Virus record (IMG/VR): IMGVR_UViG_3300032235_000428
Location: 1-64,000 of that record
Reading direction: 5' to 3' (one strand)
Length of the DNA stretch: 64,000 nucleotides
DNA from: a virus
This document shows, in pieces, positions 1 to 64,000 of this stretch (positions within the stretch are counted from its first letter, which is position 1; each line of letters opens with the position of its first letter). Made by a program: the position numbers and the translations under genes. The notes under the pieces are model-generated. The model did no database searches. It was given only the letters and a program-made list of their open reading frames with translations, and had not been told where the DNA came from.

Positions 1-288
1 AAGTTCAGGAGTATTGTAAGCAACTTTACAATCAACCAATTCATTCTTCAGATCATTACCAAACATCTGGAGTTGTTGCCAGAAGTTTACAAGAGGTTCA
101 TAAAGGTCATTTACCCAAATATCTAGATTGGGATACTTCTTTGTGATGTAAATTGCAACACTCCCACCACCAATAAATGGTTCTCGATACTCATCATAGT
201 TGCGAAGATCGGGGAAATAAGGTCCCATCTTTTCACAAGCACGGGATTTACCACCAGGATAACGAAGAGGAGTTTTAAGAGATTTCAT
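1..288 (-). CDS. dam: Dam-type (D12 class) DNA adenine-N6 methyltransferase, N-terminal part
   Basis: The first 96 codons are present; the gene runs off the left edge of the window. The N-terminus reads LRYPGGKSRACEKMGPYFP, followed by EPFIGGGSVAI. This is the AdoMet-binding signature (PGGK plus PFxGGGS) of D12-class adenine methyltransferases such as Dam. The catalytic DPPY motif would lie outside the window. The start ATG at 288 overlaps the TGA of the preceding gene (ATGA), so translation is probably coupled. By family it would methylate adenine in a short site, GATC in Dam itself; the target here is inferred only. Phage Dam enzymes commonly protect phage DNA from host or phage-encoded nucleases, and the gene just upstream looks like a PD-(D/E)XK nuclease. 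Confidence 0.88.
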   Translation of the reverse strand, partial: MKSLKTPLRYPGGKSRACEKMGPYFPDLRNYDEYREPFIGGGSVAIYITKKYPNLDIWVNDLYEPLVNFWQQLQMFGNDLKNELVDCKVAYNTPEL

Positions 289-812
289 CAAAGGATCTCC
301 ATAAGGTTATCAAGAATTTCTGAAGAACTAATATTCTTTTTAGCGGGAGTTATATTTTGTGCAAGGATTGTGAAATCACCAGGAAGAAGTTTAATTTTTG
401 CTACTGGCGATTTAGGAGTAAAATAAATACGCTTCTCTACAGTTTTCCAATCAGTTAAACCAAGTGTCATACTAAAGGTATCGACAAGAAACATGTAGTC
501 AAATGTTTTATCTACGACCTTAGTTTCTCCACGGAAGTTTTTAAGATCAATTGCTCCAGTGGAACCATTTTTGTTAAACAATTTCAATTTACCTTTCATC
601 TCATAAAGTTCATTATTAGAGGAAACGAAATCTACACCATCTCGATGATCACCGACATATTCAAATTGACCATTACTCCACTTTGCAAAAGATTTCTCTT
701 GTAACCAAGTTCTAAGAGTTTTAAAGGCATTAGATTTCATTTGGGTTGTATTTGTTGCATTTACACAACCAAAGAATTCTTCAAGATTGATTTTAGAAAG
801 ATCAAATTTCAT
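288..812 (-). CDS. Putative PD-(D/E)XK nuclease-like protein, possible restriction partner of the Dam gene
   Basis: A 174-residue protein with no match that I recognise to gp62, the clamp-loader small subunit expected after gp44. Residues 58-73 hold DGVD, then ten residues on the triplet E71-M-K73. This is the D-x(n)-ExK arrangement of PD-(D/E)XK nucleases. A hydrophobic strand with a nearby Asp (FDYMFLVDT, about 104-112) follows, as in type II restriction enzymes. The N-terminal 45 residues look helical. The start ATG overlaps the gp44 stop, and its own TGA overlaps the start of the Dam-type methylase, so all three are translationally linked. A restriction-modification-like pair is an inference from motif and context. 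It could instead be a nuclease-fold accessory protein. Confidence 0.5.
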   Translation of the reverse strand: MKFDLSKINLEEFFGCVNATNTTQMKSNAFKTLRTWLQEKSFAKWSNGQFEYVGDHRDGVDFVSSNNELYEMKGKLKLFNKNGSTGAIDLKNFRGETKVVDKTFDYMFLVDTFSMTLGLTDWKTVEKRIYFTPKSPVAKIKLLPGDFTILAQNITPAKKNISSSEILDNLMEIL

Positions 813-1756
813 TTAAATTCACACTCACACATAATTTCAGTTAACGCCGCCAGAAGATTAATTTCTTGATCGGCAACAAAGGCAATCTGATACTGGTACT
901 TAGCAATAATAAGCACAGCAGCAGGAATAGAAGATGGAACCACAGTCCCATAAAGTGCATCATAAACCCTACGAAGAATGATACTACTATCATTATCAAG
1001 ATTAGATACAACCCATTTACGTACTTCAGTGAAGTTCTTTTCCTTAAGATTTTTAATAAGGTCATCAATCTTCACATCACTAAACGTTGCAAGAATAGCG
1101 GAATCAATTTTACCGCTAGATGAATATCTTTGGCATTCATTTAACACTCGCCTCCAATCTGGAAAGTGTTTATTGATAAGTTCCGCAAGTACTTTTTGAT
1201 CGAACTCGATGTGTTCTTCATCCAAGATGTTTTGCAGACGCTTGAAGAAGGATCCTGCCAATGATGCTTTTTCTTTCCCTTTGATTGCAAAATCAACAAC
1301 AGCACATCTTGAATGAAGCGGTTCGATGATTTTGTTTTTGTAGTTACAGGTGAAGATAAATCTACAGTTACCACTAAACTCCTCAGTAAACGCCCGTAAG
1401 AGGAGTTGTACGTCTGTTGTCGTGTTATCTGCCTCATCAATAATGATGACTTTGTGTTTAGCAGTTGACATAAGTGAGACGGTCGAAGCAAAGTTTTTCG
1501 CAGTGTTTCGGACAGTATCAAGGAATCTACCTTCGTCGGATCCATTAATGACATAAACATCTACTCCCAGTTCAGTACATAGTGCTTTTGCAACTGTGGT
1601 TTTACCACAACCAGCAGGACCACAAAGAAGCAAATTTGGCACTTCGCCTTTATTTAGAAAATCGATAAAGGTTTTTTTAATGCCATCTGGGAGAATACAA
1701 TCTTCAATTGTTTTGGGTCGATACTTCTCAACCCACAAAAATTCATCACGACTCAT
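809..1756 (-). CDS. gp44: gp44 clamp-loader ATPase large subunit
   Basis: A 315-residue AAA+ protein, close to T4 gp44 (319 residues). It carries WVEKYRPKTIEDCI at the N-terminus, a Walker A GPAGCGKT at residues 46-53, a Walker B VIIIDEAD at 103-110 and the SRC motif (149-151) that supplies the arginine finger in clamp loaders. With gp62 it uses ATP to open and load the gp45 sliding clamp at primer-template junctions. The gene lies just downstream of gp45 and of one conserved phage gene. Its last codons overlap the start of a nuclease-like ORF, where other T4-like phages carry gp62. gp62 may lie beyond the window edge. The start ATG at 1756 sits six bases after the neighbouring stop. Confidence 0.97.
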   Translation of the reverse strand: MSRDEFLWVEKYRPKTIEDCILPDGIKKTFIDFLNKGEVPNLLLCGPAGCGKTTVAKALCTELGVDVYVINGSDEGRFLDTVRNTAKNFASTVSLMSTAKHKVIIIDEADNTTTDVQLLLRAFTEEFSGNCRFIFTCNYKNKIIEPLHSRCAVVDFAIKGKEKASLAGSFFKRLQNILDEEHIEFDQKVLAELINKHFPDWRRVLNECQRYSSSGKIDSAILATFSDVKIDDLIKNLKEKNFTEVRKWVVSNLDNDSSIILRRVYDALYGTVVPSSIPAAVLIIAKYQYQIAFVADQEINLLAALTEIMCECEFK

Positions 1757-1762
1757 AATTTT

Positions 1763-2275
1763 TTATACCCAATTAGGTTTTCGTTCTGGCATACGAAGAT
1801 AATTAGATGCAACCCAAGGTTTGGATGCGATATACATCTTGTAAGCAGTAAAAGTGTCAATGCTTGTGTCAAGTTTATACTCATCTGGCATAGCACGAGC
1901 AAATGGTGTTATCTCAACAATCTTCCCCCTAGGAAACAAATAGAAAGCATCCACAAGTGTCTTATAGCAGGAATGCGTTTTATTATATCGCAAAGAGTAC
2001 TCATCACACAAGTTAAGACCATGTTTGATCAACCAATAAGCATTGTGAATACTCTCTAATGCCCATTTAGTACAGGGATGATTGCGAAAAGCACCTTTTT
2101 CAGTTTTGTATGGGGTGTTATCAGTTTTGTACAAAGGTCCATAACCATGACCCCATTTTTCCGATGCCACAATAGAAAGCATTTGACAACATTCTAGTGG
2201 CATTTTGACAACATGCTTATCTGGGAGACAGATAGCACTTTCTGCTGGCCAAGGAGAGGTTGCGAAGATGTTCAT
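1763..2275 (-). CDS. Conserved phage protein of unknown function
   Basis: A 170-residue protein. The pattern MNIFATSPWPAE, CLPDKHVVKMPLECCQ, HPCTKWA and TPFARAMPDEYK is one I recognise as a widely distributed phage protein family whose biochemical role is not established. Members typically share the DKHVxKM and HPCTxW blocks and are near this length. Some annotation pipelines give it DNA-repair names; I see no catalytic signature that supports one. The ATG at 2275 overlaps the gp45 stop (ATGA), so it is co-translated with the clamp and sits between gp45 and gp44. That placement suggests a role around replication, but this is inference. Confidence 0.85.
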   Translation of the reverse strand: MNIFATSPWPAESAICLPDKHVVKMPLECCQMLSIVASEKWGHGYGPLYKTDNTPYKTEKGAFRNHPCTKWALESIHNAYWLIKHGLNLCDEYSLRYNKTHSCYKTLVDAFYLFPRGKIVEITPFARAMPDEYKLDTSIDTFTAYKMYIASKPWVASNYLRMPERKPNWV

Positions 2276-2937
2276 CCAAAAGTCGAGTCGGGTTCCAGAG
2301 CAATATAATAGGTCACATTAAACCCAGTATTTTTAAATTGTGACAAAAGTTTAGATGAAATTACAACTTCATAGTTTCCAGGAATAATCTTGATATTTTC
2401 TACCTTGAAATTGAAGGTAAATTCCTCATTAGTTTCACCCACAATGATAGAGAAATCATTGGAAGTGTCATTTTTCTTGTCCCGAACTACAAGTTTAACT
2501 ACACCTGCCTCACCAACTACAGACAAATCAGGAAGTTGATAAATTGATGCTGCTTTGAGCAGTTTGTCTAATTCTTTAGTATCGAGTAAAAAGCAAACAT
2601 CTTCAGTTGGCAAATTAATCGATTTATCTGGAGGACTAATGATTACATTTGGATCGGCAAAGAAGTATTTCGACCTGATTTTACCCTCTTTAATAACAAC
2701 ATAATTGTTATTTTGAAAATCCAGTTCCGCATTTTGATGTAGGTTAAGACCATTCAAAAATTGGTTCAGATCATAGATTGCAAAATCTTTAGGGATATCC
2801 TCTTCAATTACTGCTTCAGCAAGAATATTTTTCATTACTGAAATAGTGCGAAGAGAGTTACCCTGTTTAAATAAAATAGATTGATTAATAGAAGAAAAAT
2901 TCTTCAGAAGAGTAATCGTTTTGTCAGAGAGTTTCAT
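2272..2937 (-). CDS. gp45: gp45 sliding clamp (DNA polymerase processivity factor)
   Basis: A 221-residue protein, close to T4 gp45 (228). It begins MKLSDKTITLLKNFSSINQS and has the alternating beta-strand/helix pattern of the two-domain clamp, including LAEAVIEEDIPKDFAIYDLN near residue 40. The trimeric ring tethers gp43 polymerase to DNA. In T4 it also acts as the mobile activator of late transcription through gp33 and gp55. The position upstream of gp44 is the T4 order, with one conserved ORF interposed. It starts 5 bases after the stop of the DUF3310-like gene. Confidence 0.95.
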   Translation of the reverse strand: MKLSDKTITLLKNFSSINQSILFKQGNSLRTISVMKNILAEAVIEEDIPKDFAIYDLNQFLNGLNLHQNAELDFQNNNYVVIKEGKIRSKYFFADPNVIISPPDKSINLPTEDVCFLLDTKELDKLLKAASIYQLPDLSVVGEAGVVKLVVRDKKNDTSNDFSIIVGETNEEFTFNFKVENIKIIPGNYEVVISSKLLSQFKNTGFNVTYYIALEPDSTFG

Positions 2938-2942
2938 AATAA

Positions 2943-3377
2943 TCAGCGAAATTCAGAAAGACCGTTATGTTGACGGGAATAATGCTTGTCGAAATGAAGC
3001 AGAAGCATAGCATAATGAATTACTTTTAGAAGGTCACGCTTATTACGACCATCTTTGTCACCGTAACGACTTCCATACTTAAGAATATTTGCCTGACAAA
3101 ATCCAGCGGCAAGTTTCTTTGCTGCCATCAAGTCAATTGTTTGAATGTCAGCGTACCCATCTTCGTCACCACAATAGTGTCCATGGTAAGTGCCGACCAC
3201 ATATTCTTCAATGTCTTTGAGGATTTTCTCCTCATCATATTTCCAAAGATGATTTTTAGATTCAGTCATAGTAACAGTAGTTTTTGTAAGATTGAGCATT
3301 CCAGATTGCTCATTCGTAGACAATGTAAATTTATTCATTTGATCAGGATGTTCATCCATAATAAAAGGGGAGATCAT
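2943..3377 (-). CDS. DUF3310-like phage protein
   Basis: A 144-residue protein starting MISPFIMDEHPDQMNKF. The frame is open up to 3440, inside the neighbouring gene. I place the start at 3377 because GGGGGAGG lies a few bases upstream, the strongest ribosome-binding site in this block, and because it clears the upstream stop at 3400. The C-terminal half (LAAGFCQANILKYGSRYGDKDGRNKRDLLKVIHYAMLL) matches the pattern of DUF3310, a small phage family sometimes labelled nucleotide kinase without clear proof. It lacks a P-loop, so kinase activity is doubtful from sequence alone. It sits between the CobS-like ATPase and the sliding clamp. Confidence 0.8.
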   Translation of the reverse strand: MISPFIMDEHPDQMNKFTLSTNEQSGMLNLTKTTVTMTESKNHLWKYDEEKILKDIEEYVVGTYHGHYCGDEDGYADIQTIDLMAAKKLAAGFCQANILKYGSRYGDKDGRNKRDLLKVIHYAMLLLHFDKHYSRQHNGLSEFR

Positions 3378-3400
3378 AGTTTTACCTCCCCCAATTATAT
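3363..3400 (-). promoter_or_regulatory. Strong Shine-Dalgarno that decides the DUF3310-like start
   Basis: On the minus strand the 22-base gap after the CobS-like stop contains GGGGGAGGTAAAACT directly before the ATG at 3377. This fixes the start at 3377 rather than the longer open frame reaching 3440. Confidence 0.75.
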
Positions 3401-4533
3401 CAGAACGGAGCAGGTTGGTCAATGTTCGGAAGAACTTCATTTGTTACCGCAGTAGGCATTTCAAAATTAGCATCAATCTTATCATAAAGTTCCAAGAAAG
3501 ATTGCTTGGTTTCATCATCAAATCGGTTTACACAAACTTGAATTGCCTTTGCCTTGTCGTTGAAAATGCTGTAGGCACGAATGATGTGGACCAGTCGGCG
3601 GGTGCTGATGATTTCCTCAATACCACCATCGTAGAAGGTCTTACGGATGATGTCTGCCCAATCTACCAGACGCTTACAGAAGTCACGATCCTCCACACCA
3701 AGGTCCAGAGCAATGCCCTCAAGGATCTTCTGCTCGGTGCTAGGAGCGGGATAGGACTGCTCAAAGGTCACAGGGAAACGCTCAAGGAACGCTTCGTTGA
3801 GCACATTGGTGCCGATGAAGCGACCGTCATCAGAACCCTTACCCTTGGTGTTTGCGGTGGCAAATACGTTGAATCCAGCAGCAGGTTTGACGAACTTTCC
3901 AATTTTCTTGAGGAAGACACCCTTACCTTCCAGAACAGATTGCAGGCACAGAATCTTGTTAGAAGCAAGGTCAATCTCATCCAGCAGAAGAATTGCACCA
4001 CGCTCCAGTGCCTCAATCACAGGACCATTGTGCCAAACAGTCTCACCATTCACAAGACGGAAACCACCGATAAGGTCATCTTCATCGGTCTCAATCGTGA
4101 TATTGACACGAATCATTTCACGCTTAAGTTGAGCACACGCTTGCTCCACACTGAACGTTTTACCGTTACCCGAAAGACCCGTAATGAACGTAGGATAGAA
4201 AAGATTGGACTGAATAATTTTTTTAATATCGTTAAAATTACCAAACTTGACGAAGGTATCATCTTTATCAGGAATCAGATTTTGTTCAACAACAGGAAGG
4301 ACTGCAGGAGCACTGTAGGAACGCTCAATTTCGTCAACACGTTCTTGAGTTACTTCCAGATTCCAACGACCACGATCAGTTTTAAATGGTTCCAAACGAC
4401 GAGTTACAGTTTGGTAATTCAGACTACGAGAAGCACAAAAACCACGAATATCCCCAGAACTAATTTCAGTTCCGTAAAGATTTTTAAGATCAGAAATGAG
4501 TTGTTCGTCAGTCACAGAATTTTTGCGGGGCAT
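3400..4533 (-). CDS. cobS: CobS-like MoxR-type AAA+ ATPase
   Basis: A 377-residue AAA+ ATPase. The N-terminal ~75 residues form a small helical domain. Then follow Walker A GLSGNGKT (119-126), Walker B ILLLDEID (181-188), a sensor-like FATANTKGKG near 225-235 and an arginine-rich STRRLVHIIRAY near 320. This is the cyanophage protein usually named CobS after the cobaltochelatase ATPase subunit. More broadly it belongs to the MoxR/CbbQ group, which remodels partner proteins that carry a VWA domain. The gene encoding a VWA-domain protein with an HExxH protease motif lies upstream in the same direction (4819-6996), which supports an ATPase/VWA pair. No CobN-like chelatase subunit is in the window, so a cobalamin role is unproven. 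Confidence 0.9.
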   Translation of the reverse strand: MPRKNSVTDEQLISDLKNLYGTEISSGDIRGFCASRSLNYQTVTRRLEPFKTDRGRWNLEVTQERVDEIERSYSAPAVLPVVEQNLIPDKDDTFVKFGNFNDIKKIIQSNLFYPTFITGLSGNGKTFSVEQACAQLKREMIRVNITIETDEDDLIGGFRLVNGETVWHNGPVIEALERGAILLLDEIDLASNKILCLQSVLEGKGVFLKKIGKFVKPAAGFNVFATANTKGKGSDDGRFIGTNVLNEAFLERFPVTFEQSYPAPSTEQKILEGIALDLGVEDRDFCKRLVDWADIIRKTFYDGGIEEIISTRRLVHIIRAYSIFNDKAKAIQVCVNRFDDETKQSFLELYDKIDANFEMPTAVTNEVLPNIDQPAPF

Positions 4534-4568
4534 AATAAAAATTAGTTTTGGTTCGTTTCAACAAAGTA

Positions 4569-4597
4569 ATTATACAGTCAGTATGGAGAGGCAACAG
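4569..4597 (-). promoter_or_regulatory. Possible sigma70-like promoter for the CobS-like gene
   Basis: The minus strand of the 82-base gap carries a perfect TATAAT (plus positions 4569-4574) preceded by TG, with only a weak -35 (CTGTTG at 17-base spacing). The nearest start on the minus strand is the CobS-like gene at 4533. The evidence is the -10 box alone. Confidence 0.4.
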
Positions 4598-4615
4598 TAC
4601 TGCTTGTGACAGTTC

Positions 4616-4819
4616 TCAATCTGGTTTGGGTTTCTTGTTTTTTTTAGAACAAGCATCTCTAGCCCATGCCCTAGACAGACTATTCACATAAGAACACGAT
4701 TTACCAGATTTGCCACAGTAAGGACATTTAGAATCTGGAGGATCGCCAAGATATCCTTCAGGTGTATACATCCTTTTCTTTTTTTGATTTTCCGATTGTT
4801 TTCTTTTTTTATGATTCAT
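4616..4819 (-). CDS. Small basic protein with a Cys zinc-binding-like motif
   Basis: A 67-residue, Lys-rich protein. C32-x2-C35 (CPYCGKSGKSC), C42 and C57 could bind one zinc ion. The start ATG at 4819 overlaps the TAA of the upstream protease/VWA gene (TAATG), so it is translationally coupled to it. It is followed by the CobS-like ATPase gene. I do not recognise a named family. Its location between the VWA protein and the ATPase makes it a candidate accessory of that pair, by inference only. Confidence 0.65.
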   Translation of the reverse strand: MNHKKRKQSENQKKKRMYTPEGYLGDPPDSKCPYCGKSGKSCSYVNSLSRAWARDACSKKNKKPKPD

Positions 4820-6996
4820 TATGAAATCAAACTCACAAATTCATTAAGAATTTTTTTATTAGTTTTTTTAGATGACAACGATTTTGTGAAGGCACTTTTA
4901 ATTTGCCCTTTCGTTGCATCTTCTTCAACTTTAAAATCAGTAGAAGTATTTAACGAGTTAGAAGAAAGACCGAAATATGTACTATATCCAGAGGTTTTAA
5001 TTGCAAAATTCCTATTCTTTTTCCATTCACCCATCAACCTAGAGTATTCAGAAGTATTACTATACCCAGTGTAACGACGAATAAAGTTACCAGCATCCCT
5101 ACCTTGAATAATACGAATTCCAATGAAGTTAACATCCTCAAATTTATCTCGCAAGTTGCGAAGAAGAATATCAGTAAAATCAGAACTGTCATTAGTCATT
5201 TTATAAACTGTTCCGATTTTCCTATCCCTAAGAATAGTATTAGATCCAATAGAATTTAGACCAATATAAGGATTGGATTCTGAATGCCTTTTGAATTGCA
5301 TGTGGAATTTAGACCATTCACTTTCACCGTCAGTCAAAATAACACATTGAACTTTCTGAAGTTTATTTTCAAATTTAAACTTTGGAAGAATTTGGTGCAA
5401 AGCAATCAAAGTTTGGTTGAGAGGTGTCCCAGACAACATCAATCCATACGGGATACTGTAATTGTTTGAATGATTATAATAGTAATTATTCCTATGAAGA
5501 TTATTAGTTACCCTGAAAATATTCTTCATCTGATGTTCCAAAACTGAAGAACTAACCTTACTAGTAAGAATATTGAGGAGAGAAAAACTCTCATCAACAA
5601 AAACCAGTCCCTCTTTTTTATCATAGTGAGGTTCAGGAATTATTGCTTTACCCTTACTATCATAGTTCACACGTCGCCATTCATTAGTAAATGCATAAAC
5701 TTCAAAAGGAATATTAACTTTTTTACAAAACCAAATAAGATTGTAAAGTTGCTTAACTGTGTCAAAAAGTACATCAGACATTGATCCAGACCAATCAATG
5801 ATAAACACCAATCCATGGTTTTTACCATTGGCAAGTGTAGTCACTTTTTTAAACAAGTCTTCATTATACTTATAGGTATGAAGTTTTGAACAATCCAAAA
5901 TTCCAGTTCGAGCAGTAGTTGCCCTAGCGTAACTATCCGCAGATTTGCGACACTCAAACTCCTTAACGAGATAATTAACTTCCTTTTGAGCAGATCGCTT
6001 AAAGTCCAGATACTGCCTATCAATTAGATCAAATGCATCAGTTTTACCATCAACTTCAATCGTTGATTTCCAACTTTTATCACATTCCTCATGAATTTTT
6101 TTGTTGTCAATAATAACAGTATTGAGATTTAATTTCGGAAGTTCAACATACACACTTTCATACTTATTATTATCAACAAGTTCTTTGATAGATTCTTCAA
6201 GAGCATCAGCAGTTTTCACATCAATACCAGAAGTAAATCCACCAGTATTAGATTGACTTTGAGAATCTAGAGTATCGTCAGAATCATTTTGATCTGCTTG
6301 AGTTTCTGTAGAAGACTGCTGATCATTAGATTGAGAATTGGTTGCATTATTGTCACCTTCCTCACTTTGCTGATCAGAACTTTCATCATTATTACCAGGA
6401 CTATTTGGAGTGTGAGAGTTTAGAGTTTCAACTTTTTGCTCCATTTCCTGTTTTTCTTTACAATATTCGTAAAGCAATTCAGACGCAAGAAGAACATCAG
6501 CGAATGTTTCAGTTTGTCCTACAATATCAACAATTTCCTTCTCCTTTTCATCAAAGTTAACTTTGAGGAAGTTGCCAATTTTATAGTGAAGATTTACTTT
6601 ATCTGCAAGATTATACTCATCAACATCTTCACCATCAATAGAAAAGAAGTCTTGATCATTCAGTTCATTATACCCATTGTAAAACGTTTTCCTAAGACCG
6701 TCATAGCGACGTTTCATGAGTTTTTCAACCCGAACATCTTCAACAACATTTACAATTTGTTTGGGAACCTTACAAGTATCCCACCAGTCATCATCTGGAG
6801 TGAAGAGTGCATGACCAACTTCATGCCCAACAAGCATGTCGTAAATTGCGTTAGATGCCTTCTCCCACATTGGTAGGGTAAGAACCCGTGTATGGACATT
6901 AAAGCAGGCAGTTTGAACCTTTTTATGCTCAACCACAAGATCCTCTGTGGCGAGAAGACGAGCGAGATTGCCTTTTACTTCGTGGTTGATGGACAT
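4819..6996 (-). CDS. Metalloprotease-like (HExxH) plus VWA-domain protein, CobT-like partner of the AAA+ ATPase
   Basis: A 725-residue protein with two recognisable parts. Residues 57-63 read GHEVGHA, a zinc-metalloprotease HExxH (H58, E59, H62), followed by VVEDVRVEKLMKRRY about 22 residues later, which could supply the third zinc ligand. Residues 190-255 are a Ser/Asn/Gln/Asp-rich low-complexity linker. Residues 395-410 read GLVFIIDWSGSMSD, a complete MIDAS (DxSxS) of a von Willebrand A domain like that of CobT/ChlD-type partners of MoxR ATPases. Cyanophage copies are often labelled peptidase or CobT. The CobS-like ATPase is encoded about 300 bases downstream. ATP-driven control of a protease is the simplest reading; the substrate is unknown. 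The start overlaps a 66-residue ORF by 22 bases and has no clear Shine-Dalgarno. Confidence 0.85.
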   Translation of the reverse strand: MSINHEVKGNLARLLATEDLVVEHKKVQTACFNVHTRVLTLPMWEKASNAIYDMLVGHEVGHALFTPDDDWWDTCKVPKQIVNVVEDVRVEKLMKRRYDGLRKTFYNGYNELNDQDFFSIDGEDVDEYNLADKVNLHYKIGNFLKVNFDEKEKEIVDIVGQTETFADVLLASELLYEYCKEKQEMEQKVETLNSHTPNSPGNNDESSDQQSEEGDNNATNSQSNDQQSSTETQADQNDSDDTLDSQSQSNTGGFTSGIDVKTADALEESIKELVDNNKYESVYVELPKLNLNTVIIDNKKIHEECDKSWKSTIEVDGKTDAFDLIDRQYLDFKRSAQKEVNYLVKEFECRKSADSYARATTARTGILDCSKLHTYKYNEDLFKKVTTLANGKNHGLVFIIDWSGSMSDVLFDTVKQLYNLIWFCKKVNIPFEVYAFTNEWRRVNYDSKGKAIIPEPHYDKKEGLVFVDESFSLLNILTSKVSSSVLEHQMKNIFRVTNNLHRNNYYYNHSNNYSIPYGLMLSGTPLNQTLIALHQILPKFKFENKLQKVQCVILTDGESEWSKFHMQFKRHSESNPYIGLNSIGSNTILRDRKIGTVYKMTNDSSDFTDILLRNLRDKFEDVNFIGIRIIQGRDAGNFIRRYTGYSNTSEYSRLMGEWKKNRNFAIKTSGYSTYFGLSSNSLNTSTDFKVEEDATKGQIKSAFTKSLSSKKTNKKILNEFVSLIS

Positions 6997-7175
6997 TGGA
7001 TTTCGTTTGAACTGACACCAGTATACGAAAAAGGGTCGCCTTGCTGACGACCCATGTGACGCTTTTTAAATTGTCTCAGTCGCGCCTTTGCTTGCCTGAG
7101 TGCTTGGGGTTTTTTCTTTCCCTTGTCATTTCTTTTGTGGGGATTTCGACCACTTTCCCATATTTTGTGTCTCAT
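6975..7175 (-). CDS. Small highly basic hypothetical protein
   Basis: A 66-residue ORF, very rich in Lys/Arg (MRHKIWESGRNPHKR, then KGKKKPQALRQAKARLRQFKKR), with one predicted helix at about residues 20-40. A Shine-Dalgarno-like AAGGAA stands close before the ATG at 7175. It overlaps the start of the HExxH/VWA gene by 22 bases and could couple its translation. Such a charged peptide might bind nucleic acid, but I recognise no family. Confidence 0.5.
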   Translation of the reverse strand: MRHKIWESGRNPHKRNDKGKKKPQALRQAKARLRQFKKRHMGRQQGDPFSYTGVSSNEIQCPSTTK

Positions 7176-7250
7176 TTTCCTTAGTGAGTTAATTGAACTA
7201 GTAAATCACAGTATCAGAAAATCGGAGTAACCTGCTTTGGAGTGTGCCAC

Positions 7251-8963
7251 TTAAACAGCCATCCTACTGAAACTTTTAATTTTTTCGAATTTAACAACAT
7301 TTGTAAATTTGTCTCTCATACCCTCTTTATGGGATATAACAAAAATGTTAGCATCTTTGATTATAAATCTAATGATTTTTAAGAAATCATCAGTTCCAAA
7401 TCCATCGAGAGAAGAATCAAAAGTCTCATCAAAAATAATAAGATTACAATTAAGAGAATTTTTTATTTTTGCAATTTCTCTCCAGGTAAAAAGAAGAGCG
7501 AGGTCAATTCTCATTTTTTCACCTTCACTAAAAGAACTATAAGAAAAGTCTTCGTGAATGGGGGATTTAATAGATTCGTTAAACTCTTCGTCTAATGAGA
7601 AGTTGATATAGAAATCCATCATCTGTAGATATCTATTAACTTGCTGATTAATTAGAGGTAGATATTTTTTGATGATCTTGGTTTTAACTCCCCCATCTTT
7701 CAATAAACCATAGACAAAATCATAATAATTAATTTGTTCTTTTTTAGTTTCTGCCTCCTTAAAAGTTACTTCAAGTTGTTCCCTAAATTCTTCTAATTTC
7801 TCATGTTCAGTATTTCTATTCTTAAGTTGATTGGTAACAGTTTGAATTTCGTGTTCAAGTTCTCCGATTTGTTTTTGGCATCCAGAGATCCTAGTATTGT
7901 TTTGAGAAATTTCATTTGCGAGTTTAGTAACCTCTTTAGAAAGGGCGATAAATTGACGCTCTCGCTCTTCTTCTTCTTTAATTGTTTCTTCTAGTTCTTT
8001 ATAACCAGATTGCAACTCCTTTGCTTTATTTTGAGCGTCTACTATTCTATTTAATCTAAACTCTTCTTCTATATTTTGCGTACAGGTTGGGCAAACCGTA
8101 TTCTCAGTAAAAAACTTATGCTCCTCGGTAATGGTTGTTACTTTCTGAGAGATTTTTCCTTTAAGGTTTCCTAACTTACGTAGTTTTTCAGTTGCTCCAG
8201 TATAAGTTTTTAAATGCTCTTGCAGTTGTTCAATCTCATGATTTTTACTCTCATTCACACCAATTAAAGTATTTTCTTCATCAACAAGTTGTTGTATTTT
8301 TTCCTGCTTATTTTTAATATTATCTTTTCCTCGATTTTCTAACTCTTCGATAAAGTTTTTCTGCATTTTAACTTTATCTTCTAAAGATTCTTGCTTTAAA
8401 TTAAAAGTTTTGATAGTATCTTTAGTTTCCCTAATCTTTTCCTTTAAGACAGAATTCATAGAAGAAAATATTTTAATATCAAGCAAATCTTCAATTACTT
8501 CTCTACGATTAGATGTAGACAATTGCATAAATGGAACAAAACTGCTACTTCCAAGAATAACGATTTGTGTAAATGATTTGTAATTCATTTTCAAAACATT
8601 TTGCTCAAACCATTTTTGCTGATCGATTGCAGCAGCATCCTGATTTAAAAGAGTTCCATTTCTATAAATTTCAAAAATAGATGGTTTAATTCCACGTACA
8701 ACTTTCCAATTATTAGTACCTACAGTAAATTCAACTTCAACCAGACAATCCTTTTCATTAATGGAATTAACTAATTGTGGTTTATTAACACCACGAAAAG
8801 ACTTACCAAAAAGAGAAAAGGTAAGAGCATCTAACATGGTACTTTTCCCAGCACCATTATTACCAATAATTAAAGTAGTATCTGAATTAGTAAATAAAAT
8901 TTCAGTAAACTGATTGCCAGTGCTTAAAAAATTCTTATATCTAATCTTCTCAAATAAAATCAT
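7251..8963 (-). CDS. gp46: gp46 recombination endonuclease subunit (SbcC/Rad50-like)
   Basis: A 570-residue SMC-like ATPase, near T4 gp46 (560). Walker A GNNGAGKST lies at residues 34-42. A long coiled coil (about 170-450) is interrupted by the zinc hook CPTC at 291-294. The C-terminal signature FSEGEKMRIDLAL and Walker B LIIFDETFDSSLD follow. With gp47 it forms the Mre11/Rad50-type nuclease that resects DNA ends for recombination-dependent replication and degrades host DNA. Its start at 8963 overlaps the end of the DUF3110-like gene by 14 bases. A 75-base gap without a gene follows its stop. Confidence 0.97.
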   Translation of the reverse strand: MILFEKIRYKNFLSTGNQFTEILFTNSDTTLIIGNNGAGKSTMLDALTFSLFGKSFRGVNKPQLVNSINEKDCLVEVEFTVGTNNWKVVRGIKPSIFEIYRNGTLLNQDAAAIDQQKWFEQNVLKMNYKSFTQIVILGSSSFVPFMQLSTSNRREVIEDLLDIKIFSSMNSVLKEKIRETKDTIKTFNLKQESLEDKVKMQKNFIEELENRGKDNIKNKQEKIQQLVDEENTLIGVNESKNHEIEQLQEHLKTYTGATEKLRKLGNLKGKISQKVTTITEEHKFFTENTVCPTCTQNIEEEFRLNRIVDAQNKAKELQSGYKELEETIKEEEERERQFIALSKEVTKLANEISQNNTRISGCQKQIGELEHEIQTVTNQLKNRNTEHEKLEEFREQLEVTFKEAETKKEQINYYDFVYGLLKDGGVKTKIIKKYLPLINQQVNRYLQMMDFYINFSLDEEFNESIKSPIHEDFSYSSFSEGEKMRIDLALLFTWREIAKIKNSLNCNLIIFDETFDSSLDGFGTDDFLKIIRFIIKDANIFVISHKEGMRDKFTNVVKFEKIKSFSRMAV

Positions 8964-9219
8964 TTTCTTGTGGTGGAATTACGAGGTCATTTGCGGTAAT
9001 TATAGCATATTGATACCCATGCATTTCACAGGTCTTTAGAATCATTTCATCTTCTATATCAATAACATGCATTGTTGGATAGTCCATTTCCTCTAACATC
9101 ATAGCAAATCTAACAGCATCATCCTCTTGCTCAAATAGATAAAGAATTTGATTTCCTTCTTCATCCACAACAGAATAAGCACCTTCTTCTTCTTTGCCTT
9201 CGATTGTTAGTATGTGCAT
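8950..9219 (-). CDS. DUF3110-like small protein between gp47 and gp46
   Basis: An 89-residue acidic protein (MHILTIEGKEEEGAYSVVDE, LYLFEQEDDAVRFAMMLEEMDYP). The block LFEQEDDAVRFAMMLE resembles DUF3110, a small family common in cyanobacteria, whose typical core is VLMFEDEDDATRYA. Function is unknown. The gene lies between gp47 and gp46, starting two bases after the gp47 stop and overlapping the gp46 start. Co-translation with both nuclease subunits suggests it may regulate them, by inference. A cyanobacterial family inside the phage core recombination operon supports a cyanobacterial host. Confidence 0.78.
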   Translation of the reverse strand: MHILTIEGKEEEGAYSVVDEEGNQILYLFEQEDDAVRFAMMLEEMDYPTMHVIDIEDEMILKTCEMHGYQYAIITANDLVIPPQENDFI

Positions 9220-9220
9220 T

Positions 9221-10261
9221 TTAGACTAACTCACACGCTTCTTTGTAAATACCTTGAATAAGTTTTTGAATAACATTCTTATCTAAGTTTGTTTCAAACT
9301 CTTCAACATATCTATTTAATATAGAAATTGTGTCTTCTGTTTCCAATTCTTCAATTTCAAAGTTTTCTTGGAAATTAAAATTTTCAATAATCTTTAATTC
9401 AAATATGTTTGATGCATATAACTTATCCAAAAATTTATCAAACTTTTTAGGATCTGTTTTTTTCTTAACGATAAGTTTTACTATTTTATTTTCATATGGA
9501 CGAGCATCAAATGTTTGATGATCACTATCATCATAAAAAATAGAATAAAACATTCTATATGGATTATCAATAGGAGTTAATTCTAATGTTTCAGTATCAA
9601 ATAAATGAAATCCCCTAGTGTCGTTATAATCATTTGAATATATTTCGTAAGGATTTCCTAGATAAAATATTGTGCCATCATTAGATCTGGTATGATAGTG
9701 TCCAGAAAATACCCTATCAAATTTCTGAAAAATACTACTATCATGTCCAGTAGTCATAGTGTGACCACGATATGCAGAAAATCCATTAAGTTCTAAATGC
9801 CCCATGGCAATTTTAGATTTACTATTTTTAATTACATCAAATGTATTATTTTGATTTTCCGAATTAATCCAAGGAATAAAAAGAATATTTTCTTTACCAA
9901 TCTTAATATGTTCAGGATTAGATATCACCCTGACATTCTTATACTCTCGTAGAAGTAAATCTACAGCATTAATATCATTCGTATTTTTATAATAAGCAGT
10001 ATGATTACCAACAACAGTGTAAACCGTACACCCCAGCGAATTTAATCTGTCGTAATAATTATTTTTTGCCCACGCAAGAGCAGAAAAATCAATACCCTTG
10101 CGACTATCAAATGTATCTCCCATGTCAATAACCGTAGTAATTCCTTCCCTTTCTAATGTGGGAAAAAATACATCATTATAAAAACTCAAAAAATAATCAT
10201 GGAATACTTTTGAGTTTTTACGTGCTCCAAAATGTTGGTCGGTTATTACAGCAACACGCAT
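9221..10261 (-). CDS. gp47: gp47 recombination endonuclease subunit (SbcD/Mre11-like)
   Basis: A 346-residue metallophosphoesterase, close to T4 gp47 (339). Motifs in order: DQHFG near residue 8, MGDTFDS near 45, VVGNHTAYY near 82, MGHLELNG and GHYHTRS further on. These bind the two metal ions of Mre11-type nucleases. A TTG at 10264 could extend the frame by one codon. I choose the ATG at 10261 because it forms an ATGA overlap with the gp55 stop. It is the partner of gp46. Confidence 0.97.
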   Translation of the reverse strand: MRVAVITDQHFGARKNSKVFHDYFLSFYNDVFFPTLEREGITTVIDMGDTFDSRKGIDFSALAWAKNNYYDRLNSLGCTVYTVVGNHTAYYKNTNDINAVDLLLREYKNVRVISNPEHIKIGKENILFIPWINSENQNNTFDVIKNSKSKIAMGHLELNGFSAYRGHTMTTGHDSSIFQKFDRVFSGHYHTRSNDGTIFYLGNPYEIYSNDYNDTRGFHLFDTETLELTPIDNPYRMFYSIFYDDSDHQTFDARPYENKIVKLIVKKKTDPKKFDKFLDKLYASNIFELKIIENFNFQENFEIEELETEDTISILNRYVEEFETNLDKNVIQKLIQGIYKEACELV

Positions 10262-10758
10262 CAATACCTCAGTTTAGAATGAACATTATCTTTGATACTA
10301 TTATAGTCAGAATAATTGCTTCCGTCAATAGTATTATCATCACAAAAAACTTCGTCAAATCCAGTCTTTTCTAGAATTTTATTCTTAATCTCTAACTGCT
10401 TTTTCTCTTTTTGAATTCTTCTCAGAAAAGCGTAGTGAATAATTTGAGTAAAATAAGCAAAAGGATTTTGAGATTTCTCTGGATTAAAATTATGAATATA
10501 TTGAACACAATTTTCAATACCATCAGAAATCATATCATCTTTGAAAATATAATTAACAAAGTTTGGTTTAAATGAAAGGTGAGTAGCAATCTTTAAAAAG
10601 CATTCACCCAGATAATTGGTAATCCTTGGTTTTGGGTCACCTCTCTCCTGTGCTTCTACAATTTCTTTTTTATACTGAATTAAAGCAGCAAGAAAGTCCT
10701 TATTATTAACGTAGTGTACTGACCTTTTTCTTTTAGTCATTGCTGAGGTGGTAATCAT
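10261..10758 (-). CDS. gp55: gp55 RNA polymerase sigma factor for late transcription
   Basis: A 165-residue protein, T4 gp55 being 185. Core features are KPRITNYLGECFLKIATHLSFKPNFVNY and GIENCVQYIHNFNPEKSQNPFAYFTQIIHYAFLRRIQKEKKQ, the sigma-2-like segment of the gp55 family. It directs host RNA polymerase to NATAAATA-type late promoters; thirteen such boxes occur in this window. Two starts are possible, ATG at 10758 or MTKRKRS at 10740; neither has a clear Shine-Dalgarno. A sigma70-like promoter lies directly upstream, so this gene is likely read by unmodified host polymerase before the late phase. Confidence 0.93.
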   Translation of the reverse strand: MITTSAMTKRKRSVHYVNNKDFLAALIQYKKEIVEAQERGDPKPRITNYLGECFLKIATHLSFKPNFVNYIFKDDMISDGIENCVQYIHNFNPEKSQNPFAYFTQIIHYAFLRRIQKEKKQLEIKNKILEKTGFDEVFCDDNTIDGSNYSDYNSIKDNVHSKLRY

Positions 10759-10784
10759 TAGAATCTATAATGTAATATGTAGAC

Positions 10785-10813
10785 ATTATAACACTTTAAT
10801 CCCCAAATCACAA
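10785..10813 (-). promoter_or_regulatory. Sigma70-like promoter for gp55
   Basis: On the minus strand, TTGTGA (plus 808-813 of the 10-kb block) and TATAAT (10785-10790) are separated by exactly 17 bases, and the gp55 ATG lies about 27 bases beyond the -10 box. It stands back to back with a promoter on the other strand, the two -35 boxes being 4 bases apart. Confidence 0.7.
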
Positions 10814-10817
10814 ATGC

Positions 10818-10847
10818 TTGACACAACCAGCAGTATTTCGCTATAAT
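10818..10847 (+). promoter_or_regulatory. Consensus sigma70 promoter pointing against all genes (antisense)
   Basis: The plus strand reads TTGACA at 10818-10823, an 18-base spacer, then TATAAT at 10842-10847. Both boxes are perfect matches. Transcription would start near 10854 and run rightwards, antisense to the Sm-like, uvsW and uvsY genes. There is no plausible plus-strand gene for several kilobases. A possible small or antisense RNA is discussed as a finding. Confidence 0.6.
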
Positions 10848-10875
10848 AGGTTTGTTCCCTTTGGAAACTATAATA

Positions 10876-11274
10876 TTAGCTATTATTAAATAGTTTCTCT
10901 AATATCTCTTTAGCATCATTTATATTAGATATATAACCCATTTTACGATTTATCTTTCTTCTAGTACCTGAAGAGCTACTAAAATCTGTAGTGTTTCTAA
11001 TATAACTTTGATACATTGATATCATTTGGATATTTTTAGATTCACTTAGTGTTAATATATCATTCATATTTAATATAAAGATATCTTCTTTACTAGTCTT
11101 TAACCATTGTTCAAGCTTATATCCAGTACCACTTCTGGTTTTTACTTCTGATACAGTTACAGGATTAGTAATTAAAAGTAATGTTTCACCATTTTCATCA
11201 GATGGTGCTACTTTGGCAAAGATCTCTTCACCTGTTTTTAATTTTACTGTGGCATAAAAATCGTCTTCTATCAT
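10876..11274 (-). CDS. Sm-like small protein of cyanophages
   Basis: A 132-residue protein. The N-terminal 45 residues (DFYATVKLKTGEEIFAKVAP, then LLLITNPVTVSEVK) have the strand pattern and KTGxExxAKV turn of an Sm/LSm fold, the family of Hfq and other RNA chaperones. This is a fold impression, not a confirmed match. The C-terminal half is polar and less structured. The start ATG at 11274 overlaps the uvsW stop. It is the last gene before the intergenic promoter pair in front of gp55. Confidence 0.7.
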   Translation of the reverse strand: MIEDDFYATVKLKTGEEIFAKVAPSDENGETLLLITNPVTVSEVKTRSGTGYKLEQWLKTSKEDIFILNMNDILTLSESKNIQMISMYQSYIRNTTDFSSSSGTRRKINRKMGYISNINDAKEILEKLFNNS

Positions 11275-12743
11275 GTTTTTAAATTAATAGTAATTATTTC
11301 GTAATTAAATTTTTCTTCATTATAAATTTTAATTCTTTCAATTAAATGATTTAATGTATAATTTTTTCTTGACTTGTGAGTACAATCATCAGCAATATCA
11401 TAAAGCATTGCTTTTGTTTTGTTTTTTCCCTTTCTAAGAACCCTTCCAATACTTTGTAAATTACGTATTCTAGATTTGCTTGGTGATGCAAATACTACAT
11501 TGTGAAGGTTTCTAATATTTATTCCTGTAGAAAATACACCATAAGAAGCAATAATTATAGCATTTTCTTGTGCCTCAGTAATTTCTCTTACACGTTCTCT
11601 TTCAGCAGTATCAATTCCACCATGAACAAAAAATACTTTGCGACCAGATTGTTTACAATTATCAATTAATTCAAATAATGGTTTACCATGAGATTCAACT
11701 CTAGAAAATAATATTAAAGTATTACCCTTTAAATCTAAAACTAAATTTTTAATAAAATTATTTCTTTTATCATGTGTTATAATAAATTGAACCTCATCTT
11801 CATAAGTTTCAAAAGTCTGAGGAGTATGCTTTAATACAAGACATCTAATATCTAATTTAGATACATGCCCCTTCTCCATTAATTCTGCAGTTCTAGTAAC
11901 TTTATAAGATGGTCCAAATAATCCTTCAAGAACCCATTTATGAGTTTGAGTACCATCTAAAGTTCCAGTAAAACCAAATCTATACTTGGCATGATGTAAT
12001 TTTGTCATTATACTAATGAGGGATTTACTTTTGAATAAGTGTGCCTCATCACCAACTACCACATCAAAGTCTTCAAAAAATCCTCTTTCTAAATTGTAAA
12101 TAGATTGCCATGTAGTAATAGTTACATTGGCATTATTAGTCTTTTCCCTACCAGAATAAATTTTATGGCAATACGATGACGCATCCCAACCATAATCCTC
12201 AAAATCTTTGTACATCTGCTCTACAAGAGATGTCGTTGGAACGACTAAGAGAATTTTTTGTCCTTTGTCTACATAGTACCTCACTAATGAATAAATCATC
12301 AGAGATTTGCCAGATGCAGTGGGGCTTATCAATAATCTTCTATTATGTTTTAAAGCATCGTATACTCCATCAATCTGATAATCTCTCGGAGAATGAGAGC
12401 AAATAGATTTCATATAATCTTTTACACCCTCATATGAAATACCTTCGTTTACTTCAAAAGGTAATCCATAGAATTTATTATCTTCAAATTTGTAGTTGTA
12501 ATTATAATTGTTACAGAAGGAGACGAGTTTATCAAGCAGACCTACGTAGAGTTGTTTGGTCCGCATATCAAATAAATGTATTTCTCCATTCCAATTCTTA
12601 CCTCTATATTGAGGCATGAATTTTGCATTGGGTACTTCAAATTTAAAGTAATCCCTTAATTCATACTCAATATGAGGTTCACATTGTATCTTTAAAAATA
12701 CTTCGTTAGACTTTGAAATTAATAAGTCAAATTTATCAACCAT
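11271..12743 (-). CDS. uvsW: UvsW RNA-DNA and DNA helicase
   Basis: A 490-residue superfamily 2 helicase, T4 UvsW being 503. The N-terminal ~115 residues match the UvsW double-psi-like domain. Then come the Q-like SPRDYQIDGV, Walker A SPTASGKS (140-147), DEAH box (D232-H235), motif III FTGTLDGT and motif VI SIGRVLRKGK near residue 430. It unwinds R-loops and branched intermediates, switching replication from origin-primed to recombination-dependent initiation. Its start overlaps the uvsY stop by 8 bases. Confidence 0.97.
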   Translation of the reverse strand: MVDKFDLLISKSNEVFLKIQCEPHIEYELRDYFKFEVPNAKFMPQYRGKNWNGEIHLFDMRTKQLYVGLLDKLVSFCNNYNYNYKFEDNKFYGLPFEVNEGISYEGVKDYMKSICSHSPRDYQIDGVYDALKHNRRLLISPTASGKSLMIYSLVRYYVDKGQKILLVVPTTSLVEQMYKDFEDYGWDASSYCHKIYSGREKTNNANVTITTWQSIYNLERGFFEDFDVVVGDEAHLFKSKSLISIMTKLHHAKYRFGFTGTLDGTQTHKWVLEGLFGPSYKVTRTAELMEKGHVSKLDIRCLVLKHTPQTFETYEDEVQFIITHDKRNNFIKNLVLDLKGNTLILFSRVESHGKPLFELIDNCKQSGRKVFFVHGGIDTAERERVREITEAQENAIIIASYGVFSTGINIRNLHNVVFASPSKSRIRNLQSIGRVLRKGKNKTKAMLYDIADDCTHKSRKNYTLNHLIERIKIYNEEKFNYEIITINLKT

Positions 12744-13173
12744 ATCCTGCCTGGAATTTTATAAATTCGATGGCATTCTTAATTTGGTAAGTTCTGTTTT
12801 GAATAACCTTAAGAATACTCTCTAAGTAATTTAGGATAGTTTCATAGTAGTCTATTTTTAGACATACCTGAGACAATTTTTCATCGGCATCCAAATACTT
12901 TTGTAGAGTATCTTTGTCCCTTATTTTTTTGGGAAATGGATTTTCGATATAAACTTCTGGATCTGCTTTGCCTGTAAAATATTCGTAGCGTTCGTGCCTA
13001 ATATTCTTTTTTTGTTGCTCTGCTTTCTTTTTTAAAAGAACGATATTATTGTAAATATCAAAATATTTAGCATGTAAAATTGGGATGTTTGTAGATTCTG
13101 TGTGAAGATTATCCATATCAATTTTGGCATCTTCTTCCCACATTTTTTGTATCATGTCAAGATCAATAATCAT
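12736..13173 (-). CDS. uvsY: UvsY recombination mediator
   Basis: A 145-residue, highly charged helical protein, T4 UvsY being 137. It begins MIIDLDMIQKMWEEDAKIDMDNL and has the conserved HAKYFDIYNNIVLLKKKAEQ block near residue 35. UvsY loads UvsX recombinase on gp32-coated single-stranded DNA. It is translationally linked to gp3 before it (overlap 13170-13173) and to uvsW after it, the standard T4-like order. Confidence 0.96.
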   Translation of the reverse strand: MIIDLDMIQKMWEEDAKIDMDNLHTESTNIPILHAKYFDIYNNIVLLKKKAEQQKKNIRHERYEYFTGKADPEVYIENPFPKKIRDKDTLQKYLDADEKLSQVCLKIDYYETILNYLESILKVIQNRTYQIKNAIEFIKFQAGYG

Positions 13174-13733
13174 AAAGGATTTCCTTTCCTGTCTACAATA
13201 TTGTACATAGTATACTTGAAAGAAACTTCAGAAGTAAAGTATTCTTCATCTGGATTTGTGGCATCAAAGGATAATGATGATAAAGTATAAGGAAACATGT
13301 CCCTAAATATCACTTCAAATTGAACATTATTACTACTATTCAATACTTGTAAAGTTCCATCAGAATAGATATTCATTTCTGGAGTTATCTTATTATTGAC
13401 TATCGGTGGATTTTTCTGCAAATTATAAATTTCTGTTAAACTTTCTGGAAATCCCAATCCTCGCATCCAATTTTGTATCTGCATATAGTTCTCTAGATTT
13501 TCATCTACTATAAATTTCAAATTAAAATCATCAAATTCCATTTTATCCCCTGGGATTGGAATATCTCTCAAATAGTTTGGTTGGTTTGCTATACCTAAGG
13601 TAATCCCAGGTATATCTGCAGCATTTGAGAAAAATGAAACTTTTCTGGCTCTATTTAATGTAAATTTAAATCTAACCGATGATAAAAAATTTCTATTTTG
13701 TATCTGATTACTAAATGCATTACCTGTTGCCAT
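13170..13733 (-). CDS. gp3: gp3 tail completion / tail tube terminator
   Basis: A 187-residue protein, T4 gp3 being 176. The central block IPGDKMEFDDFNLKFIVDEN followed by LENYMQIQNWMRGLGFP matches the T4 gp3 pattern IPGxxMEFD...RFLVDENLE...W. The fold is related to the tail tube protein gp19. It caps the end of the finished tail tube. A clear TTTAGGA ribosome site precedes the ATG at 13733. The position between the capsid region and uvsY is usual in cyanophages. It is a structural gene in the same chain as early/middle genes uvsY and uvsW. Confidence 0.85.
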   Translation of the reverse strand: MATGNAFSNQIQNRNFLSSVRFKFTLNRARKVSFFSNAADIPGITLGIANQPNYLRDIPIPGDKMEFDDFNLKFIVDENLENYMQIQNWMRGLGFPESLTEIYNLQKNPPIVNNKITPEMNIYSDGTLQVLNSSNNVQFEVIFRDMFPYTLSSLSFDATNPDEEYFTSEVSFKYTMYNIVDRKGNPL

Positions 13734-13745
13734 TTTGGTACTATC

Positions 13746-14582
13746 CTAAAAATAATTTTTTAACTTTTCTATAAAATAAAGTCCAATATTTTCATATTGC
13801 TCTTTTGTTGGGTGGAAACTATATGGATTTAATATTTTATTTCTTACTGCATAAAAGAAAAAATTAGCATTATTAAAAGATTCATAACTTAATTCATCTT
13901 CTGATAAAATTTGTGGGTTATTTTTTAAATGTAGATCGCACAAATAATATAAAATATCTCTTTTATCTTTATCATATTCTATTAAATTTTTTATTTTTGA
14001 TGTATACTTATGACTATTAAATGTATCAAACCAAATTACTGGTATATTATTAAGATTAAAAAATTGATTCCAAAATAGTACTTCTTTTGTTAATTCATTA
14101 ACTTCATTTTCATAATTGTATGAACATTTATTTATTGTCATCGCCAATCTATCACTATCAAAAATATCTTTTAATCTACTAAAAATTTCCCTAATAGAAC
14201 CTTTGTGTCTATCCTGATTTAAATAGATATCGCAAAATTTATTTTCATCCTCACACCACATATACACTCTTTCTGTTGTAGTTAAACCCCACAAAACAAC
14301 TATATTATCATAGTCAGATTTCAATTTTTTCCATTCATCACTAATAAAAAAATTTCTTGCAGTTTTAAATTGTCTTAAATTACTACTACCACCAACAGAA
14401 AAATTTAAACCTTTTATATCAAAATGTTCTAAAACTAGTTTTCTCCAGGAATTTTCATAACATAATTCATGGGACCATCGTATATTTTCAGTATAATAAC
14501 TTTCACTCATCCCTTCTTTGTACCCAGCACCTATACCATAAGTCCAACTACATCCAAAGGTTATTAATAAAGATTTTTTCAT
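13746..14582 (-). CDS. SGNH/GDSL hydrolase-like protein, accessory gene after the major capsid gene
   Basis: A 278-residue protein. I place the start at 14582 (MKKSLLITFGCSWTYGIG). The frame is open up to 14663, but that part crosses the gp23 terminator. FGCSWTYG (Ser12 the likely nucleophile), FSVGGSSNLRQF near residue 65 and the C-terminal SFHPTKEQYENIG (His257) follow the block I, II and V order of SGNH hydrolases seen in several phages. The usual block V Asp three residues before His is not evident (YSFH). Such enzymes de-esterify lipids or polysaccharides. It has its own late-promoter box, is AT-rich even for this genome and interrupts the gp23-gp3-uvsY order, all signs of a cargo gene. 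Confidence 0.7.
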   Translation of the reverse strand: MKKSLLITFGCSWTYGIGAGYKEGMSESYYTENIRWSHELCYENSWRKLVLEHFDIKGLNFSVGGSSNLRQFKTARNFFISDEWKKLKSDYDNIVVLWGLTTTERVYMWCEDENKFCDIYLNQDRHKGSIREIFSRLKDIFDSDRLAMTINKCSYNYENEVNELTKEVLFWNQFFNLNNIPVIWFDTFNSHKYTSKIKNLIEYDKDKRDILYYLCDLHLKNNPQILSEDELSYESFNNANFFFYAVRNKILNPYSFHPTKEQYENIGLYFIEKLKNYF

Positions 14583-14602
14583 TATATTATTGTAATAAAA
14601 AT

Positions 14603-14610
14603 TATTTATT
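14603..14610 (-). promoter_or_regulatory. Late-promoter box for the SGNH-like gene
   Basis: The minus strand reads AATAAATA, matching the T4-like late consensus NATAAATA. It abuts the poly-T of the gp23 terminator and lies 21 bases before the ATG at 14582. Confidence 0.6.
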
Positions 14611-14640
14611 AAAAAAGGGGGGCCTTTTGGACCCCCCGAA
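14611..14640 (-). terminator. Rho-independent terminator after gp23
   Basis: On the minus strand GGGGGGTCC, an AAAA loop, then GGCCCCCC and TTTTTT form a very GC-rich hairpin with one bulged base and a U tract, about 20 bases after the gp23 stop. Confidence 0.9.
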
Positions 14641-14659
14641 TAAACGATGTAACCAGATA

Positions 14660-16069
14660 TCACATGAGGTTCTTGATTTGAACTCTTCTGTAGTAACGGT
14701 TTGCGTTAACTTGAAGTCTGCCGAGACCTTGAGTGGTTCCTTCAGCAAATGGGTTAGCAACAAGACCGTATCTGGTCTTAAAGCCAATCTTAGGCTGGAA
14801 GGTGTTCTCACCAACGGCACGAACCATTTGGAGAGGAACGTAAGGGCAATAGAACAGACCTGCATCATAAGGGGAAGAACCCTTATAACCAACAACGTAG
14901 TACTGGTTAGCAGATACGTTTGCCGAATAAGGATCGATATATACGCGGAACTTGCCGAGTAGAACACCAGCGAAGGTGTTACCAGTGTCATCAACGTTGA
15001 GGTTTGCGTTCAGAGCAGGGGTGTAATCGAGAACACCAGCCATGCTGAGAGCAGATGCAACGTCAGCAGAACACATGATAACATTACCCTTTCCTCTACG
15101 AGTTCTTTGTGCGATTGCGTTAGCATCGCGCTCGATTTGGAAGAGTAGACCTTTGAACTTCTCAACTGACCAACGACCGTTTGAATCAACGTCTAGGTCA
15201 AATACACCAGCGGTAGCAGTATTTGCTGCAGCACCTTGCTCAGCGACCTTGTAGATCGTTCTGATGACTTCTCTGTTGATTTCTGCGAGGATCTCAGTGG
15301 AGAGAATGTTAGCAAGTTCTGCTTCTGCGTTTAGACCGTGGATAGCCTTGAGGTCTTGAGCGAGTTCTAGTGAGTACTCAGCTTTCAGTGCTCTTGACTT
15401 TGCTTCAACGAGAACTTTCTCGATAGAGAATGCCATTTCGTTGAACTGGTTTGCACCACCGTTACCGAGATTCTCAGAATCTCCAGTATACATGCCCTGA
15501 CCAACGTTGTAACCATCGGAACCAGTGGATGCACCAGTACCAACAGGGTTAAGAAGACCTGGGTTTGAACCATACTGAGTAGTAGTACCCATACCAGCAG
15601 CAACGTTAGTTGCAGCGGTGAGACCAATACCAGAATTCTGACCAGAGAATGCGGTGTCTGCTTCGTTGAAGAGTGCTTCGGTTCCCGACTGATTGTTGTA
15701 ACGAGAACGCATTGCGAAGATAAGTCCAGTAGGACCACTCATTGGTTGAACGCCAGCGAGGTCGTATGCGACCAAGTTAGGCATTGAACGTCTGATCAAT
15801 GAAATTAGCACAGGGTCGAAACCTGCTACAGGACCACCTGCAGCGGCGGAACCTGAGAAACCACCTGAAGCACCAGCAGCATTACCTGCATTGGTTGGGG
15901 TTTCCATGAGAACGCCGCTTGAGAAAGCTTGCTGTTCTCTTAAGAATTTTTCTTGGTTTTCTAACAGGACTGCGGTTACAGCTCTTCTATGCGAATCTTT
16001 GATAGGATCAAGACCATCATAGTCGAGAAGTGGTGCCCACTTTTCCTGCAGATGCTCGGATTGGAACAT
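14660..16069 (-). CDS. gp23: gp23 major capsid protein precursor
   Basis: A 469-residue protein, T4 gp23 being 521. It starts MFQSEHLQEKWAPLLDYDGL and contains IRRSMPNLVAYDLAGVQPMS, GPTGLIFAMRSRY and the C-terminal NPFAEGTTQGLGRLQVNANRYYRR, all hallmarks of cyanophage gp23. It builds the hexamers of the head. A consensus gp21 cleavage site (LxE) occurs as LME at 54-56, so the N-terminal ~56 residues are probably removed during maturation. A ribosome site AAAGG precedes the ATG. I see no late box directly upstream, so it is likely co-transcribed with gp22. A strong terminator follows it. Confidence 0.98.
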   Translation of the reverse strand: MFQSEHLQEKWAPLLDYDGLDPIKDSHRRAVTAVLLENQEKFLREQQAFSSGVLMETPTNAGNAAGASGGFSGSAAAGGPVAGFDPVLISLIRRSMPNLVAYDLAGVQPMSGPTGLIFAMRSRYNNQSGTEALFNEADTAFSGQNSGIGLTAATNVAAGMGTTTQYGSNPGLLNPVGTGASTGSDGYNVGQGMYTGDSENLGNGGANQFNEMAFSIEKVLVEAKSRALKAEYSLELAQDLKAIHGLNAEAELANILSTEILAEINREVIRTIYKVAEQGAAANTATAGVFDLDVDSNGRWSVEKFKGLLFQIERDANAIAQRTRRGKGNVIMCSADVASALSMAGVLDYTPALNANLNVDDTGNTFAGVLLGKFRVYIDPYSANVSANQYYVVGYKGSSPYDAGLFYCPYVPLQMVRAVGENTFQPKIGFKTRYGLVANPFAEGTTQGLGRLQVNANRYYRRVQIKNLM

Positions 16070-16121
16070 TTGCTTTTACCTTTTACTAAGTGTGTTTGTT
16101 TTTATTTGAATAATATTAAGT

Positions 16122-17357
16122 TCACTTTTTAGCAACTGCTGAAAGAGTTCTCAGGTAAGCATTCATTGAATCTGAGTGATACTCAGTTGCAACGTCTACT
16201 CCTTCAGAAAGTGTTTCAGTTTGTGCCTGTTGAGATGTGGATCTTGAAGGAAAATATGATTCCTTCAGGGTCTCTAGTTTCTCACGATATTCTGCATCAC
16301 CTTCAAACTCAACACTTTCGGCAAGTGAAGCGAGCTTCTCTTTCTGAGAAAGTGCTAGACCCTCAGAAATGTCATCAAAGATTCCTTGTGCAACCGACTC
16401 TGAGAGACGCTTGTTTAGGGAGATATTCTTTTCGATTTGCTCGTTGAGTTTTGTCTCCATTTCATCAAGTTTTTCTACCATACTCTCTAGTACATCGTAT
16501 TTATCTTCAGGGATTGATACATAATGCTCTTCAAAAAGACCTCTCATTCCTTGTAGGAATGATTCGGTCATCTCGGACTTAAGACCATGCTCAATAGCAA
16601 GCTCGTTCTCCGAGATCCATTCTTCAGCGACGTATTCTAGATAAGCATCAACTCTCTCTTCAAGAGCGAGTTTAATTTCTTCAACTTCTTCAATAAGTCT
16701 TTCTTCGTACTGAACTTCAAGGGATTCCTTGACTTCAGACACTTTTGATCTGAGTGCAGCTTCAAAAATAGTACGTGCCTTTTCTTGAAACTCTTCGGAT
16801 AGTTCTTCACCTTCTAGAAGAGCATTGACATCTTCTTCGATGTCATACTCCTCCTTCTTCATTTTCTCATCTTCATCCTCATCCTCATCTTCCTCATCTT
16901 CACCTTCTTCATCCTCTTCATCCTCTTCATCCTTTTTGGATGCTTCGGAAACGATTTCCTCTTCAGTCTCTTCTTCAGTATCTACTTCTTCAGTATCTAC
17001 TTCTTCATCATCAGTCTCTTCTTGTACAAGATCCTGATCTTCTAATTCTTCTTCTTCTTTAACTGCTTGGCTCTTTTTCAGACCCTTCATTGGATCTGCA
17101 GCCTTTGCACCTTTGTTGACTACATTCCTAACTTGCTGCAGTGTTTTACCAGGGGTCTTTAATTCTGCAGAGCTATCGTCGGAACGATAGTTCTCTGGAG
17201 TAGGACCACCAAGATCTTCCCAGCTACCAGTCTGACCAGCAACTGCTCCAGGTGCTAGCTTCTGCATTGCATCCCCTGCCTTTGCTCCAGCATTGACAGC
17301 GGTTCTGGATTGCTTAGTGCCTGCTTCCATTTCTTGTAAATTTTTACCACGAGACAT
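16122..17357 (-). CDS. gp22: gp22 prohead scaffold core protein
   Basis: A 411-residue protein, longer than T4 gp22 (269). The N-terminal ~100 residues contain two copies of a short motif (NAGAKAGDAMQKL and NKGAKAADPMKGL). Residues 101-170 are almost wholly Glu/Asp. The C-terminal part is helical (about 180-350) and ends in residues typical of gp22. Scaffold proteins are degraded by gp21 after the shell closes; the acidic stretch would ease expulsion or bind basic partners. GGAGAG precedes the ATG at 17357. A late box lies 35 bases upstream of the start. Confidence 0.92.
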   Translation of the reverse strand: MSRGKNLQEMEAGTKQSRTAVNAGAKAGDAMQKLAPGAVAGQTGSWEDLGGPTPENYRSDDSSAELKTPGKTLQQVRNVVNKGAKAADPMKGLKKSQAVKEEEELEDQDLVQEETDDEEVDTEEVDTEEETEEEIVSEASKKDEEDEEDEEGEDEEDEDEDEDEKMKKEEYDIEEDVNALLEGEELSEEFQEKARTIFEAALRSKVSEVKESLEVQYEERLIEEVEEIKLALEERVDAYLEYVAEEWISENELAIEHGLKSEMTESFLQGMRGLFEEHYVSIPEDKYDVLESMVEKLDEMETKLNEQIEKNISLNKRLSESVAQGIFDDISEGLALSQKEKLASLAESVEFEGDAEYREKLETLKESYFPSRSTSQQAQTETLSEGVDVATEYHSDSMNAYLRTLSAVAKK

Positions 17358-17391
17358 TTGAACTCTCCGATTAACCTTGAAATTTAATCTA

Positions 17392-17399
17392 TATTTATT
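17392..17399 (-). promoter_or_regulatory. Late-promoter box for gp22 (and probably gp23)
   Basis: The minus strand reads AATAAATA, with a second overlapping copy shifted by four bases (to 17403), 35 bases before the gp22 start. Confidence 0.65.
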
Positions 17400-17430
17400 T
17401 ATTAAATTAAATAATTTTACTTTATATATA

Positions 17431-18081
17431 TCAGAGTGAATTCAGGAAATTATTGAACAATTCAATCTTATGCTCTTCTAATCTTCTTTGATTCACTAAA
17501 GTATTAACTCTTTTTTTGGCATTTTCAGCGAGTTTTTCGCGGAGAACACCACCATCCCAAATCCACTCTTTACCTTCCATAATTCCCTGAACAAAAGCAT
17601 CAGGGGCAGAAGGGTCGGCAACAATATCAGCGGCAGTTGCGAGCATGAAGTCTTCACCAACTTCCTTATAACCTTTATTATTTTCTCTTAAGGAACCAAT
17701 ACCACGAGACGAAACGCCGAGAGTTACTCCATCTTTAAGAAGTGCTTCGGCAATCTTACCCATAGGAGTGTGTAAGATTTGTGCTTTTCCGATAAAGTTA
17801 TTTCCGTTCTGTTTGAGTTCAGTAATTTTATGTGAAACTCTATCGAGATTTACGGTGGGACCATCTGGGTGTCCTAACTCCCCAAGTGCTCTACCCTTAT
17901 TAACATAATCGTTAGTATATCTCTTTACTTCTCTTTCCATAATAGAGAAAGGATACATTCTTCCATTACGATTTACCATCTCGCTTTGGAGGAATACACC
18001 TTGGATATACATTTGTTTTTTACCACCGACACTTTCGGTGATAACTTCAACCTTTTCGATTTCTTCTCTGATGAGTTTCAT
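17431..18081 (-). CDS. gp21: gp21 prohead maturation protease
   Basis: A 216-residue serine protease of the herpes/phage prohead type, T4 gp21 being 212. GELGHPDGP gives His71 and LGVSSRGIGS gives Ser124/125, the expected catalytic pair. The block DFMLATAADIVADPSAPDAF is conserved in cyanophage gp21. It cleaves gp22, gp23 and other core proteins at (L/I)xE sites inside the prohead. The gene lies 73 bases before gp22 and starts 4 bases after an 88-residue ORF. Confidence 0.96.
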   Translation of the reverse strand: MKLIREEIEKVEVITESVGGKKQMYIQGVFLQSEMVNRNGRMYPFSIMEREVKRYTNDYVNKGRALGELGHPDGPTVNLDRVSHKITELKQNGNNFIGKAQILHTPMGKIAEALLKDGVTLGVSSRGIGSLRENNKGYKEVGEDFMLATAADIVADPSAPDAFVQGIMEGKEWIWDGGVLREKLAENAKKRVNTLVNQRRLEEHKIELFNNFLNSL

Positions 18082-18085
18082 AAGT

Positions 18086-18352
18086 TTAGTTGGTAAGTCC
18101 TACTTTTGCTGCTTTAATTGCTGAAGATGTCCAGAGAACATCTGTGGGAAGTTTTTCTAAGAATTCAACTGAACTTGCTGGCATAGAAAAATAATTAGTA
18201 GTTGCTGCACCAACTAAAGTTGATACTCCAACCGTTATTATTCCACTAGTATTATTGTGAAGACGAACGCAAGTTGCACTACCAATGCTAGTAGCAGCAC
18301 CTGCAGTTATTCCTGTAGAAACCTCAGTTTCAATTATTTTAGTTCTTTGCAT
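18086..18352 (-). CDS. Small putative virion protein in the head cassette
   Basis: An 88-residue protein rich in Thr, Ala, Val and Ser (EVSTGITAGAATSIGSATCV, GIITVGVSTLVGAATTNYF). The strand-rich pattern with an AGAATS/VGAATT repetition fits a small beta-sandwich such as a decoration protein. I recognise no named family. It has its own perfect late box and sits just before gp21, where T4 has small prohead genes. Confidence 0.7.
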   Translation of the reverse strand: MQRTKIIETEVSTGITAGAATSIGSATCVRLHNNTSGIITVGVSTLVGAATTNYFSMPASSVEFLEKLPTDVLWTSSAIKAAKVGLTN

Positions 18353-18376
18353 TGGTATAATAAAGACTTTATTAGT

Positions 18377-18384
18377 TATTTATA
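18377..18384 (-). promoter_or_regulatory. Late-promoter box, perfect TATAAATA, for the 88-residue gene
   Basis: The minus strand reads TATAAATA followed by ACTAAT, 25 bases before the ATG at 18352. The extended form ATAAATAACTAAT recurs at two other late boxes in the window. Confidence 0.75.
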
Positions 18385-18408
18385 AATCTCTGTCACCCAT
18401 CATATTAT

Positions 18409-21400
18409 TTAAGCAACAACACCATACTCAATATAACTACCAGCACGAACAGTAGTCTGAGTAGCACTTGAAGTATTTTGTGACCATTGGAAATAGAAAT
18501 TCCCAGCATTTACACCATTATGAACAATTCCTTCCAAAGTAACATATCCACCAATTGTTCCAGATGTTGAAGTGAGTGTATTGTCCACAGTAGAATATGC
18601 AGTCGCAACATTAAAACTTAATGTACCTGACGAAGGAGCACTATCTCTTTCTACAATACGAACTAAAGTTGGTGCTGCAGGTCCACTATGTCTCCATTTA
18701 AAGTCGGGAGTTGTGCCAGTATCAAAGAAAACTTCTAGTTTGAATTGATACTTTGTATTTGCTGCCATTGTAAAGAATAATTCACTATCATTATTAAGTG
18801 TACTATCACTGGTTATTGATTGGTCTGCTGTCTTATAAACAAGAGTTCTTCCACCAGCACCAGTTGCATTGATGGTAACTTGTCCAGTAGAACCAGAAAG
18901 ACTTATATTTGAACCAGCAATAAGTGAAGTTACAATGCCAGTCAAGTTTGTTCCTGAACCAGTATAAGAAGTTGCAGTAACTACACCAATAAATGTTCCA
19001 CCATCAGTACAATCAAGTTTTGTCGTAGTTACAACTCCAACACTTATTCCACGAGATGAAGTATTTCCATAACCTAATGTTGTATTCAAATCTTGAGTAT
19101 TTGCAAGAACATTAGATGCTTGAGTAACACCAATAATTGCACTTGGAGACACTGGAATAGTTGGAGATGATTGTGCCGCAGTTGTTGTAAGTGCGATACC
19201 TGCGTGATTTCCGTTCCATAAAATTTGAATATAATCATTGGCATTTACAGTTACAATATACTGCAGTGACGCTAATAAAAGACCATCTGGACCAGTTCCT
19301 TTTGCAACAATGTTATATCCAGAGTTACTGTTTGGAATATCTACTCCATTTTTTCTGAACCAAACATCAACATTTTGAATACTTGTATTGGTATTCCTAA
19401 AATGAAGGTCATAATTGATTGCATAAACTCCACCATAATCAAAAGTAATTCTATTTGTGGATGCAATACTAACTCCATTTGAAGAATATGTATTACCGAT
19501 ACTTACAAAGTTCCAAGTAGAAATTCCAGCATTTGTCTGTAAAGTAGTATCATAGAAAGAACCATAATAACCAGTTTGACCAATACCAGCTCCAGTTGCA
19601 TTGATTGTAACTTGTCCAGTTGAATTTGATACGGTAATACCAGTACCAGCAACGATAGAAGTTACAATTCCAGTTAGGTTTGTACCAGAACCAGAGAATG
19701 AGGTTGCGGTAACTACACCGGCAAATGATGCACCACCACTCACTATTAGATTTGATGCGGTTACGATACCAACAGTGATATTTGGAGTTCCTGTAAGACC
19801 TTGTGATGTAGAAGAAATTCCAGAACTTGTGGAGTATCCAGCAATTACTGCATATGTTGCAATTCCAGATGAAGTAGCATAAGTAGCAATACCCGCAGAT
19901 GTAGAATATCCAGCAATCGTTGCATAAGTCGCAATACCAGCACTTGTGGAATAACCAGCCGTTACTGCGTAGGTTGCAATCCCCGCAACAGGTGCATAAG
20001 TCGTCGTGACTGTTGTGATACCAGACCCAAATCCATTCGAATATGAAATTGTAATTCCAGCACCTGCATAAATTTCATTAACAATTTTTGGTTTATTCAG
20101 AATAGAAGCAACACCAACATTTGAAGTCCAATCACTATTGACTTGTGGAGTTGCACTAATAGTAAATTGTCCATTTGTGTTTGTTACACCAATTGCAGTA
20201 CCAGCAACAATAGAAGTCACAATACCAGTTAGATTTGCACCATTACCAGTATAAGAAGTTGCGGATACAAGTCCAACATTTATTCCAAGTGCCGAAGTAT
20301 TTCCGTTAGTTAATACTGAATTGAGGTTCTGTGTTCCAGTTGCATTAATCGTAACTGTACCAATTCCATTCACAGGAGATACTGAAACTCCAGTTCCTCC
20401 AATAATTTGATTAACAATATTTGGTTTGTTTAGAATTGCAGTAACACCAACAGTGGCATTCCAATCAGAATTAAGTTGTGTTCTTGGACCAGGAATTAAA
20501 TCATAATGAGTTCCATTATGAATTAACAAATCTCCATCTTGAAGATATAAGTCCCCGTTTAATCCAAAATTGGTTGTACCAACTCCAACTACTGTATATT
20601 GCCAACCTGCTTCTCCAGTTGCATCAGTAATTGGAGGTGTATTGGTCGCAAGAGTATATAATCCTTTGTAGATAACAGCACCTTCAATAGTTGGAGGTGT
20701 CTCCCAAGACATTACATAATTACCAGCAACATTAGTAACCTTAAGGAACTTATCTGCAGTTCCTGCGGTTTGAGGTGGGAAATATGTTAATCGTGAATTA
20801 TCATAGAAAGTAATACCAGTAGTGCTACCTGTACCAGCAAAGGATAATCCTTCAGTATTAATTCTTAAATCTAATGTTTTTGCGATTGAACCAATCGGTG
20901 CATTATAAAATCTATACTCTGCGCTCTGTGCAGTATTTGTGAAGTTTTCTCTTGCAACGACTTCTATATTGTTTGCTGCTAATCCACCAGCAAATCCTGT
21001 AGAACCCCATCCAACTGAACTATAACGACTTAAAATATCTCCTGATTGTGATGCACTTGGAGATGCAGCAGTTCCACGACCAGCACGACTAACATAAGCA
21101 GGAAAAACACCAGTACCCCAAGCATCATTAGTGATACGACTTACTGCACCATCATTACCAGTGATATGCAACATACCACCAGAGTTTACGATTGGTTGAT
21201 ATGCTCCATTAGTTGAACCAATAATACTTACTCCACCAATATCACCTGCAGGAATAGTTGGAGGATAGAATTGAGTGCGACCTGTGCGGTCACTATAAAA
21301 TGATGTTCTATTACTACTATCTTCAATTCTTACCGAACGATTGAATATAATATCTGCAGTTGCACCAAGTTGTCCAATATAAACATCACGAGTACTATCT

Positions 21401-23502
21401 TTAATTTGTAAAGTATTATCTCTCAATACCCATTCACCAACTTCTAAACCAGCACCACCTTGAATGTAGAAGTTTCCGTCTTTTGCACCAAGTGCTTGGT
21501 CATTTCCTAATGTTTCGTCCTGTACATAAATCGTACCAGTTCCAAACCAGACTTCTTTAAATCTTCTGGATGGAGAACCCAAAGACCACTCATTAGTCGT
21601 GTATGGGAGAATGTCTGAGTGATTAACAATATTACCACCAGGACCTGCATTCAAAGTAATATCAACATCATTTCCAGTAAGTATTGACATCCCCGCATTG
21701 ACGGTTGTACGAGCAAAAGTAATTACTGTATTTTCTACTGGAAGTGGTGCTCCTACTGCAAAGTTTTTATCGGTAATAATAACCTTATTATATGCACCAG
21801 TACCAATTCCAATAATTTTACTTCCAACTGAAATACCTGCACCAGCAATCACATCATCTATCTGAAGTGTTGGTGATGGAACTTCTTTGAGTTCATAAAC
21901 TGCATATGGAATACCTGTAATACCATAGGTTAAACCATAACTTCCGATACCTAAATTAGCACTATCTCCGTGTTCAAGAACTACATTTAGATTTTCATTA
22001 CCAATGTTAGCAACAATTGAAGAAATACCAGAAATAACAGAACCAACTGGAATGTTTAGTGCGGAAACACTAATTTGATTGTCGGTTGTATTTCCACGGT
22101 CAGTGACTGTATCCAGAGTATCTGCATCCAAATCACCAACTGATACGAATTCTGCTTTATTAATTGTTGAGTTCCAGGACAGAACTTTACCATCATAAGC
22201 AGAAGAATTCGTTGCAAGTCCAACAACATCATCCAGGTATCTAAATTTTGTTTCACCACCACCACCAATTGTGGAGAGTTGTTGTTGGATGCGATTGAGG
22301 AACAGACGATAGTGTTGTTGTAGTTGGTCTAAAGTTACAAAATTTTGATCAAGTGGTGTGAGTGGATCGGAGTTCTTTGTATTTGGTGGTTCATTTAGAA
22401 GTCCTTCTTTGATGACCTCCTGCACAACAACTTCTGGTTCAATGCGAGAATATGTTTCTTTAATAAAATCAATCTTCCTCTCAAGACGATCAAGGTTCTC
22501 TTGAAGATTTCCAACAGGAATTTGATCAATCTCTGCGAATACTTCTTCTCTGAGAGCGACTAATTCTTTATGATTTTCTTGAAGATACTTATCTACATCT
22601 TCTAAACGAGTATCATATTCTTGAATATTCTCACCAAATTTTTTCAGATGTTGTTCATTAATTACAACATCTGCTTTGATATTTAAAATATCTGAAGAAA
22701 CTTTGTCTTTAATAATCCCAACTTTTTCATTGATATTATCAATCCTATAACTCACATCTAAAGAAATAGTTTCAAACTTCTCTTCAATCACTTGAAGATG
22801 TGTAGAAGTTTCTTCTTGAAGTGATGTCTCAAGTTCTACAAATGCTTCATAAAGAGATTTAATAACCTGAGAATATTCTTCTAACTTTTCATTCTCTTTG
22901 GAAACTCTACTTTCTACAATTTTGAAGAGTTTGTTATAAGTATTAGTTGTCCTTTTAACTTCGTCAGAAGTCTCTTGAAGGTGATTATTAAAATACTGAA
23001 GATTATTATCAATAACTTCTGCAATGTTATGTACCGTGATATCTACATCTTCTTTGATACTTGAGATATTTTCTTCTACAACTTCTTTGAATTCATTAAA
23101 CTTTTCACCAATGTTGATTTGATTTTTGGTGAATTGTTTTTTGAATTTTGGTAGTTCATCTTCTATAAGTTCTTCAACAATTTCAGTCAAACTTAAAACT
23201 GTTGTTCTGAATTCTTTTAGATCTTCTTTGTTTAGACCTTTAACCTGATTCTGAAGTGACTTAAAATTCTCATCAAGAACCATCAACTGAGAAAGCATTG
23301 CATTCTCAAGGTCAGTTCTATCCAACTTCTCAGATAACTGTTGAGATAGTTGTTCTACCTTCTCTGATAGAATATTAACCTTATCAAAGTTATCACGGAA
23401 ACGATCATAAGTTTCCGTGATTTCTGTAGAAACCTCTGGAGAATTAAAAACTCCAGAAGTTTCTTTTTTATTAAAGAGATCTGATGGTTTTCTGAGCGTC
23501 AC
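18409..23502 (-). CDS. Large fibre-like virion protein with coiled coil and two jelly-roll-like heads
   Basis: A 1697-residue protein starting at GTG (23502) with AGGGA upstream. Residues 25-375 are a long heptad-rich coiled coil. The middle holds beta-rich fibre repeats, including 15-residue AGYSTSAGIATYATI repeats. Residues about 1309-1457 (WNFVSIGNTYSSNG, FDYGGVYAINYDLHFRN, YIQILWNG) have the strand order of a C1q/TNF-like jelly roll. Residues about 1551-1697 form a second beta-rich head domain (YKTADQSITSDSTLNNDSEL, YFQWSQNTS, GSYIEYGVVA). This is the layout of a host-binding fibre. It is unusual because it sits between the portal/core genes and gp21, not in the tail block. Confidence 0.85.
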   Translation of the reverse strand: MTLRKPSDLFNKKETSGVFNSPEVSTEITETYDRFRDNFDKVNILSEKVEQLSQQLSEKLDRTDLENAMLSQLMVLDENFKSLQNQVKGLNKEDLKEFRTTVLSLTEIVEELIEDELPKFKKQFTKNQINIGEKFNEFKEVVEENISSIKEDVDITVHNIAEVIDNNLQYFNNHLQETSDEVKRTTNTYNKLFKIVESRVSKENEKLEEYSQVIKSLYEAFVELETSLQEETSTHLQVIEEKFETISLDVSYRIDNINEKVGIIKDKVSSDILNIKADVVINEQHLKKFGENIQEYDTRLEDVDKYLQENHKELVALREEVFAEIDQIPVGNLQENLDRLERKIDFIKETYSRIEPEVVVQEVIKEGLLNEPPNTKNSDPLTPLDQNFVTLDQLQQHYRLFLNRIQQQLSTIGGGGETKFRYLDDVVGLATNSSAYDGKVLSWNSTINKAEFVSVGDLDADTLDTVTDRGNTTDNQISVSALNIPVGSVISGISSIVANIGNENLNVVLEHGDSANLGIGSYGLTYGITGIPYAVYELKEVPSPTLQIDDVIAGAGISVGSKIIGIGTGAYNKVIITDKNFAVGAPLPVENTVITFARTTVNAGMSILTGNDVDITLNAGPGGNIVNHSDILPYTTNEWSLGSPSRRFKEVWFGTGTIYVQDETLGNDQALGAKDGNFYIQGGAGLEVGEWVLRDNTLQIKDSTRDVYIGQLGATADIIFNRSVRIEDSSNRTSFYSDRTGRTQFYPPTIPAGDIGGVSIIGSTNGAYQPIVNSGGMLHITGNDGAVSRITNDAWGTGVFPAYVSRAGRGTAASPSASQSGDILSRYSSVGWGSTGFAGGLAANNIEVVARENFTNTAQSAEYRFYNAPIGSIAKTLDLRINTEGLSFAGTGSTTGITFYDNSRLTYFPPQTAGTADKFLKVTNVAGNYVMSWETPPTIEGAVIYKGLYTLATNTPPITDATGEAGWQYTVVGVGTTNFGLNGDLYLQDGDLLIHNGTHYDLIPGPRTQLNSDWNATVGVTAILNKPNIVNQIIGGTGVSVSPVNGIGTVTINATGTQNLNSVLTNGNTSALGINVGLVSATSYTGNGANLTGIVTSIVAGTAIGVTNTNGQFTISATPQVNSDWTSNVGVASILNKPKIVNEIYAGAGITISYSNGFGSGITTVTTTYAPVAGIATYAVTAGYSTSAGIATYATIAGYSTSAGIATYATSSGIATYAVIAGYSTSSGISSTSQGLTGTPNITVGIVTASNLIVSGGASFAGVVTATSFSGSGTNLTGIVTSIVAGTGITVSNSTGQVTINATGAGIGQTGYYGSFYDTTLQTNAGISTWNFVSIGNTYSSNGVSIASTNRITFDYGGVYAINYDLHFRNTNTSIQNVDVWFRKNGVDIPNSNSGYNIVAKGTGPDGLLLASLQYIVTVNANDYIQILWNGNHAGIALTTTAAQSSPTIPVSPSAIIGVTQASNVLANTQDLNTTLGYGNTSSRGISVGVVTTTKLDCTDGGTFIGVVTATSYTGSGTNLTGIVTSLIAGSNISLSGSTGQVTINATGAGGRTLVYKTADQSITSDSTLNNDSELFFTMAANTKYQFKLEVFFDTGTTPDFKWRHSGPAAPTLVRIVERDSAPSSGTLSFNVATAYSTVDNTLTSTSGTIGGYVTLEGIVHNGVNAGNFYFQWSQNTSSATQTTVRAGSYIEYGVVA
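19825..19995 (-). repeat. 45-bp tandem repeats in the 1697-residue fibre gene
   Basis: About four degenerate copies encode the 15-residue unit A-G-Y-S-T-S-(A/S)-G-I-A-T-Y-A-T/V-x. The units are close in DNA as well as in protein, which suggests recent expansion. Confidence 0.75.
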
Positions 23503-23532
23503 TTTTATCCCTAATCTTCGTCATTATAAAGA

Positions 23533-23540
23533 TATTTATT
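23533..23540 (-). promoter_or_regulatory. Late-promoter box for the 1697-residue gene
   Basis: The minus strand reads AATAAATA, 31 bases before the GTG start at 23502, in the 67-base gap after the gp67-like gene. Confidence 0.65.
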
Positions 23541-23569
23541 CCATAACAAAAATTTAAATTTTTTGTTTT

Positions 23570-23722
23570 TTATTGCTCTTGTCCACCAAATAATGCAGTA
23601 CCTGCAGCAGGTCTTAAACCTTCAATCTTTTCTGCAGATTTTGCAAAAAGTAATTCTTTAATTTTATCACTGACTTGTGAGGGTGATTCGTCAGAAATAA
23701 TCATGTCTAAAAGATCGTCCAT
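23570..23722 (-). CDS. gp67: gp67-like small prohead core protein
   Basis: A 50-residue gene between gp20 and the fibre-like gene. It reads MDDLLDMIISDESPSQVSD, then KELLFAKSAEKIEGLRP and ends ALFGGQEQ. This matches the N-terminal half of T4 gp67 (MEGLIEAIKSND...ARKLFAEAMAARTIDLI...IARNF) and lacks its acidic tail. The T4 order 20-67-68-21 supports the call. gp67 is an essential prohead core protein processed by gp21. A late box lies 30 bases upstream of the ATG. Confidence 0.75.
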   Translation of the reverse strand: MDDLLDMIISDESPSQVSDKIKELLFAKSAEKIEGLRPAAGTALFGGQEQ

Positions 23723-23751
23723 TGCTTTAAATTAATCAAAATGTTTGTTTT

Positions 23752-23759
23752 TATTTATC
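23752..23759 (-). promoter_or_regulatory. Late-promoter box for the gp67-like gene
   Basis: The minus strand reads GATAAATA, just past the gp20 stop and 30 bases before the ATG at 23722. Confidence 0.6.
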
Positions 23760-23760
23760 A

Positions 23761-25428
23761 CTAAACTTGAGTTGACTTTTCATCTGCTGAAGGTTCAATA
23801 GGAACTTTTCCAGATGCACCATTAATATTATCTCCACCAGTTTGACTGGTATCCATTGGCATACCAGTCATTGGATCAATTGGGGCATTAGGATCTGGAA
23901 TAATTCCATCTTTAATTTCTTTCTTAATCAATATATCTTGCTCTACAATTTCTTCATCAGTTTGGCGAAGAATTTTACGACGAACATAATCCTGAGAATA
24001 ATACTTACCAATATATGGTTCGGCAGTTGCAGCCATATTAAGTCTCTCAGTCATTAACTCTGCTTCTTTCAATTCAGAGAAGTGATTATCGTATAAGAAA
24101 TCATATTGGATATGCTCTCTCATAATATTCCAATCTTCTGGAGTAATAATGTTCTTAAGAATTAATTGGGTCTTAAGCATATCATTAAATAAATTTGAAA
24201 AACGCTTTCTTAAACGTCCAACAAATTTAGTAAATTTTAGTTCGTCTCTTAAAATCTCAGATGAACGACCTAAATTAAATCCACCTTCTCCTTCCATTCT
24301 TGATGGTGGGACATTTAACGAGCGATATAACTTACTCTGGAAATATTTAATATCTGTAATTTCTCCAAGATTTTGACCACCAGGTAGAGTTGTGATTTCA
24401 GTTCCTCTACCACCTTCACGGCGAGGTAACCAAAAATCTTCAAGCATACTCATGAATTTTTTATCATCACGGATTTCTCCAGTTGATGCATCATATACGA
24501 GTTTGTTGCGATAACGCATCATAACATCACGAAGATATTGTTCTGCCTTAATCTTAGGAAGATTACCGACATCGATGTAGAAAATTCTACGCTCTGGTGC
24601 TCTAGATAATCTATAAATTACAAGACTATCCTCAATCATTCTAAGTTGATTGAGTGATTTAATTGCTTTGTGTAGATATGAAAGTGTAGTTCCTTTATTT
24701 CTATCTACTAATCCTGAGGTACAATATGAAACTGCATCTCTAGAAATTTTAATTCCACCACTAGTTTGAGTTGAAACTCTACTATTAACAGTTCCAATTG
24801 GAGATTGTGATGATGGATTATAAATGAAGTACTCTTCAATTTCTGGGAATTCATAATCCATTGGATTTTCACTAATCCCATTTAGTGATTTTTGATTATT
24901 ATTTTTTGTCCCTTTATTCACAGATTGTCTAACATAACGCATTTTTAAAGCGTCAATATATCTTAATTCCTGAATACCTTCTTGTGGTTTCTTTAAATCA
25001 ATTACTTTATGATAATAAAGACGACCATCAATATACCAATTCCTATAAATTTCGTGGCACTTTTTATCAAAATCCAATAACTCTAGAATACGCTTAAATT
25101 CTTCTCTAATCTTTTTCTTTATACCATCACTTGCATTTAGATTCGATAATTCTATTTGAACAGGACTATCATTAGTATCGCTTACAATAGCTTCGTTTAC
25201 AATATCTTCAATGGCACTATCACATTCTGGGTGAAGTGCCATTTCACGATATCTTTTAATTAAATCATATTCAGTTCTATAAACACCTTCAATATCTACA
25301 TATGAACCAAAAAAACCACTAGTTAAATAGTGGTCAACCCCGTCCTCATTATTTTGAGGAACGGGGGAAACTACAGATGGAGATGTTTTTTGTTTATCGT
25401 CAATAGAAAATCCAAATAATTTCGCCAT
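23761..25428 (-). CDS. gp20: gp20 portal vertex protein
   Basis: A 555-residue protein, T4 gp20 being 524. Conserved portal features include YRTEYDLIKRYREMALHPEC, DSAIEDIVNEAIV, RLSRAPERRIFYIDVGNLPK, LEDFWLPRREGGRGTEI and LPGGQNLGEI, the last two close to the region used as the cyanophage g20 marker. Twelve copies form the ring through which DNA enters the head. The C-terminal tail (PDPNAPIDPMTGMPMDTSQT) is Pro/Gly-rich and disordered. A late box lies 28 bases upstream. Confidence 0.98.
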   Translation of the reverse strand: MAKLFGFSIDDKQKTSPSVVSPVPQNNEDGVDHYLTSGFFGSYVDIEGVYRTEYDLIKRYREMALHPECDSAIEDIVNEAIVSDTNDSPVQIELSNLNASDGIKKKIREEFKRILELLDFDKKCHEIYRNWYIDGRLYYHKVIDLKKPQEGIQELRYIDALKMRYVRQSVNKGTKNNNQKSLNGISENPMDYEFPEIEEYFIYNPSSQSPIGTVNSRVSTQTSGGIKISRDAVSYCTSGLVDRNKGTTLSYLHKAIKSLNQLRMIEDSLVIYRLSRAPERRIFYIDVGNLPKIKAEQYLRDVMMRYRNKLVYDASTGEIRDDKKFMSMLEDFWLPRREGGRGTEITTLPGGQNLGEITDIKYFQSKLYRSLNVPPSRMEGEGGFNLGRSSEILRDELKFTKFVGRLRKRFSNLFNDMLKTQLILKNIITPEDWNIMREHIQYDFLYDNHFSELKEAELMTERLNMAATAEPYIGKYYSQDYVRRKILRQTDEEIVEQDILIKKEIKDGIIPDPNAPIDPMTGMPMDTSQTGGDNINGASGKVPIEPSADEKSTQV

Positions 25429-25455
25429 TATTAAAGTTGTACTAAATTGATATAC

Positions 25456-25463
25456 TATTTATT
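25456..25463 (-). promoter_or_regulatory. Late-promoter box for gp20
   Basis: The minus strand reads AATAAATA, overlapping the gp19 stop and 28 bases before the gp20 ATG at 25428. Confidence 0.6.
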
Positions 25464-26067
25464 ATACAATCTCAGTTCCATTTTGATCGCCAGTAGTACC
25501 AGCAGACCACCACTGAACTTGGAATTCTACAGTAAATTCTTCAATTGTATCTGAAGTGTCGTAAGATAATTCAATTTGAGATACGTTTGTTGGGAATATA
25601 TCGTAGAATTTGTACACTCTTAATGGATTGTGTGATGCTGAATTTGTATTTGACGTGGATTCCTTAGTTTGACCTCTTCCAAGTTGATACACATAAGCAT
25701 CAACCATGTAAGATGCTGGTCTGGTAGCACCAGTTCCATTGCTCAATTTATTCATCTGGTTCATCCACTGCTCAAATTTTGTCCTTAACTGGAAATCTTC
25801 ATCATTAATAACAGTTACTGTCCAGGTATCAAAAGTCCTGTCACCAGCAACTTTCAAAATACGTCCTCTGAAAGGAACATCAATTGGGGCAACGTTTGAT
25901 GCTGGTAATGCGGCAGCTTTGCATAAGAAGTTAAACTTCTCATCATTCCAACCATTTACAAAAGATGGGAATGATGGAATTGCAACTTCAAATAGATTGG
26001 GTCTTGCTGCACCACCAGCAAGTTGAGATTTGAAATCGGTGATTGTTCTAATGTTTCTCGCTGTCAT
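25462..26067 (-). CDS. gp19: gp19 tail tube protein
   Basis: A 201-residue protein, T4 gp19 being 163. The blocks ARPNLFEVAIPSFPSF, FLCKAAALPASNVAPIDVPF and GRILKVAGDRTFDTWTVTVI match T4 gp19 closely (ARPNLFQVEI, CKATALPAG, VAGDRTFDDWTVTV). It polymerises into the inner tube through which DNA passes. A very strong ribosome site AAGGAGGAAC precedes the ATG, as suits one of the most abundant virion proteins. The gene follows gp18 without its own late box. Confidence 0.98.
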   Translation of the reverse strand: MTARNIRTITDFKSQLAGGAARPNLFEVAIPSFPSFVNGWNDEKFNFLCKAAALPASNVAPIDVPFRGRILKVAGDRTFDTWTVTVINDEDFQLRTKFEQWMNQMNKLSNGTGATRPASYMVDAYVYQLGRGQTKESTSNTNSASHNPLRVYKFYDIFPTNVSQIELSYDTSDTIEEFTVEFQVQWWSAGTTGDQNGTEIV

Positions 26068-26100
26068 TTTAGGTTCCTCCTTTAGTGTTAATTAAAATAA

Positions 26101-28842
26101 TTAAACTCTTCCAGCGACTTCTTCAAAGCTAACACCTGTACGGGTAGCAACAAAAGTAAGAGTTATGTAATTAATTGATTTCGCAGGCTTCAGATAAATG
26201 TCTGCTCTAAATTCATTGTTATCAATTACATCAGGAGTGTTATTTGTTTCATCACAAACTACGAGATAGTCATAAACACCTCTCTTTGCTTGAACATCAC
26301 GTAAATAAGGTTCCACAATGTTAACAAAGTTTGCTCTTGTTAACTGATCATTAAACTCAAATAGTTGAGATTGTGCTGCTTTTTCTAGTGCTTGCTCAAT
26401 AGTTAAGAATAATCTGCGAACGTTAATTCTATCAAAAGCAGATTGATAAGCAAGAGCAGTCTTATCACCGAACAAGATGATACCACCACCAGGTTGATTG
26501 ATGATGCTATTAACTCTTGCTGGATATAATCTATCTCTTTGTGCTTTATTTGGGTTATATGATAATTTAATTGCATTTAATATGTTGCCTCTTTGTTGTC
26601 CTGCAGGGGAGAACCAAGGATATGCAACAATATTAGTTCTGCACATTAATCCAGCAATATCAGCATTACATGGAATATATCTAAACAGATTATTAAATCT
26701 ATCGTAAGTATACTTATACCCACTATCAAATACCGCATATGATGACGAGGTTAATGCACTGAAGAATTCAATAATATTTTCAGTTTGCGTATTTGAGTTA
26801 GTGATATCAACTACGCTTCCTCTATGAGGAGAAATAACAGCAACACAATCCTTTCTCGCTTCAGCAATAGCAATCAAATTATTTGCCTTTGCTTGAGAAT
26901 CTGCAATATCATCTAATCCAGGACCATTAATTAAATAGTCCACTGCAATCTCATCTCTATTATCAAATAATCTGTAAGAGGACTGAATATCACCTAACGA
27001 TGCTTTAAATCCTCCAGTTACACTATAATCAACACCGTTAGTTAAGTTATAGCAAACAGGACCAACAGAACTGAAAACTACATCTTGAGCATTTTCATCC
27101 CATAAACCTGCTGCAGTGCTATAGACTGAAAAACTAGTTGAAAATCCAGTAGAAGTTGGAGTTGTGCGATGATAATTATCAATACTTTGTGATGGATTTG
27201 ATCCAGCGTAAATATATTTTGAATAATTTGCAAGATAGTTCTTATACCAAATCTTTTGTGGGGAATTTACACTTGAAATCGTATCAGCAGCTTTTGATAA
27301 ATTAACATGCTTTTCAAGAATACTTCCTTGAATACCAGTTACATCTCCACTATCATCAACTAATACGACATGCAATCCATCATTTCTACCGTTTCTTTCA
27401 GCAACGTAATTGTTTGTTGTTGGTTTTGGTGCGATAGATTTCCAATAAACTATGGAGTTGTCTAATCCTAAAGTTTGCTCACCATACCAGTCTACAGCAT
27501 CAATGACCTCAACTCTTGCCTGTGATTCAGTAACTGTTAAGATGATCTTGTCATCTCTCAATGTGCTTACTGTTAATATTAGGTTATTTGCTGGAGTTGA
27601 ACCTCCAATAGAAGTTCCAGCAATACTTACAGTAGTTCCAACTCCATAAGATCCACCTGGATTGGTGATACTTACAGTACTAATACCACCAACACCATCT
27701 CTGAAGACTGTGAATAAAGCACCAGTTCCAAGAGTACTTACACCAGAAACTGATGAATAAGTTGTATTTGCTTGTGCAAGTAATGTAGTTGCCGCACCAA
27801 CAGTGATTTGATTAATTGCACCATTTGTTAGACTATACCCACCTACTGAAGTTCCAGGTATAGTGATAGTTGCTCCTACAGTATAACCAAGTCCAGAATT
27901 AACTACAACTGCTGATTGTACACCACCATTTGTATTATTTCTAGTAATGTTGAATGTCGCTCCTGAAGCAGAACCAGAAGAGGTTCCAGCAACTCCAGTA
28001 TAAACTTCACCTTGTTCACCATCAATAACACTGAAAGTAGTAACTCCAACTGAACCAACGGAATCCTGTGGTGATACTAAATTTCCAATGTTATTGATTG
28101 AATTGATTCTATTTCCAACTAGGAATGATGCAAATTGATTATTTTCAGCATAATCAATTGGGTATTCAGTTCCAGCTGCAGAAACTCTAGAAATAATCTT
28201 TACAGCAATATCAGATTTATTTGATGCTAAAGATTTTGGGGTTATTTTTGTAACAATACCTTTTAAATAACCGTTAAAAACTGCTGTAGTTCCAGTTCCA
28301 GGAATTACATTTCCAGAAATGTCTACGGTTACTCCATATCCAACTTGAAATCCTAAATTTTCAGGATTAGTTGTTCCTATACCAATAATTTGATCTGCTA
28401 AATCATCGATGATACAGACTTTTAAATTGTTAGCCCAAAATCCTGGATCTTTTGCTGCAAAATAAAAACTCGATGATGTGGTTGAATAATTCGTTAGATA
28501 ATCATCAAAATTTTTGATTTTAACATCTATTGATGATCCACCAACAGAAACGTTAGAATTCTTTAATTCTGCACCATCAGTTCTAACAACTTTTAAAATA
28601 CCACCATATGAGAGATATGATGATGCACTCATCCAATATTCGTATTGGTTATCTCTAGATGTTGGTGAACCAAAAACATCTAATAATTGTTGCTCTGTAG
28701 TAATGTCAGTTGGTTCATTTACTGGACCCTTTTTAAAAGGTCCTGCAATAGCACCAATATTATCTAATACGTTTTCAGCTCTCCCAACAGTTAAGTCAAC
28801 TTCCCTGACTAATATACCAGGAGATAATTGAGGAGTTGCCAT
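26101..28842 (-). CDS. gp18: gp18 contractile tail sheath protein, with an inserted domain
   Basis: A 913-residue protein, clearly longer than T4 gp18 (659). The N-terminus (SPGILVREVDLT, then GAIAGPFKKGPVNEP) and C-terminus (IEQALEKAAQSQLFEFNDQL, RANFVNIVEPYLRDVQAKRG, ADIYLKPAKSINYITLTFVA) are typical sheath sequences. Residues about 281-428 hold an insertion with two copies of a beta-rich unit ending in GxGYxxGxTITIPGTSVGG or SYGVGTTVSIAGTSIGG, likely a surface domain on the sheath. Equivalent GxGY repeats occur in gp14. AGGAG precedes the ATG and a late box lies 36 bases upstream. Confidence 0.96.
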   Translation of the reverse strand: MATPQLSPGILVREVDLTVGRAENVLDNIGAIAGPFKKGPVNEPTDITTEQQLLDVFGSPTSRDNQYEYWMSASSYLSYGGILKVVRTDGAELKNSNVSVGGSSIDVKIKNFDDYLTNYSTTSSSFYFAAKDPGFWANNLKVCIIDDLADQIIGIGTTNPENLGFQVGYGVTVDISGNVIPGTGTTAVFNGYLKGIVTKITPKSLASNKSDIAVKIISRVSAAGTEYPIDYAENNQFASFLVGNRINSINNIGNLVSPQDSVGSVGVTTFSVIDGEQGEVYTGVAGTSSGSASGATFNITRNNTNGGVQSAVVVNSGLGYTVGATITIPGTSVGGYSLTNGAINQITVGAATTLLAQANTTYSSVSGVSTLGTGALFTVFRDGVGGISTVSITNPGGSYGVGTTVSIAGTSIGGSTPANNLILTVSTLRDDKIILTVTESQARVEVIDAVDWYGEQTLGLDNSIVYWKSIAPKPTTNNYVAERNGRNDGLHVVLVDDSGDVTGIQGSILEKHVNLSKAADTISSVNSPQKIWYKNYLANYSKYIYAGSNPSQSIDNYHRTTPTSTGFSTSFSVYSTAAGLWDENAQDVVFSSVGPVCYNLTNGVDYSVTGGFKASLGDIQSSYRLFDNRDEIAVDYLINGPGLDDIADSQAKANNLIAIAEARKDCVAVISPHRGSVVDITNSNTQTENIIEFFSALTSSSYAVFDSGYKYTYDRFNNLFRYIPCNADIAGLMCRTNIVAYPWFSPAGQQRGNILNAIKLSYNPNKAQRDRLYPARVNSIINQPGGGIILFGDKTALAYQSAFDRINVRRLFLTIEQALEKAAQSQLFEFNDQLTRANFVNIVEPYLRDVQAKRGVYDYLVVCDETNNTPDVIDNNEFRADIYLKPAKSINYITLTFVATRTGVSFEEVAGRV

Positions 28843-28877
28843 GTTTTGCTCCTAAGTCTCAGATTTGCTCTAAAAAA

Positions 28878-28885
28878 TATTTATT
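28878..28885 (-). promoter_or_regulatory. Late-promoter box for gp18-gp19
   Basis: The minus strand reads AATAAATA in the 86-base gap, 36 bases before the gp18 ATG. The rest of the gap shows nothing that I can name. Confidence 0.65.
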
Positions 28886-28928
28886 AAAAACTTACTTTAC
28901 GTGGGGGAAATTGGACGTGAACAACCAA

Positions 28929-29162
28929 TTACCAGTCAGGATATTCCCACTTAAAAACTAAAGGATGCATTTTTCTTGATTTTGCAATTCTTTTTACAGT
29001 ACACTCCTTACATTCATACGAATATGATGATGATACTGGACCTCTATCTTTACGAGTTTGATAGAAACAATCTATTAAATTTTTGATTTCACCACAAACT
29101 CTACATCTCCTATCTACTAGTAATAAATGCCCATATCTTATCTGGTTATCTAAATCCATCAT
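28929..29162 (-). CDS. Small zinc-ribbon protein between gp17 and gp18
   Basis: A 77-residue protein with two CxxC pairs (CRVCGE and CKEC) spaced about 30 residues apart, followed by VKRIAKSRKMHP. The arrangement resembles the zinc-binding half of phage HNH/endonuclease VII-like proteins, but no HNH catalytic motif is visible. The frame is open to 29174. I choose ATG 29162 because it forms an ATGA overlap with the gp17 stop and has GGAAC upstream. It may work with terminase or in late transcription; this is open. Confidence 0.75.
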   Translation of the reverse strand: MMDLDNQIRYGHLLLVDRRCRVCGEIKNLIDCFYQTRKDRGPVSSSYSYECKECTVKRIAKSRKMHPLVFKWEYPDW

Positions 29163-30805
29163 TGGTAGTTCCACATATATGACATATCCCCATACTCATC
29201 GGTATACCACCTATCTCCACTATTATCCACAAATGATGATTGATCATTTACACCATCAACAATAAATCCAAAAGGTGCCATATCTTGAAGGATCTCATTT
29301 TCCTTTTCTTCATATAACTTTTTTCTCACATCTTGATCGGTCAGTTCTTTAAAATAATCTTGTACAACTAACCAAGCATAAATTACAAGACACATTGCTA
29401 AATCATCATTACACCCATCTTCAGCTTCAAATGAATTTGATTTTTGAATGAATGTAGTTAATTCACTGATGATATCATAATCATTAAAAATTAATTTATC
29501 CTCTTCGATCATCGCTTTTAAATTTAGACATCCAACTTTTTTAACAGTTTTAGACATCTTAACTCCAAGTTGGGTTTTCTTTCCAGAAAATCCTTGCCCA
29601 ACAATTTGTCCTGCTCTACCTCGCATAGAGCACATTAAAACATTTTGATACTCTAAGTCATAATGAAGAATTGATGCTACTTGATCACCAACATCATTAA
29701 CTTCACATAAAACATATGCATCATTATAACTTTTTGCTACCTCATGGACAATCCCAGGAAATATCATGGGTTTTATTTGATTGTCTCTATATTTTGCTAC
29801 AACTTTATGTGGAAATTGTGTAATATCTACAACTACAAAAGCAGAGTAATCATTTCCAACTCCTCTAGCTACGTCCACAGAAACTGTATAATTATGATCA
29901 TCTTTAACATCTTCAAACACATCTAATCCACCACTTCGTAGTCTAGGTGCTTCATAAACTAAATTACGAAGTTTATTTGGTGAAATTAATGTATCAACAG
30001 ATCCTAAAAATTCGCATTCAAATTCGACCTTAAACTGTTGTTCACTGGTGTTTGCAATAGTTTGCTCTTTCCATTTTTCATCTCTACCAGGAACTTCACT
30101 CCAATGAACTTCTGTTGGAATATATTCATTCTTTCTTCGTTCGGCATCATGCCAAATTTTGTAAAAATGATTCATCCCGTGAGGGGTAGAAACGATAATT
30201 ACTTTGGTATTCTTACCAGAAGAAATAGTAGGATAAACTGAACTGAAAAACTGATCAGCAATATGGTTGGGAATAAAAGCAAATTCGTCGAGGAAGATGA
30301 TGTTGTATGATCCACCACGAACTGCTGATGCTGATGTAGAAGCAGCAATAATTTTTGATCCATTTTCTAACTCTAAAGATGCTTTGTTCCATGTCATCAC
30401 CCCCTGCTGTAACCACTTTGGGAGGTTCTCGTAAGCGGTCTGGAGGCGGTCTAAGAGATCTTTTGCGGTAGATGCCTTGTTAGCAAGTATTGCGATGTTA
30501 ACGTTATCATTAAAAATTGCATAATGAAGAAGATATGAAACAACGATTGTAGATTTTCCAGACTGTCTCGGTAATTTACATACATTAAAACGATGGTTAT
30601 GAAACCTATCAATCATCAGTTCTTGAAACTTATATGGTTTAAATGGTTGTAAACCATAATCCAAAGTAACAATTTGGATATAATTTTTTGCAAAATAAAT
30701 TGGATCGTCTTGACAACGAGCAAATTCTATAATTTGGTCTTGAGTAAATTCAAGCGGAGTATTCGCTTTTTTTAGAAGCGGATTACCAAGATAATGATCG
30801 GCCAT
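29159..30805 (-). CDS. gp17: gp17 terminase large subunit (packaging ATPase-nuclease)
   Basis: A 548-residue protein, T4 gp17 being 610. Walker A-like LPRQSGKST lies at 78-86, Walker B NIIFLDEFAF at 168-177, and the coupling motif region VIIVSTPHGMNHFYKIW near 205. The nuclease domain begins with SVDVARGVGNDYSAFVVVDI, carrying the first catalytic Asp, and continues with CEVNDVGDQ and GCNDDLAMCLVIYAW. It pumps DNA into the head through gp20 and cuts concatemers. AGG precedes the start. Its small subunit gp16 is encoded separately at 54439-54867, unlike the adjacent arrangement in T4. Confidence 0.98.
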   Translation of the reverse strand: MADHYLGNPLLKKANTPLEFTQDQIIEFARCQDDPIYFAKNYIQIVTLDYGLQPFKPYKFQELMIDRFHNHRFNVCKLPRQSGKSTIVVSYLLHYAIFNDNVNIAILANKASTAKDLLDRLQTAYENLPKWLQQGVMTWNKASLELENGSKIIAASTSASAVRGGSYNIIFLDEFAFIPNHIADQFFSSVYPTISSGKNTKVIIVSTPHGMNHFYKIWHDAERRKNEYIPTEVHWSEVPGRDEKWKEQTIANTSEQQFKVEFECEFLGSVDTLISPNKLRNLVYEAPRLRSGGLDVFEDVKDDHNYTVSVDVARGVGNDYSAFVVVDITQFPHKVVAKYRDNQIKPMIFPGIVHEVAKSYNDAYVLCEVNDVGDQVASILHYDLEYQNVLMCSMRGRAGQIVGQGFSGKKTQLGVKMSKTVKKVGCLNLKAMIEEDKLIFNDYDIISELTTFIQKSNSFEAEDGCNDDLAMCLVIYAWLVVQDYFKELTDQDVRKKLYEEKENEILQDMAPFGFIVDGVNDQSSFVDNSGDRWYTDEYGDMSYMWNYQ

Positions 30806-30820
30806 AATAAAACCTATTTT

Positions 30821-32581
30821 TTAATTACAATTCCAACGTCTTAATGCTTTGTTTATTTTACTATCTGGATCTCTTGCAGTTTCTGAAGATGTATTTTTTG
30901 CTTTATGACCTTTCATTCTTTGGCAAAAAGACTTGCGACGATCAGCCCTTTTGCCCGTAGGCTTTTTTTCAGTTACTGCAGTTTGTAATTTTGAACCAGG
31001 ATTTTCTCGTCTGTAAGCATTTACTGCTTTTTGACTTAATCCATCAGTATTATCTTTACGATTTACTGACTGCCAATCCTCCTCTAATTGCTCACCAATA
31101 GTTTTATTATTTAATAGATAATTTTTTGATGGTGAATTTTGAACTTGAACAATAGGATCTCCACCAGGTCTCAAATCTGTTATTTGAGCATGTAGAACTT
31201 TTGCCTCAGGATAAACTTTTTGCAATTCATATTCAACTTCCTTTCTTGAAGGTACTTTTATTTGTGGGAAGAACATTCTTAATGAATAAGATCTACCTCT
31301 CCAAGTAAACATTATTATCATTAATTGTCCATTTTGTGATGGAATTCTGACTGCTTCTTCAATATCCTCTTTTTGTATCAATTGTTTAGCGAGATCATTT
31401 GCCCTTCTCTGCTGTCTACGATATAATTCTTGTCTTGCATCAGAACCTGCTTGTGCAGCATCTCGATCAGCAACTGTTTTTGCAGTTTTACGAATTTTAT
31501 TTGCTCTCTGGCGGTCTTTAGGATTTTGTGAATTGCTTAATCTATTTGCTTTGTTTAATGCCTTCTCTTCGCCAGTTTTTTTTACACCATCATTTAGTCT
31601 TCCAGAAGCACGACGAGTAAATTGAAGTTTTGCTTCATCAATTTGCTCTTCTTTTTTAAGTGGTTCTGGTTTAATAAGATCGATAAATTCAACAAATTTA
31701 TTACCAAACATATCTTCAATAGTTACACTTTCAGAGTTAACTGATTTCTTTTCAACTTTTTTAAGTTTAGTGTAGTAATCTGGAACTTCATCTAAGTGTT
31801 GTAATGCGGTAATTCTTGCTCCAGTTTTATCTGAAGTGTGTTCACCTTCTACTTTAATTCCAATCTTAAGTTGTTTTTGTATTGCTTGAAGTGAGACCCC
31901 ATGCTTTTTAGCAATTTCTTCTGGTGACTTATATGATTTAACTGGACCTTTTGGATCTCTTTCTTCTTTCATTGCACAGTCATCTTTACCGTGAACTGGG
32001 CAAGATTTTCCTTTTTTAGTATGATTACAACCCATTTCTTCGGCAACTGGTTTACCAATACCAACTTCTGTGGGTTTTTTCTTTTGACCATCTACTTTAA
32101 AACCGTTTGGTAAAGGTTTGCATACTTTATCGGTATTGCACCAATACATTCCTTTACCACATTTTTCTTCACCAATAATTTTTTGTACTAAAGATATTTC
32201 TTCTTTTTTTACTGTTGGTAATGATACCGATGCAGCCTTTGCTTTTTGTAATTTAACTGCCTTATCACCAAGTTGCTTTGCCGCATCTGGTGTTAGTGCC
32301 CCAGCTCCAGAAGATTTTTTGACTGCAAAACTAACTTGCTTTCCTTCATCAATACCTTCATCACTTTGAAGATATTCTGCTGCAGTATCAATATAATCTG
32401 CTGCTTTAGTGATTTTAGATTGAACCCAAGCAGGTAATTGTGTATCTCCTTTCTTTATAACTTTTCTCAATTTATTAATGGAACGCTCAATGGTATCCAT
32501 TTCATTACGAGCCATATATCCCTCATCATCTTTCTTCTTACCACTTGCAATCTCTTTGTGGTCTTCTGACAATCTCTTCAT
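30821..32581 (-). CDS. Mosaic multi-domain phage protein, possibly head-internal
   Basis: A 586-residue basic protein built of small modules. Residues 22-75 (ARNEMDTIERSINKLRKVIK, LPAWVQSKITKAADYIDTAA) form a helical module that I recognise from many phage proteins. Residues 140-165 are a Cys-containing MYWCNTDKVCKPLPNGF segment. Residues 185-202 hold CNHTKKGKSCPVHGKDDC, possibly metal-binding. Residues 215-275 (SPEEIAKKHGVSLQAIQKQL, GARITALQHLDEVPDYY) resemble DUF5661. The C-terminus (ADRRKSFCQRMKGHKAKNT, DPDSKINKALRRWNC) resembles DUF6321. Linkers are charged and often contain IxEE or LxE-like sites that gp21 could cut. Function is unknown. It has its own perfect late promoter just upstream of gp17. 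Confidence 0.8.
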   Translation of the reverse strand: MKRLSEDHKEIASGKKKDDEGYMARNEMDTIERSINKLRKVIKKGDTQLPAWVQSKITKAADYIDTAAEYLQSDEGIDEGKQVSFAVKKSSGAGALTPDAAKQLGDKAVKLQKAKAASVSLPTVKKEEISLVQKIIGEEKCGKGMYWCNTDKVCKPLPNGFKVDGQKKKPTEVGIGKPVAEEMGCNHTKKGKSCPVHGKDDCAMKEERDPKGPVKSYKSPEEIAKKHGVSLQAIQKQLKIGIKVEGEHTSDKTGARITALQHLDEVPDYYTKLKKVEKKSVNSESVTIEDMFGNKFVEFIDLIKPEPLKKEEQIDEAKLQFTRRASGRLNDGVKKTGEEKALNKANRLSNSQNPKDRQRANKIRKTAKTVADRDAAQAGSDARQELYRRQQRRANDLAKQLIQKEDIEEAVRIPSQNGQLMIIMFTWRGRSYSLRMFFPQIKVPSRKEVEYELQKVYPEAKVLHAQITDLRPGGDPIVQVQNSPSKNYLLNNKTIGEQLEEDWQSVNRKDNTDGLSQKAVNAYRRENPGSKLQTAVTEKKPTGKRADRRKSFCQRMKGHKAKNTSSETARDPDSKINKALRRWNCN

Positions 32582-32601
32582 TTCTTGATGATACTTTTTT
32601 T

Positions 32602-32609
32602 TATTTATA
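32602..32609 (-). promoter_or_regulatory. Late-promoter box, perfect TATAAATA, for the 586-residue gene and gp17
   Basis: The minus strand reads TATAAATA directly after the U tract of the preceding terminator, 21 bases before the ATG at 32581. Confidence 0.75.
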
Positions 32610-32610
32610 A

Positions 32611-32636
32611 AAAAAGGGGAACTAGGTTCCCTTTTA
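32611..32636 (-). terminator. Rho-independent terminator closing the fibre block
   Basis: The minus strand reads AAAAGGGAACCTAG, then TTCCCCTTTTTTT: a GGGAAC/GTTCCC stem extended by A-T pairs and followed by a T run. It begins just after the stop of the 88-residue gene at 32640. Confidence 0.85.
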
Positions 32637-32639
32637 CTA

Positions 32640-32906
32640 TCATTTATTTTTTATAGTTTCTGGAATATCTTCCGAACTTGGTTCCTTTCCTGGAGTTGCA
32701 AATGTGATTGATCCAATTTTTACTTTGTTTTCAACACCTTTTAACTGAGATTCTAGAATTTCATTAAAATAATTCTCATCAATCGATCCATCTTCATTTT
32801 TTGGGATATTAACTAATTTAGTAAAAATGTCACCTTTTTCATTTTTAAAAGTTATTGTAACATGATCTTTATTAGTTAAATCACTTGGGACTTCATAAGT
32901 AATCAT
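32640..32906 (-). CDS. Small protein encoded directly after the S74 fibre gene
   Basis: An 88-residue acidic protein (MITYEVPSDLTNKDHVTITF, FTKLVNIPKNEDGSIDENYF) with a strand-rich N-terminal half. GAGGAG lies upstream, inside the last codons of the 3113-residue gene, and the ATG overlaps that gene's TGA (ATGA). Small genes in this place often encode fibre assembly factors, but I see no family match, so the role is inferred from position only. Confidence 0.65.
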   Translation of the reverse strand: MITYEVPSDLTNKDHVTITFKNEKGDIFTKLVNIPKNEDGSIDENYFNEILESQLKGVENKVKIGSITFATPGKEPSSEDIPETIKNK

Positions 32907-35900
32907 TTTTTCTTTAACTCCTCAATCTCTTCTTTCAGACTATTTATCATGGTCTGTTGTTCTTTAATTGCCTCAATTAAAACTGCAGTGATGTTACCAT
33001 AAGCAACCGCTTTAGTTCCAAAATTATCAGAAACAACTTCTGGGACAACCTGTTCAATCTCTTGAGCAATAACACCAATTTGATGTTCATTGTCTCTGTC
33101 AATACGATCAAATTCAACACCACGCATCTTAGTTACTTTTTCAAGAGCATTTTCAATTGGTTTAATATTGGTCTTGAGTTTGATATCTGAGTTTGCAGTA
33201 ACTGTACCTGATGCTGTGAAGTTTCCTGTAATTGTCCTGTTACCAAAATGAGAAACTCTGAATACTTTCCACCCAGAAATATAAGAAACTGCTGAAGTTC
33301 CAGGAACCTGAGTTGTAGTATAATTAAACAGTGCCATTGGTGTCCAATACTTGGTCCCTGCTTTAAATTGTCCAGTTGCAGCACCAAATCCAGTAATATA
33401 ACCACTTACTTTAGTCCATGCAGTTCCTGGATTAGTATTTACCATTACCCAATATCCAAAAGATCCTGGATTTCCACCTAATGATGTAAATGCCTCATTA
33501 TAATCAATTGATCCCATATAATGCGTATTAGTACCTGTTACATTTTTGATGTAACATTCCATGTAATAAACATCATTTGTATCTACTGGAATATATGGGA
33601 AACCAGCACCATATTCACCACCAACACTAGGTTGACCAGTAATAGAAACTGCATATCCACCTGGAGCAGTTGAATCGTTGACCCAAGATACTCCAGCAAA
33701 ATTAAAGTAGTTTTGTAATTCTGCATTTGTCCAAGTTGGATCCAATTCAAATACTGCTTCACCCTGACTGTAATGACCTATTGGATATCTTTCTGCAGTA
33801 TCAACTCTTGCATTAGTTCTTGTTACTTGAGTTGTATCAACTTTAGCAGCAGCAAATCCACCAGAAGCATCTCTGGAAACAATAGTTGAGTTTGTGTTAG
33901 TTGTAGCAGCATTTAGACCATCGAGTAAATCAGCATCAAGACCAGAACCAGAACCATCATTACCATCATTCCACATTCTTCTCCATGATGAAAATGTTCC
34001 AGCACCACTCCAAACACCTCTCATAAAGGTTAGTGATGGATTACCCTCACCAACTACCATCTGCCAACCATAACGAGCAGTATTATTTGTGTAGTGGATT
34101 GACTGCACACCGTTCCAATGTGAAGTACCAGATGGTTGATTACCTGGATTACCCCATGTGTCAAAGAAACCAGAACCCCAATCAAATACGGTGTTTAGAT
34201 CAGTTGTTCCCCATCCTCTGGTGCCTGTCCAATAATTAGTATCTGTTGTATCTGAACTTCTTGGTCTTGAATTTTTGTAGGTTAATCCAATCTGCTGTTG
34301 GAAGTCGGCAACTCCCTTATATCTAATATAATCATCATTTGAACAATAGATACGATCAATATTTGTTGTATCTGCAATATCACCTGATGGTGTATTAATC
34401 CAACCTGCCTGTATATAACCATTAACATCAGTCCTTACAACTTTATTTGCTTCATTATTTCTACCAGTGTGTAATTCTAAACCATCAAGTAAATCAGCAT
34501 CAAGAGTAGAACCAGCACCATCATTACCAGAGTGCCAAATTGTTTCGCCACCCCAAGTAAGAGCACCAGTTCCAATTCTACCTAATTGAGTATTAGAAGA
34601 ATTACCGAAGGTAATAAATCCTCTATCACTATTTTGAACCCCCTGAACTCTAAAGGTATTTGCCGTATTAATATCTCCAACCCATACATCATCACCAATT
34701 CTTAAATTTGTACCATTACCATTGTTACCTGAAATTAATTGATCAACTGTTACTACATTTGCACTAAAGTTACCAGAAGCATCTCTTCTTACGATTCGGT
34801 TTGCAGTATTAGCAGTATCTGTTGAATATCCCTCAAGTAAAGATGCATTTAGATTTGAAACTTGAGTTGTTGAAGTTACTGTAAGTGGTGCAGTTCCTGT
34901 TGCTATAGTTGAAATTAACCTTGTTCCACTGACTGTTCCAGTTACTGATAAATTACTGGTACTATCCAGTGTCATTGCAACAGTTCCACCAGTACCAGCA
35001 CTATTTTCTGTATCAGTGTGTGTACCACCACGATGCCAAGAAAATCTACTGTCTGATCTAAAATAAGATGTACTATTTTGAACACCTAATCCATATCCTG
35101 TTGACCATAGATTTATCATTTGACGAGTTTGATTTCCAAATGCCAAAATGGTTGATGGAGATACGTTTAACTGACCAGTAAATGTTCCTCCAGTAGCACT
35201 GAGAATACCAACACTAACTTCACCACCTGCACCACGCTGAACTACATAATTTGCAGTATTTGCACTTGAAGCATTGATACCTATAGTAACTGCAGCAGAG
35301 TTATTATAAGAGGTCCCTGTTAATGGTGATGAAATAGTTAATGTATTACCTAAAGAACCACTTATAGTTGTTGCACTAATTGTACCAGCATTTAATTGTC
35401 CAGTAAATGTGGAAATACCAGCAACTGTTAATCTATTCAGTGTTGCTGTACCTGCAGTTTGATTGATATTATTTCCAGAACCACTAAATGTGGAAACACC
35501 AGAAACAGTTTCATTTGTAAGTGCTGCAGTACCACTATTTGTTATAGTTGTTCCTGATATTGCACCATAATTTAATTGTCCAGTAAATGTGGAAACACCA
35601 GCGACTGTTAATCTATTAAGTGCTGCAGTACCAGTAGTTTGATTAATGTTGTTTCCTGCACCTGTAAATGTAGAAATTCCACTTACAACAATATTAGTAT
35701 TAATTAAGTTGGGTAAAGTTTGTTGTGTTGTTGCCGATGCCGAAATAGTACCAACATTAATCGTATCACTAAATGTAGTTACTCCAGATACAGTTAGTGT
35801 TGTTGCAATTAATGTATTAGATACTGATACTCTAGCTAATGTTGAAATACCAGAAACACTAAAGTTTGATGCTGTTAATGTTCCAGCAACGTTTGCTGTT

Positions 35901-38900
35901 TGATAGTTTGCAACACCTACATTAACATCACTTAAGAATGTTGTAATGCCAGAGAACACTGCTCTATTGAATACTTGAGTTCCTGCTGTACAGTTAATAT
36001 TATTTCCAGAACCACTGAATGTTGTAACTCCAGAAACTGTTTCGTTTGTTGCAACAATAGTTCCCGCGTTTGTTAGACGAGAATTAGTTGCATTGGACAT
36101 TGTGATATTGGTTACATTAACTGTATCACTAAATGTAGATACTCCAGTTACTGTTAATCTATTAAGTGCTGCTGTACCAGCAGTTTGATTAATATTGTTT
36201 CCAGAACCACTGAATGTTGAAATACCACTGATTGTAGCATTGACTGAACCCAAATTAGTAACAGTTCCAAATCCACTAATTGATCCATGCGTTACTGCTA
36301 AACCAACTGCTCTAAAATATCCCCCAACAGTTAAAGTGAGATTTCCAGAAAGTGTTGGTGAAGTTACAAGATCATATGTGGTGCCATTTCCTTGAAGAAT
36401 TGAACCTGCTGGGGGAATAGCAGCAAGACCAGTACCACCTTTAGAAATTGGAATTGATGCAGTGAAATTTACTGGGTTTAGATAATATGATCCAGACTGT
36501 CCACCTAAAGATGCAGCATCAATATCACCTGTCGATGAGTTTTTAATTGATACTTCACCGTCACTTCCGATACTAAATGTTGAATTTTTAAATCTAGATA
36601 CACCTAAAGAGGTATAATCTTGTCCTACTACAGTTTTAACTCTTTGGATAGAAAGATTTACTTTACCAATATAAGTATTAACTCCAACTCCACCAGGAGC
36701 ACTTTCTGTGAATGATGCAGTTGCACTTAATGGTTCTGTAGTTCCAATGCCAACTCTGGTTACAACTTTATCAAATGTGGAATCTCCTCTTAAGAAGGTG
36801 TCTGAGTTTGCACTTCCAGATCCAAGTCTTGATGGTGAAATTGTACCACTAGTTATGTTTGCTGCGTCTACAGAAGATGTGGCAAGAACGCTCCAGTTAT
36901 CTAAAATACTAGACGATGTATTTACAGTTGAATTATATTGAACATTTTGTCTAGTAAATGTAACAGTTCCTGTTGCGGTTGATCCTAATCCTACTGGACT
37001 AAATGTAGATCCATTTAAAGAGGTAGTTGCGTCTGCTCTTGTTGCATGTAAAGTAAATCCGTTAGTAATAACTGAACCAACGAAATAAAATGCTCCAGTT
37101 GTTACTCCTACTGGAGTTGCCCCAGTAACTTTTACAGCATCTCCAGTAGAAAATCCATGCTTTTCAAATACAATAAAATCATCTGAGGTATTTACACCAA
37201 CTCTTGTTAAACTATGGGTTCCAGTTCCACTACCAGTAAGAGAAATTAAAGATGATAATCCATATGTGGTATAAAGTTCAACTGAACTTAAACCAACTCT
37301 CTTAACATAATAAGTATCACCTTGAGTTAAACCATCAATAACATTCCCGCCCGCAGAAGAATAAATTACTGGATCACCGTTTGTAAATGTTGAAACACCA
37401 ACAACAATTCTATTGTTTGTAAAATCTACACCACCACCAATGGAAATATCTGTTGGTGTGAAAGTTTTTTGATATTGAAGTTGTAAACTAGTACCTACAC
37501 CGACAGCATCTCTGTCTGCAATATAATCAGGTAAAGTTGATGACGCAACAAATTTTTGATTATTTGTTAATTTTAAATATAATCTAGTTTCTATTATATT
37601 AACTGTAGCAGTAAAGTTTGCTCCACCACTTCTACCACCAAGTAATGTTACATTATTAATTGTTAAAACATCCCCAGAAGTGTAATACCTTCCACCAAAA
37701 TTAACACTGATTGCAGTTACAGTTCCAGAAGCACCAACTGTAATGGCAGCTCTTGCACTAGTACCGATACCAGTAGTTCTATCAAGTACACAAGTATAAA
37801 TTCCTGGATTTGTGTATCCAGAACCACCAGAAGTTATTGAAACTGATAGTAATACACCTTTCACTAGTCCTGTAGTTCCATATCCAACAGCATTTGTGGG
37901 GGGTGTTGTAACAACTCCAATTGATCCACCAGCACTGTTTGTACCTGTTACTTGATCACCATTTAAGAAATTGTAGTTTCTAGTGGTGCTACTTAATAAT
38001 AAATATTGCCCATATAAATCATTAGTTAAAACATATCCACTTGCTGGTTCTAGAACAGTGTCACCACTTTGTAAGTTAACAGCAGGTATTCTATTAACTA
38101 AATCAGTTCTTCCACCCGAAACATTTGTTGTATAATAATTAACAACCTTTGGTGGAATTAAATCTGGGTTAATTTGTCCATTTGAATTTAGTTGAACAAT
38201 AGCACTTGGAACAGCATTTGTGGAAATTGACTTATCAATAAAACTCCCCAATCTATTATTTAAAAATGATCTGACTGCAAGTTGAGTTGAAACTCTCTTG
38301 TTTTGAGGACCACCTATTTCATTATCACCAAGTCCAATATCAGTTGAGAATTCTTCAACTGCAACACCACCAGAAAGACTTAATCTTAAAGAATCTAATT
38401 GACCAATTGTAACCTTATTGTTGAAAACAATGTTACCAGTTCTGTTGTATGCAGTAATAAAATTACCAATCTTAAAGTCACCCAATTCATTAGTTCCAGA
38501 ACAATAAACTCGTCCACCAAGCTCCGAAAGTTGTTCGGTAGATGTAATAGTTTTTCCTCCGTTTTCTGGTAACGCATTATAATCTATACCAGATCCAGAA
38601 AACTCCCATGTATGTGATGATGAGTTGATAATAGAAGGTCTGTGGAAGTGTAAATTATATGCTTCTGGTAAACCACCGACACCATTAATAACTGTATCTG
38701 GTATAGTTGCACCAACTTTACATTCAACTGTATAATAAGTATTAATACCAGCAACTCCAGTAACGGCAATAGATACTGGACTTCCGCTATGATCATTAAT
38801 TTTTAATGTAGATACATTATCTGTTACTCCAAATAATCTGGTAATACCACTAGATGATTCTACGGAAACAACTAATTCTCTCTTGGTAGAATTGTAAGTA

Positions 38901-41900
38901 TATGCATATCCAACTGCAGTTCCACCAGGAACTAATTGTGTAATTTGTCTACCAGAAACAAAGTTTAATGTTGATGATGTACTTGCAAGAGAAACAACTT
39001 GATAATTATCGTGAGAATCTAAAATTTCTGAAGCAAAAAACTCTACGTTACCTTTTTGGAATGTGTTAATTCCTGTAGGTGTTGATCTAGTATCAACAAC
39101 TCTTGTTAAAGCTTCGTCTTCGTATAATTGGAATGTATTTGAATCAATATATCCTAAGTAATATTGGTTTCCACTAACCATACCCTCAATAACTCTTTGA
39201 GGAGCAGAATTTTCATCTCCAATGTAAAGTACGGTATCTGCGTTTAAAAATGGGTGTGCAGTTACCGTAAATCTATCAGTAGCAGTATTGAGACCTACTG
39301 TAGGTAAGAATGTTGCCTGCGTTACAACTGGTTTAAAATCTGCAGTATCATCATTTCCAGCATTATCAAAAAATCTTAAAACATATAGATCTTGATCAGT
39401 TCTACCGAGACCAATCGTTCTTAATGTTTGAGAACCACTTGAAGTTCCTGTAGCAGCAACTCTACCTCTATCAAATACGTAAGATCTTTGATTGAACCCA
39501 GATGATCTTAATGCATATAAACCAAAGTTAGTTGCTGAGTTTGTAATGGATAAGTATCCACCAGACTGTGTTAAAGATCCATATTTGCAGAAAATTTGGA
39601 AGCACGAAACTACCTGTGCATATCCATCATTTATAGTTCTCCATCCAATACCACCAAAAGAAACCATGGTAAATGCTGCAGCAACCATGGACTTACCAAA
39701 TTGTGGTTGAGGTCCTGATACAGGATTTTCTGCTTCTTCTGGTATAATTGTAGTATTTGGTGTTTGTATTTTAGAACCATCAACTAAAATACCATTTCCT
39801 GCTAAGAATGAAAGAATAGAGCAGTTTTGAATATACGGTGATCTACTAATTAAAGGCTTATCTGTTTTAACAGCATATCCAATTCTACTTGTAAATGTAT
39901 CTGCTGGATCGTCGAATGCAATTGCATAATCAAAAGTATATTGGGGAACACCTGCAAGATCGACATAATCTTTCATTGCAAATCCAGTTACATAGCATCC
40001 ATTTCTAACTCTGAAAAGATCTTTGCCAGCATTCTGTGGTCTAATAATGGTATTTCTTAAATTATCACCAACAACAGCAACATCTTCGTATAACAGAATT
40101 GGATTGTCTTCTACATAATTTCCAGCTTCAACAAATATACAAATTGGTTTTGATTGTGTAGTTGGTAAGGATAGTGCTGGTGCTGCAGTAGTACCTATAC
40201 CAATGATTGTTGTTACAATACCTACAGAGTTTACAATTGCAGATCTAACATTAGCACAATCTGTTGTTGCTCCTATTCCAGTTGCTGGGACTGCAGAAAG
40301 ATTACCGTTTGTAATTGCTGCTGTTAAAATTCCAACCAAACTATCAATATTTGATCTGATATTTGCACAAGAAGATGGACTAGTGTTGAATCCAGTAACA
40401 GGATCAGCAATTATGGTCCTATCTTGATAATTTAAATTGTTGGTGATTGCTAGTTTTGCATAATCTCTCGCTGCCTGGAATGCTGTTACTGATTGGGATT
40501 GTTCACCCAATAAACCATTTGATATTGGGGCACCACCTCCATTAAAATATGCTTTTGTTGCATATACTATATGTTGATTAGAACCGTAAGAAACATCCTG
40601 AGCTATAGCATCAACAATATATCCAAGATCTCTAGCACATTTTCTGCCACCTATAATATTTGTTGATCCAATACCAATACTTCCACAAATAACATTACAT
40701 GATGTTGTAATTCCAGCAAAATAACCACCATTATATGATGGTAAACCTGTTGTACTTCCAGCACCTATAACAGAGGTAACAATTCCTACAAGAGAAACAA
40801 TATTAGTTTGTACATCAAAACATGAGTTGGCACTAGTATTTGGTGGTGATGTACCTATTCCACCATATATTGTTGCTCCTACAGAAACCGTTAAATCTTT
40901 AATTGGTAGACGATTTGTTATCGCCTCCCTCATTAAATCTCCAGCGTATCTAAATGCATAAATGGTTTGCTGTTCTTCTCCAGCAAGACTACCAATACCA
41001 ACCCCAGTAAAATATTTTAATACAAATTCTCTTGCATAATTATTACCACCAGTAAATACGTCTGTGGAAACAGCATCAATAAAATATCCTAAATCTCTTT
41101 TGCATTTATTAGGATTTGGATTTACAAATGCTGGGTATGCTGTTGAAATTCCTGCATACGAATAATCAATGATTGTTTGTCTATTTTGTTGGATTAATCT
41201 ATAAGAATCATAGTATCTAGATCTTGCGTTTGTGGAACTTTCATTAGGAAAATAAAAATCTGAATGTGCAATTGCCACAGCAGCAAGAGACTTGTCAATA
41301 ATTTCTTGTCTATTATTAATAATTAAGTTTCTGGCATCCTTTGCTCTATGGAAACTATTTGCATTTACATTATTTGGATCTTGAGTTATAGTAAAGTCAA
41401 AAGTTTGAGTAATTACATTTTGATATAATGTTGGTGGAGTTTGATTATTAATTACATATTGGGCTAAGAATTTTATGTAATTATATGCAAACAGTGCTTC
41501 ACTTTCTTCACCTTGAACATAAGATACTCCACCACTCCAATAGGCAAAACCCGCCTCTAAAGATTTACTGTTACCACCATAAGAAAGATCGTAAGTGATA
41601 GCATCTACAATATATCCAACATCCCTAATACAAATTGCCCTATCATAATCTGGTTTATCTGTATAGATGTTTGGGTAATTAAATTCTAAATATGAAACAA
41701 CTTCTTCTTGAATAAATTGTCTATTGGCAGTTAATAAGTTTCCAGCATCTATGTATCTACCACCTGGTAAAGAAAATGATCTAAATGATGCTGCTTGTGC
41801 TGCCTTTTTAAGAGTTTTAAATGGTTTTGATCTACCATCATTACTATCATCTCCATTTGCAGAAGATACATAATATCTATTTTCATACAGTCCATTAGTA

Positions 41901-42244
41901 TTAAATCCTAAAACACCATCAGCACCATAAGTCAAAACCTGACCATCAGTTCCAGCTTTTGCAGGTAGAGTTAAAGTGTATGATGATACAAATCCTGATG
42001 TCTGACTTGGTGGTGTAATTGTTATTCTCTGTCCACCACTTTCGATGGCAATTTGAGATTGGAAAGTGACTATTCCCATACCACCAGCACCGTTGGTGGC
42101 GGAAATAATTCCTACTGTTGTAACTCCAGTTACTTTTGTATGTGTAAAAGTAGTAACACCAGCTACTATGTTCCTATTAACATCGACAAGTCTTTCGGTA
42201 TCAATGTTAATACCGTGCTTTACCCTAAAATTTTTGTCAGCCAA
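32903..42244 (-). CDS. Giant tail-fibre protein with C-terminal S74 self-cleaving chaperone
   Basis: A 3113-residue protein. The start is a TTG at 42244 (MADKNFRVKHGINID) with GGGGA upstream. Residues about 100-850 form a pectate-lyase-like beta-helix (RYYVSSANGDDSNDGRSKPF, VEAGNYVEDNPILLYEDVAV) interrupted by three helical repeats with a C-x-R-D-(L/V)-G-Y-(I/F)-(V/I)-D-A signature. Fibre repeats (SGVSTFSGSGNNIN) follow, then paired WHSGNDGAG/LDADLLDGL motifs and a carbohydrate-binding-like domain near 2850-3000. The last 95 residues are an intramolecular chaperone of endosialidase type (peptidase S74): SDIKLKTNIKPIENALEKV, then QIGVIAQEIEQVVPEVV. Self-cleavage is expected just before Ser3019 (codon 33188-33190) after trimerisation. 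Probable receptor-binding fibre. Confidence 0.9.
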   Translation of the reverse strand: MADKNFRVKHGINIDTERLVDVNRNIVAGVTTFTHTKVTGVTTVGIISATNGAGGMGIVTFQSQIAIESGGQRITITPPSQTSGFVSSYTLTLPAKAGTDGQVLTYGADGVLGFNTNGLYENRYYVSSANGDDSNDGRSKPFKTLKKAAQAASFRSFSLPGGRYIDAGNLLTANRQFIQEEVVSYLEFNYPNIYTDKPDYDRAICIRDVGYIVDAITYDLSYGGNSKSLEAGFAYWSGGVSYVQGEESEALFAYNYIKFLAQYVINNQTPPTLYQNVITQTFDFTITQDPNNVNANSFHRAKDARNLIINNRQEIIDKSLAAVAIAHSDFYFPNESSTNARSRYYDSYRLIQQNRQTIIDYSYAGISTAYPAFVNPNPNKCKRDLGYFIDAVSTDVFTGGNNYAREFVLKYFTGVGIGSLAGEEQQTIYAFRYAGDLMREAITNRLPIKDLTVSVGATIYGGIGTSPPNTSANSCFDVQTNIVSLVGIVTSVIGAGSTTGLPSYNGGYFAGITTSCNVICGSIGIGSTNIIGGRKCARDLGYIVDAIAQDVSYGSNQHIVYATKAYFNGGGAPISNGLLGEQSQSVTAFQAARDYAKLAITNNLNYQDRTIIADPVTGFNTSPSSCANIRSNIDSLVGILTAAITNGNLSAVPATGIGATTDCANVRSAIVNSVGIVTTIIGIGTTAAPALSLPTTQSKPICIFVEAGNYVEDNPILLYEDVAVVGDNLRNTIIRPQNAGKDLFRVRNGCYVTGFAMKDYVDLAGVPQYTFDYAIAFDDPADTFTSRIGYAVKTDKPLISRSPYIQNCSILSFLAGNGILVDGSKIQTPNTTIIPEEAENPVSGPQPQFGKSMVAAAFTMVSFGGIGWRTINDGYAQVVSCFQIFCKYGSLTQSGGYLSITNSATNFGLYALRSSGFNQRSYVFDRGRVAATGTSSGSQTLRTIGLGRTDQDLYVLRFFDNAGNDDTADFKPVVTQATFLPTVGLNTATDRFTVTAHPFLNADTVLYIGDENSAPQRVIEGMVSGNQYYLGYIDSNTFQLYEDEALTRVVDTRSTPTGINTFQKGNVEFFASEILDSHDNYQVVSLASTSSTLNFVSGRQITQLVPGGTAVGYAYTYNSTKRELVVSVESSSGITRLFGVTDNVSTLKINDHSGSPVSIAVTGVAGINTYYTVECKVGATIPDTVINGVGGLPEAYNLHFHRPSIINSSSHTWEFSGSGIDYNALPENGGKTITSTEQLSELGGRVYCSGTNELGDFKIGNFITAYNRTGNIVFNNKVTIGQLDSLRLSLSGGVAVEEFSTDIGLGDNEIGGPQNKRVSTQLAVRSFLNNRLGSFIDKSISTNAVPSAIVQLNSNGQINPDLIPPKVVNYYTTNVSGGRTDLVNRIPAVNLQSGDTVLEPASGYVLTNDLYGQYLLLSSTTRNYNFLNGDQVTGTNSAGGSIGVVTTPPTNAVGYGTTGLVKGVLLSVSITSGGSGYTNPGIYTCVLDRTTGIGTSARAAITVGASGTVTAISVNFGGRYYTSGDVLTINNVTLLGGRSGGANFTATVNIIETRLYLKLTNNQKFVASSTLPDYIADRDAVGVGTSLQLQYQKTFTPTDISIGGGVDFTNNRIVVGVSTFTNGDPVIYSSAGGNVIDGLTQGDTYYVKRVGLSSVELYTTYGLSSLISLTGSGTGTHSLTRVGVNTSDDFIVFEKHGFSTGDAVKVTGATPVGVTTGAFYFVGSVITNGFTLHATRADATTSLNGSTFSPVGLGSTATGTVTFTRQNVQYNSTVNTSSSILDNWSVLATSSVDAANITSGTISPSRLGSGSANSDTFLRGDSTFDKVVTRVGIGTTEPLSATASFTESAPGGVGVNTYIGKVNLSIQRVKTVVGQDYTSLGVSRFKNSTFSIGSDGEVSIKNSSTGDIDAASLGGQSGSYYLNPVNFTASIPISKGGTGLAAIPPAGSILQGNGTTYDLVTSPTLSGNLTLTVGGYFRAVGLAVTHGSISGFGTVTNLGSVNATISGISTFSGSGNNINQTAGTAALNRLTVTGVSTFSDTVNVTNITMSNATNSRLTNAGTIVATNETVSGVTTFSGSGNNINCTAGTQVFNRAVFSGITTFLSDVNVGVANYQTANVAGTLTASNFSVSGISTLARVSVSNTLIATTLTVSGVTTFSDTINVGTISASATTQQTLPNLINTNIVVSGISTFTGAGNNINQTTGTAALNRLTVAGVSTFTGQLNYGAISGTTITNSGTAALTNETVSGVSTFSGSGNNINQTAGTATLNRLTVAGISTFTGQLNAGTISATTISGSLGNTLTISSPLTGTSYNNSAAVTIGINASSANTANYVVQRGAGGEVSVGILSATGGTFTGQLNVSPSTILAFGNQTRQMINLWSTGYGLGVQNSTSYFRSDSRFSWHRGGTHTDTENSAGTGGTVAMTLDSTSNLSVTGTVSGTRLISTIATGTAPLTVTSTTQVSNLNASLLEGYSTDTANTANRIVRRDASGNFSANVVTVDQLISGNNGNGTNLRIGDDVWVGDINTANTFRVQGVQNSDRGFITFGNSSNTQLGRIGTGALTWGGETIWHSGNDGAGSTLDADLLDGLELHTGRNNEANKVVRTDVNGYIQAGWINTPSGDIADTTNIDRIYCSNDDYIRYKGVADFQQQIGLTYKNSRPRSSDTTDTNYWTGTRGWGTTDLNTVFDWGSGFFDTWGNPGNQPSGTSHWNGVQSIHYTNNTARYGWQMVVGEGNPSLTFMRGVWSGAGTFSSWRRMWNDGNDGSGSGLDADLLDGLNAATTNTNSTIVSRDASGGFAAAKVDTTQVTRTNARVDTAERYPIGHYSQGEAVFELDPTWTNAELQNYFNFAGVSWVNDSTAPGGYAVSITGQPSVGGEYGAGFPYIPVDTNDVYYMECYIKNVTGTNTHYMGSIDYNEAFTSLGGNPGSFGYWVMVNTNPGTAWTKVSGYITGFGAATGQFKAGTKYWTPMALFNYTTTQVPGTSAVSYISGWKVFRVSHFGNRTITGNFTASGTVTANSDIKLKTNIKPIENALEKVTKMRGVEFDRIDRDNEHQIGVIAQEIEQVVPEVVSDNFGTKAVAYGNITAVLIEAIKEQQTMINSLKEEIEELKKK
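33188..33190 (-). other. Predicted S74 autocleavage site (Ser3019) in the giant fibre
   Basis: The Ser-Asp pair at the start of SDIKLKTNIKPI aligns with the conserved S-D at which endosialidase-type chaperones cut themselves. Cleavage would release a 95-residue C-terminal trimerisation chaperone. Confidence 0.7.
35380..36240 (-). repeat. Fibre repeats in the 3113-residue gene
   Basis: Degenerate repeats encode units built around S-G-V-S-T-F-S-G-S-G-N-N-I-N-Q-T-A-G-T-A-style turns followed by L-N-R-L-T-V-x-G-V-S-T-F. Copies near 35400-35480, 35580-35660, 36000 and 36130-36210 are near identical in DNA over tens of bases. Confidence 0.8.
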
Positions 42245-42282
42245 GGTTCAGTATCCCCTTTGCGTAATTTTTTATCTTAGTT

Positions 42283-42290
42283 TATTTATA
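42283..42290 (-). promoter_or_regulatory. Late-promoter box, perfect TATAAATA, for the 3113-residue fibre gene
   Basis: The minus strand reads TATAAATA followed by AACTA, overlapping the end of the preceding gene and 39 bases before the TTG start at 42244. Confidence 0.75.
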
Positions 42291-45200
42291 TTCTATTAGC
42301 TATGAAGTTCACAACAACTGTAGTCACACCAACATTAGATACTGGAGTTACTCTTAGTGCAATATATCCAGGTGGTAATGAGTTATCTATCACTACATCA
42401 TAAGATGCAACATCAACACCAGTAGAAATATTTGAATATTCTGAGTTATAGCATGTTACTCCATCATGAATGGACAATATTTTAGTTATTTGGTGAGTAT
42501 TTCCAATAGAAGTTTGAACTGTATATTCAACGGATCTAAAATCAGATCTTGCCAAAGCAGTATGAACTTGTGCTGTTGCATTTGATGTTAAAGTTGTTGA
42601 AATAGTTCCAACTAATGTATTTCCTCTTATCTGAATGTCGCCATACACATGAAGTGCTGAATTTGGTGAAGCGGTATTAATACCAACCGATCCAATTCCA
42701 GATGTTGCGTCTGCAAGTAATATTGTTCCACCAACGCCAACACGTAGACGGCCAGTTGTTGTTACTCCAGTATTATGAATGTCTTGAGATCTAATGATTG
42801 GGAACGTACCTACACCAGTTATGTTGATATTAGTGGCATTAAAGAAGTTGAAGTTAGAAACATTTGGTGAATCTAATCTTTGTGTAAATGTTGCAATACC
42901 AGCATATAATAAGTTAGAACCGAAAATATCAAGATCATTAATTTCTAAACTAGTTCCCTTAATTGCATTAAATGTTGAAATTCCTGTAAATACACAATCA
43001 GAACCAATAATATCATTAACTGTAGCAATACCAGTGCTAACTAAATTAACATTTCTGAGTGTGTTAATAGTAGATACACCAGAATAATTTAAATTAGTAC
43101 CGCTTACAAAAGTAATAATACCAACGTTTGCTCTTAATGTTGTTATTGACGCTATTCCAGAAGCATAAATGTCAGTATTTGTTATGCTTGTTAATGTTAT
43201 ATCAGTTGCTAATATCTTACCTAATGTACTTATACCAAGATAAGATAAGTTAGTTCCTACTAAGTTTGGAATAGTTCCTAAACCAGAATAATTTAAATTA
43301 GTACCTGTAATAAAGGTTACAATACCAACATTAGTTCTGAAGTTATTAAAACTTCCTATACCAGTACTATAAATGTTTACATTATCTATATCTTGATAAG
43401 TTGCTCTTGTACCAGAAATAGTAGTAACTACACCTGTTACTGCAAATAATGAATTAAGTTGTCCAATAGTATATGATACATTAGTTCCAGAAAGAGTAGT
43501 TACAAATCCAGAATTGGTGTATAAAGTATTAATAGTACCAATTCCACTGTATGCTACATTAGTACCAGTTAAATTAGTTACAACACCAACATTAGTGTAT
43601 AAAGTTATAATTGTACCAATTCCACTATATGCTACATTAGTACCAGAAAGATAAGTTACAAATCCAACATTAGTGTATAATGTATTATTATTAGTAATGT
43701 TATCTAAAAATAATGTAGATGCATTTACTGTTACTAATGTAGTAACTCCAGATACTGATAGATTTTGATTGGATAGATATGTTACGAAACCAACGTTAGC
43801 ATATAAAGTATTTACAGTACCAATTCCACTATATGATACATTAGTACCAGAAAGATAAGTTACAAGTCCAACATTAGATTTTAATGTAGAAATACTTGCA
43901 ATACCTGCAAGATTGTCTCTTGAGAAGAATGCAGTTTCCGTTACAAACCCAACATTATTGGATGGTTGTGAAATTGTAATAGTATTTGTTCCTAAACCTA
44001 CAATTCTTGTTCCAGAAGATATTCCACTTGGGGAATAAACAAAATCATTAATTTGTAGTGATAATATAAAGGATGTGGGAAGACCAACTACGGTAGTATT
44101 AATTCCAATAGATGCTTCAGTACTTCCAGTACCAATGATATAATTTGTAGAAAGAATATAATCTGATGTTAAAGTTGTTACTAATCCAACATTACTCTTC
44201 AATTGAGTAATGGTTCCAAGACCAGTTGTATAAATGTTGGTATTGTCTACTAATGGAATAGTTCCTATTCCAGCAAAGAAATTTGTAACATTTAGTGCAG
44301 TGACAAATCCAACGTTAGCAAAGAAATCTGATACACTAGTAATACCACTAGAATAAATCCTATCAGATTCTAAGTTTTCTGCTCCAATAGTGGTAGTTTG
44401 GAAGTTATCACCAACTGCGGATGTAATAGCAACATTTTGAACATTAAGATTTGCAATTGTTGAAGTTCCAACAATGTTCAAATCTACCGAATTTAGAGCG
44501 ATAGTTCCTATTCTATTAGCAATAATTTCAAGAACATTTAAAACATTTGTTATTTCAGCATCGGTTGCTGATAAAACACCAACAGTTGCAATCCCAACAT
44601 TTATTAAATTAGATCTTATATCATTAATAGTTCCAATTCCACTATAAGATAAATTGGTTCCTGTTAAGAAAGTTACAATACCAACATTAGTCCTTAAATT
44701 AGTAAAACTTGCAATTCCAGTATTATAGAGATTTGTATTATCAATGTCTGGATATGTTGCTCTTGTACCAGAAATAGTAGTTACAAATCCAGTATTAACT
44801 CTTATTGCTGGTGTGGTTGTTACCCCAGTAACTTCTATATCTCTACCATAAAATGTAGTAACATATCCAACATTGGTTCTTAAAACATCAATAGTACCAA
44901 TACCACTATATACAATATTAGTACCAGTTAAATATGTAACTATACCAACGTTGGTATTTAAAATTGGTAATGTTGAGATTCCAGAATACCAAAGGTTTGT
45001 ACCTATTAAATTAGTGACAAATCCAATATTAGTTCTTAAAGTATTGATAGTACCAACACCAGTATATTGAATATTAGTTCCACTTAAGAATGTAACAAGA
45101 CCAACGCGAGCTGTTACTGTCTCAGCAGAAGAAATACCTGGAGTGTAGATATCGGTATTTACGTATAAACGTTGTGCTGTGGTTATTCCTGTTATATTTG

Positions 45201-48200
45201 CATTAACAGTATCAAAATTAGTTAAAATACCAATATGTGCTTTTAATTTTGAAATACTAGCAACACCAGCACGAGGATCATCAACAACAGTTATAGTAGA
45301 TGTTGTTGTCTGTGCTGCATTAATAGATGATGGTGTAATAGTAATGATACCTGGGGCATCTATAGAAAGAATCGTCGTATTTGGTAATAGTTCAGTTCCT
45401 GTAGAATAAACTGTCATTTCTGGGTTTAACCCAGCAGTACTGATGGCAATTTTATTCGTACTTGGACCAATTATAGAATTATTTTGTGTTGCAATTAAAG
45501 TTTCATTATTGGTTAAAGTAAAATAATCTGCTTTTAAATTAGTAACAATTCCAACAGCAATATAAGATTGATTAAAACTAGATATTCCAGTATAATAGAT
45601 ATTACTACCTAAAAGATTACCAACAGTTGCTATAAAAGTAGATGAGTTGTTAACATTGAGTATTGGTAATGTTGCAACACCAGTAATATTAATGTTACTA
45701 ATACTGAGTTGAGCAGAACTTAATAATTCTTGTCCGCCAATTTTATATGATTTTGATGGAACTAAGTTAAAGTCCTCAGTTGAGCTCCATGTATTTTGTT
45801 GTCTATCATAGAAAATACGTTTATCTGTAGTTCCTCTAAGTATAATTCCACCTTGATCTGCAGTATAATCTGTAGCACCCCCAACATCAAATGTAATATC
45901 ACCAGTTGTAAGGTGTACAGCATCAACAGTAAATACTGAAGATGAAACTATTGATAAAATTCTAACTGTACCAGCAGCTATAGAACCAGTACCACCAGTT
46001 TGTGTTATTGTCTGTCCTGGTATTAATCCAGTTGTAGTGTATATGTTTGGATCTAAAGTGACTGCGTTTGCACCACTAACTATTGCTCCCTGTAATCCTG
46101 TAATAACAGATACAACACCAAGTTCAATATTTACATCATCTACCTGTAAAACTGAGGAATTAAACGATGTAACAGTTCCATCAACAGTAAGATTTCCACC
46201 TACATTTAAATCTCCACGTATTGTTGAAACTCCAGTAACATTTAATGATGGGGTATTTACAGTCCCAGAATTGTATATGTTTACTGAATTTATATCATTA
46301 GAGAAATTAGTAATACCATTTAAAGTTGATACACCAGCAACTACTAATTCATTTAAGTTGGTAGTTCCAAATGGTTGAATAATATCTGTAAAAAATGTAG
46401 ATATACCAAGAACTTGTACATTATCAACATCTATTGCTGGTACAACTAAATTATGTCTAATTGTAGTAACGCCTACAGAATTTCCAATAACTATATTCGT
46501 CGCATCACCAAATGCATTTACTGATGTAAGTGCTGTGTTGAATAGTGTTAATGTTCCAGTGCTTGTTCCAGAAATAGTTGGGTTAGCACCATTAATTGCA
46601 AAAGAAGTTGCATTAGGTAGTGAGAATGTAGTATTTCTTACAGTTGCTATTCCTGTAGTAGCACCCCAAACAATTGCTGTTGCTGCACCAAATGCATTTA
46701 TTGATGTTAATGCTGTATTGAATAGTGTTAATGTTCCAGTACTTGTTCCAGAGATAGTTGGGTTAGCACCATTAATTGCAAAAGAAGTTGCATTGGGTAA
46801 CGAAAATGTAAGATTTCTTACTGTTGCTATTCCTGTAGTGGCACCGATTAATAAATCAGTAGCAACACCAAATACATTTATTCTTGTTGCAACTGTATTA
46901 TATAAGTTTTGAGATACTTGAGTACCAACAACTGTTGGATTACCAATTGTTAATGTGCCGCTGTTAGCACCAATATTAAATGTAGATGCAGCACCAAAGG
47001 CGTTTATAGTTGTATTAGTATTAAATACAGTAAAACTGGATTGAGTTGCACTAATAGAAGTTGCATTTGATAGATTTACTGAAGCATTTCTTATCGTAGT
47101 AACTCCAGTATTTGCTCCAATCAGTAAGTCTGCAGCAGCACCAAATGCATTTACTCTTGTTGCAACACTATTGAAAACATCTTGTGTTACTTGAGTACCA
47201 ACAACTGTTGGATTACCAATTGTTAATGTGCCGCTGTTAGCACCAATATTAATAGATGATGCCTGACCAAAAGCATTTACAGTATTTGCAATTGTATTGT
47301 AAACGTTCTGTGTTGCACTTTGACCAATTAAAGTTGATGGTCTTAATGTTAACGTAGCGTTAGTTGAACCAATACCGATCGCTGTTGCTTGCCCAAAAGC
47401 ATTAACAGTAGTTGTTCCAGTATTATAAAGATTTTGTGTTGTATTACCACCAACAATTGTTATCGGTCTTAATGTTAATGTTGCATTAGTTGAACCAATA
47501 CCAATAGTTGTTGCTTCTCCGAAAGCATTAACAGTAGTTAGATTTGTATTGAATAGAGTTAATGTTCCAGTTGAAGAACCAGATATAGTTGGATTATTTC
47601 CATTTATATCAACTGTGGATGCATTAGGTAAAGAAAATACAGTGTTTCTTACTGTAGCAAATCCACTTATTGCACCTAATAGAAGATTATTTGCTGCCCC
47701 AAATGCATTTACCGATGTTGCAATTGTATTGTAAACATTCTGTGTTGCATTAGTACCAACTATTGTTGATGGTCTAGCCGTTAGGGTTGCATTGGTTGAA
47801 CCAATACCAATAGATGTTGCTTGTCCAAATGCGGTAACTGTAGTTGCTACAGTATCATAAAGATTTTGGGTTACTTGAGTGCCAACAACTGTTGGATTAC
47901 CTACAGTTAAAGTGCCCGAGTTTGCACCAATATTTAATGTTGTTGCTGCACCAAAAGCATTAACTGTAGTTGCTACTGTATTATAAACATTTTGTGTTGC
48001 ATTAGTACCAACTATTGTTGATGGTCTAGCCGTTAGGGTTGCATTGGTTGAACCAATACCAATAGATGTTGCTTGCCCAAAAGCATTAACTGTAGTTGTT
48101 ACTATATTATACAGATTTTGGGTTGCTTGAGTACCAACTACTGTAGGATTACCGATTGTTAAAGTACCACTATTAGCACCAATATTCAATGTTGATGCTG

Positions 48201-51168
48201 CACCAAAAGCATTAACGGTGGTTGTTCCTGTATTATATAAATTTTGTGTTGAATTTCCTCCAACAATAGTTGTTGGTCTGAGAGTTAAAGTTGCATTAGT
48301 TGAACCAATACCAATAGTGGTTGCGTCACCGAATGCAGTAACTGTTGTTGTAGTAGTATCAATAAATCTATATGTAGATTGATCGGTAATGAATAATGAA
48401 GATCTATGACTAATTGTATTTTGGAATGTGGAAACACCAGCAACTCTTAGATTATTTTCTAGTTCTACATCACCACTAAGAGTTGAAATTCCAGTAACTC
48501 TAAATGTTGCTGTAGTGGTAACTCCAGTTATTTGAAGATTTCCAGTAACTTTTGTCCCACTAGAATCAACTTTAACTCTTTCAGTGTTATCATAATTAGT
48601 AATTCTAACATCTCTTCCAGAAAGACTTAGATATCCAGAAGTATTAAGATGTTGTAAAATACCATTACTTGTATTATCTGCAAATCCTATTCTAAGACCA
48701 GTTCCTGAACTATTACCAAGATTTATATATTGGTCGCTTGTTCCAGAAAGTGCTGGTAAATTAATATTTGATACGCTTAAAGAAGGAACGTAACCATTGT
48801 TAGGTCCTGTTATAATACCAACAAATGTTGATACTCCAGCAACATTTAAATTATTATCAAGACGAACATCTCCACTCAGTGTTGAGATTCCAGTAACTCT
48901 AAATGTTGATGTTGTGGTAATTCCAGTAACATTTAAGTTACTGTTTATCATGAATGAATTACTAAATGTGGTGACACCAGCAACTCTTAGATTATTTCCT
49001 AGCTCTACATCACCACTAAGAGTTGAAATTCCTGTAACTTTTAATGTAGTTAGTGTTGTAATTCCAGATACAAAGACATCTTTTCCAAATTGAGCACTAT
49101 CAGTTAAGGTTGAAAACCCAGTAACTCTTAGATTTCCAATTGTACCAATTCCAGATACGCGAATATTATTGGTAAACTCAGTGTCTCCAGTTAATGTTGA
49201 AATACCAGTAACTCTAAATGTTGATGTTGTGGTAATTCCACCAACATTTAAGTTGTTAGTTAAATTAGTATCTCCAGTTAAAGTCGATACACCAGTAACT
49301 CTAAAGTTACCTACAGTCGCTATTCCAGATGCTAACAAGTTAGCATTGAACATTGAATCTGAAACAAATGTAGATACTCCAGCAACTCTAATTGAAGAAT
49401 CTAATCTAACTGGTGATACAAATGTAGAAACACCAGAGACTTTAAAATCTTTCCCTACATTTAAATTGCTACTAATTCCAACTCCACCTTGAACGACTAG
49501 GGTTCCATTTGAGGATGTGAATGAATCTTGACCACCAGTTAAGTTGAATCTATAATTTCTTACCGTGGTTACCCCACTAGTAGAACCAATGACTATATTT
49601 GTTGCATCTCCAGCAAAATTTACTCTATTTGCTACAGTATTAATTAAATTATAATCTGTTTGATCTGTTATAAAATCAGAATTATAATGTCTTATTGGAT
49701 CATAAAATGTAGATACACCAATAACTTCAAGATGACTTGCCGTTAGGGTTCCAGTTAGTGTAATGTCACTTGTACTTGCAATAGAAACTAGTCCAGTTTC
49801 TTGATCAATTCTAAAAATTGATCCAATTCTAAAATTGCCAGCTTGGTCTACAGATTGAAAATATACCCTACCACCATTCAATTGAATTGCTTCATTTTCA
49901 GGTAAAGATAGAGTTGGATCTTGTGTAAATGTTTTCCCAGATCCAACGCAACCAAAATTAAATCCAAAAAGTCTTAATTGTACACCTTTACCATCACCAC
50001 GTACACCTACTGTACCAAAGTTTGTTGCAGATCCAATGGATCTCATATCGGCACCAAACTTTTGGTAATCTGCCCAAAGAATAGTGCTTGCAGTACCTAC
50101 TTGAGTAGTTCCATTAGACTGGAAAATTCTAACATCTTGAGTTGAACCAATTCCAACAGAATTGAAGATGCCAGAACCTTTACCTAGGATAGTTATATAA
50201 TCACCTTCAACAGATACTACAGTTCCGATAGCAACTGGAGTTCCACTTTGATAATACTTTACAACATAATTAGATGTAATTGATGTTGTAATTCCAGAAA
50301 GCTTTAATTGAGCATTTGCAGTACTTGCTATACCAACACTTCCAGAAATACCTTCAATACCAACACTGGAGAAATAAGTAAAACAGTTTACCCATTCAGT
50401 TCTTGCCCCGTTGGTCATCTTCAGGGCAGTTTGATTTGGTGTAATAAAAGTACACTCATTAAAGAGCATTGCAGGCTCTAGTGTTGTTGATTGAACGACA
50501 CTAGCATCTATTAAAACACCTCTACCAGCAACTTTTGCCGTTGGATAATTATCTACAGTATCAAATCCATAGGGATCAGTTGGAGTTTGTGTTGACCCCC
50601 TATTAAGTACGGTAATTCTCTGAACATAAGGGCTCCTAGTGGTTGTAACCATATTAGGAGCAAATTTAAATCCATATCCAGTATCAGTTGAAGAATTATA
50701 ATAAAAATTTCCTAATGCCAAATCTTCAATTGTGCTTTCTCCGTTTAAGAGAAATGCGTCATTTCTTTCTGTACCAGAAGTTGGTTGAATAAATGTGGAT
50801 CTTAAACCATTTCCGCGTACAGTAACCCCTTGTGGTATAGTTAACGGGAAAATTTCAGTAAAAGTTCCAGAAGAAATTAGAATAGTATCCCCAGAAACTG
50901 CTACAGTTAATGCTTTTTTTAACGTAGCAAATGCTGCAGATATATTTTGACCATCATTAGTGTCAAGACCAGTTTTGGTAACGTAGTATGTTTGACCTGG
51001 GTATCCTCCACCTAGATTTACAACAGTTTCTACACCACCTACATCTTTTTTTAGGTACGCCTTACCATCATGTGTATTTACAGCTAATTCTCCCAACTGT
51101 AGGTCTGAAGTGAGAGGAATTTTGCCTGGTGTTGAAGACCTTTTTAGTCTAATGATTGGATCTGCCAT
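42286..51168 (-). CDS. Giant repetitive tail-fibre protein
   Basis: A 2960-residue protein. The N-terminus (ADPIIRLKRSSTPGKIPLTS, DLQLGELAVNTHDGKAYLKK) resembles the short attachment domain found at the start of many phage fibres. Residues about 55-160 form a pectate-lyase-like beta-helix start (YYVTKTGLDTNDGQNISAAF, TIPQGVTVRGNGLRSTFI). Nearly all the rest is repeats: NLNVTGITTTSTFRVTGIST turns, 42-residue and 60-residue units around VNAFGxAT, and 26-residue units (LYTNVGFVTYLSGTNVAYSG). The C-terminal ~100 residues are non-repetitive (NSALHVYGDIQIRGNTLVGT, then a final VTTVVVNFIANRI). No S74 chaperone is present. Such repeats fold as long trimeric beta-structures, so this is probably a fibre shaft. 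Confidence 0.85.
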   Translation of the reverse strand: MADPIIRLKRSSTPGKIPLTSDLQLGELAVNTHDGKAYLKKDVGGVETVVNLGGGYPGQTYYVTKTGLDTNDGQNISAAFATLKKALTVAVSGDTILISSGTFTEIFPLTIPQGVTVRGNGLRSTFIQPTSGTERNDAFLLNGESTIEDLALGNFYYNSSTDTGYGFKFAPNMVTTTRSPYVQRITVLNRGSTQTPTDPYGFDTVDNYPTAKVAGRGVLIDASVVQSTTLEPAMLFNECTFITPNQTALKMTNGARTEWVNCFTYFSSVGIEGISGSVGIASTANAQLKLSGITTSITSNYVVKYYQSGTPVAIGTVVSVEGDYITILGKGSGIFNSVGIGSTQDVRIFQSNGTTQVGTASTILWADYQKFGADMRSIGSATNFGTVGVRGDGKGVQLRLFGFNFGCVGSGKTFTQDPTLSLPENEAIQLNGGRVYFQSVDQAGNFRIGSIFRIDQETGLVSIASTSDITLTGTLTASHLEVIGVSTFYDPIRHYNSDFITDQTDYNLINTVANRVNFAGDATNIVIGSTSGVTTVRNYRFNLTGGQDSFTSSNGTLVVQGGVGISSNLNVGKDFKVSGVSTFVSPVRLDSSIRVAGVSTFVSDSMFNANLLASGIATVGNFRVTGVSTLTGDTNLTNNLNVGGITTTSTFRVTGISTLTGDTEFTNNIRVSGIGTIGNLRVTGFSTLTDSAQFGKDVFVSGITTLTTLKVTGISTLSGDVELGNNLRVAGVTTFSNSFMINSNLNVTGITTTSTFRVTGISTLSGDVRLDNNLNVAGVSTFVGIITGPNNGYVPSLSVSNINLPALSGTSDQYINLGNSSGTGLRIGFADNTSNGILQHLNTSGYLSLSGRDVRITNYDNTERVKVDSSGTKVTGNLQITGVTTTATFRVTGISTLSGDVELENNLRVAGVSTFQNTISHRSSLFITDQSTYRFIDTTTTTVTAFGDATTIGIGSTNATLTLRPTTIVGGNSTQNLYNTGTTTVNAFGAASTLNIGANSGTLTIGNPTVVGTQATQNLYNIVTTTVNAFGQATSIGIGSTNATLTARPSTIVGTNATQNVYNTVATTVNAFGAATTLNIGANSGTLTVGNPTVVGTQVTQNLYDTVATTVTAFGQATSIGIGSTNATLTARPSTIVGTNATQNVYNTIATSVNAFGAANNLLLGAISGFATVRNTVFSLPNASTVDINGNNPTISGSSTGTLTLFNTNLTTVNAFGEATTIGIGSTNATLTLRPITIVGGNTTQNLYNTGTTTVNAFGQATAIGIGSTNATLTLRPSTLIGQSATQNVYNTIANTVNAFGQASSINIGANSGTLTIGNPTVVGTQVTQDVFNSVATRVNAFGAAADLLIGANTGVTTIRNASVNLSNATSISATQSSFTVFNTNTTINAFGAASTFNIGANSGTLTIGNPTVVGTQVSQNLYNTVATRINVFGVATDLLIGATTGIATVRNLTFSLPNATSFAINGANPTISGTSTGTLTLFNTALTSINAFGAATAIVWGATTGIATVRNTTFSLPNATSFAINGANPTISGTSTGTLTLFNTALTSVNAFGDATNIVIGNSVGVTTIRHNLVVPAIDVDNVQVLGISTFFTDIIQPFGTTNLNELVVAGVSTLNGITNFSNDINSVNIYNSGTVNTPSLNVTGVSTIRGDLNVGGNLTVDGTVTSFNSSVLQVDDVNIELGVVSVITGLQGAIVSGANAVTLDPNIYTTTGLIPGQTITQTGGTGSIAAGTVRILSIVSSSVFTVDAVHLTTGDITFDVGGATDYTADQGGIILRGTTDKRIFYDRQQNTWSSTEDFNLVPSKSYKIGGQELLSSAQLSISNINITGVATLPILNVNNSSTFIATVGNLLGSNIYYTGISSFNQSYIAVGIVTNLKADYFTLTNNETLIATQNNSIIGPSTNKIAISTAGLNPEMTVYSTGTELLPNTTILSIDAPGIITITPSSINAAQTTTSTITVVDDPRAGVASISKLKAHIGILTNFDTVNANITGITTAQRLYVNTDIYTPGISSAETVTARVGLVTFLSGTNIQYTGVGTINTLRTNIGFVTNLIGTNLWYSGISTLPILNTNVGIVTYLTGTNIVYSGIGTIDVLRTNVGYVTTFYGRDIEVTGVTTTPAIRVNTGFVTTISGTRATYPDIDNTNLYNTGIASFTNLRTNVGIVTFLTGTNLSYSGIGTINDIRSNLINVGIATVGVLSATDAEITNVLNVLEIIANRIGTIALNSVDLNIVGTSTIANLNVQNVAITSAVGDNFQTTTIGAENLESDRIYSSGITSVSDFFANVGFVTALNVTNFFAGIGTIPLVDNTNIYTTGLGTITQLKSNVGLVTTLTSDYILSTNYIIGTGSTEASIGINTTVVGLPTSFILSLQINDFVYSPSGISSGTRIVGLGTNTITISQPSNNVGFVTETAFFSRDNLAGIASISTLKSNVGLVTYLSGTNVSYSGIGTVNTLYANVGFVTYLSNQNLSVSGVTTLVTVNASTLFLDNITNNNTLYTNVGFVTYLSGTNVAYSGIGTIITLYTNVGVVTNLTGTNVAYSGIGTINTLYTNSGFVTTLSGTNVSYTIGQLNSLFAVTGVVTTISGTRATYQDIDNVNIYSTGIGSFNNFRTNVGIVTFITGTNLNYSGLGTIPNLVGTNLSYLGISTLGKILATDITLTSITNTDIYASGIASITTLRANVGIITFVSGTNLNYSGVSTINTLRNVNLVSTGIATVNDIIGSDCVFTGISTFNAIKGTSLEINDLDIFGSNLLYAGIATFTQRLDSPNVSNFNFFNATNINITGVGTFPIIRSQDIHNTGVTTTGRLRVGVGGTILLADATSGIGSVGINTASPNSALHVYGDIQIRGNTLVGTISTTLTSNATAQVHTALARSDFRSVEYTVQTSIGNTHQITKILSIHDGVTCYNSEYSNISTGVDVASYDVVIDNSLPPGYIALRVTPVSNVGVTTVVVNFIANRI
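42900..45650 (-). repeat. 78-bp (26-residue) repeats in the 2960-residue fibre gene
   Basis: Many degenerate copies of the unit L-x-T-N-V-G-x-V-T-x-L-S-G-T-N-x-x-Y-S-G-I-G-T-I-x-x, interspersed with variant turns. The most regular adjacent copies are near 43490-43880. Confidence 0.85.
46500..46860 (-). repeat. 180-bp direct repeats in the 2960-residue fibre gene
   Basis: Two adjacent 180-bp (60-residue) units, offset exactly 180 bases (for example 46541 and 46721), are near identical. They encode the FSLPNATSFAINGANPTISG unit. A third, more diverged copy lies near 47540-47700. Confidence 0.85.
46860..48350 (-). repeat. 126-bp tandem repeats in the 2960-residue fibre gene
   Basis: About a dozen 42-residue units (V-N-A-F-G-x-A-T ... 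G-I-G-S-T-N-A-T-L-T or N-I-G-A-N-S-G-T-L-T, then T-Q-N-x-Y-N-T) alternate in two subtypes. The stretches 47741-47823 and 47993-48075 are 83 bases with no mismatch, exactly two units (252 bases) apart. Confidence 0.88.
48420..49480 (-). repeat. Short turn repeats shared with the 753-residue gene
   Basis: Repeats of roughly 12-13 residues pairing N-N-L-R/N-V-A-G-V-S-T-F with T-F-R-V-T-G-I-S-T-L-x-G-D. Some segments near 49185-49310 are near identical in DNA to segments at 52550-52680 in the neighbouring 753-residue gene. Confidence 0.82.
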
Positions 51169-51225
51169 CTAACCTCATATCTGTATTTACAGCGATACCC
51201 GTAGGGGCACTGGATCGGTTTTATC

Positions 51226-51233
51226 TATTTATT
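51226..51233 (-). promoter_or_regulatory. Late-promoter box for the 2960-residue fibre gene
   Basis: The minus strand reads AATAAATA, 58 bases before the ATG at 51168, the widest spacing among the boxes in the window. Confidence 0.55.
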
Positions 51234-51244
51234 TAAGTAAAAAC

Positions 51245-53506
51245 TCAATAACTTCCACCATCAATTGTGATATTCTCTAATCTTCTTTCACCACTAATAC
51301 AAGTAACTGATTTTGATTGACCAGCACAATCATTAAACCATAATGCACCCATCTCAACTTCTGCCCAAGATACAGTAGATAAAATATTTACTGATTCGGT
51401 TACAACTGAAGCAATTCCAACTCTTTGAACGGAATGATCCCAGTAAAGTGCTGCTTTTTTAGCAGAAGTATCATAATAATGCATTATGAAACCAAGATCA
51501 ATATTTGCATCTACTGATGGTGGAACTAAAATTCCAGATCCATCATCAACTAAACCAGCTTCAATTAAATTATCTTTTACTTTTAATGTTGTTGAATTTA
51601 CTGAGGTTGTTTCACCATCAACATAAAGATCTCCTTTAATTCTAACTGATCCTGTATTTGTACCAATTCCTGCTGGGTCAATTACAATCGCAGATGGTCC
51701 TGTAATAATACCACTTCTAAATGTAAAATCTAAAATAGTTGTAACACCAACGACTTTAAGATTTTGATTAAACTCTGCATCTAATTGGAAAGTCGATACT
51801 CCAGCAACTCTTAATTCATCTTCAATGCGAACACTATTGACTAAAGTTGATACACCAGCAACATTAAGATTATTATTAAGTTGGACATCACCCATCAATG
51901 TTGAAATTCCAGTTACTCTAAATGTTGATGTTGTAGTGATTCCACCAACGTTTAAGTTGTTAGTTAAATTGGTATTACCAGTTAAAGTTGATACACCAGT
52001 AACTCTAAAGTTACCTGTAGTTGTAATGCCGAGAACATTTAAATTATTAGTTAAATTAGTATCACCTGTTAAAGTTGATACACCAGTTACTCTAAAGTTT
52101 CCAGTTGTTGTTATTCCTAAAGTATTTAAATTATTAGTTAAATTTACATCACCAGTTAAAGTTGATACACCAGTTACTCTAAAGTTACCTGTAGTCGTAA
52201 TGCCCGTGACATTTAAGTGGGCATTTATCATTGAGTCACTATTAAATGTGGATACCCCAGCAACTCTTAATTCATCTTCAATGCGAACACTATTGACTAA
52301 AGTTGATACACCAGCAACATTAAGATTATTGTTTAATTCTATGTCACCAACAAAAGTTGCTATACCAATAATATTAAAGTTGTTAACTGTTGTAATACCA
52401 GTAACATTCAAATTACCATTAATCATCATATGATCATTAAAAGTTGATACTCCAGCAACTCTTAATTCATCTTCAATTCTGACACTATTTACTAACGTTG
52501 ATACACCAGCAACATTGAGGTTATTATCAAGACGTACATCACCCATTAAGGTAGAAATACCAGTAACTCTAAATGTTGATGTCGTGGTAATTCCACCAAC
52601 ATTTAAGTTGTTAGTTAAATTAGTATCTCCAGTTAAAGTCGATACGCCAGTAACTCTAAAGTTACCTGTAGTTGTAATGCCAGTCACATTTAAGTGACCA
52701 TTTACCATCATATTGTCATTAAAAGTTGATACTCCAACAACTCTTAATTCATCTTCAATGCGAACACTATTAATTAATGTAGAAACTCCAGCAACATTTA
52801 AGTTATTATTAATCTCAACATCACCCATTAAGGTCGAAATTCCTGTTACTCTCATTGTAGTGAGAGTTGTAATTCCAGAAACTCTTACATTTTTATTAAA
52901 TTCACTATCTAATGTAAATGTTGATACACCAGCAACTCTTAATTGGGAGTTTAAACGTACATTATTAACAAATGTTGATAGTCCATTAACGTATAAATTT
53001 TCGGTGATTGAAACACCTAGTCCAACATTTATAGATTTTTCTACTCCAATTCCACCATCTACTACAAGAGCACCAGTATCTTTACTCGTAGATTCGGTTG
53101 TACTTGTAAGACCAAGAGGGCCAGTTACTGTGGTAATACCACTCAATACTGCATTTAAAAATCCACTATCCCAATATAAATTTCCAAATCCGTCGTTAGT
53201 TAATATTGATTGAACAATTCCTTGTGTTCCAGGAAGAGTGTATGTTACAACGCCTGCTAAAGTGTTGGGTGATTTTACTGAGATATAATTTGTACCATCT
53301 TTGTCAACCAGATTTAAACTGAGTGAAGCAGATCCATTTTCTCTGGTCCAATATCTATGAGATCCGAAAAATTTATTTCCGTTTGTTGTGCTGTTTAATC
53401 CAATAAAAAGATCATATTTATCGGTAGTAAATCCAGGCTCACCCGCTCTTAGTGCTGGTAGAGAATTGTATCCACCCCTTTTAAATTGTAGAATTGGTAA
53501 TGGCAT
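51245..53506 (-). CDS. Repetitive tail-fibre protein, smaller paralogue
   Basis: A 753-residue protein. The N-terminus (PLPILQFKRGGYNSLPALRA, GEPGFTTDKYDLFIGLN) has the same kxRxGxxxxLPxLxxGE attachment pattern as the 2960-residue protein. Residues about 165-570 are 12-13-residue turns (NLNVTGITTTGNFRVTGVST, RIEDELRVAGVSTFNDHMMI). The C-terminal ~150 residues are unique (GDLYVDGETTSVNSTTLKVK, NIDLGFIMHYYDTSAKKAAL), a segment that resembles one inside the larger fibre gene. It ends ITIDGGSY, matching the ends of the next two small genes. AAGG lies before the ATG. Confidence 0.85.
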   Translation of the reverse strand: MPLPILQFKRGGYNSLPALRAGEPGFTTDKYDLFIGLNSTTNGNKFFGSHRYWTRENGSASLSLNLVDKDGTNYISVKSPNTLAGVVTYTLPGTQGIVQSILTNDGFGNLYWDSGFLNAVLSGITTVTGPLGLTSTTESTSKDTGALVVDGGIGVEKSINVGLGVSITENLYVNGLSTFVNNVRLNSQLRVAGVSTFTLDSEFNKNVRVSGITTLTTMRVTGISTLMGDVEINNNLNVAGVSTLINSVRIEDELRVVGVSTFNDNMMVNGHLNVTGITTTGNFRVTGVSTLTGDTNLTNNLNVGGITTTSTFRVTGISTLMGDVRLDNNLNVAGVSTLVNSVRIEDELRVAGVSTFNDHMMINGNLNVTGITTVNNFNIIGIATFVGDIELNNNLNVAGVSTLVNSVRIEDELRVAGVSTFNSDSMINAHLNVTGITTTGNFRVTGVSTLTGDVNLTNNLNTLGITTTGNFRVTGVSTLTGDTNLTNNLNVLGITTTGNFRVTGVSTLTGNTNLTNNLNVGGITTTSTFRVTGISTLMGDVQLNNNLNVAGVSTLVNSVRIEDELRVAGVSTFQLDAEFNQNLKVVGVTTILDFTFRSGIITGPSAIVIDPAGIGTNTGSVRIKGDLYVDGETTSVNSTTLKVKDNLIEAGLVDDGSGILVPPSVDANIDLGFIMHYYDTSAKKAALYWDHSVQRVGIASVVTESVNILSTVSWAEVEMGALWFNDCAGQSKSVTCISGERRLENITIDGGSY
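51760..52990 (-). repeat. Near-identical turn repeats in the 753-residue fibre gene
   Basis: Modules encoding R-I-E-D-E-L-R-V-A-G-V-S-T-F and N-L-N-V-x-G-I-T-T-T-x-x-F-R-V-T-G-V-S-T-L-T-G-D recur many times. Several copies (for example 52020-52100 versus 52110-52190, and 51815-51860 versus 52275-52320) differ by only a few bases. Confidence 0.88.
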
Positions 53507-53536
53507 GGACCTTACTTACACTTTTACTAGTACTAT

Positions 53537-53544
53537 TATTTATT
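53537..53544 (-). promoter_or_regulatory. Late-promoter box for the 753-residue fibre gene
   Basis: The minus strand reads AATAAATA, 31 bases before the ATG at 53506. Confidence 0.6.
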
Positions 53545-53553
53545 TTTATATAA

Positions 53554-53769
53554 TTACCAGCTTCCACCATCTAAACTTACTTTATTATCCAAATCAACTT
53601 CTAACAAAGATAGAAAATCTGCTGGAAGACCTGGTTGTTGTGGTTCTGTTGCTGCTTTTGATAAAACATAATCTGGATTGACAAATTTATACTTTAAATT
53701 TTCATAATCAAAAATTAAAACATAACCATCATTTAAATTTGAAGTGTCTATTGGATACTGTAGATCCAT
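53554..53769 (-). CDS. Small structural protein, partial duplicate of the C-terminus of its neighbour
   Basis: A 71-residue protein. It aligns over almost its whole length with the C-terminal ~75 residues of the 206-residue gene just upstream: DGYVLIFDYENLKYKFVNPD against DGYVLMFDGNAQVFRFVNPD, then SKAATEPQQPG in both, and ends SLDGGSW against DIDAGTW. It has its own GATAAATA late box 22 bases upstream. No ribosome site is evident. It is probably a fibre- or baseplate-associated small virion protein born by tandem duplication with loss of the N-terminal domain. Confidence 0.78.
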   Translation of the reverse strand: MDLQYPIDTSNLNDGYVLIFDYENLKYKFVNPDYVLSKAATEPQQPGLPADFLSLLEVDLDNKVSLDGGSW

Positions 53770-53790
53770 GTTAATAGAAATGTTATTAGT

Positions 53791-53798
53791 TATTTATC
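53791..53798 (-). promoter_or_regulatory. Late-promoter box for the 71-residue gene, extended form
   Basis: The minus strand reads GATAAATA followed by ACTAATAA, 22 bases before the ATG at 53769. It is nearly the same as the box before the 206-residue gene. Confidence 0.7.
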
Positions 53799-54418
53799 TA
53801 CCAAGTACCAGCGTCAATATCAATCTTGTCATCAAGTTCTCTATCCAATTCATCCACAAAGTCTGAGGGAAATCCTGGTTGTTGTGGTTCTGTTGCTGCT
53901 TTAGATAAAACGTCATCAGGATTAACAAACCTGAATACTTGTGCATTACCATCAAACATTAATACGTATCCATCACCAGATCCAGCAGTGGTTCCAATTC
54001 CAGTTGTTGATCCTGCACCAATTGCTATATTTGAAGTATCTATTGTTCCTAGATCGGATATTGATGAAGACCTCACAAATCCTACTGTAGAACTATCATT
54101 TACTAAAATACTTCCTTCTATTTTCTTTGTAGTAACTCCATCTGGATCTGTCAACATTACATCATAATAATTTCTACCAGATGCTAAAAGTAAAGTTTGA
54201 TCTCTACTAATAAACAATCGTATTTGACCCTGTGACCTATCTGTAAAAATTACAGTAACTGTGTTGTAATATGGTGATGTTGGGTATTTTCTAATCTTTG
54301 CAGATCCACTATATCCAGTTAAATTTAATGGAGTTCGATCTGGATTTCTAAAAGTAATATTTTGAATAAAATCTGCACCTTTTTCAAGTTCATAATTAGC
54401 AGAAATTACAACAGACAT
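53798..54418 (-). CDS. Putative virion protein with BppU-like N-terminus
   Basis: A 206-residue protein. The N-terminal ~115 residues (YELEKGADFIQNITFRNPDR, PLNLTGYSGSAKIRKYPTSP, GRNYYDVMLTDPDG) have the pattern of a small immunoglobulin-like domain seen in BppU-type baseplate proteins and fibre bases. A Gly/Thr-rich linker (SNIAIGAGSTTGIGTTAGSG) follows, then a C-terminal domain shared with the next gene, ending DIDAGTW. The GATAAATA box with the extended ACTAAT lies 22 bases upstream. Confidence 0.78.
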   Translation of the reverse strand: MSVVISANYELEKGADFIQNITFRNPDRTPLNLTGYSGSAKIRKYPTSPYYNTVTVIFTDRSQGQIRLFISRDQTLLLASGRNYYDVMLTDPDGVTTKKIEGSILVNDSSTVGFVRSSSISDLGTIDTSNIAIGAGSTTGIGTTAGSGDGYVLMFDGNAQVFRFVNPDDVLSKAATEPQQPGFPSDFVDELDRELDDKIDIDAGTW

Positions 54419-54438
54419 TTTGCTAGTGAGTTTATTAG

Positions 54439-54867
54439 TTATTTATCCTGTAGTTGTTCTTTATTTGATTTTAAAAATTTCGATAGTTCTGCTGTAGATC
54501 CAATAAACAAAGCATTATTTGTAACACTTGTCGGTCCTTTTGATATTTTTTCAGTTTCTATTTCTTTTAGTTTTTTTTGTAGATCTAATAATTTATCTGT
54601 AGCATCTGAAACATTCTTAATTAATTGTCCAACAACCTCATATGCTCTAGGTTGTCCACCATCAACTGCTAACTCCAAAGCATTATCTAATGCCTCTTGT
54701 CCTTTTTCTATAATTGAATATAAATTACCTCTTGTATATTCATAATCTTTTTTTATATCATCATCTGCACTTTTAACTTCAATCTTATTAGTTTCAATTT
54801 CTGTAGAAACTATTTCAGTATTTTCTAAATCAAAAGTACTATTTAAATTCTCATATTTATTTTTCAT
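54439..54867 (-). CDS. gp16: gp16 terminase small subunit
   Basis: A 142-residue helical protein, T4 gp16 being 164. The core KDYEYTRGNLYSIIEKGQEA, then PRAYEVVGQLIKNVSDATDK and LLDLQKKLKE, is the conserved block of T4-like gp16. It recognises concatemer DNA and regulates gp17. The ATG overlaps the gp15 stop (ATGA). In T4 it stands beside gp17; here it lies about 24 kb away from gp17, with the fibre block between them. Confidence 0.85.
   Translation of the reverse strand: MKNKYENLNSTFDLENTEIVSTEIETNKIEVKSADDDIKKDYEYTRGNLYSIIEKGQEALDNALELAVDGGQPRAYEVVGQLIKNVSDATDKLLDLQKKLKEIETEKISKGPTSVTNNALFIGSTAELSKFLKSNKEQLQDK
54440..54447 (-). promoter_or_regulatory. Late-promoter box for the 206-residue gene, extended form
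   Basis: The minus strand reads GATAAATA followed by ACTAATAA, overlapping the end of gp16 and 22 bases before the ATG at 54418. Confidence 0.7.
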
Positions 54868-55862
54868 AATGATCCACTAAATCCAAAATCATCTCCAGCT
54901 GGAATTAATTCATCATCTGCAGAAGTTATCTTTTTAACTGGAGCACCTAAAACATGATTTAAAACCTTGGTGTTATATGCACCTCTTTCTACTATGAGTG
55001 TATTATTATTCTTAGATTTAATGTACATAGTTTCTTCATTTATCATTATATAAGTTTTAATTGGAATATCTGATGAATCATCTACTATAATTTCCATATC
55101 AGTAAGATTTACATCTCTAGATAAATTGGTTTCAATATCACCAGTATAATTTTTAGTTGCTTTTGCTTCTGATGAATATGTGACTTGTCTTGACCCACTA
55201 CTATCTCCAGCAGTATATCCAATAGTAACTTTTTTGATAATATCTTTTGATGTTTCTGGACCAGAAATTGGACCAAAAAGATATGTTTTTGCTGTGAAGT
55301 TTAAAGTGTATATTAAAGCTCTCCTAGTATTAAAATCACCCTCATAATCATCTTGCATAGTAAGATTTTCGAGTGTTAATGGAACATCTCTTTTTTCACC
55401 AATCGTATCTACTAAATTAACACTTAAAACAAAAGAGGGTTGAAAATATGGCAATATTTGTTCGACTATTTGTAACATATCATCATTTAACTGTGTCATA
55501 ATAGATAATTGAAAATCCATATTGTATGGAACTGGCATGTACGCCTTTCTAATATCTGTTCCGTCAGTTGTAATTGTAGTTGCAAATGATTGAGTTGGTG
55601 CTAATTTCCTACTACTATCATAAGATAACCCAACAAACTCAAAAGACATCCTAGGTAGAGTAATCTGGACTGGTTTATTGAGATCTGGAGATTGCTCTAA
55701 CCTTGCCAAAAACTTTTGTGTTGGACCATATGCCAATGGAACCTTTGTTATCTCTAAAATATTTCCATCAGAATCTCTTTTCTGTATAGAAATATCATTA
55801 AACAAAGTTCCAAAAGAAACAATGGTTTTCCTTAAAATTTCGTGATAAAAATATTCAAACAT
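54864..55862 (-). CDS. gp15: gp15 tail sheath stabiliser / proximal tail connector
   Basis: A 332-residue protein, T4 gp15 being 272. It begins MFEYFYHEILRKTIVSFGTL, the characteristic gp15 start, and contains VQITLPRMSFEFVGLSYDSS and YMPVPYNMDFQLSIMTQLND. The C-terminal ~80 residues (EIIVDDSSDIPIKTYIMINE, ETMYIKSKNNNTLIVERGAY) are an extra beta-rich piece. It forms the hexameric ring that closes the tail and joins it to the neck. It sits four bases after gp14 and overlaps gp16. Confidence 0.93.
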   Translation of the reverse strand: MFEYFYHEILRKTIVSFGTLFNDISIQKRDSDGNILEITKVPLAYGPTQKFLARLEQSPDLNKPVQITLPRMSFEFVGLSYDSSRKLAPTQSFATTITTDGTDIRKAYMPVPYNMDFQLSIMTQLNDDMLQIVEQILPYFQPSFVLSVNLVDTIGEKRDVPLTLENLTMQDDYEGDFNTRRALIYTLNFTAKTYLFGPISGPETSKDIIKKVTIGYTAGDSSGSRQVTYSSEAKATKNYTGDIETNLSRDVNLTDMEIIVDDSSDIPIKTYIMINEETMYIKSKNNNTLIVERGAYNTKVLNHVLGAPVKKITSADDELIPAGDDFGFSGSL

Positions 55863-55865
55863 TTT

Positions 55866-58295
55866 TTAAACTGTTCCAAATGGATTTGTTTCTGAAAAAT
55901 CTATTATCTCAGATGCTTCTTGTTGAATTGTATAATTTTGAGCAAAAGGATCTTGAAGATTATCTGTATTTATAAGTTTTATTTTGTAACTAGCTCCAGA
56001 GGTTTCTCCAACCAAATATTCATTATTTGAAAATTCTCCATTTATATTTGATAAAACTAAAGTTCTAGTAATACCATCCCAACTTTTAACTTTTCCTCTA
56101 GTACTACTTATTGTACCAACAACAATTTCATTAAAACTGAAAGATCCTATTCCCGTAGTAGGTGGTGCAGAAAAACTTATTGTTGGTGATTGAGTATACC
56201 CTAATCCAGCATTTATTATACTAATAGATGTTACTGTTCCTGAAGAATCTATATTAGCTCTTGCTTCAGCTCTTACTTTTTGGAATGATGTTGTAGCAAT
56301 ACTCACTTGAGGTGAAGTTGAATATCCAAAACCTGGATTAGTTACAAGTATTGATGTGATATATCCAGAATTATTAACTACTGGTCTTCCTTTTGCTGTT
56401 ATTAGTTTTGTTGGTGCGTTTACTGTTGCAATAGGATTTCCACTATATCCAGATCCATTGTATGTTATATTGAGTGAAGATAATTTTCCATTTGAAATTA
56501 TTGGTAAGGCAGTAGCATGTTCAAATGTGTGTAAAAATAGTGTGTTTGCTGTAGTAGTAAACCCAATTACTGGTATATTTACGTCATAATTTTGACAATC
56601 ATTTTCAATCCTGAATTCGTCAATATAGCAACTAGTGTTTACACTATGTTTTATCAGTATTCCTTCTGAAGAAACATATAGATTTGGTTCCCCAGAACTT
56701 AAGACGTACTGATTTCCATCAACAACTATAAATGTGTTATATCCACTATATGGATTTTGTGTTTTTTGGAATGATATAAAGTGCCACTCATCATCATTTA
56801 AATTAATTGGAACCTCTAGAGTTTCAAGACCGTTTAAAATAGATACCTCTAATCTTGAATTACTCTTTAAATCTATTTTCCATTCGTATGATCCATATAG
56901 TCCTTTGGAATATATTATAGTTCCTGGTTGAAATGTATTTTTTAATTTTAAGAAAAAGTCTACTCTACCATTTCTAAAAATATCAGATCCAATATTATTG
57001 CAAACTATATCCAAAGTTGTTCCATCTAGGTATCCACTTGAAGATCCAAATTTATACGTTGATGTTGTTAATCCACCTCCAGTAAATTTAATTGTATTTA
57101 CTACAGTTGTAGTATATCCAGCTCCTGGATTTGTAATTGGGATATTTAAAATTCTAGTATCAACATCAATTACTGGAGATAATAATGCATTAGTTAAAAT
57201 TGGATTTGGGAAGTTAAATTCTCTGGTATTATCAAAGAAACCTTGCTGATCATTTATAGATATTGAAGTAACAAATCCAGATGAATTAATATTTCCTGTT
57301 AAAGATGCTGTGGATGTTGAAGATGTTCCTGGAGCAGAAATTGTGACTACTGGTGGATCTACGTATCCATAACCACCACTTAAAATAGTAACAATACCAA
57401 CAATTCCATTTCCTATTACTGCCTTTGCTGCTGCGCCAGATCCTCCACCGCCGATAAACGTTACTGAAGGTGTCGTAGTGTACCCATATCCAGTTTTTGT
57501 TAATTCTACACCTTGAATTCTTAATAAAGAAGAATTTGGTTCACATAAATCTGTCAATCCTCCTATCATTGTAGCAATTCCAGAAGCGGTTCCATTTGGA
57601 TCTGGTGATGATGAAATTGCTACAACGGGTGTTGATTTATATCCTTTACCTCTGTTTGTTAAATTGATATATCTAACACCACCAAACACTAATCCAGACG
57701 TTGCAACTGGTAAAGAACCAATGCCAATCATCTTGAAAGTTTGTGTGTATCCTTCATTCTGCACATTATCGTCTATAAATTCTATTCCAGTATCTATATT
57801 TTCATTATTGTATCTGAATAATTCACACTTTAATTCGTAAGTATAACTTCCTTTTAAAGAATAAAAAGGTTTTTCGTGTTCGACGTATTTAATTTCAAAT
57901 AATCTATCGCCTAATGGAAAATATACTAAATCACCTTCTTTTGGTCTACTGTATAATTTTACATTAGGTAAATTTTCCAATAAAGGTTTTAAATATACCT
58001 CATACCTTTCTCTAGAAATAGTTAATGTTAAATCATCAAGTTCTTGAATTCCAAACTTGGACATTAACGTGCCAACATTTCCATATCCATCATATGTTTC
58101 TACATATGCTTCTATTGGATATGCATATTTAAAATCTGAATTTATTACTTCTTCAATAATAGTTTTTTCATTGAAATATAGTCTTGGAATATAATATATG
58201 TCAACACCATAAATTTTCAAGTGCTCATTTACAAGATCTTGTACAAGACCTCTTTCTGTCTGTGATCCTTGAAGAAAAAATGGATTGAGTGCCAT
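55866..58295 (-). CDS. gp14: gp14 neck protein with a large inserted lectin-like region
   Basis: An 809-residue protein, three times T4 gp14 (256). Residues 1-185 (ALNPFFLQGSQTERGLVQDL, VDIYYIPRLYFNEKTIIEEV) and the last ~30 (DPFAQNYTIQQEASEIIDFS, ETNPFGTV) are neck-protein sequence. Between them lie two groups of GxGYxxxPxVxI beta units (about 205-400 and 600-700) flanking a LamG/concanavalin-like domain (about 410-570: RVDFFLKLKNTFQPGTII, DDEWHFISFQKTQ, CYIDEFRIEND). The insertion probably projects from the neck and may bind glycans or form whiskers. Confidence 0.9.
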   Translation of the reverse strand: MALNPFFLQGSQTERGLVQDLVNEHLKIYGVDIYYIPRLYFNEKTIIEEVINSDFKYAYPIEAYVETYDGYGNVGTLMSKFGIQELDDLTLTISRERYEVYLKPLLENLPNVKLYSRPKEGDLVYFPLGDRLFEIKYVEHEKPFYSLKGSYTYELKCELFRYNNENIDTGIEFIDDNVQNEGYTQTFKMIGIGSLPVATSGLVFGGVRYINLTNRGKGYKSTPVVAISSSPDPNGTASGIATMIGGLTDLCEPNSSLLRIQGVELTKTGYGYTTTPSVTFIGGGGSGAAAKAVIGNGIVGIVTILSGGYGYVDPPVVTISAPGTSSTSTASLTGNINSSGFVTSISINDQQGFFDNTREFNFPNPILTNALLSPVIDVDTRILNIPITNPGAGYTTTVVNTIKFTGGGLTTSTYKFGSSSGYLDGTTLDIVCNNIGSDIFRNGRVDFFLKLKNTFQPGTIIYSKGLYGSYEWKIDLKSNSRLEVSILNGLETLEVPINLNDDEWHFISFQKTQNPYSGYNTFIVVDGNQYVLSSGEPNLYVSSEGILIKHSVNTSCYIDEFRIENDCQNYDVNIPVIGFTTTANTLFLHTFEHATALPIISNGKLSSLNITYNGSGYSGNPIATVNAPTKLITAKGRPVVNNSGYITSILVTNPGFGYSTSPQVSIATTSFQKVRAEARANIDSSGTVTSISIINAGLGYTQSPTISFSAPPTTGIGSFSFNEIVVGTISSTRGKVKSWDGITRTLVLSNINGEFSNNEYLVGETSGASYKIKLINTDNLQDPFAQNYTIQQEASEIIDFSETNPFGTV

Positions 58296-58303
58296 AGAAT
58301 TTC

Positions 58304-59143
58304 TTACCCTATCATGTCTAGTGGTGGTAATTCATATGTCGAAGACATTTTATTCATAATTTCATCTATTTCTCTTTGGGCATCATCATATAATTGTCTT
58401 CCATTCAGTTCAATTCCACCTGGAAGTTTTACTCCTTGGAATTTAATTAAGTTTTGTCCCCATTGTCTTTTAATTAATGAAGTCAAATAGGGCTTTAAAA
58501 ATGAATCGTTCCAAACTCTACTATAATCGTTTGGATCTAATGCTCTATAACAATCAATTACTAGATATTGTCCAACAGTAACACTAGACCAATCAATATC
58601 TAGATACAATCTATCCATTCTTTGATTAAATCTTATTTGTTTTTGAGTTGTCAATAAAAAGTCAATATCTTCAAGATATCTTTTAACCATAGAATATGTT
58701 AAGAGTTCCGTTGATCCCCAATAGTAAATATCATTCAAGAATAGTTGATATTTTATACTAAACATACCACTTGAGATACTATTAGATCCTTCAAAAAGAA
58801 AAATCTTATTAATACCAATGATGGAAGGTGGAACTTGCAAATAATTAGAATTTTCAAAATAATTAAATGTTGTTGGAGTTCCAGCTATTGAAGTAGTCGC
58901 ACTCGTAGACGCAATACCAACCCCACCAAACGTAGCTCTGCCTCTAGAAATATCATCCTGTGTAATTTGATGCTTTAAATACATCTGAGAAACACCATCA
59001 AAATGCCTTTCTTGGAAAAATTGAATGGCATCATCAACTAGATCTTCAATTTGTTCTTCGGCAATGTTTATTTCTAAAACTGGTGCTCCAAGTTTCCTTA
59101 AGCAGTAATCTATTAGTTCTTGTCGTGAGGATGGTTTTGCCAT
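58304..59143 (-). CDS. gp13: gp13 neck protein
   Basis: A 279-residue protein, T4 gp13 being 309. The start ASRQ-like KPSSRQELIDYCLRKLGAPV, VLEINIAEEQIEDLVDDAIQF and FQERHFDGVSQMYLKHQIT is the typical gp13 N-terminus. The conserved YDKWNDSFLKPY-like stretch appears as SRVWNDSFLKPYLTSLIKRQ, and the C-terminus is helical (QREIDEIMNKM). With gp14 it completes the head-tail connector. Gene order 13-14-15 is that of T4. Confidence 0.95.
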   Translation of the reverse strand: MAKPSSRQELIDYCLRKLGAPVLEINIAEEQIEDLVDDAIQFFQERHFDGVSQMYLKHQITQDDISRGRATFGGVGIASTSATTSIAGTPTTFNYFENSNYLQVPPSIIGINKIFLFEGSNSISSGMFSIKYQLFLNDIYYWGSTELLTYSMVKRYLEDIDFLLTTQKQIRFNQRMDRLYLDIDWSSVTVGQYLVIDCYRALDPNDYSRVWNDSFLKPYLTSLIKRQWGQNLIKFQGVKLPGGIELNGRQLYDDAQREIDEIMNKMSSTYELPPLDMIG

Positions 59144-59146
59144 TTT

Positions 59147-59335
59147 TTATAACTGTCCTAAGTTAGAAATAACCTCTTGTTGCTGAAAATATAACTTAAT
59201 GTAAGATTTAGTTAAATTTCTCAAAGCATTAATATCATCTATATTATCTATATCTCTAGATAATTTCTCATATTCAAATGACTTTGAAATACTAGTTAAT
59301 TCAATATCAGTGTGATCCATTGATAATCTTTCCAA
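59147..59335 (-). CDS. Small helical hypothetical protein before gp13
   Basis: A 62-residue ORF, or 57 residues if it starts at MDHTDIELTSISKSFEYEKL (ATG at 59320), which I think equally likely. It is mostly helical and ends SYIKLYFQQQEVISNLGQL. It overlaps the preceding ORF and ends three bases before gp13. A faint likeness to the phycobilisome-degradation protein NblA is too weak to use. Confidence 0.6.
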   Translation of the reverse strand: MERLSMDHTDIELTSISKSFEYEKLSRDIDNIDDINALRNLTKSYIKLYFQQQEVISNLGQL

Positions 59336-59561
59336 GTAAATTTTTAATTTCGTTTAAATCTGACTTTAATTCATTAATATCAGATTTTAACTGATCGACT
59401 TCATTTTCAATGTTATAAATGGTACTATGTTCTCTTTTTTTAGCATTTTTTAAAGACAAGTATGCCTTATGTGATTGATCATCAGTATTGATGATTGCAT
59501 TTGTTAGGACATCCCTAACCAAATGGGGATGTCCTTCAACGTTTAAATAACGCATTTCCAT
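59307..59561 (-). CDS. Small conserved cyanophage protein with C-terminal coiled coil
   Basis: An 84-residue protein. MRYLNVEGHPHLVRDVLTNA and IINTDDQSHKAYLSLKNAKK match a small protein that I recall beside neck genes of many cyanophages. Residues about 45-80 are a heptad-patterned coiled coil (IYNIENEVDQLKSDINELKS). Starts at 59561 (MEMRYL) or 59555 (MRYL) are both possible. It is probably a minor virion or assembly protein. Confidence 0.75.
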   Translation of the reverse strand: MEMRYLNVEGHPHLVRDVLTNAIINTDDQSHKAYLSLKNAKKREHSTIYNIENEVDQLKSDINELKSDLNEIKNLLGKIINGSH

Positions 59562-59563
59562 AA

Positions 59564-62500
59564 TTATGCTAATGCTATTGCTCTAAGGTCCCTTATTCTT
59601 GGTGGGAATGCCTGATTTGTAGACGTTCCTACCAATTTTATACTGAAATATTTAAATTCAGGTAAATTGTCTATAGAGAACTCATAATCAGCAAAGGTTA
59701 ACTCTTTACTTTCAAACCCTAAAGTTGTATTTTTTGATACAAATTTATTTGATAGACCATTGTTTCTAGAGATATCAATAATGTTTCCATTTACATCCAA
59801 ATTAGAATATCCTGGGAATGGATAATAAATCATTTCACTCTCTAATGTATTAGAGATTGCATAGAAAGCTCTTATTTCGCTAGTGTTATTAACATACGCT
59901 GCAAGAAGAACTTTAATGGAAGTTGCAGAATTTTCTAACCCAATCACATTGGTTGCATAAGAAAATGCCGTTGGATCTGTAAGAATTGATGAAGTTCTAC
60001 CATCGTTGGCATAGTCTTCAATTATATCGTTAACTCTATTGGTAATAAGAATAAGACCCACTCTATCTAAATCTATTACTGGAGAAACAAAGGAATCTTC
60101 AGTAGTTAGATTAAATGTTACTGACAACGACTTATTTCCAGGAGAAGTTAATAAATTGTTAGTTTCATTTACTCTAGATGCAATTAATCTAGGTGTGTTA
60201 AAATACGTATGAGTATTGAGATTTAATGGTGCAGAATCTGTCTCAATGAATGAGATTTCATTACCACTTATACTAGTTGCCGTTGTCGTTTTAATAGTAG
60301 CAGTTATATTTGTTGATGGTAATATCATTGTTTGAACAATTGGTCTAACTGCCTCAAATTGTATATTTTGTGTTGCATTAATTAAATTACCACCACATGA
60401 TTTAGTTTCTGGGATATACAATTTGGGGAATGATGTTCCAACAGATCTATTGACACCATTAGAAGACATATCAAGTTTAATATAATAGTAATCTAAACCA
60501 ATTGGGTTCTCGACATTTGCATCTTGTAAGTAATGTGTCTTATTAATTCTCCTTAGAGAAATACCATTTACTTCATATTTACTGACAACAGTACCACTTG
60601 GATATGTGAAAGATCTTGTACCATCTATACCCCTTACAATGCCAGTTAACTGACCATTTGTTACACCAGTGTACGAAATAATTTCATCTTCTATTATTAC
60701 ATATCCAGGATTAGTTGAAGCAACAGATACATTTTCAAATGTATTGAAATTAGCAGTGCTTGCAATGCTAATCGCTCCAGAATCTGAATTTGAATAATTT
60801 AGTGTTAATCTGGTAGGAATTTTATCACCTTTGATATTTGATAGTACTGCACGGTTTAAATTGGAATGCATACCATGGTTTTTATGATTTACCTTGATAT
60901 GTAAACCATCATTAACCAATGAATAAGTTTCAATTTGATTTATTAATGAATTAGATCCTGAAGTTGTAACTATGGTTGTTATTCCAGTTGTTGGACTTAT
61001 ATATTGTACAACTTTACTGCCACTAACTTCAAAATCACCTTGAACTTGATCTAGGATTAATTCATTTACACCAGAAAGAGTAGATAATGAGAATTTCAAA
61101 TTCCTACCTAATGACTGTGTACCAACTTGTTGTGCTGTTAATACATCACCAACTTGATATCCAGATCCACCATTAACTATTGTAGCTGCAATAGCAACAC
61201 CACCATTTATAGTAATATTTGCTGTAGCATTCTTACCATCTCCAGTTAGGGATGTTAAAGATACATTATTAAATGTATAACCTGAAGCATTGGATGGAGT
61301 GTATCCAATTCCAGCATTTATTATGCCTAATGTTCCAGATGCAGAACCACCAGCACCAACATAATCAGCAGATGCATTTGTCCCAGATTGAATTATCGTG
61401 TTACCGAGAACTAATCCAGTTGTGTTAATAGTATTTGGGAAAGTGATTTTTATTTTTTTAGCATTAAAATCTAGAGAATCATTTAACAATTGTGCTACTT
61501 GGTTATTTCCAGTACTTAATTCTGGATTGTAGAAAGTAACAGAACCATTATTTTCCAAAAATACTGCCGCATAAAGATTATATTTCAAGTCTTCATATTG
61601 GCTTGGTGTCCATGTAGAAGCATTTTGAGATTTAAATAGTGATCCTAATGTTGTTTGATTTGAAACCAATATCTGTCTTGATTCTGGTAGGCTGGCAGTA
61701 GAAATGTCAACTTCACCTAATCTAGAAATCCATAAAGTATATTCATTTGAATCTGTAAGTATTACTACAGCATGTTCTTTAGAACCTTCTAAGTAAACTG
61801 GAGATGGGAAGTGTATCTGTGTTGCTTGAGATCCATCAAAGGTTTCAAAAATTTCGTCAGGTGTTAAAACTACACGACCAAATGGGTACACTTCTTCAGT
61901 AGGAACACCATTTCTCATTGAACGAAGTTCAACTACAACTGGAGCTACTGGATCTTTAGTCCTAAAAAATAACTCAACTGTAGTAACAAATCTTCCTGTA
62001 GGATTAGGTACAAAGAAAGACTGCGCCAGAGGGTCCTTCCCGCCTCTTGGTGGTGGTGGATCGGGTCTCCTTGGTGGTGGAGGGTCTGGCCTTGGTGTAG
62101 GTGGCGGTGGCGCAGGTTGAGGCTGTGGTGCTGGTTGTGGTGGTGGAGGAGGGGGAGATGGTGGATTCCCTGGTCTTGGTGGTGAAGGTGGTGGACTTGG
62201 ATTTGGTCTTGGTGGTGGGTTTGGTGCTGGTGGTGGTGGAGGTGGTGGTGGTGGTAGAGGTTGAGTACTAACAGTCTGACTATTGCTAACAACTTGTGTA
62301 GTTGATACGTCGGTTACATCTCTTGTCTCACTAGTTGATACATTAGTAAATCTAGGACTTCTTGTTGATCTTATTGTTTCTTGTAAGTTATTAATAGATC
62401 CTTGAGCAAAATATTGCTCTTCACCAGAAGTAGAAACTAATCCACCGATAGTCGTATTTACAGAACTACTGGTCAACCTAAAAACTTTTATTCCAACTTC

Positions 62501-64000
62501 AAATCTTGGATTTGTTATTATATTTGGATTTGGAATAAAGAAAGAACCTATAATAGATCCAATTTGGTCAGTTACCAATCTAACACTTGTAATTATAGCT
62601 TCTCCTTGAGAACCTCTAATTCTCATCCCAGGTTGAATGAAACCACTGTATAATCCTTGAGTATTATCTGCTAATGAAGCCGTATCAACGTTTAATAAAA
62701 TAGAAGAACTTGAGTAATCTGAAGGAATAGTGTAATTCTTATTATAAGGACTTACAGTAAAAACATCAGTTGGGTTGGAAATTGGTCCAAATTTATGATT
62801 GGATTTGGCAACTCTAAATGATATTGATGCTGTAGAAGAATTTGTTTCAGTTTCATTTCCCGTGGTCATTCTACCAACAACACGCTCACCAACCACAAAT
62901 TGCCCACTTATCATATTAATTTCGATAAGTTTTGGAATAACAAATCTAGTAACCTCCACACTATCGAAGAATCCATAAACTGTGGTGAATGGTCTAAATT
63001 TCTTTCCAGTAAATTCTATATTTCTAGACCTCATGAAAGGTATAACCGAGGTGCTTACTACACGATCACCTTCACTCAGAATATTAATCTGCTCAGACAA
63101 TCTTAATTGATTACCTTGTCTAGTTTGAGTACCAGTTCTGTTTACAGTAGTAGTTTCAGTATTTTGGAAAGTGTTTGTGGTTACAATCGCATTACCAGTA
63201 TTTTGAACTGATGAACCAGTTTGAACCGATTGATTTGTTACCGTTACAGTTCTACCAGTCCAAGTTGTTTCCCAAGCACCCCAAGTAACTGGACTTAATC
63301 CTGTTTGTGGATCATATCCACTAAAGACTAATTGATTTCTTGTTTCGGTATAATTATCAACCTCAATGGTTTGTGCTGCCATACGCACTTGATCAATCCA
63401 TATATCAGATGATGGGAAAAGATCAATTGTTCCTGTATATGAAGTTACTAGATATGGAGTTACATTCTCAACTCTTGTTGCAAACTGCTGTTGAAGTTCT
63501 AAACTTTCAAAATAATCTAGTGTTAATAGTTGTCCTGTTCTTCTTACATTAGTCCCAATCAAATCATTGGAGAACTTTACATCAGATAAAGGTGATGCTG
63601 ATGTTCCTATTCCAATTAATGATTGAGATCCTAGTAATAAATCAACTTGAGTTACGAAAGGAGAAGGTCTCAGTTCTAAGTTAGATGGGTCAATACTATT
63701 AGTTACTGGTCCAATTTTTAGTTGATTTTTTGTATCTGAAAAATTATCTACAAAAATACCAGATTTAAATCTGTTTAATCCAGAACTATCTGGTATGTGT
63801 AAATTCTCAGTTTTTGTTTCTAATAGTGATAGTGCAGTATAATACTCTAGATTTTCTATTCTATTTTCTAATAAAGCAATATCAGACATTCTATAACGCT
63901 TATGCTCTTTCAGTCTGATACTCGAATTAACAGTATTGCACAAGTAAGGTGGATGACTGATAGTAGCAACTTCTAGAGCATCATCAATATTGTTTGGTGT
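59564..64000 (-). CDS. Large virion structural protein with a polyproline linker, 5' part outside the window
   Basis: The frame is open to the right edge (no stop between 63943 and 64000), so at least 1478 residues are present and the start is missing. Near the edge it reads SDIALLENRIENLEYYTALS, a segment that I know from large cyanophage virion proteins. The centre has a ~75-residue polyproline tract (about 62040-62265), followed by KDPLAQSFFVPNPTGRFVTT, a domain found in several of these proteins. Then come beta-rich GxGY units and a C-terminal domain ending PRIRDLRAIALA. It sits upstream of gp13 and is likely a tail, baseplate or long-fibre-base protein. Confidence 0.85.
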   Translation of the reverse strand, partial: TPNNIDDALEVATISHPPYLCNTVNSSIRLKEHKRYRMSDIALLENRIENLEYYTALSLLETKTENLHIPDSSGLNRFKSGIFVDNFSDTKNQLKIGPVTNSIDPSNLELRPSPFVTQVDLLLGSQSLIGIGTSASPLSDVKFSNDLIGTNVRRTGQLLTLDYFESLELQQQFATRVENVTPYLVTSYTGTIDLFPSSDIWIDQVRMAAQTIEVDNYTETRNQLVFSGYDPQTGLSPVTWGAWETTWTGRTVTVTNQSVQTGSSVQNTGNAIVTTNTFQNTETTTVNRTGTQTRQGNQLRLSEQINILSEGDRVVSTSVIPFMRSRNIEFTGKKFRPFTTVYGFFDSVEVTRFVIPKLIEINMISGQFVVGERVVGRMTTGNETETNSSTASISFRVAKSNHKFGPISNPTDVFTVSPYNKNYTIPSDYSSSSILLNVDTASLADNTQGLYSGFIQPGMRIRGSQGEAIITSVRLVTDQIGSIIGSFFIPNPNIITNPRFEVGIKVFRLTSSSVNTTIGGLVSTSGEEQYFAQGSINNLQETIRSTRSPRFTNVSTSETRDVTDVSTTQVVSNSQTVSTQPLPPPPPPPPPAPNPPPRPNPSPPPSPPRPGNPPSPPPPPPQPAPQPQPAPPPPTPRPDPPPPRRPDPPPPRGGKDPLAQSFFVPNPTGRFVTTVELFFRTKDPVAPVVVELRSMRNGVPTEEVYPFGRVVLTPDEIFETFDGSQATQIHFPSPVYLEGSKEHAVVILTDSNEYTLWISRLGEVDISTASLPESRQILVSNQTTLGSLFKSQNASTWTPSQYEDLKYNLYAAVFLENNGSVTFYNPELSTGNNQVAQLLNDSLDFNAKKIKITFPNTINTTGLVLGNTIIQSGTNASADYVGAGGSASGTLGIINAGIGYTPSNASGYTFNNVSLTSLTGDGKNATANITINGGVAIAATIVNGGSGYQVGDVLTAQQVGTQSLGRNLKFSLSTLSGVNELILDQVQGDFEVSGSKVVQYISPTTGITTIVTTSGSNSLINQIETYSLVNDGLHIKVNHKNHGMHSNLNRAVLSNIKGDKIPTRLTLNYSNSDSGAISIASTANFNTFENVSVASTNPGYVIIEDEIISYTGVTNGQLTGIVRGIDGTRSFTYPSGTVVSKYEVNGISLRRINKTHYLQDANVENPIGLDYYYIKLDMSSNGVNRSVGTSFPKLYIPETKSCGGNLINATQNIQFEAVRPIVQTMILPSTNITATIKTTTATSISGNEISFIETDSAPLNLNTHTYFNTPRLIASRVNETNNLLTSPGNKSLSVTFNLTTEDSFVSPVIDLDRVGLILITNRVNDIIEDYANDGRTSSILTDPTAFSYATNVIGLENSATSIKVLLAAYVNNTSEIRAFYAISNTLESEMIYYPFPGYSNLDVNGNIIDISRNNGLSNKFVSKNTTLGFESKELTFADYEFSIDNLPEFKYFSIKLVGTSTNQAFPPRIRDLRAIALA
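62040..62265 (-). repeat. Polyproline low-complexity tract
   Basis: About 75 codons are mostly Pro with Pro-Asn, Pro-Arg, Pro-Gln and Pro-Gly spacers, reading as runs of CCACC-type triplets on the minus strand. The rigid linker separates the N-terminal and C-terminal halves of the large structural protein. Confidence 0.9.

Follow-up and report, generated by a model that had tools for sequence, protein, structure and literature searches.

A predicted PD-(D/E)XK nuclease gene coupled to a Dam-like methylase gene between gp44 and gp62 of uncultured cyanomyoviruses

At the left end of an uncultured viral contig, the gene of the clamp-loader ATPase gp44 is followed by a small gene of 174 codons and by the beginning of a DNA methyltransferase gene, which raises the question of what the small protein is and whether the two genes act together. 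The viral record is linear and comprises 102,460 bp; the stretch analysed here (the window) covers its positions 1–64000, 64,000 nucleotides in all, and position 1 is the end of the contig.

The gp44–gp62 interval

All three genes lie on the minus strand, in the order that a previous sequence-only reading had given: gp44, a nuclease-like gene and a D12-class methylase. The product of gp44 (809..1756, 315 aa) matched phrog_168 (E 7e-134) and the Pfam Gp44_lid family (60 bits), and is ~82% identical to gp44 of cultured Synechococcus myoviruses. The same minus-strand operon carries a denV-type pyrimidine dimer glycosylase (1763..2275; PF03013, 60 bits) and the gp45 sliding clamp (2272..2937; phrog_223, E 8e-86; PF09116). 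Its order (VWA/peptidase, CobS-like AAA, DUF3310, gp45, denV, gp44) matches that of Kyanoviridae such as S-SM2 and, judging from this order together with the gp44 identity, the source is a cyanomyovirus fragment.

The 174-aa gene (288..812) overlaps the gp44 stop by 4 nt in the sequence ATGA (809..812). An ATGA overlap had been described for both junctions; it is present at the first, while the second reads TGATG (286..290), where the TGA stop of the small gene and the ATG start of the methylase share a single nucleotide. The methylase gene itself (1..288) is cut by the contig end after its N-terminal 96 codons.

The pair had been thought to occupy the place of gp62, with the proviso that gp62 might lie just outside the window, and it was the proviso that proved correct. 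The IMG/VR contig L002, which shares 99.69% identity with the window across 6,812 bp, extends beyond the left edge of the window and has the order gp45, denV, gp44, 174-aa gene, Dam, gp62, regA, hsp20, gp43. On this contig, gp44 (5057–6004), the 174-aa gene (6001–6525) and the full Dam gene of 288 aa (6522–7391) precede gp62 (7345–7725), whose beginning overlaps the 3′ end of Dam, so the pair does not replace gp62. In all but a few relatives of sufficient extent, gp62 was located 3′ of Dam or of the corresponding slot. An HMM search of the record itself for gp62 (PF16790) gave no match, and neither did its control; a comparison of the 174-aa protein with PHROG gave no gp62-like match.

The assumption that gp62 directly follows gp44 in cyanophages does not describe the usual case either, since the interval is variable in S-SM2, S9220M01, Bellamy, P-SSM2 and ACG-2014d. 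Cultured Bellamy, P-SSM2 and ACG-2014d carry a Dam-like gene within it, and S-SM2 and S9220M01 carry a DruA-family “putative cytoplasmic protein” (in S9220M01 by annotation and length only). On this reading of gene content, the general rule is a variable slot between gp44 and gp62 rather than a nuclease–Dam pair.

Several other occupants of the slot were observed. The “putative cytoplasmic protein” belongs to DruA (Druantia, PF14236) with a score above the Pfam cut-off; its genes lie at L059:6539-7597, L063:1568-2638, L068:2278-3375 and S-SM2 SSM2_144 (L083:6318-7376), and relatives were present in 31 phage records, including Pelagibacter phage HTVC008M. ORFs read from the sequence as LAGLIDADG-like or HNH-like homing endonucleases lie at L358:2598-2996, L376:2598-2996, L016:2953-3690 and L072:4430-4798. 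In many relatives, a conserved gene of ~95 aa (MNVKLxRxxSGEDxI...; L007:5683-5979 and equivalents) stands directly before the nuclease or Dam, and its product matched no Pfam family above the cut-off.

The methylase and the predicted nuclease

The assignment of the methylase to the D12 class of N6-adenine methyltransferases (Dam-like) was confirmed on the 96-codon fragment (PF02086, 47 bits against a cut-off of 22) and on the full-length L002 protein (94 bits against the same cut-off; PADLOC Type II MTase, E 9e-61). Its relatives in the PDB include 7m6b (E 3e-42) and DpnM (2dpm, E 3e-10). The DPPY motif was to be looked for to the left of position 1, where the record ends; the L002 protein supplies it as LDPPYD, together with FxGGG. 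The curated Dam subfamily TIGR00571 scored 88.1 bits, below its cut-off of 114.85, and GATC specificity was therefore not assumed.

We also looked for avoided target sites within the window. GATC was observed 215 times against 266 expected, and GATATC 19 times against 30. The strongest avoidance was that of CCGG (1 observed against 25 expected), which was rejected as a Dam target because it contains no adenine, and no avoided adenine-containing palindrome could be singled out as a target in the window. GCGC, GGCC, AGCT and CATG were also strongly avoided; the avoidance of these palindromes and of CCGG possibly reflects past host restriction.

The 174-aa protein itself matched no credible family in Pfam, PHROG, NCBIfam or PADLOC and no PDB sequence; its weak matches to a phrog_12420 “ligase” (E 0.015), YdcD (E 0.013) and a NOMO domain (E 0.09) appear to be chance matches. 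Still, with more than 160 relatives in IMG/VR and a dN/dS of about 0.12, the gene is, on sequence evidence, a real one rather than a chance ORF. The patterns used found no relative among 84,980 bacterial and archaeal species genomes, and therefore no chromosomal R-M parent. Among cultured phage records, where the family itself was not found, the sole match was S-SCSM1 gp116 (30% identity, E 0.04), which heads a separate family. Profile comparison nevertheless joined the two families with a probability of 97% across 136 columns, the D and ExK residues being aligned. A third and more distant family (family T), with S-SM1 SSM1_072 as a member, carries G-x-D...ExK, and the P-type and T-type profiles matched at 97.5% (E 5e-12). 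Neither the S-SCSM1 gp116 gene nor the S-SM1 SSM1_072 gene adjoins Dam. A BLAST match resembling the 174-aa protein in L123 was discarded as chance, the translated piece not being nuclease-like. The gene at L394:1788-2330 is a mosaic, window-like in its N- and C-terminal parts and similar to the L321 subfamily in the middle; its sequence suggests an exchange of segments, which are perhaps specificity-determining.

Structure prediction with AlphaFold2 gave a pLDDT of 34 for the single sequence and required an alignment with the S-SCSM1 family, which raised the pLDDT to 91.2 (pTM 0.87). The model contains the secondary structure elements H28-44, E50-52, E62-64, E69-75, E88-94 and E106-111. The best Foldseek matches in the PDB were all restriction endonucleases (E 2e-4 to 3e-2, TM 0.3–0.5, probability 1.0): first Eco15I and NhoI of the BisI family and DpnI (E about 2e-4), then 3ndh and PvuII. 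The entry 3ndh, labelled by the tool only as a restriction endonuclease with substrate DNA, is taken by us to be ThaI. In the viral library, the best fold match was S-SM1 E3SI79 (TM 0.70), which is probably SSM1_072.

Residues invariant in the 57 sequences of the 174-aa and S-SCSM1 families include E39, G59, D61, F62, E71 and K73. Four of these are candidate catalytic residues, encoded on the minus strand by the codons at 698-696 (E39), 632-630 (D61), 602-600 (E71) and 596-594 (K73). The canonical PD-(D/E)XK site consists of a Glu in helix 1, an Asp and (D/E)xK (PMC11347163), and this pattern is complete in the 174-aa protein, with the predicted E in helix 1, D at strand 2 and ExK on strand 3. 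The nuclease call had been made from the motif DGVD...E-M-K alone (D61 and E71-M-K73); because the predicted fold, the restriction enzyme matches and the complete active-site pattern agree, we consider the model-based assignment to the PD-(D/E)XK superfamily almost certain.

Linkage of nuclease and methylase genes

Whether homologues of the nuclease always stand next to Dam genes had been named as a check, and this holds for most of them, not for all. A D12 methylase directly adjoins 57 of the 71 distinct nuclease loci, lying directly 3′ in 54 and directly 5′ in 3; the latter three concern a different D12 subfamily at a different locus. A Dam-like gene lies within 3 kb of three further nuclease genes. 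The remaining 11 comprise one gene cut by a contig end, three on short contigs, four (L052, L054, L062, L232) with methylase-like genes of other classes, assigned by motif, within ~2.6 kb, and three (L059, L063, L068) that adjoin DruA on partial contigs containing no Dam.

Starting from the methylases instead, a nuclease of the superfamily lies directly upstream of 28 among 79 close Dam genes; these nucleases come from at least six subfamilies and are spaced from a 2-nt gap to a 26-nt overlap. The other 51 have no adjoining nuclease, and the same is true of hundreds of cultured cyanophage records. A nuclease that is rarely far from a methylase, beside a methylase that may be solitary, is as expected if the nuclease is toxic alone. 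The representatives of the nuclease subfamilies found beside Dam are 12–58% identical to one another, while the Dam proteins are 87.5% identical between nuclease classes and 89.4% within them, with the NKCSFSGLTESSSFS region almost invariant.

The proposed special tie of the pair to the clamp-loader gene did not hold up. Direct coupling of gp44 to the nuclease occurs in only some relatives; in most, 150–1400 nt and other small genes intervene, and the nuclease–Dam coupling is kept where gp44 and the nuclease lie apart. The link between nuclease and DNA methylase, in turn, is lasting and extends beyond this locus. A different D12 subfamily, ~20% identical, pairs with the nuclease in L075–L078 and L272. 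Family T occurs at another locus, behind a ResIII/DEAD helicase and followed in L308 by an N6/N4 methyltransferase (PF01555) with a 4-nt overlap; in L301 a D12 methyltransferase lies 176 nt away. Purifying selection acts on both genes of the pair (dN/dS 0.115 and 0.124). In a comparison of distance matrices, the nuclease and Dam correlated with each other no better than either did with gp62.

Two further arrangements were noted on the way. The helicase followed by the family T nuclease is found at L308:2769-5331 and in S-SM1 (NC_015282 42275-44034; L315), and with the overlapping methylase added in L308 the set looks, from its sequence, like a split helicase–nuclease–methylase set. L052 carries, besides its nuclease gene, an unrelated small ORF of nuclease-like character (GDLIVDGRKSEVKTA; L052:3193-3729), which matched no Pfam family and is directly followed by a methylase-like ORF with an NPPF motif (3729-4538); from their sequences, these two perhaps represent another phage R-M-like pair.

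Possible functions and known systems

From the gene order, conservation, methylase family and persistent linkage, and from the strongly predicted nuclease fold and active site, we infer that the pair is rather likely a virus-encoded type II R-M-like module placed in the gp44–gp62 slot, with cleavage, a shared site, a block by methylation and a biological target all belonging to the proposal. The main argument for such a function is the recurrence of one nuclease superfamily alongside methylases of three or more kinds. The Dam-like enzyme would mark the target-site adenines of replicating phage DNA, and the small nuclease would cut DNA that lacks the mark. Co-transcription with replisome genes and stop–start coupling would deliver the nuclease and its antidote together at the onset of phage DNA synthesis. 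The target may be the host chromosome, for nucleotide supply and shut-off, for which the lack of denA, ndd and denB in cyanomyoviruses leaves room, and/or the DNA of co-infecting phages that lack the methylase, a target that the polymorphic, cassette-like turnover of the nuclease beside a constant Dam would suit.

Several observations weigh against an R-M-like module. The recognition region of Dam is nearly constant while the adjoining nuclease falls to 12–20% identity, which means that either very different nucleases keep a matching specificity or the sites are not shared. DruA, not Dam, stands beside the nuclease at L059, L063 and L068, and homing endonucleases also occur in the slot. The TM values of the Foldseek matches are moderate (0.4–0.5) and the closest folds are those of modification-dependent enzymes; the distance correlation of nuclease and Dam, too, is no better than that with gp62. 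A broader version, which we offer tentatively and with some doubt, would make the gp44–gp62 gap a slot for weapon and antidote, where divergent PD-(D/E)XK cassettes are swapped before a near-constant Dam; phages with nuclease and methylase would destroy unmarked DNA of the host or of co-infecting phages, and nuclease-less phages would keep Dam as immunity.

Among the other explanations, an unlikely one, though the best of them, is a homing or marker-exclusion endonuclease of the free-standing type, which would cut relatives lacking the nuclease near dam or the gp44–gp62 interval and spread by repair, like T4 SegF-type enzymes, with Dam as a mere neighbour. It would fit the polymorphic slot, the 51 of 79 Dam loci without the nuclease, the exchange of nuclease subfamilies beside a constant Dam, the LAGLIDADG-like or HNH-like ORFs read at the slot in L358, L359, L376, L016 and L072, and a weak fold match to the homing enzyme I-Ssp6803I (E 0.31). 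However, the fold matches to type II enzymes are much better, the nuclease is also found with unrelated methylases at other loci, and these could not all offer a single homing target. Neither the low dN/dS nor the long-term fixation of the gene alongside gp44 genes that are 55–85% identical suits such an element.

We find it improbable that the nuclease is modification-dependent, with a BisI- or DpnI-like logic, cutting host or rival DNA that is otherwise modified (e.g., m5C) while Dam serves a separate purpose. The strongest fold matches, Eco15I, NhoI and DpnI, are indeed modification-dependent enzymes, but the folds also resemble PvuII, a cutter of unmodified DNA, and the site is E-x-K, where BisI-family enzymes have Q-x-K (PMC11347163). 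A cutter dependent on m6A would destroy its own Dam-marked genome, and this explanation leaves the tight coupling to a methylase unaccounted for. Very improbable is a role in phage mismatch correction as a MutH-like repair nickase that acts together with Dam and the sliding clamp: one operon does hold gp44, gp45, Dam and a small nuclease, but no MutH/Sau3AI-type structure was among the fold matches listed, the adjacency to gp44 is not conserved, and a repair enzyme would not be expected to turn over so rapidly next to a constant Dam. Finally, that the 174-aa protein is a diverged gp62 or another replisome subunit, as its position after gp44 might suggest, is refuted by the clear separate gp62 after Dam in the operon of L002 and of nearly all relatives of sufficient extent, and the predicted alpha/beta nuclease fold argues against it as well.

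Viral R-M pairs, and Dam genes in the gp44–gp62 interval of cultured cyanophages, are already known. In the family libraries and the open-access literature searched, we found neither the nuclease superfamily nor its coupling to Dam in uncultured cyanomyoviruses nor the cassette-like exchange, and against these sources all three appear new; the superfamily is matched by no model in those libraries, and its genes now stand unnamed in viral metagenomes.

Compared with characterized enzymes, the 174-aa protein shares the core helix–strand topology and the E...D...ExK site with the PvuII, BisI (Eco15I, NhoI) and DpnI enzymes, without sequence homology or a family HMM match (Pfam, NCBIfam, PDB); it is phage-borne and predicted, and reads EMK where BisI has its Q-x-K. 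Chloroviruses carry adjacent endonuclease and methylase genes as well (CviAI, CviAII and others), and their R-M enzymes are used for host DNA degradation (PMC7019647); those enzymes are characterized, packaged and encoded by a eukaryotic virus, whereas here the pair is predicted from sequence in the replisome operon of a bacterial virus. The marseillevirus GATC R-M system likewise joins a viral restriction endonuclease to an adjacent N6A methyltransferase, and exclusion of co-infecting viruses was proposed for it (PMC7253447); it belongs to a different virus group, and the melbournevirus endonuclease resembles CviAI.

Cultured cyanomyoviruses have solitary D12 methylases of the Dam-like kind (Bellamy gp155, P-SSM2 dam, ACG-2014d) that agree with the present methylase in family and interval, and none of these phages has the 174-aa nuclease. 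An R-M-like pair would explain many such apparently solitary cyanophage Dam genes, as remnants or as immunity against nuclease-bearing relatives. T4 DenA and DenB offer a likeness in the proposed role, host DNA being cut and modified phage DNA spared, although the T4 modification is HMC and here would be adenine methylation. Cyanomyoviruses have no denA, ndd or denB and may degrade host DNA in an undescribed way (PMC2984593). Because no cultured phage record yielded the 174-aa family, the pair is not the general answer to this; for a subset of cyanomyoviruses, the co-transcribed nuclease and adenine methylase are a candidate route of host DNA degradation or, in an alternative role, of phage–phage exclusion.

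Follow-up and report, generated by a model that had tools for sequence, protein, structure and literature searches.

A predicted antisense promoter kept back to back with the late sigma factor promoter in T4-like cyanophages

Why would a T4-like cyanophage keep, next to the promoter of its late sigma factor gene, a second promoter that points the other way and leads into no gene? The question arises from a window of 64,000 nucleotides (the whole stretch of DNA analyzed here), which is part of a virus record of 102,460 bases with the gene content of a T4-like cyanophage. Such phages are among the commonest viruses of the ocean, and the timing of their transcription is poorly explained; they lack Alt, ModA/B, MotA, and Asi (PMC2984593). 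In the window, an intergenic gap of 117 bases (positions 10759-10875) lies between gp55, the gene for the late-transcription sigma factor (10261..10758; phrog_234, E 2.9e-68), and the gene for an Sm-like domain protein (10876..11274; PF16243, E 5e-13, phrog_471). The latter is adjoined by the genes for the UvsW helicase (11271..12743; PF21241, PF04851, and helicase domains, phrog_16) and the UvsY recombination mediator (12736..13173; PF11056, E 3.9e-42). The confidently identified genes flanking the gap are on the minus strand. A plus-strand transcript would first oppose the Sm-like gene and, if it continued, uvsW. Members of the Sm-like family, both here and in relatives, are commonly annotated as “methylamine utilization”; the Pfam assignment is an Sm-like domain.

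The preliminary description of this DNA had placed two back-to-back sigma70 promoters in the gap, and re-reading of all 117 bases reproduced their boxes, their spacers, and the 4 bases (ATGC) between the two -35 boxes exactly. The predicted gp55 promoter (10785..10813, minus strand) consists of a -35 box TTGTGA (10813-10808), a 17-nt spacer, and a -10 box TATAAT (10790-10785). This -10 box is extended, TGTTATAAT (10793-10785), with TG at 10793-10792, and the form TGnTATAAT is common and conserved among relatives. The divergent antisense promoter (10818..10847, plus strand) consists of TTGACA (10818-10823), an 18-nt spacer, and TATAAT (10842-10847), which puts its expected +1, judged by the spacing from the -10 box, near 10854. 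It is the sole 12/12 consensus match in the 12 kb scanned and the sole instance of TTGACA-15/19-TAnn(A/C)T in the window. The -35 and -10 hexamers, their 16- to 18-nt spacing, and a conservation above chance are those of sigma70-type promoters. Another sequence of this kind, TTGACG-17-TATAAT (11/12), is found at 10300-10328 on the minus strand, within gp55 and about 36 bases before a gp47-like gene, and is probably a separate gp47 promoter.

For comparison with relatives, 483 gp55/Sm-like gaps were gathered from IMG/VR loci by means of six gp55 queries and from phage records, and were then filtered; 6702 windows from the same loci served as controls. A strict plus promoter, TTGACA-14/19-TAnnnT, is present in 403 of the 405 cyanophage-type gaps, versus 1.3% of the control windows. 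Neither exception is a loss: L443 has both promoters once a misplaced gp55 start is corrected, and L096 (phage ACG-2014f) has TTGCCA-17-TATAAT, with a 5/6 variant of the -35 box, and retains the start-site element described below. The plus-strand boxes are therefore not lost from relatives retaining the gp55 promoter. Such a loss was one of the two outcomes that the preliminary description had named as refuting its second promoter, and the comparison thus favors that promoter. Among 209 de-replicated gaps, whose clusters are not phylogenetically independent, TTGACA is found in all and a -10 box TAnnAT in nearly all. Since most spacer positions vary, the hexamers are not conserved merely by recent descent. 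This conservation supports the reality of both promoters and indicates that the plus promoter is at least as conserved as that of gp55. The predicted antisense promoter is strictly kept beside gp55 in essentially all T4-like cyanophages examined. The group around Melnitz, a phage infecting a methylotroph (Methylophilales), is mixed, with 30 of 78 loci matching TTGnnn-16/18-TAnnnT, which allows a weaker -35 box, together with the element.

The start-site element lies immediately 3′ of the plus -10 box, as a conserved block AnC-YY-TGT-nn-RGGnTTnA with TGT at about +1. In degree of conservation, its core roughly equals the hexamers. In the window the element (10848..10865, plus strand) has the form AGGTTTGTTCCCTTTGGA, the family consensus being nACCTTTGTnnRGGnTTGA, and a short stem is possible between AGG (10848-10850) and CCT (10858-10860). 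In this element and at the corresponding site of 216 relatives, the bases flanking the TTTGT core co-vary, as if a stem were kept across the expected +1. The flanking pairs are mostly CC..GG or AC..GT, with GG..CC in the window and twelve others, and GC..GC or CG..CG elsewhere; the window element is this GG/CC-swap variant and is missed by the strict element pattern. A two-base complement around TTTGT occurs in 94% of gaps; when the arms were shuffled among sequences 500 times, the mean was 75% and the highest value 80%. The 94% is inflated by shared ancestry, but separate swaps are seen in several lineages.

No second copy of the promoter with its element was found in the 64-kb window. In relatives, the same -35 and -10 boxes followed by TGTnnRGGnTT recur elsewhere in the genomes, and many complete genomes have one or two additional copies of the module, each oriented in sense and placed directly ahead of a short gene. 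Such copies are found in Syn9, S-PM2, S-RIM2, Syn33, P-RSM4, and others, where they precede small genes and CpeT. Specifically, the genes concerned include CpeT in S-RIM2, a close homologue in Syn33, S-PM2p212, and a 70-codon ORF in Syn9. A scan of IMG/VR with the perfect-TATAAT version returned many further such promoters, mixed with pattern hits of other origins. By its sequence, the plus promoter thus belongs to a class of phage promoters that is distinguished by this start-site element. The presence of the same module in sense before genes is also the strongest argument that the plus element of the gap is a working promoter, rather than an upstream site of gp55.

The Syn9 transcriptome of Doron et al. 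2016 reportedly covers early and middle promoters of cyanophages, possibly of the same class as the sense copies, and some of the present findings, chiefly this class, may have been described in that study. The right arm of the sense copies often coincides in part with a GAGG that could bind ribosomes. A similar situation exists in T4, where a hairpin in long transcripts masks the ribosome site of certain genes. The gp55 copy has no gene to control. A family of short ORFs of about 67 to 70 codons, encoding uncharacterized proteins, recurs behind the module (for example, in L550, L617, and L111).

The two promoters of the gap stand in only a few geometric relations. The distance from the gp55 -10 box (ATTATAnCA in plus-strand reading) to the plus TTGACA, taken in 218 de-replicated gaps, is 6 to 8 nt in 46, 15 to 18 nt in 121, and 24 to 32 nt in 41, with other values in 10 and none at 9 to 14 or 19 to 23 nt. 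In the first class, the promoters interleave, and the gp55 -35 box (TTGACA, seen as TGTCAA) lies within the plus spacer. In the second, a single heptamer TTGACAA serves both, reading TTGACA forwards and TTGTCA backwards. In the third, to which the window belongs (27 nt), the boxes abut. The -35 box is shared or interleaved in 167 of the 218 gaps, and in both of these classes that of gp55 is far closer to consensus than expected by chance. The A that follows TTGACA is needed only by the reverse -35 box and is found in 119 of 121 sharing gaps versus 27 of 41 abutting ones (Fisher p=5e-8); the gp55 -35 box is therefore itself under selection. A helical phasing of the promoters was considered and rejected: a period of about 10 bp fits the spacings, but clashes of overlapping hexamers largely explain the missing ones.

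The footprint of the sigma70 polymerase extends roughly from -55 to +20, which makes simultaneous occupancy implausible in all three classes. One footprint would nearly always span both -35 regions, and from this geometry we infer that the two promoters are mutually exclusive. The earlier suggestion that one polymerase could exclude the other is upheld as far as the closeness of the boxes goes; the exclusion itself would be a consequence of the geometry. Among 72 copies of the module, those with a good nearby reverse -10 box are mostly the gp55 ones, so the back-to-back pairing seems to be peculiar to gp55. Compactness of the genomes and shared ancestry could account for part of the tight overlap. 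As described in PMC10268837, the bidirectional bacterial promoters of Warman et al. 2021 share a symmetric -10 box and have starts 7 to 25 bp apart. The gp55 pair resembles these in having divergent starts from overlapping elements, one strand being coding and the other antisense and non-coding. In contrast to that description, it shares, interleaves, or abuts its -35 boxes, each side is a full promoter, and the -10 boxes of the window are separate (10785-10790 versus 10842-10847), about 50 bp apart, with expected starts more than 70 bp apart.

The DNA downstream of the plus promoter shows little sign of a product. As the preliminary description had stated, no plus-strand gene follows: the window contains no plus-strand ORF of more than 10 codons starting within 200 nt of the expected start, and none is conserved among the relatives compared. 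A coding product of the plus transcript was rejected, a first ATG/GTG ORF of at least 40 aa within 100 nt being present in only 2 of 214 relatives. Terminators 3′ of the promoter show no enrichment (13/214, versus 12/214 in the next 250 bases taken as a control), no consensus RNA structure was found downstream, where single sequences fold near random, and there was no Rfam match. Nor is synonymous constraint evident where the transcript would overlap the 3′ end of the Sm-like gene: synonymous identity there is broadly similar to that elsewhere in the gene and rises at most slightly over the last 8 codons. One relative with a long gap of 207 bases (L018) carries a plus-strand terminator-like hairpin, ACATTCTTC TTTA GAAGAATGT TTTT, about 78 nt past the antisense start; hairpins of this type are not seen as a rule in relatives. 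With no fold, terminator, ORF, or clear synonymous constraint, a sequence-specific trans-acting RNA is unlikely. Such a lack of constraint is to be expected of antisense transcription in cis, and it favors cis-antisense transcription and promoter exclusion rather than a small RNA that acts in trans or is partnered by the Sm-like protein.

These observations suggest a non-coding regulatory antisense transcript, so far unannotated, at the early-to-late switch. The explanation that we consider on balance probable is that a divergent promoter pair is read by the main sigma factor of the host and that the plus promoter fires a predicted cis-antisense RNA, mutually exclusive with gp55 output. The sequences themselves show the two promoters, their conservation and their overlap; they also show that the promoter class is shared with other sites and that no gene for a product follows. 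The host factor would recognize the compact pair, one promoter leading to gp55 and the other to non-coding transcription that would run against the Sm-like gene and continue in the direction of uvsW. With -35 regions that abut, interleave, or coincide, only one polymerase at a time would be accommodated. Antisense transcription would most likely act in cis, opposing convergent late read-through from uvsY-uvsW-Sm-like, which would keep UvsW low early and insulate gp55, and it would tune the frequency of gp55 initiation. The activity and timing of the promoters, their exclusion in vivo, the length of the transcript, its reach over uvsW and uvsY, and its regulatory effect are what we infer from this arrangement.

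Late-promoter-like ATAAATA motifs favor the strand opposite the plus transcript, with 21 on the minus strand and 2 on the plus strand of the whole window, a point for the cis-antisense reading. T4 expresses uvsW from a late promoter, and the helicase unwinds R-loops at early origins (PMC3016281); together with the strand bias of ATAAATA, an antisense transcript entering uvsW early would be consistent with this sequence of events. Cyanomyoviruses have been recorded to transcribe antisense RNA, in a remark in PMC10976474 and in CfrI of cyanophage S-PM2, an antisense RNA of about 225 nt that was detected at the site of psbA and a homing endonuclease gene (PMC2984593, PMC5931967). The gp55 gap likewise has a promoter opposite a gene and no coding product, which predicts non-coding RNA from the strand opposite phage genes, again within this phage group. 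Unlike CfrI, whose RNA was detected, it concerns the gp55/Sm-like/uvsW site, is near-universal in the group, and is predicted from sequence alone. The absent downstream constraint equally fits a promoter whose RNA does nothing, and the compensatory changes at the start site are unaccounted for by the cis-antisense model.

A rather less probable explanation shares the geometry and dispenses with the RNA: the plus promoter might simply compete with that of gp55, delaying or metering the late sigma factor, with the transcript as a by-product. The -35 boxes shared or interleaved in most gaps, the extra A kept for the reverse box, and the unconstrained downstream sequence all agree with such a timer. 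However, a start-site element whose core is about as conserved as the hexamers would be superfluous for mere competition. It is distinctly unlikely that the site is a replication origin of the T4 oriF [ori(uvsY)] kind, at which the plus transcript would form an R-loop in AT-rich DNA and prime the leading strand, to be cleared by late UvsW. In T4, transcription from middle promoters supplies the oriF and oriG primers, and the R-loops are unwound by UvsW (PMC3016281); both oriF and the gp55 gap have a host-polymerase promoter in the uvsW/uvsY neighborhood. The downstream DNA is indeed AT-rich, in the lowest 4 to 7% of the window and the lowest 7 to 15% of Syn9, but this is mild, not extreme. In contrast to oriF, the gap has no identified unwinding element, and Syn9 has no GC-skew switch at this place, an indirect check.

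In favor of a discrete trans-acting small RNA that starts at the plus promoter and works with the Sm-like protein are the strong and conserved start, the genuine Sm-like domain encoded by the adjacent gene, and the hairpin of L018. Nevertheless, such an RNA was rejected as improbable: the near-equal terminator counts, near-random folding without a consensus, lack of synonymous constraint in the overlapped gene, and lack of an Rfam match offer neither the conserved fold nor the intrinsic terminator of a structured small RNA. The earlier proposal of the Sm-like protein as a natural RNA partner accordingly finds no backing: its Sm domain is real, but no link to this RNA was found. Least probable of all is a gp55 regulatory site or a chance look-alike of a promoter, as AT-rich DNA does yield many promoter-like matches (58 in the scan, versus 49.5 expected), but these would hardly be near-universally conserved at the correct spacing, or recur as identical modules that precede other genes in the sense direction.

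A broader version of the cis-antisense reading can be put forward tentatively. In it, a phage-specific promoter class marked by its start-site element, with the compensating base changes, would be fused back to back with the late-sigma promoter throughout the family. The early polymerase would then have to choose between making the late sigma factor and silencing the late repair helicase by antisense transcription (or priming replication at this site). If true, this switch would be a core device for timing in Kyanoviridae, so far unannotated. An antisense promoter that is nearly invariant and tied to that of gp55 is a specific and easily tested candidate for setting the switch.

Elsewhere on the minus strand, a strong terminator-like hairpin (14617-14637), GGGGGGTCC AAAA GGCCCCCC followed by TTTTTT, lies directly after the ORF at 14660-16069, and uvsY-uvsW-Sm-like therefore probably rely on starts beyond this hairpin.
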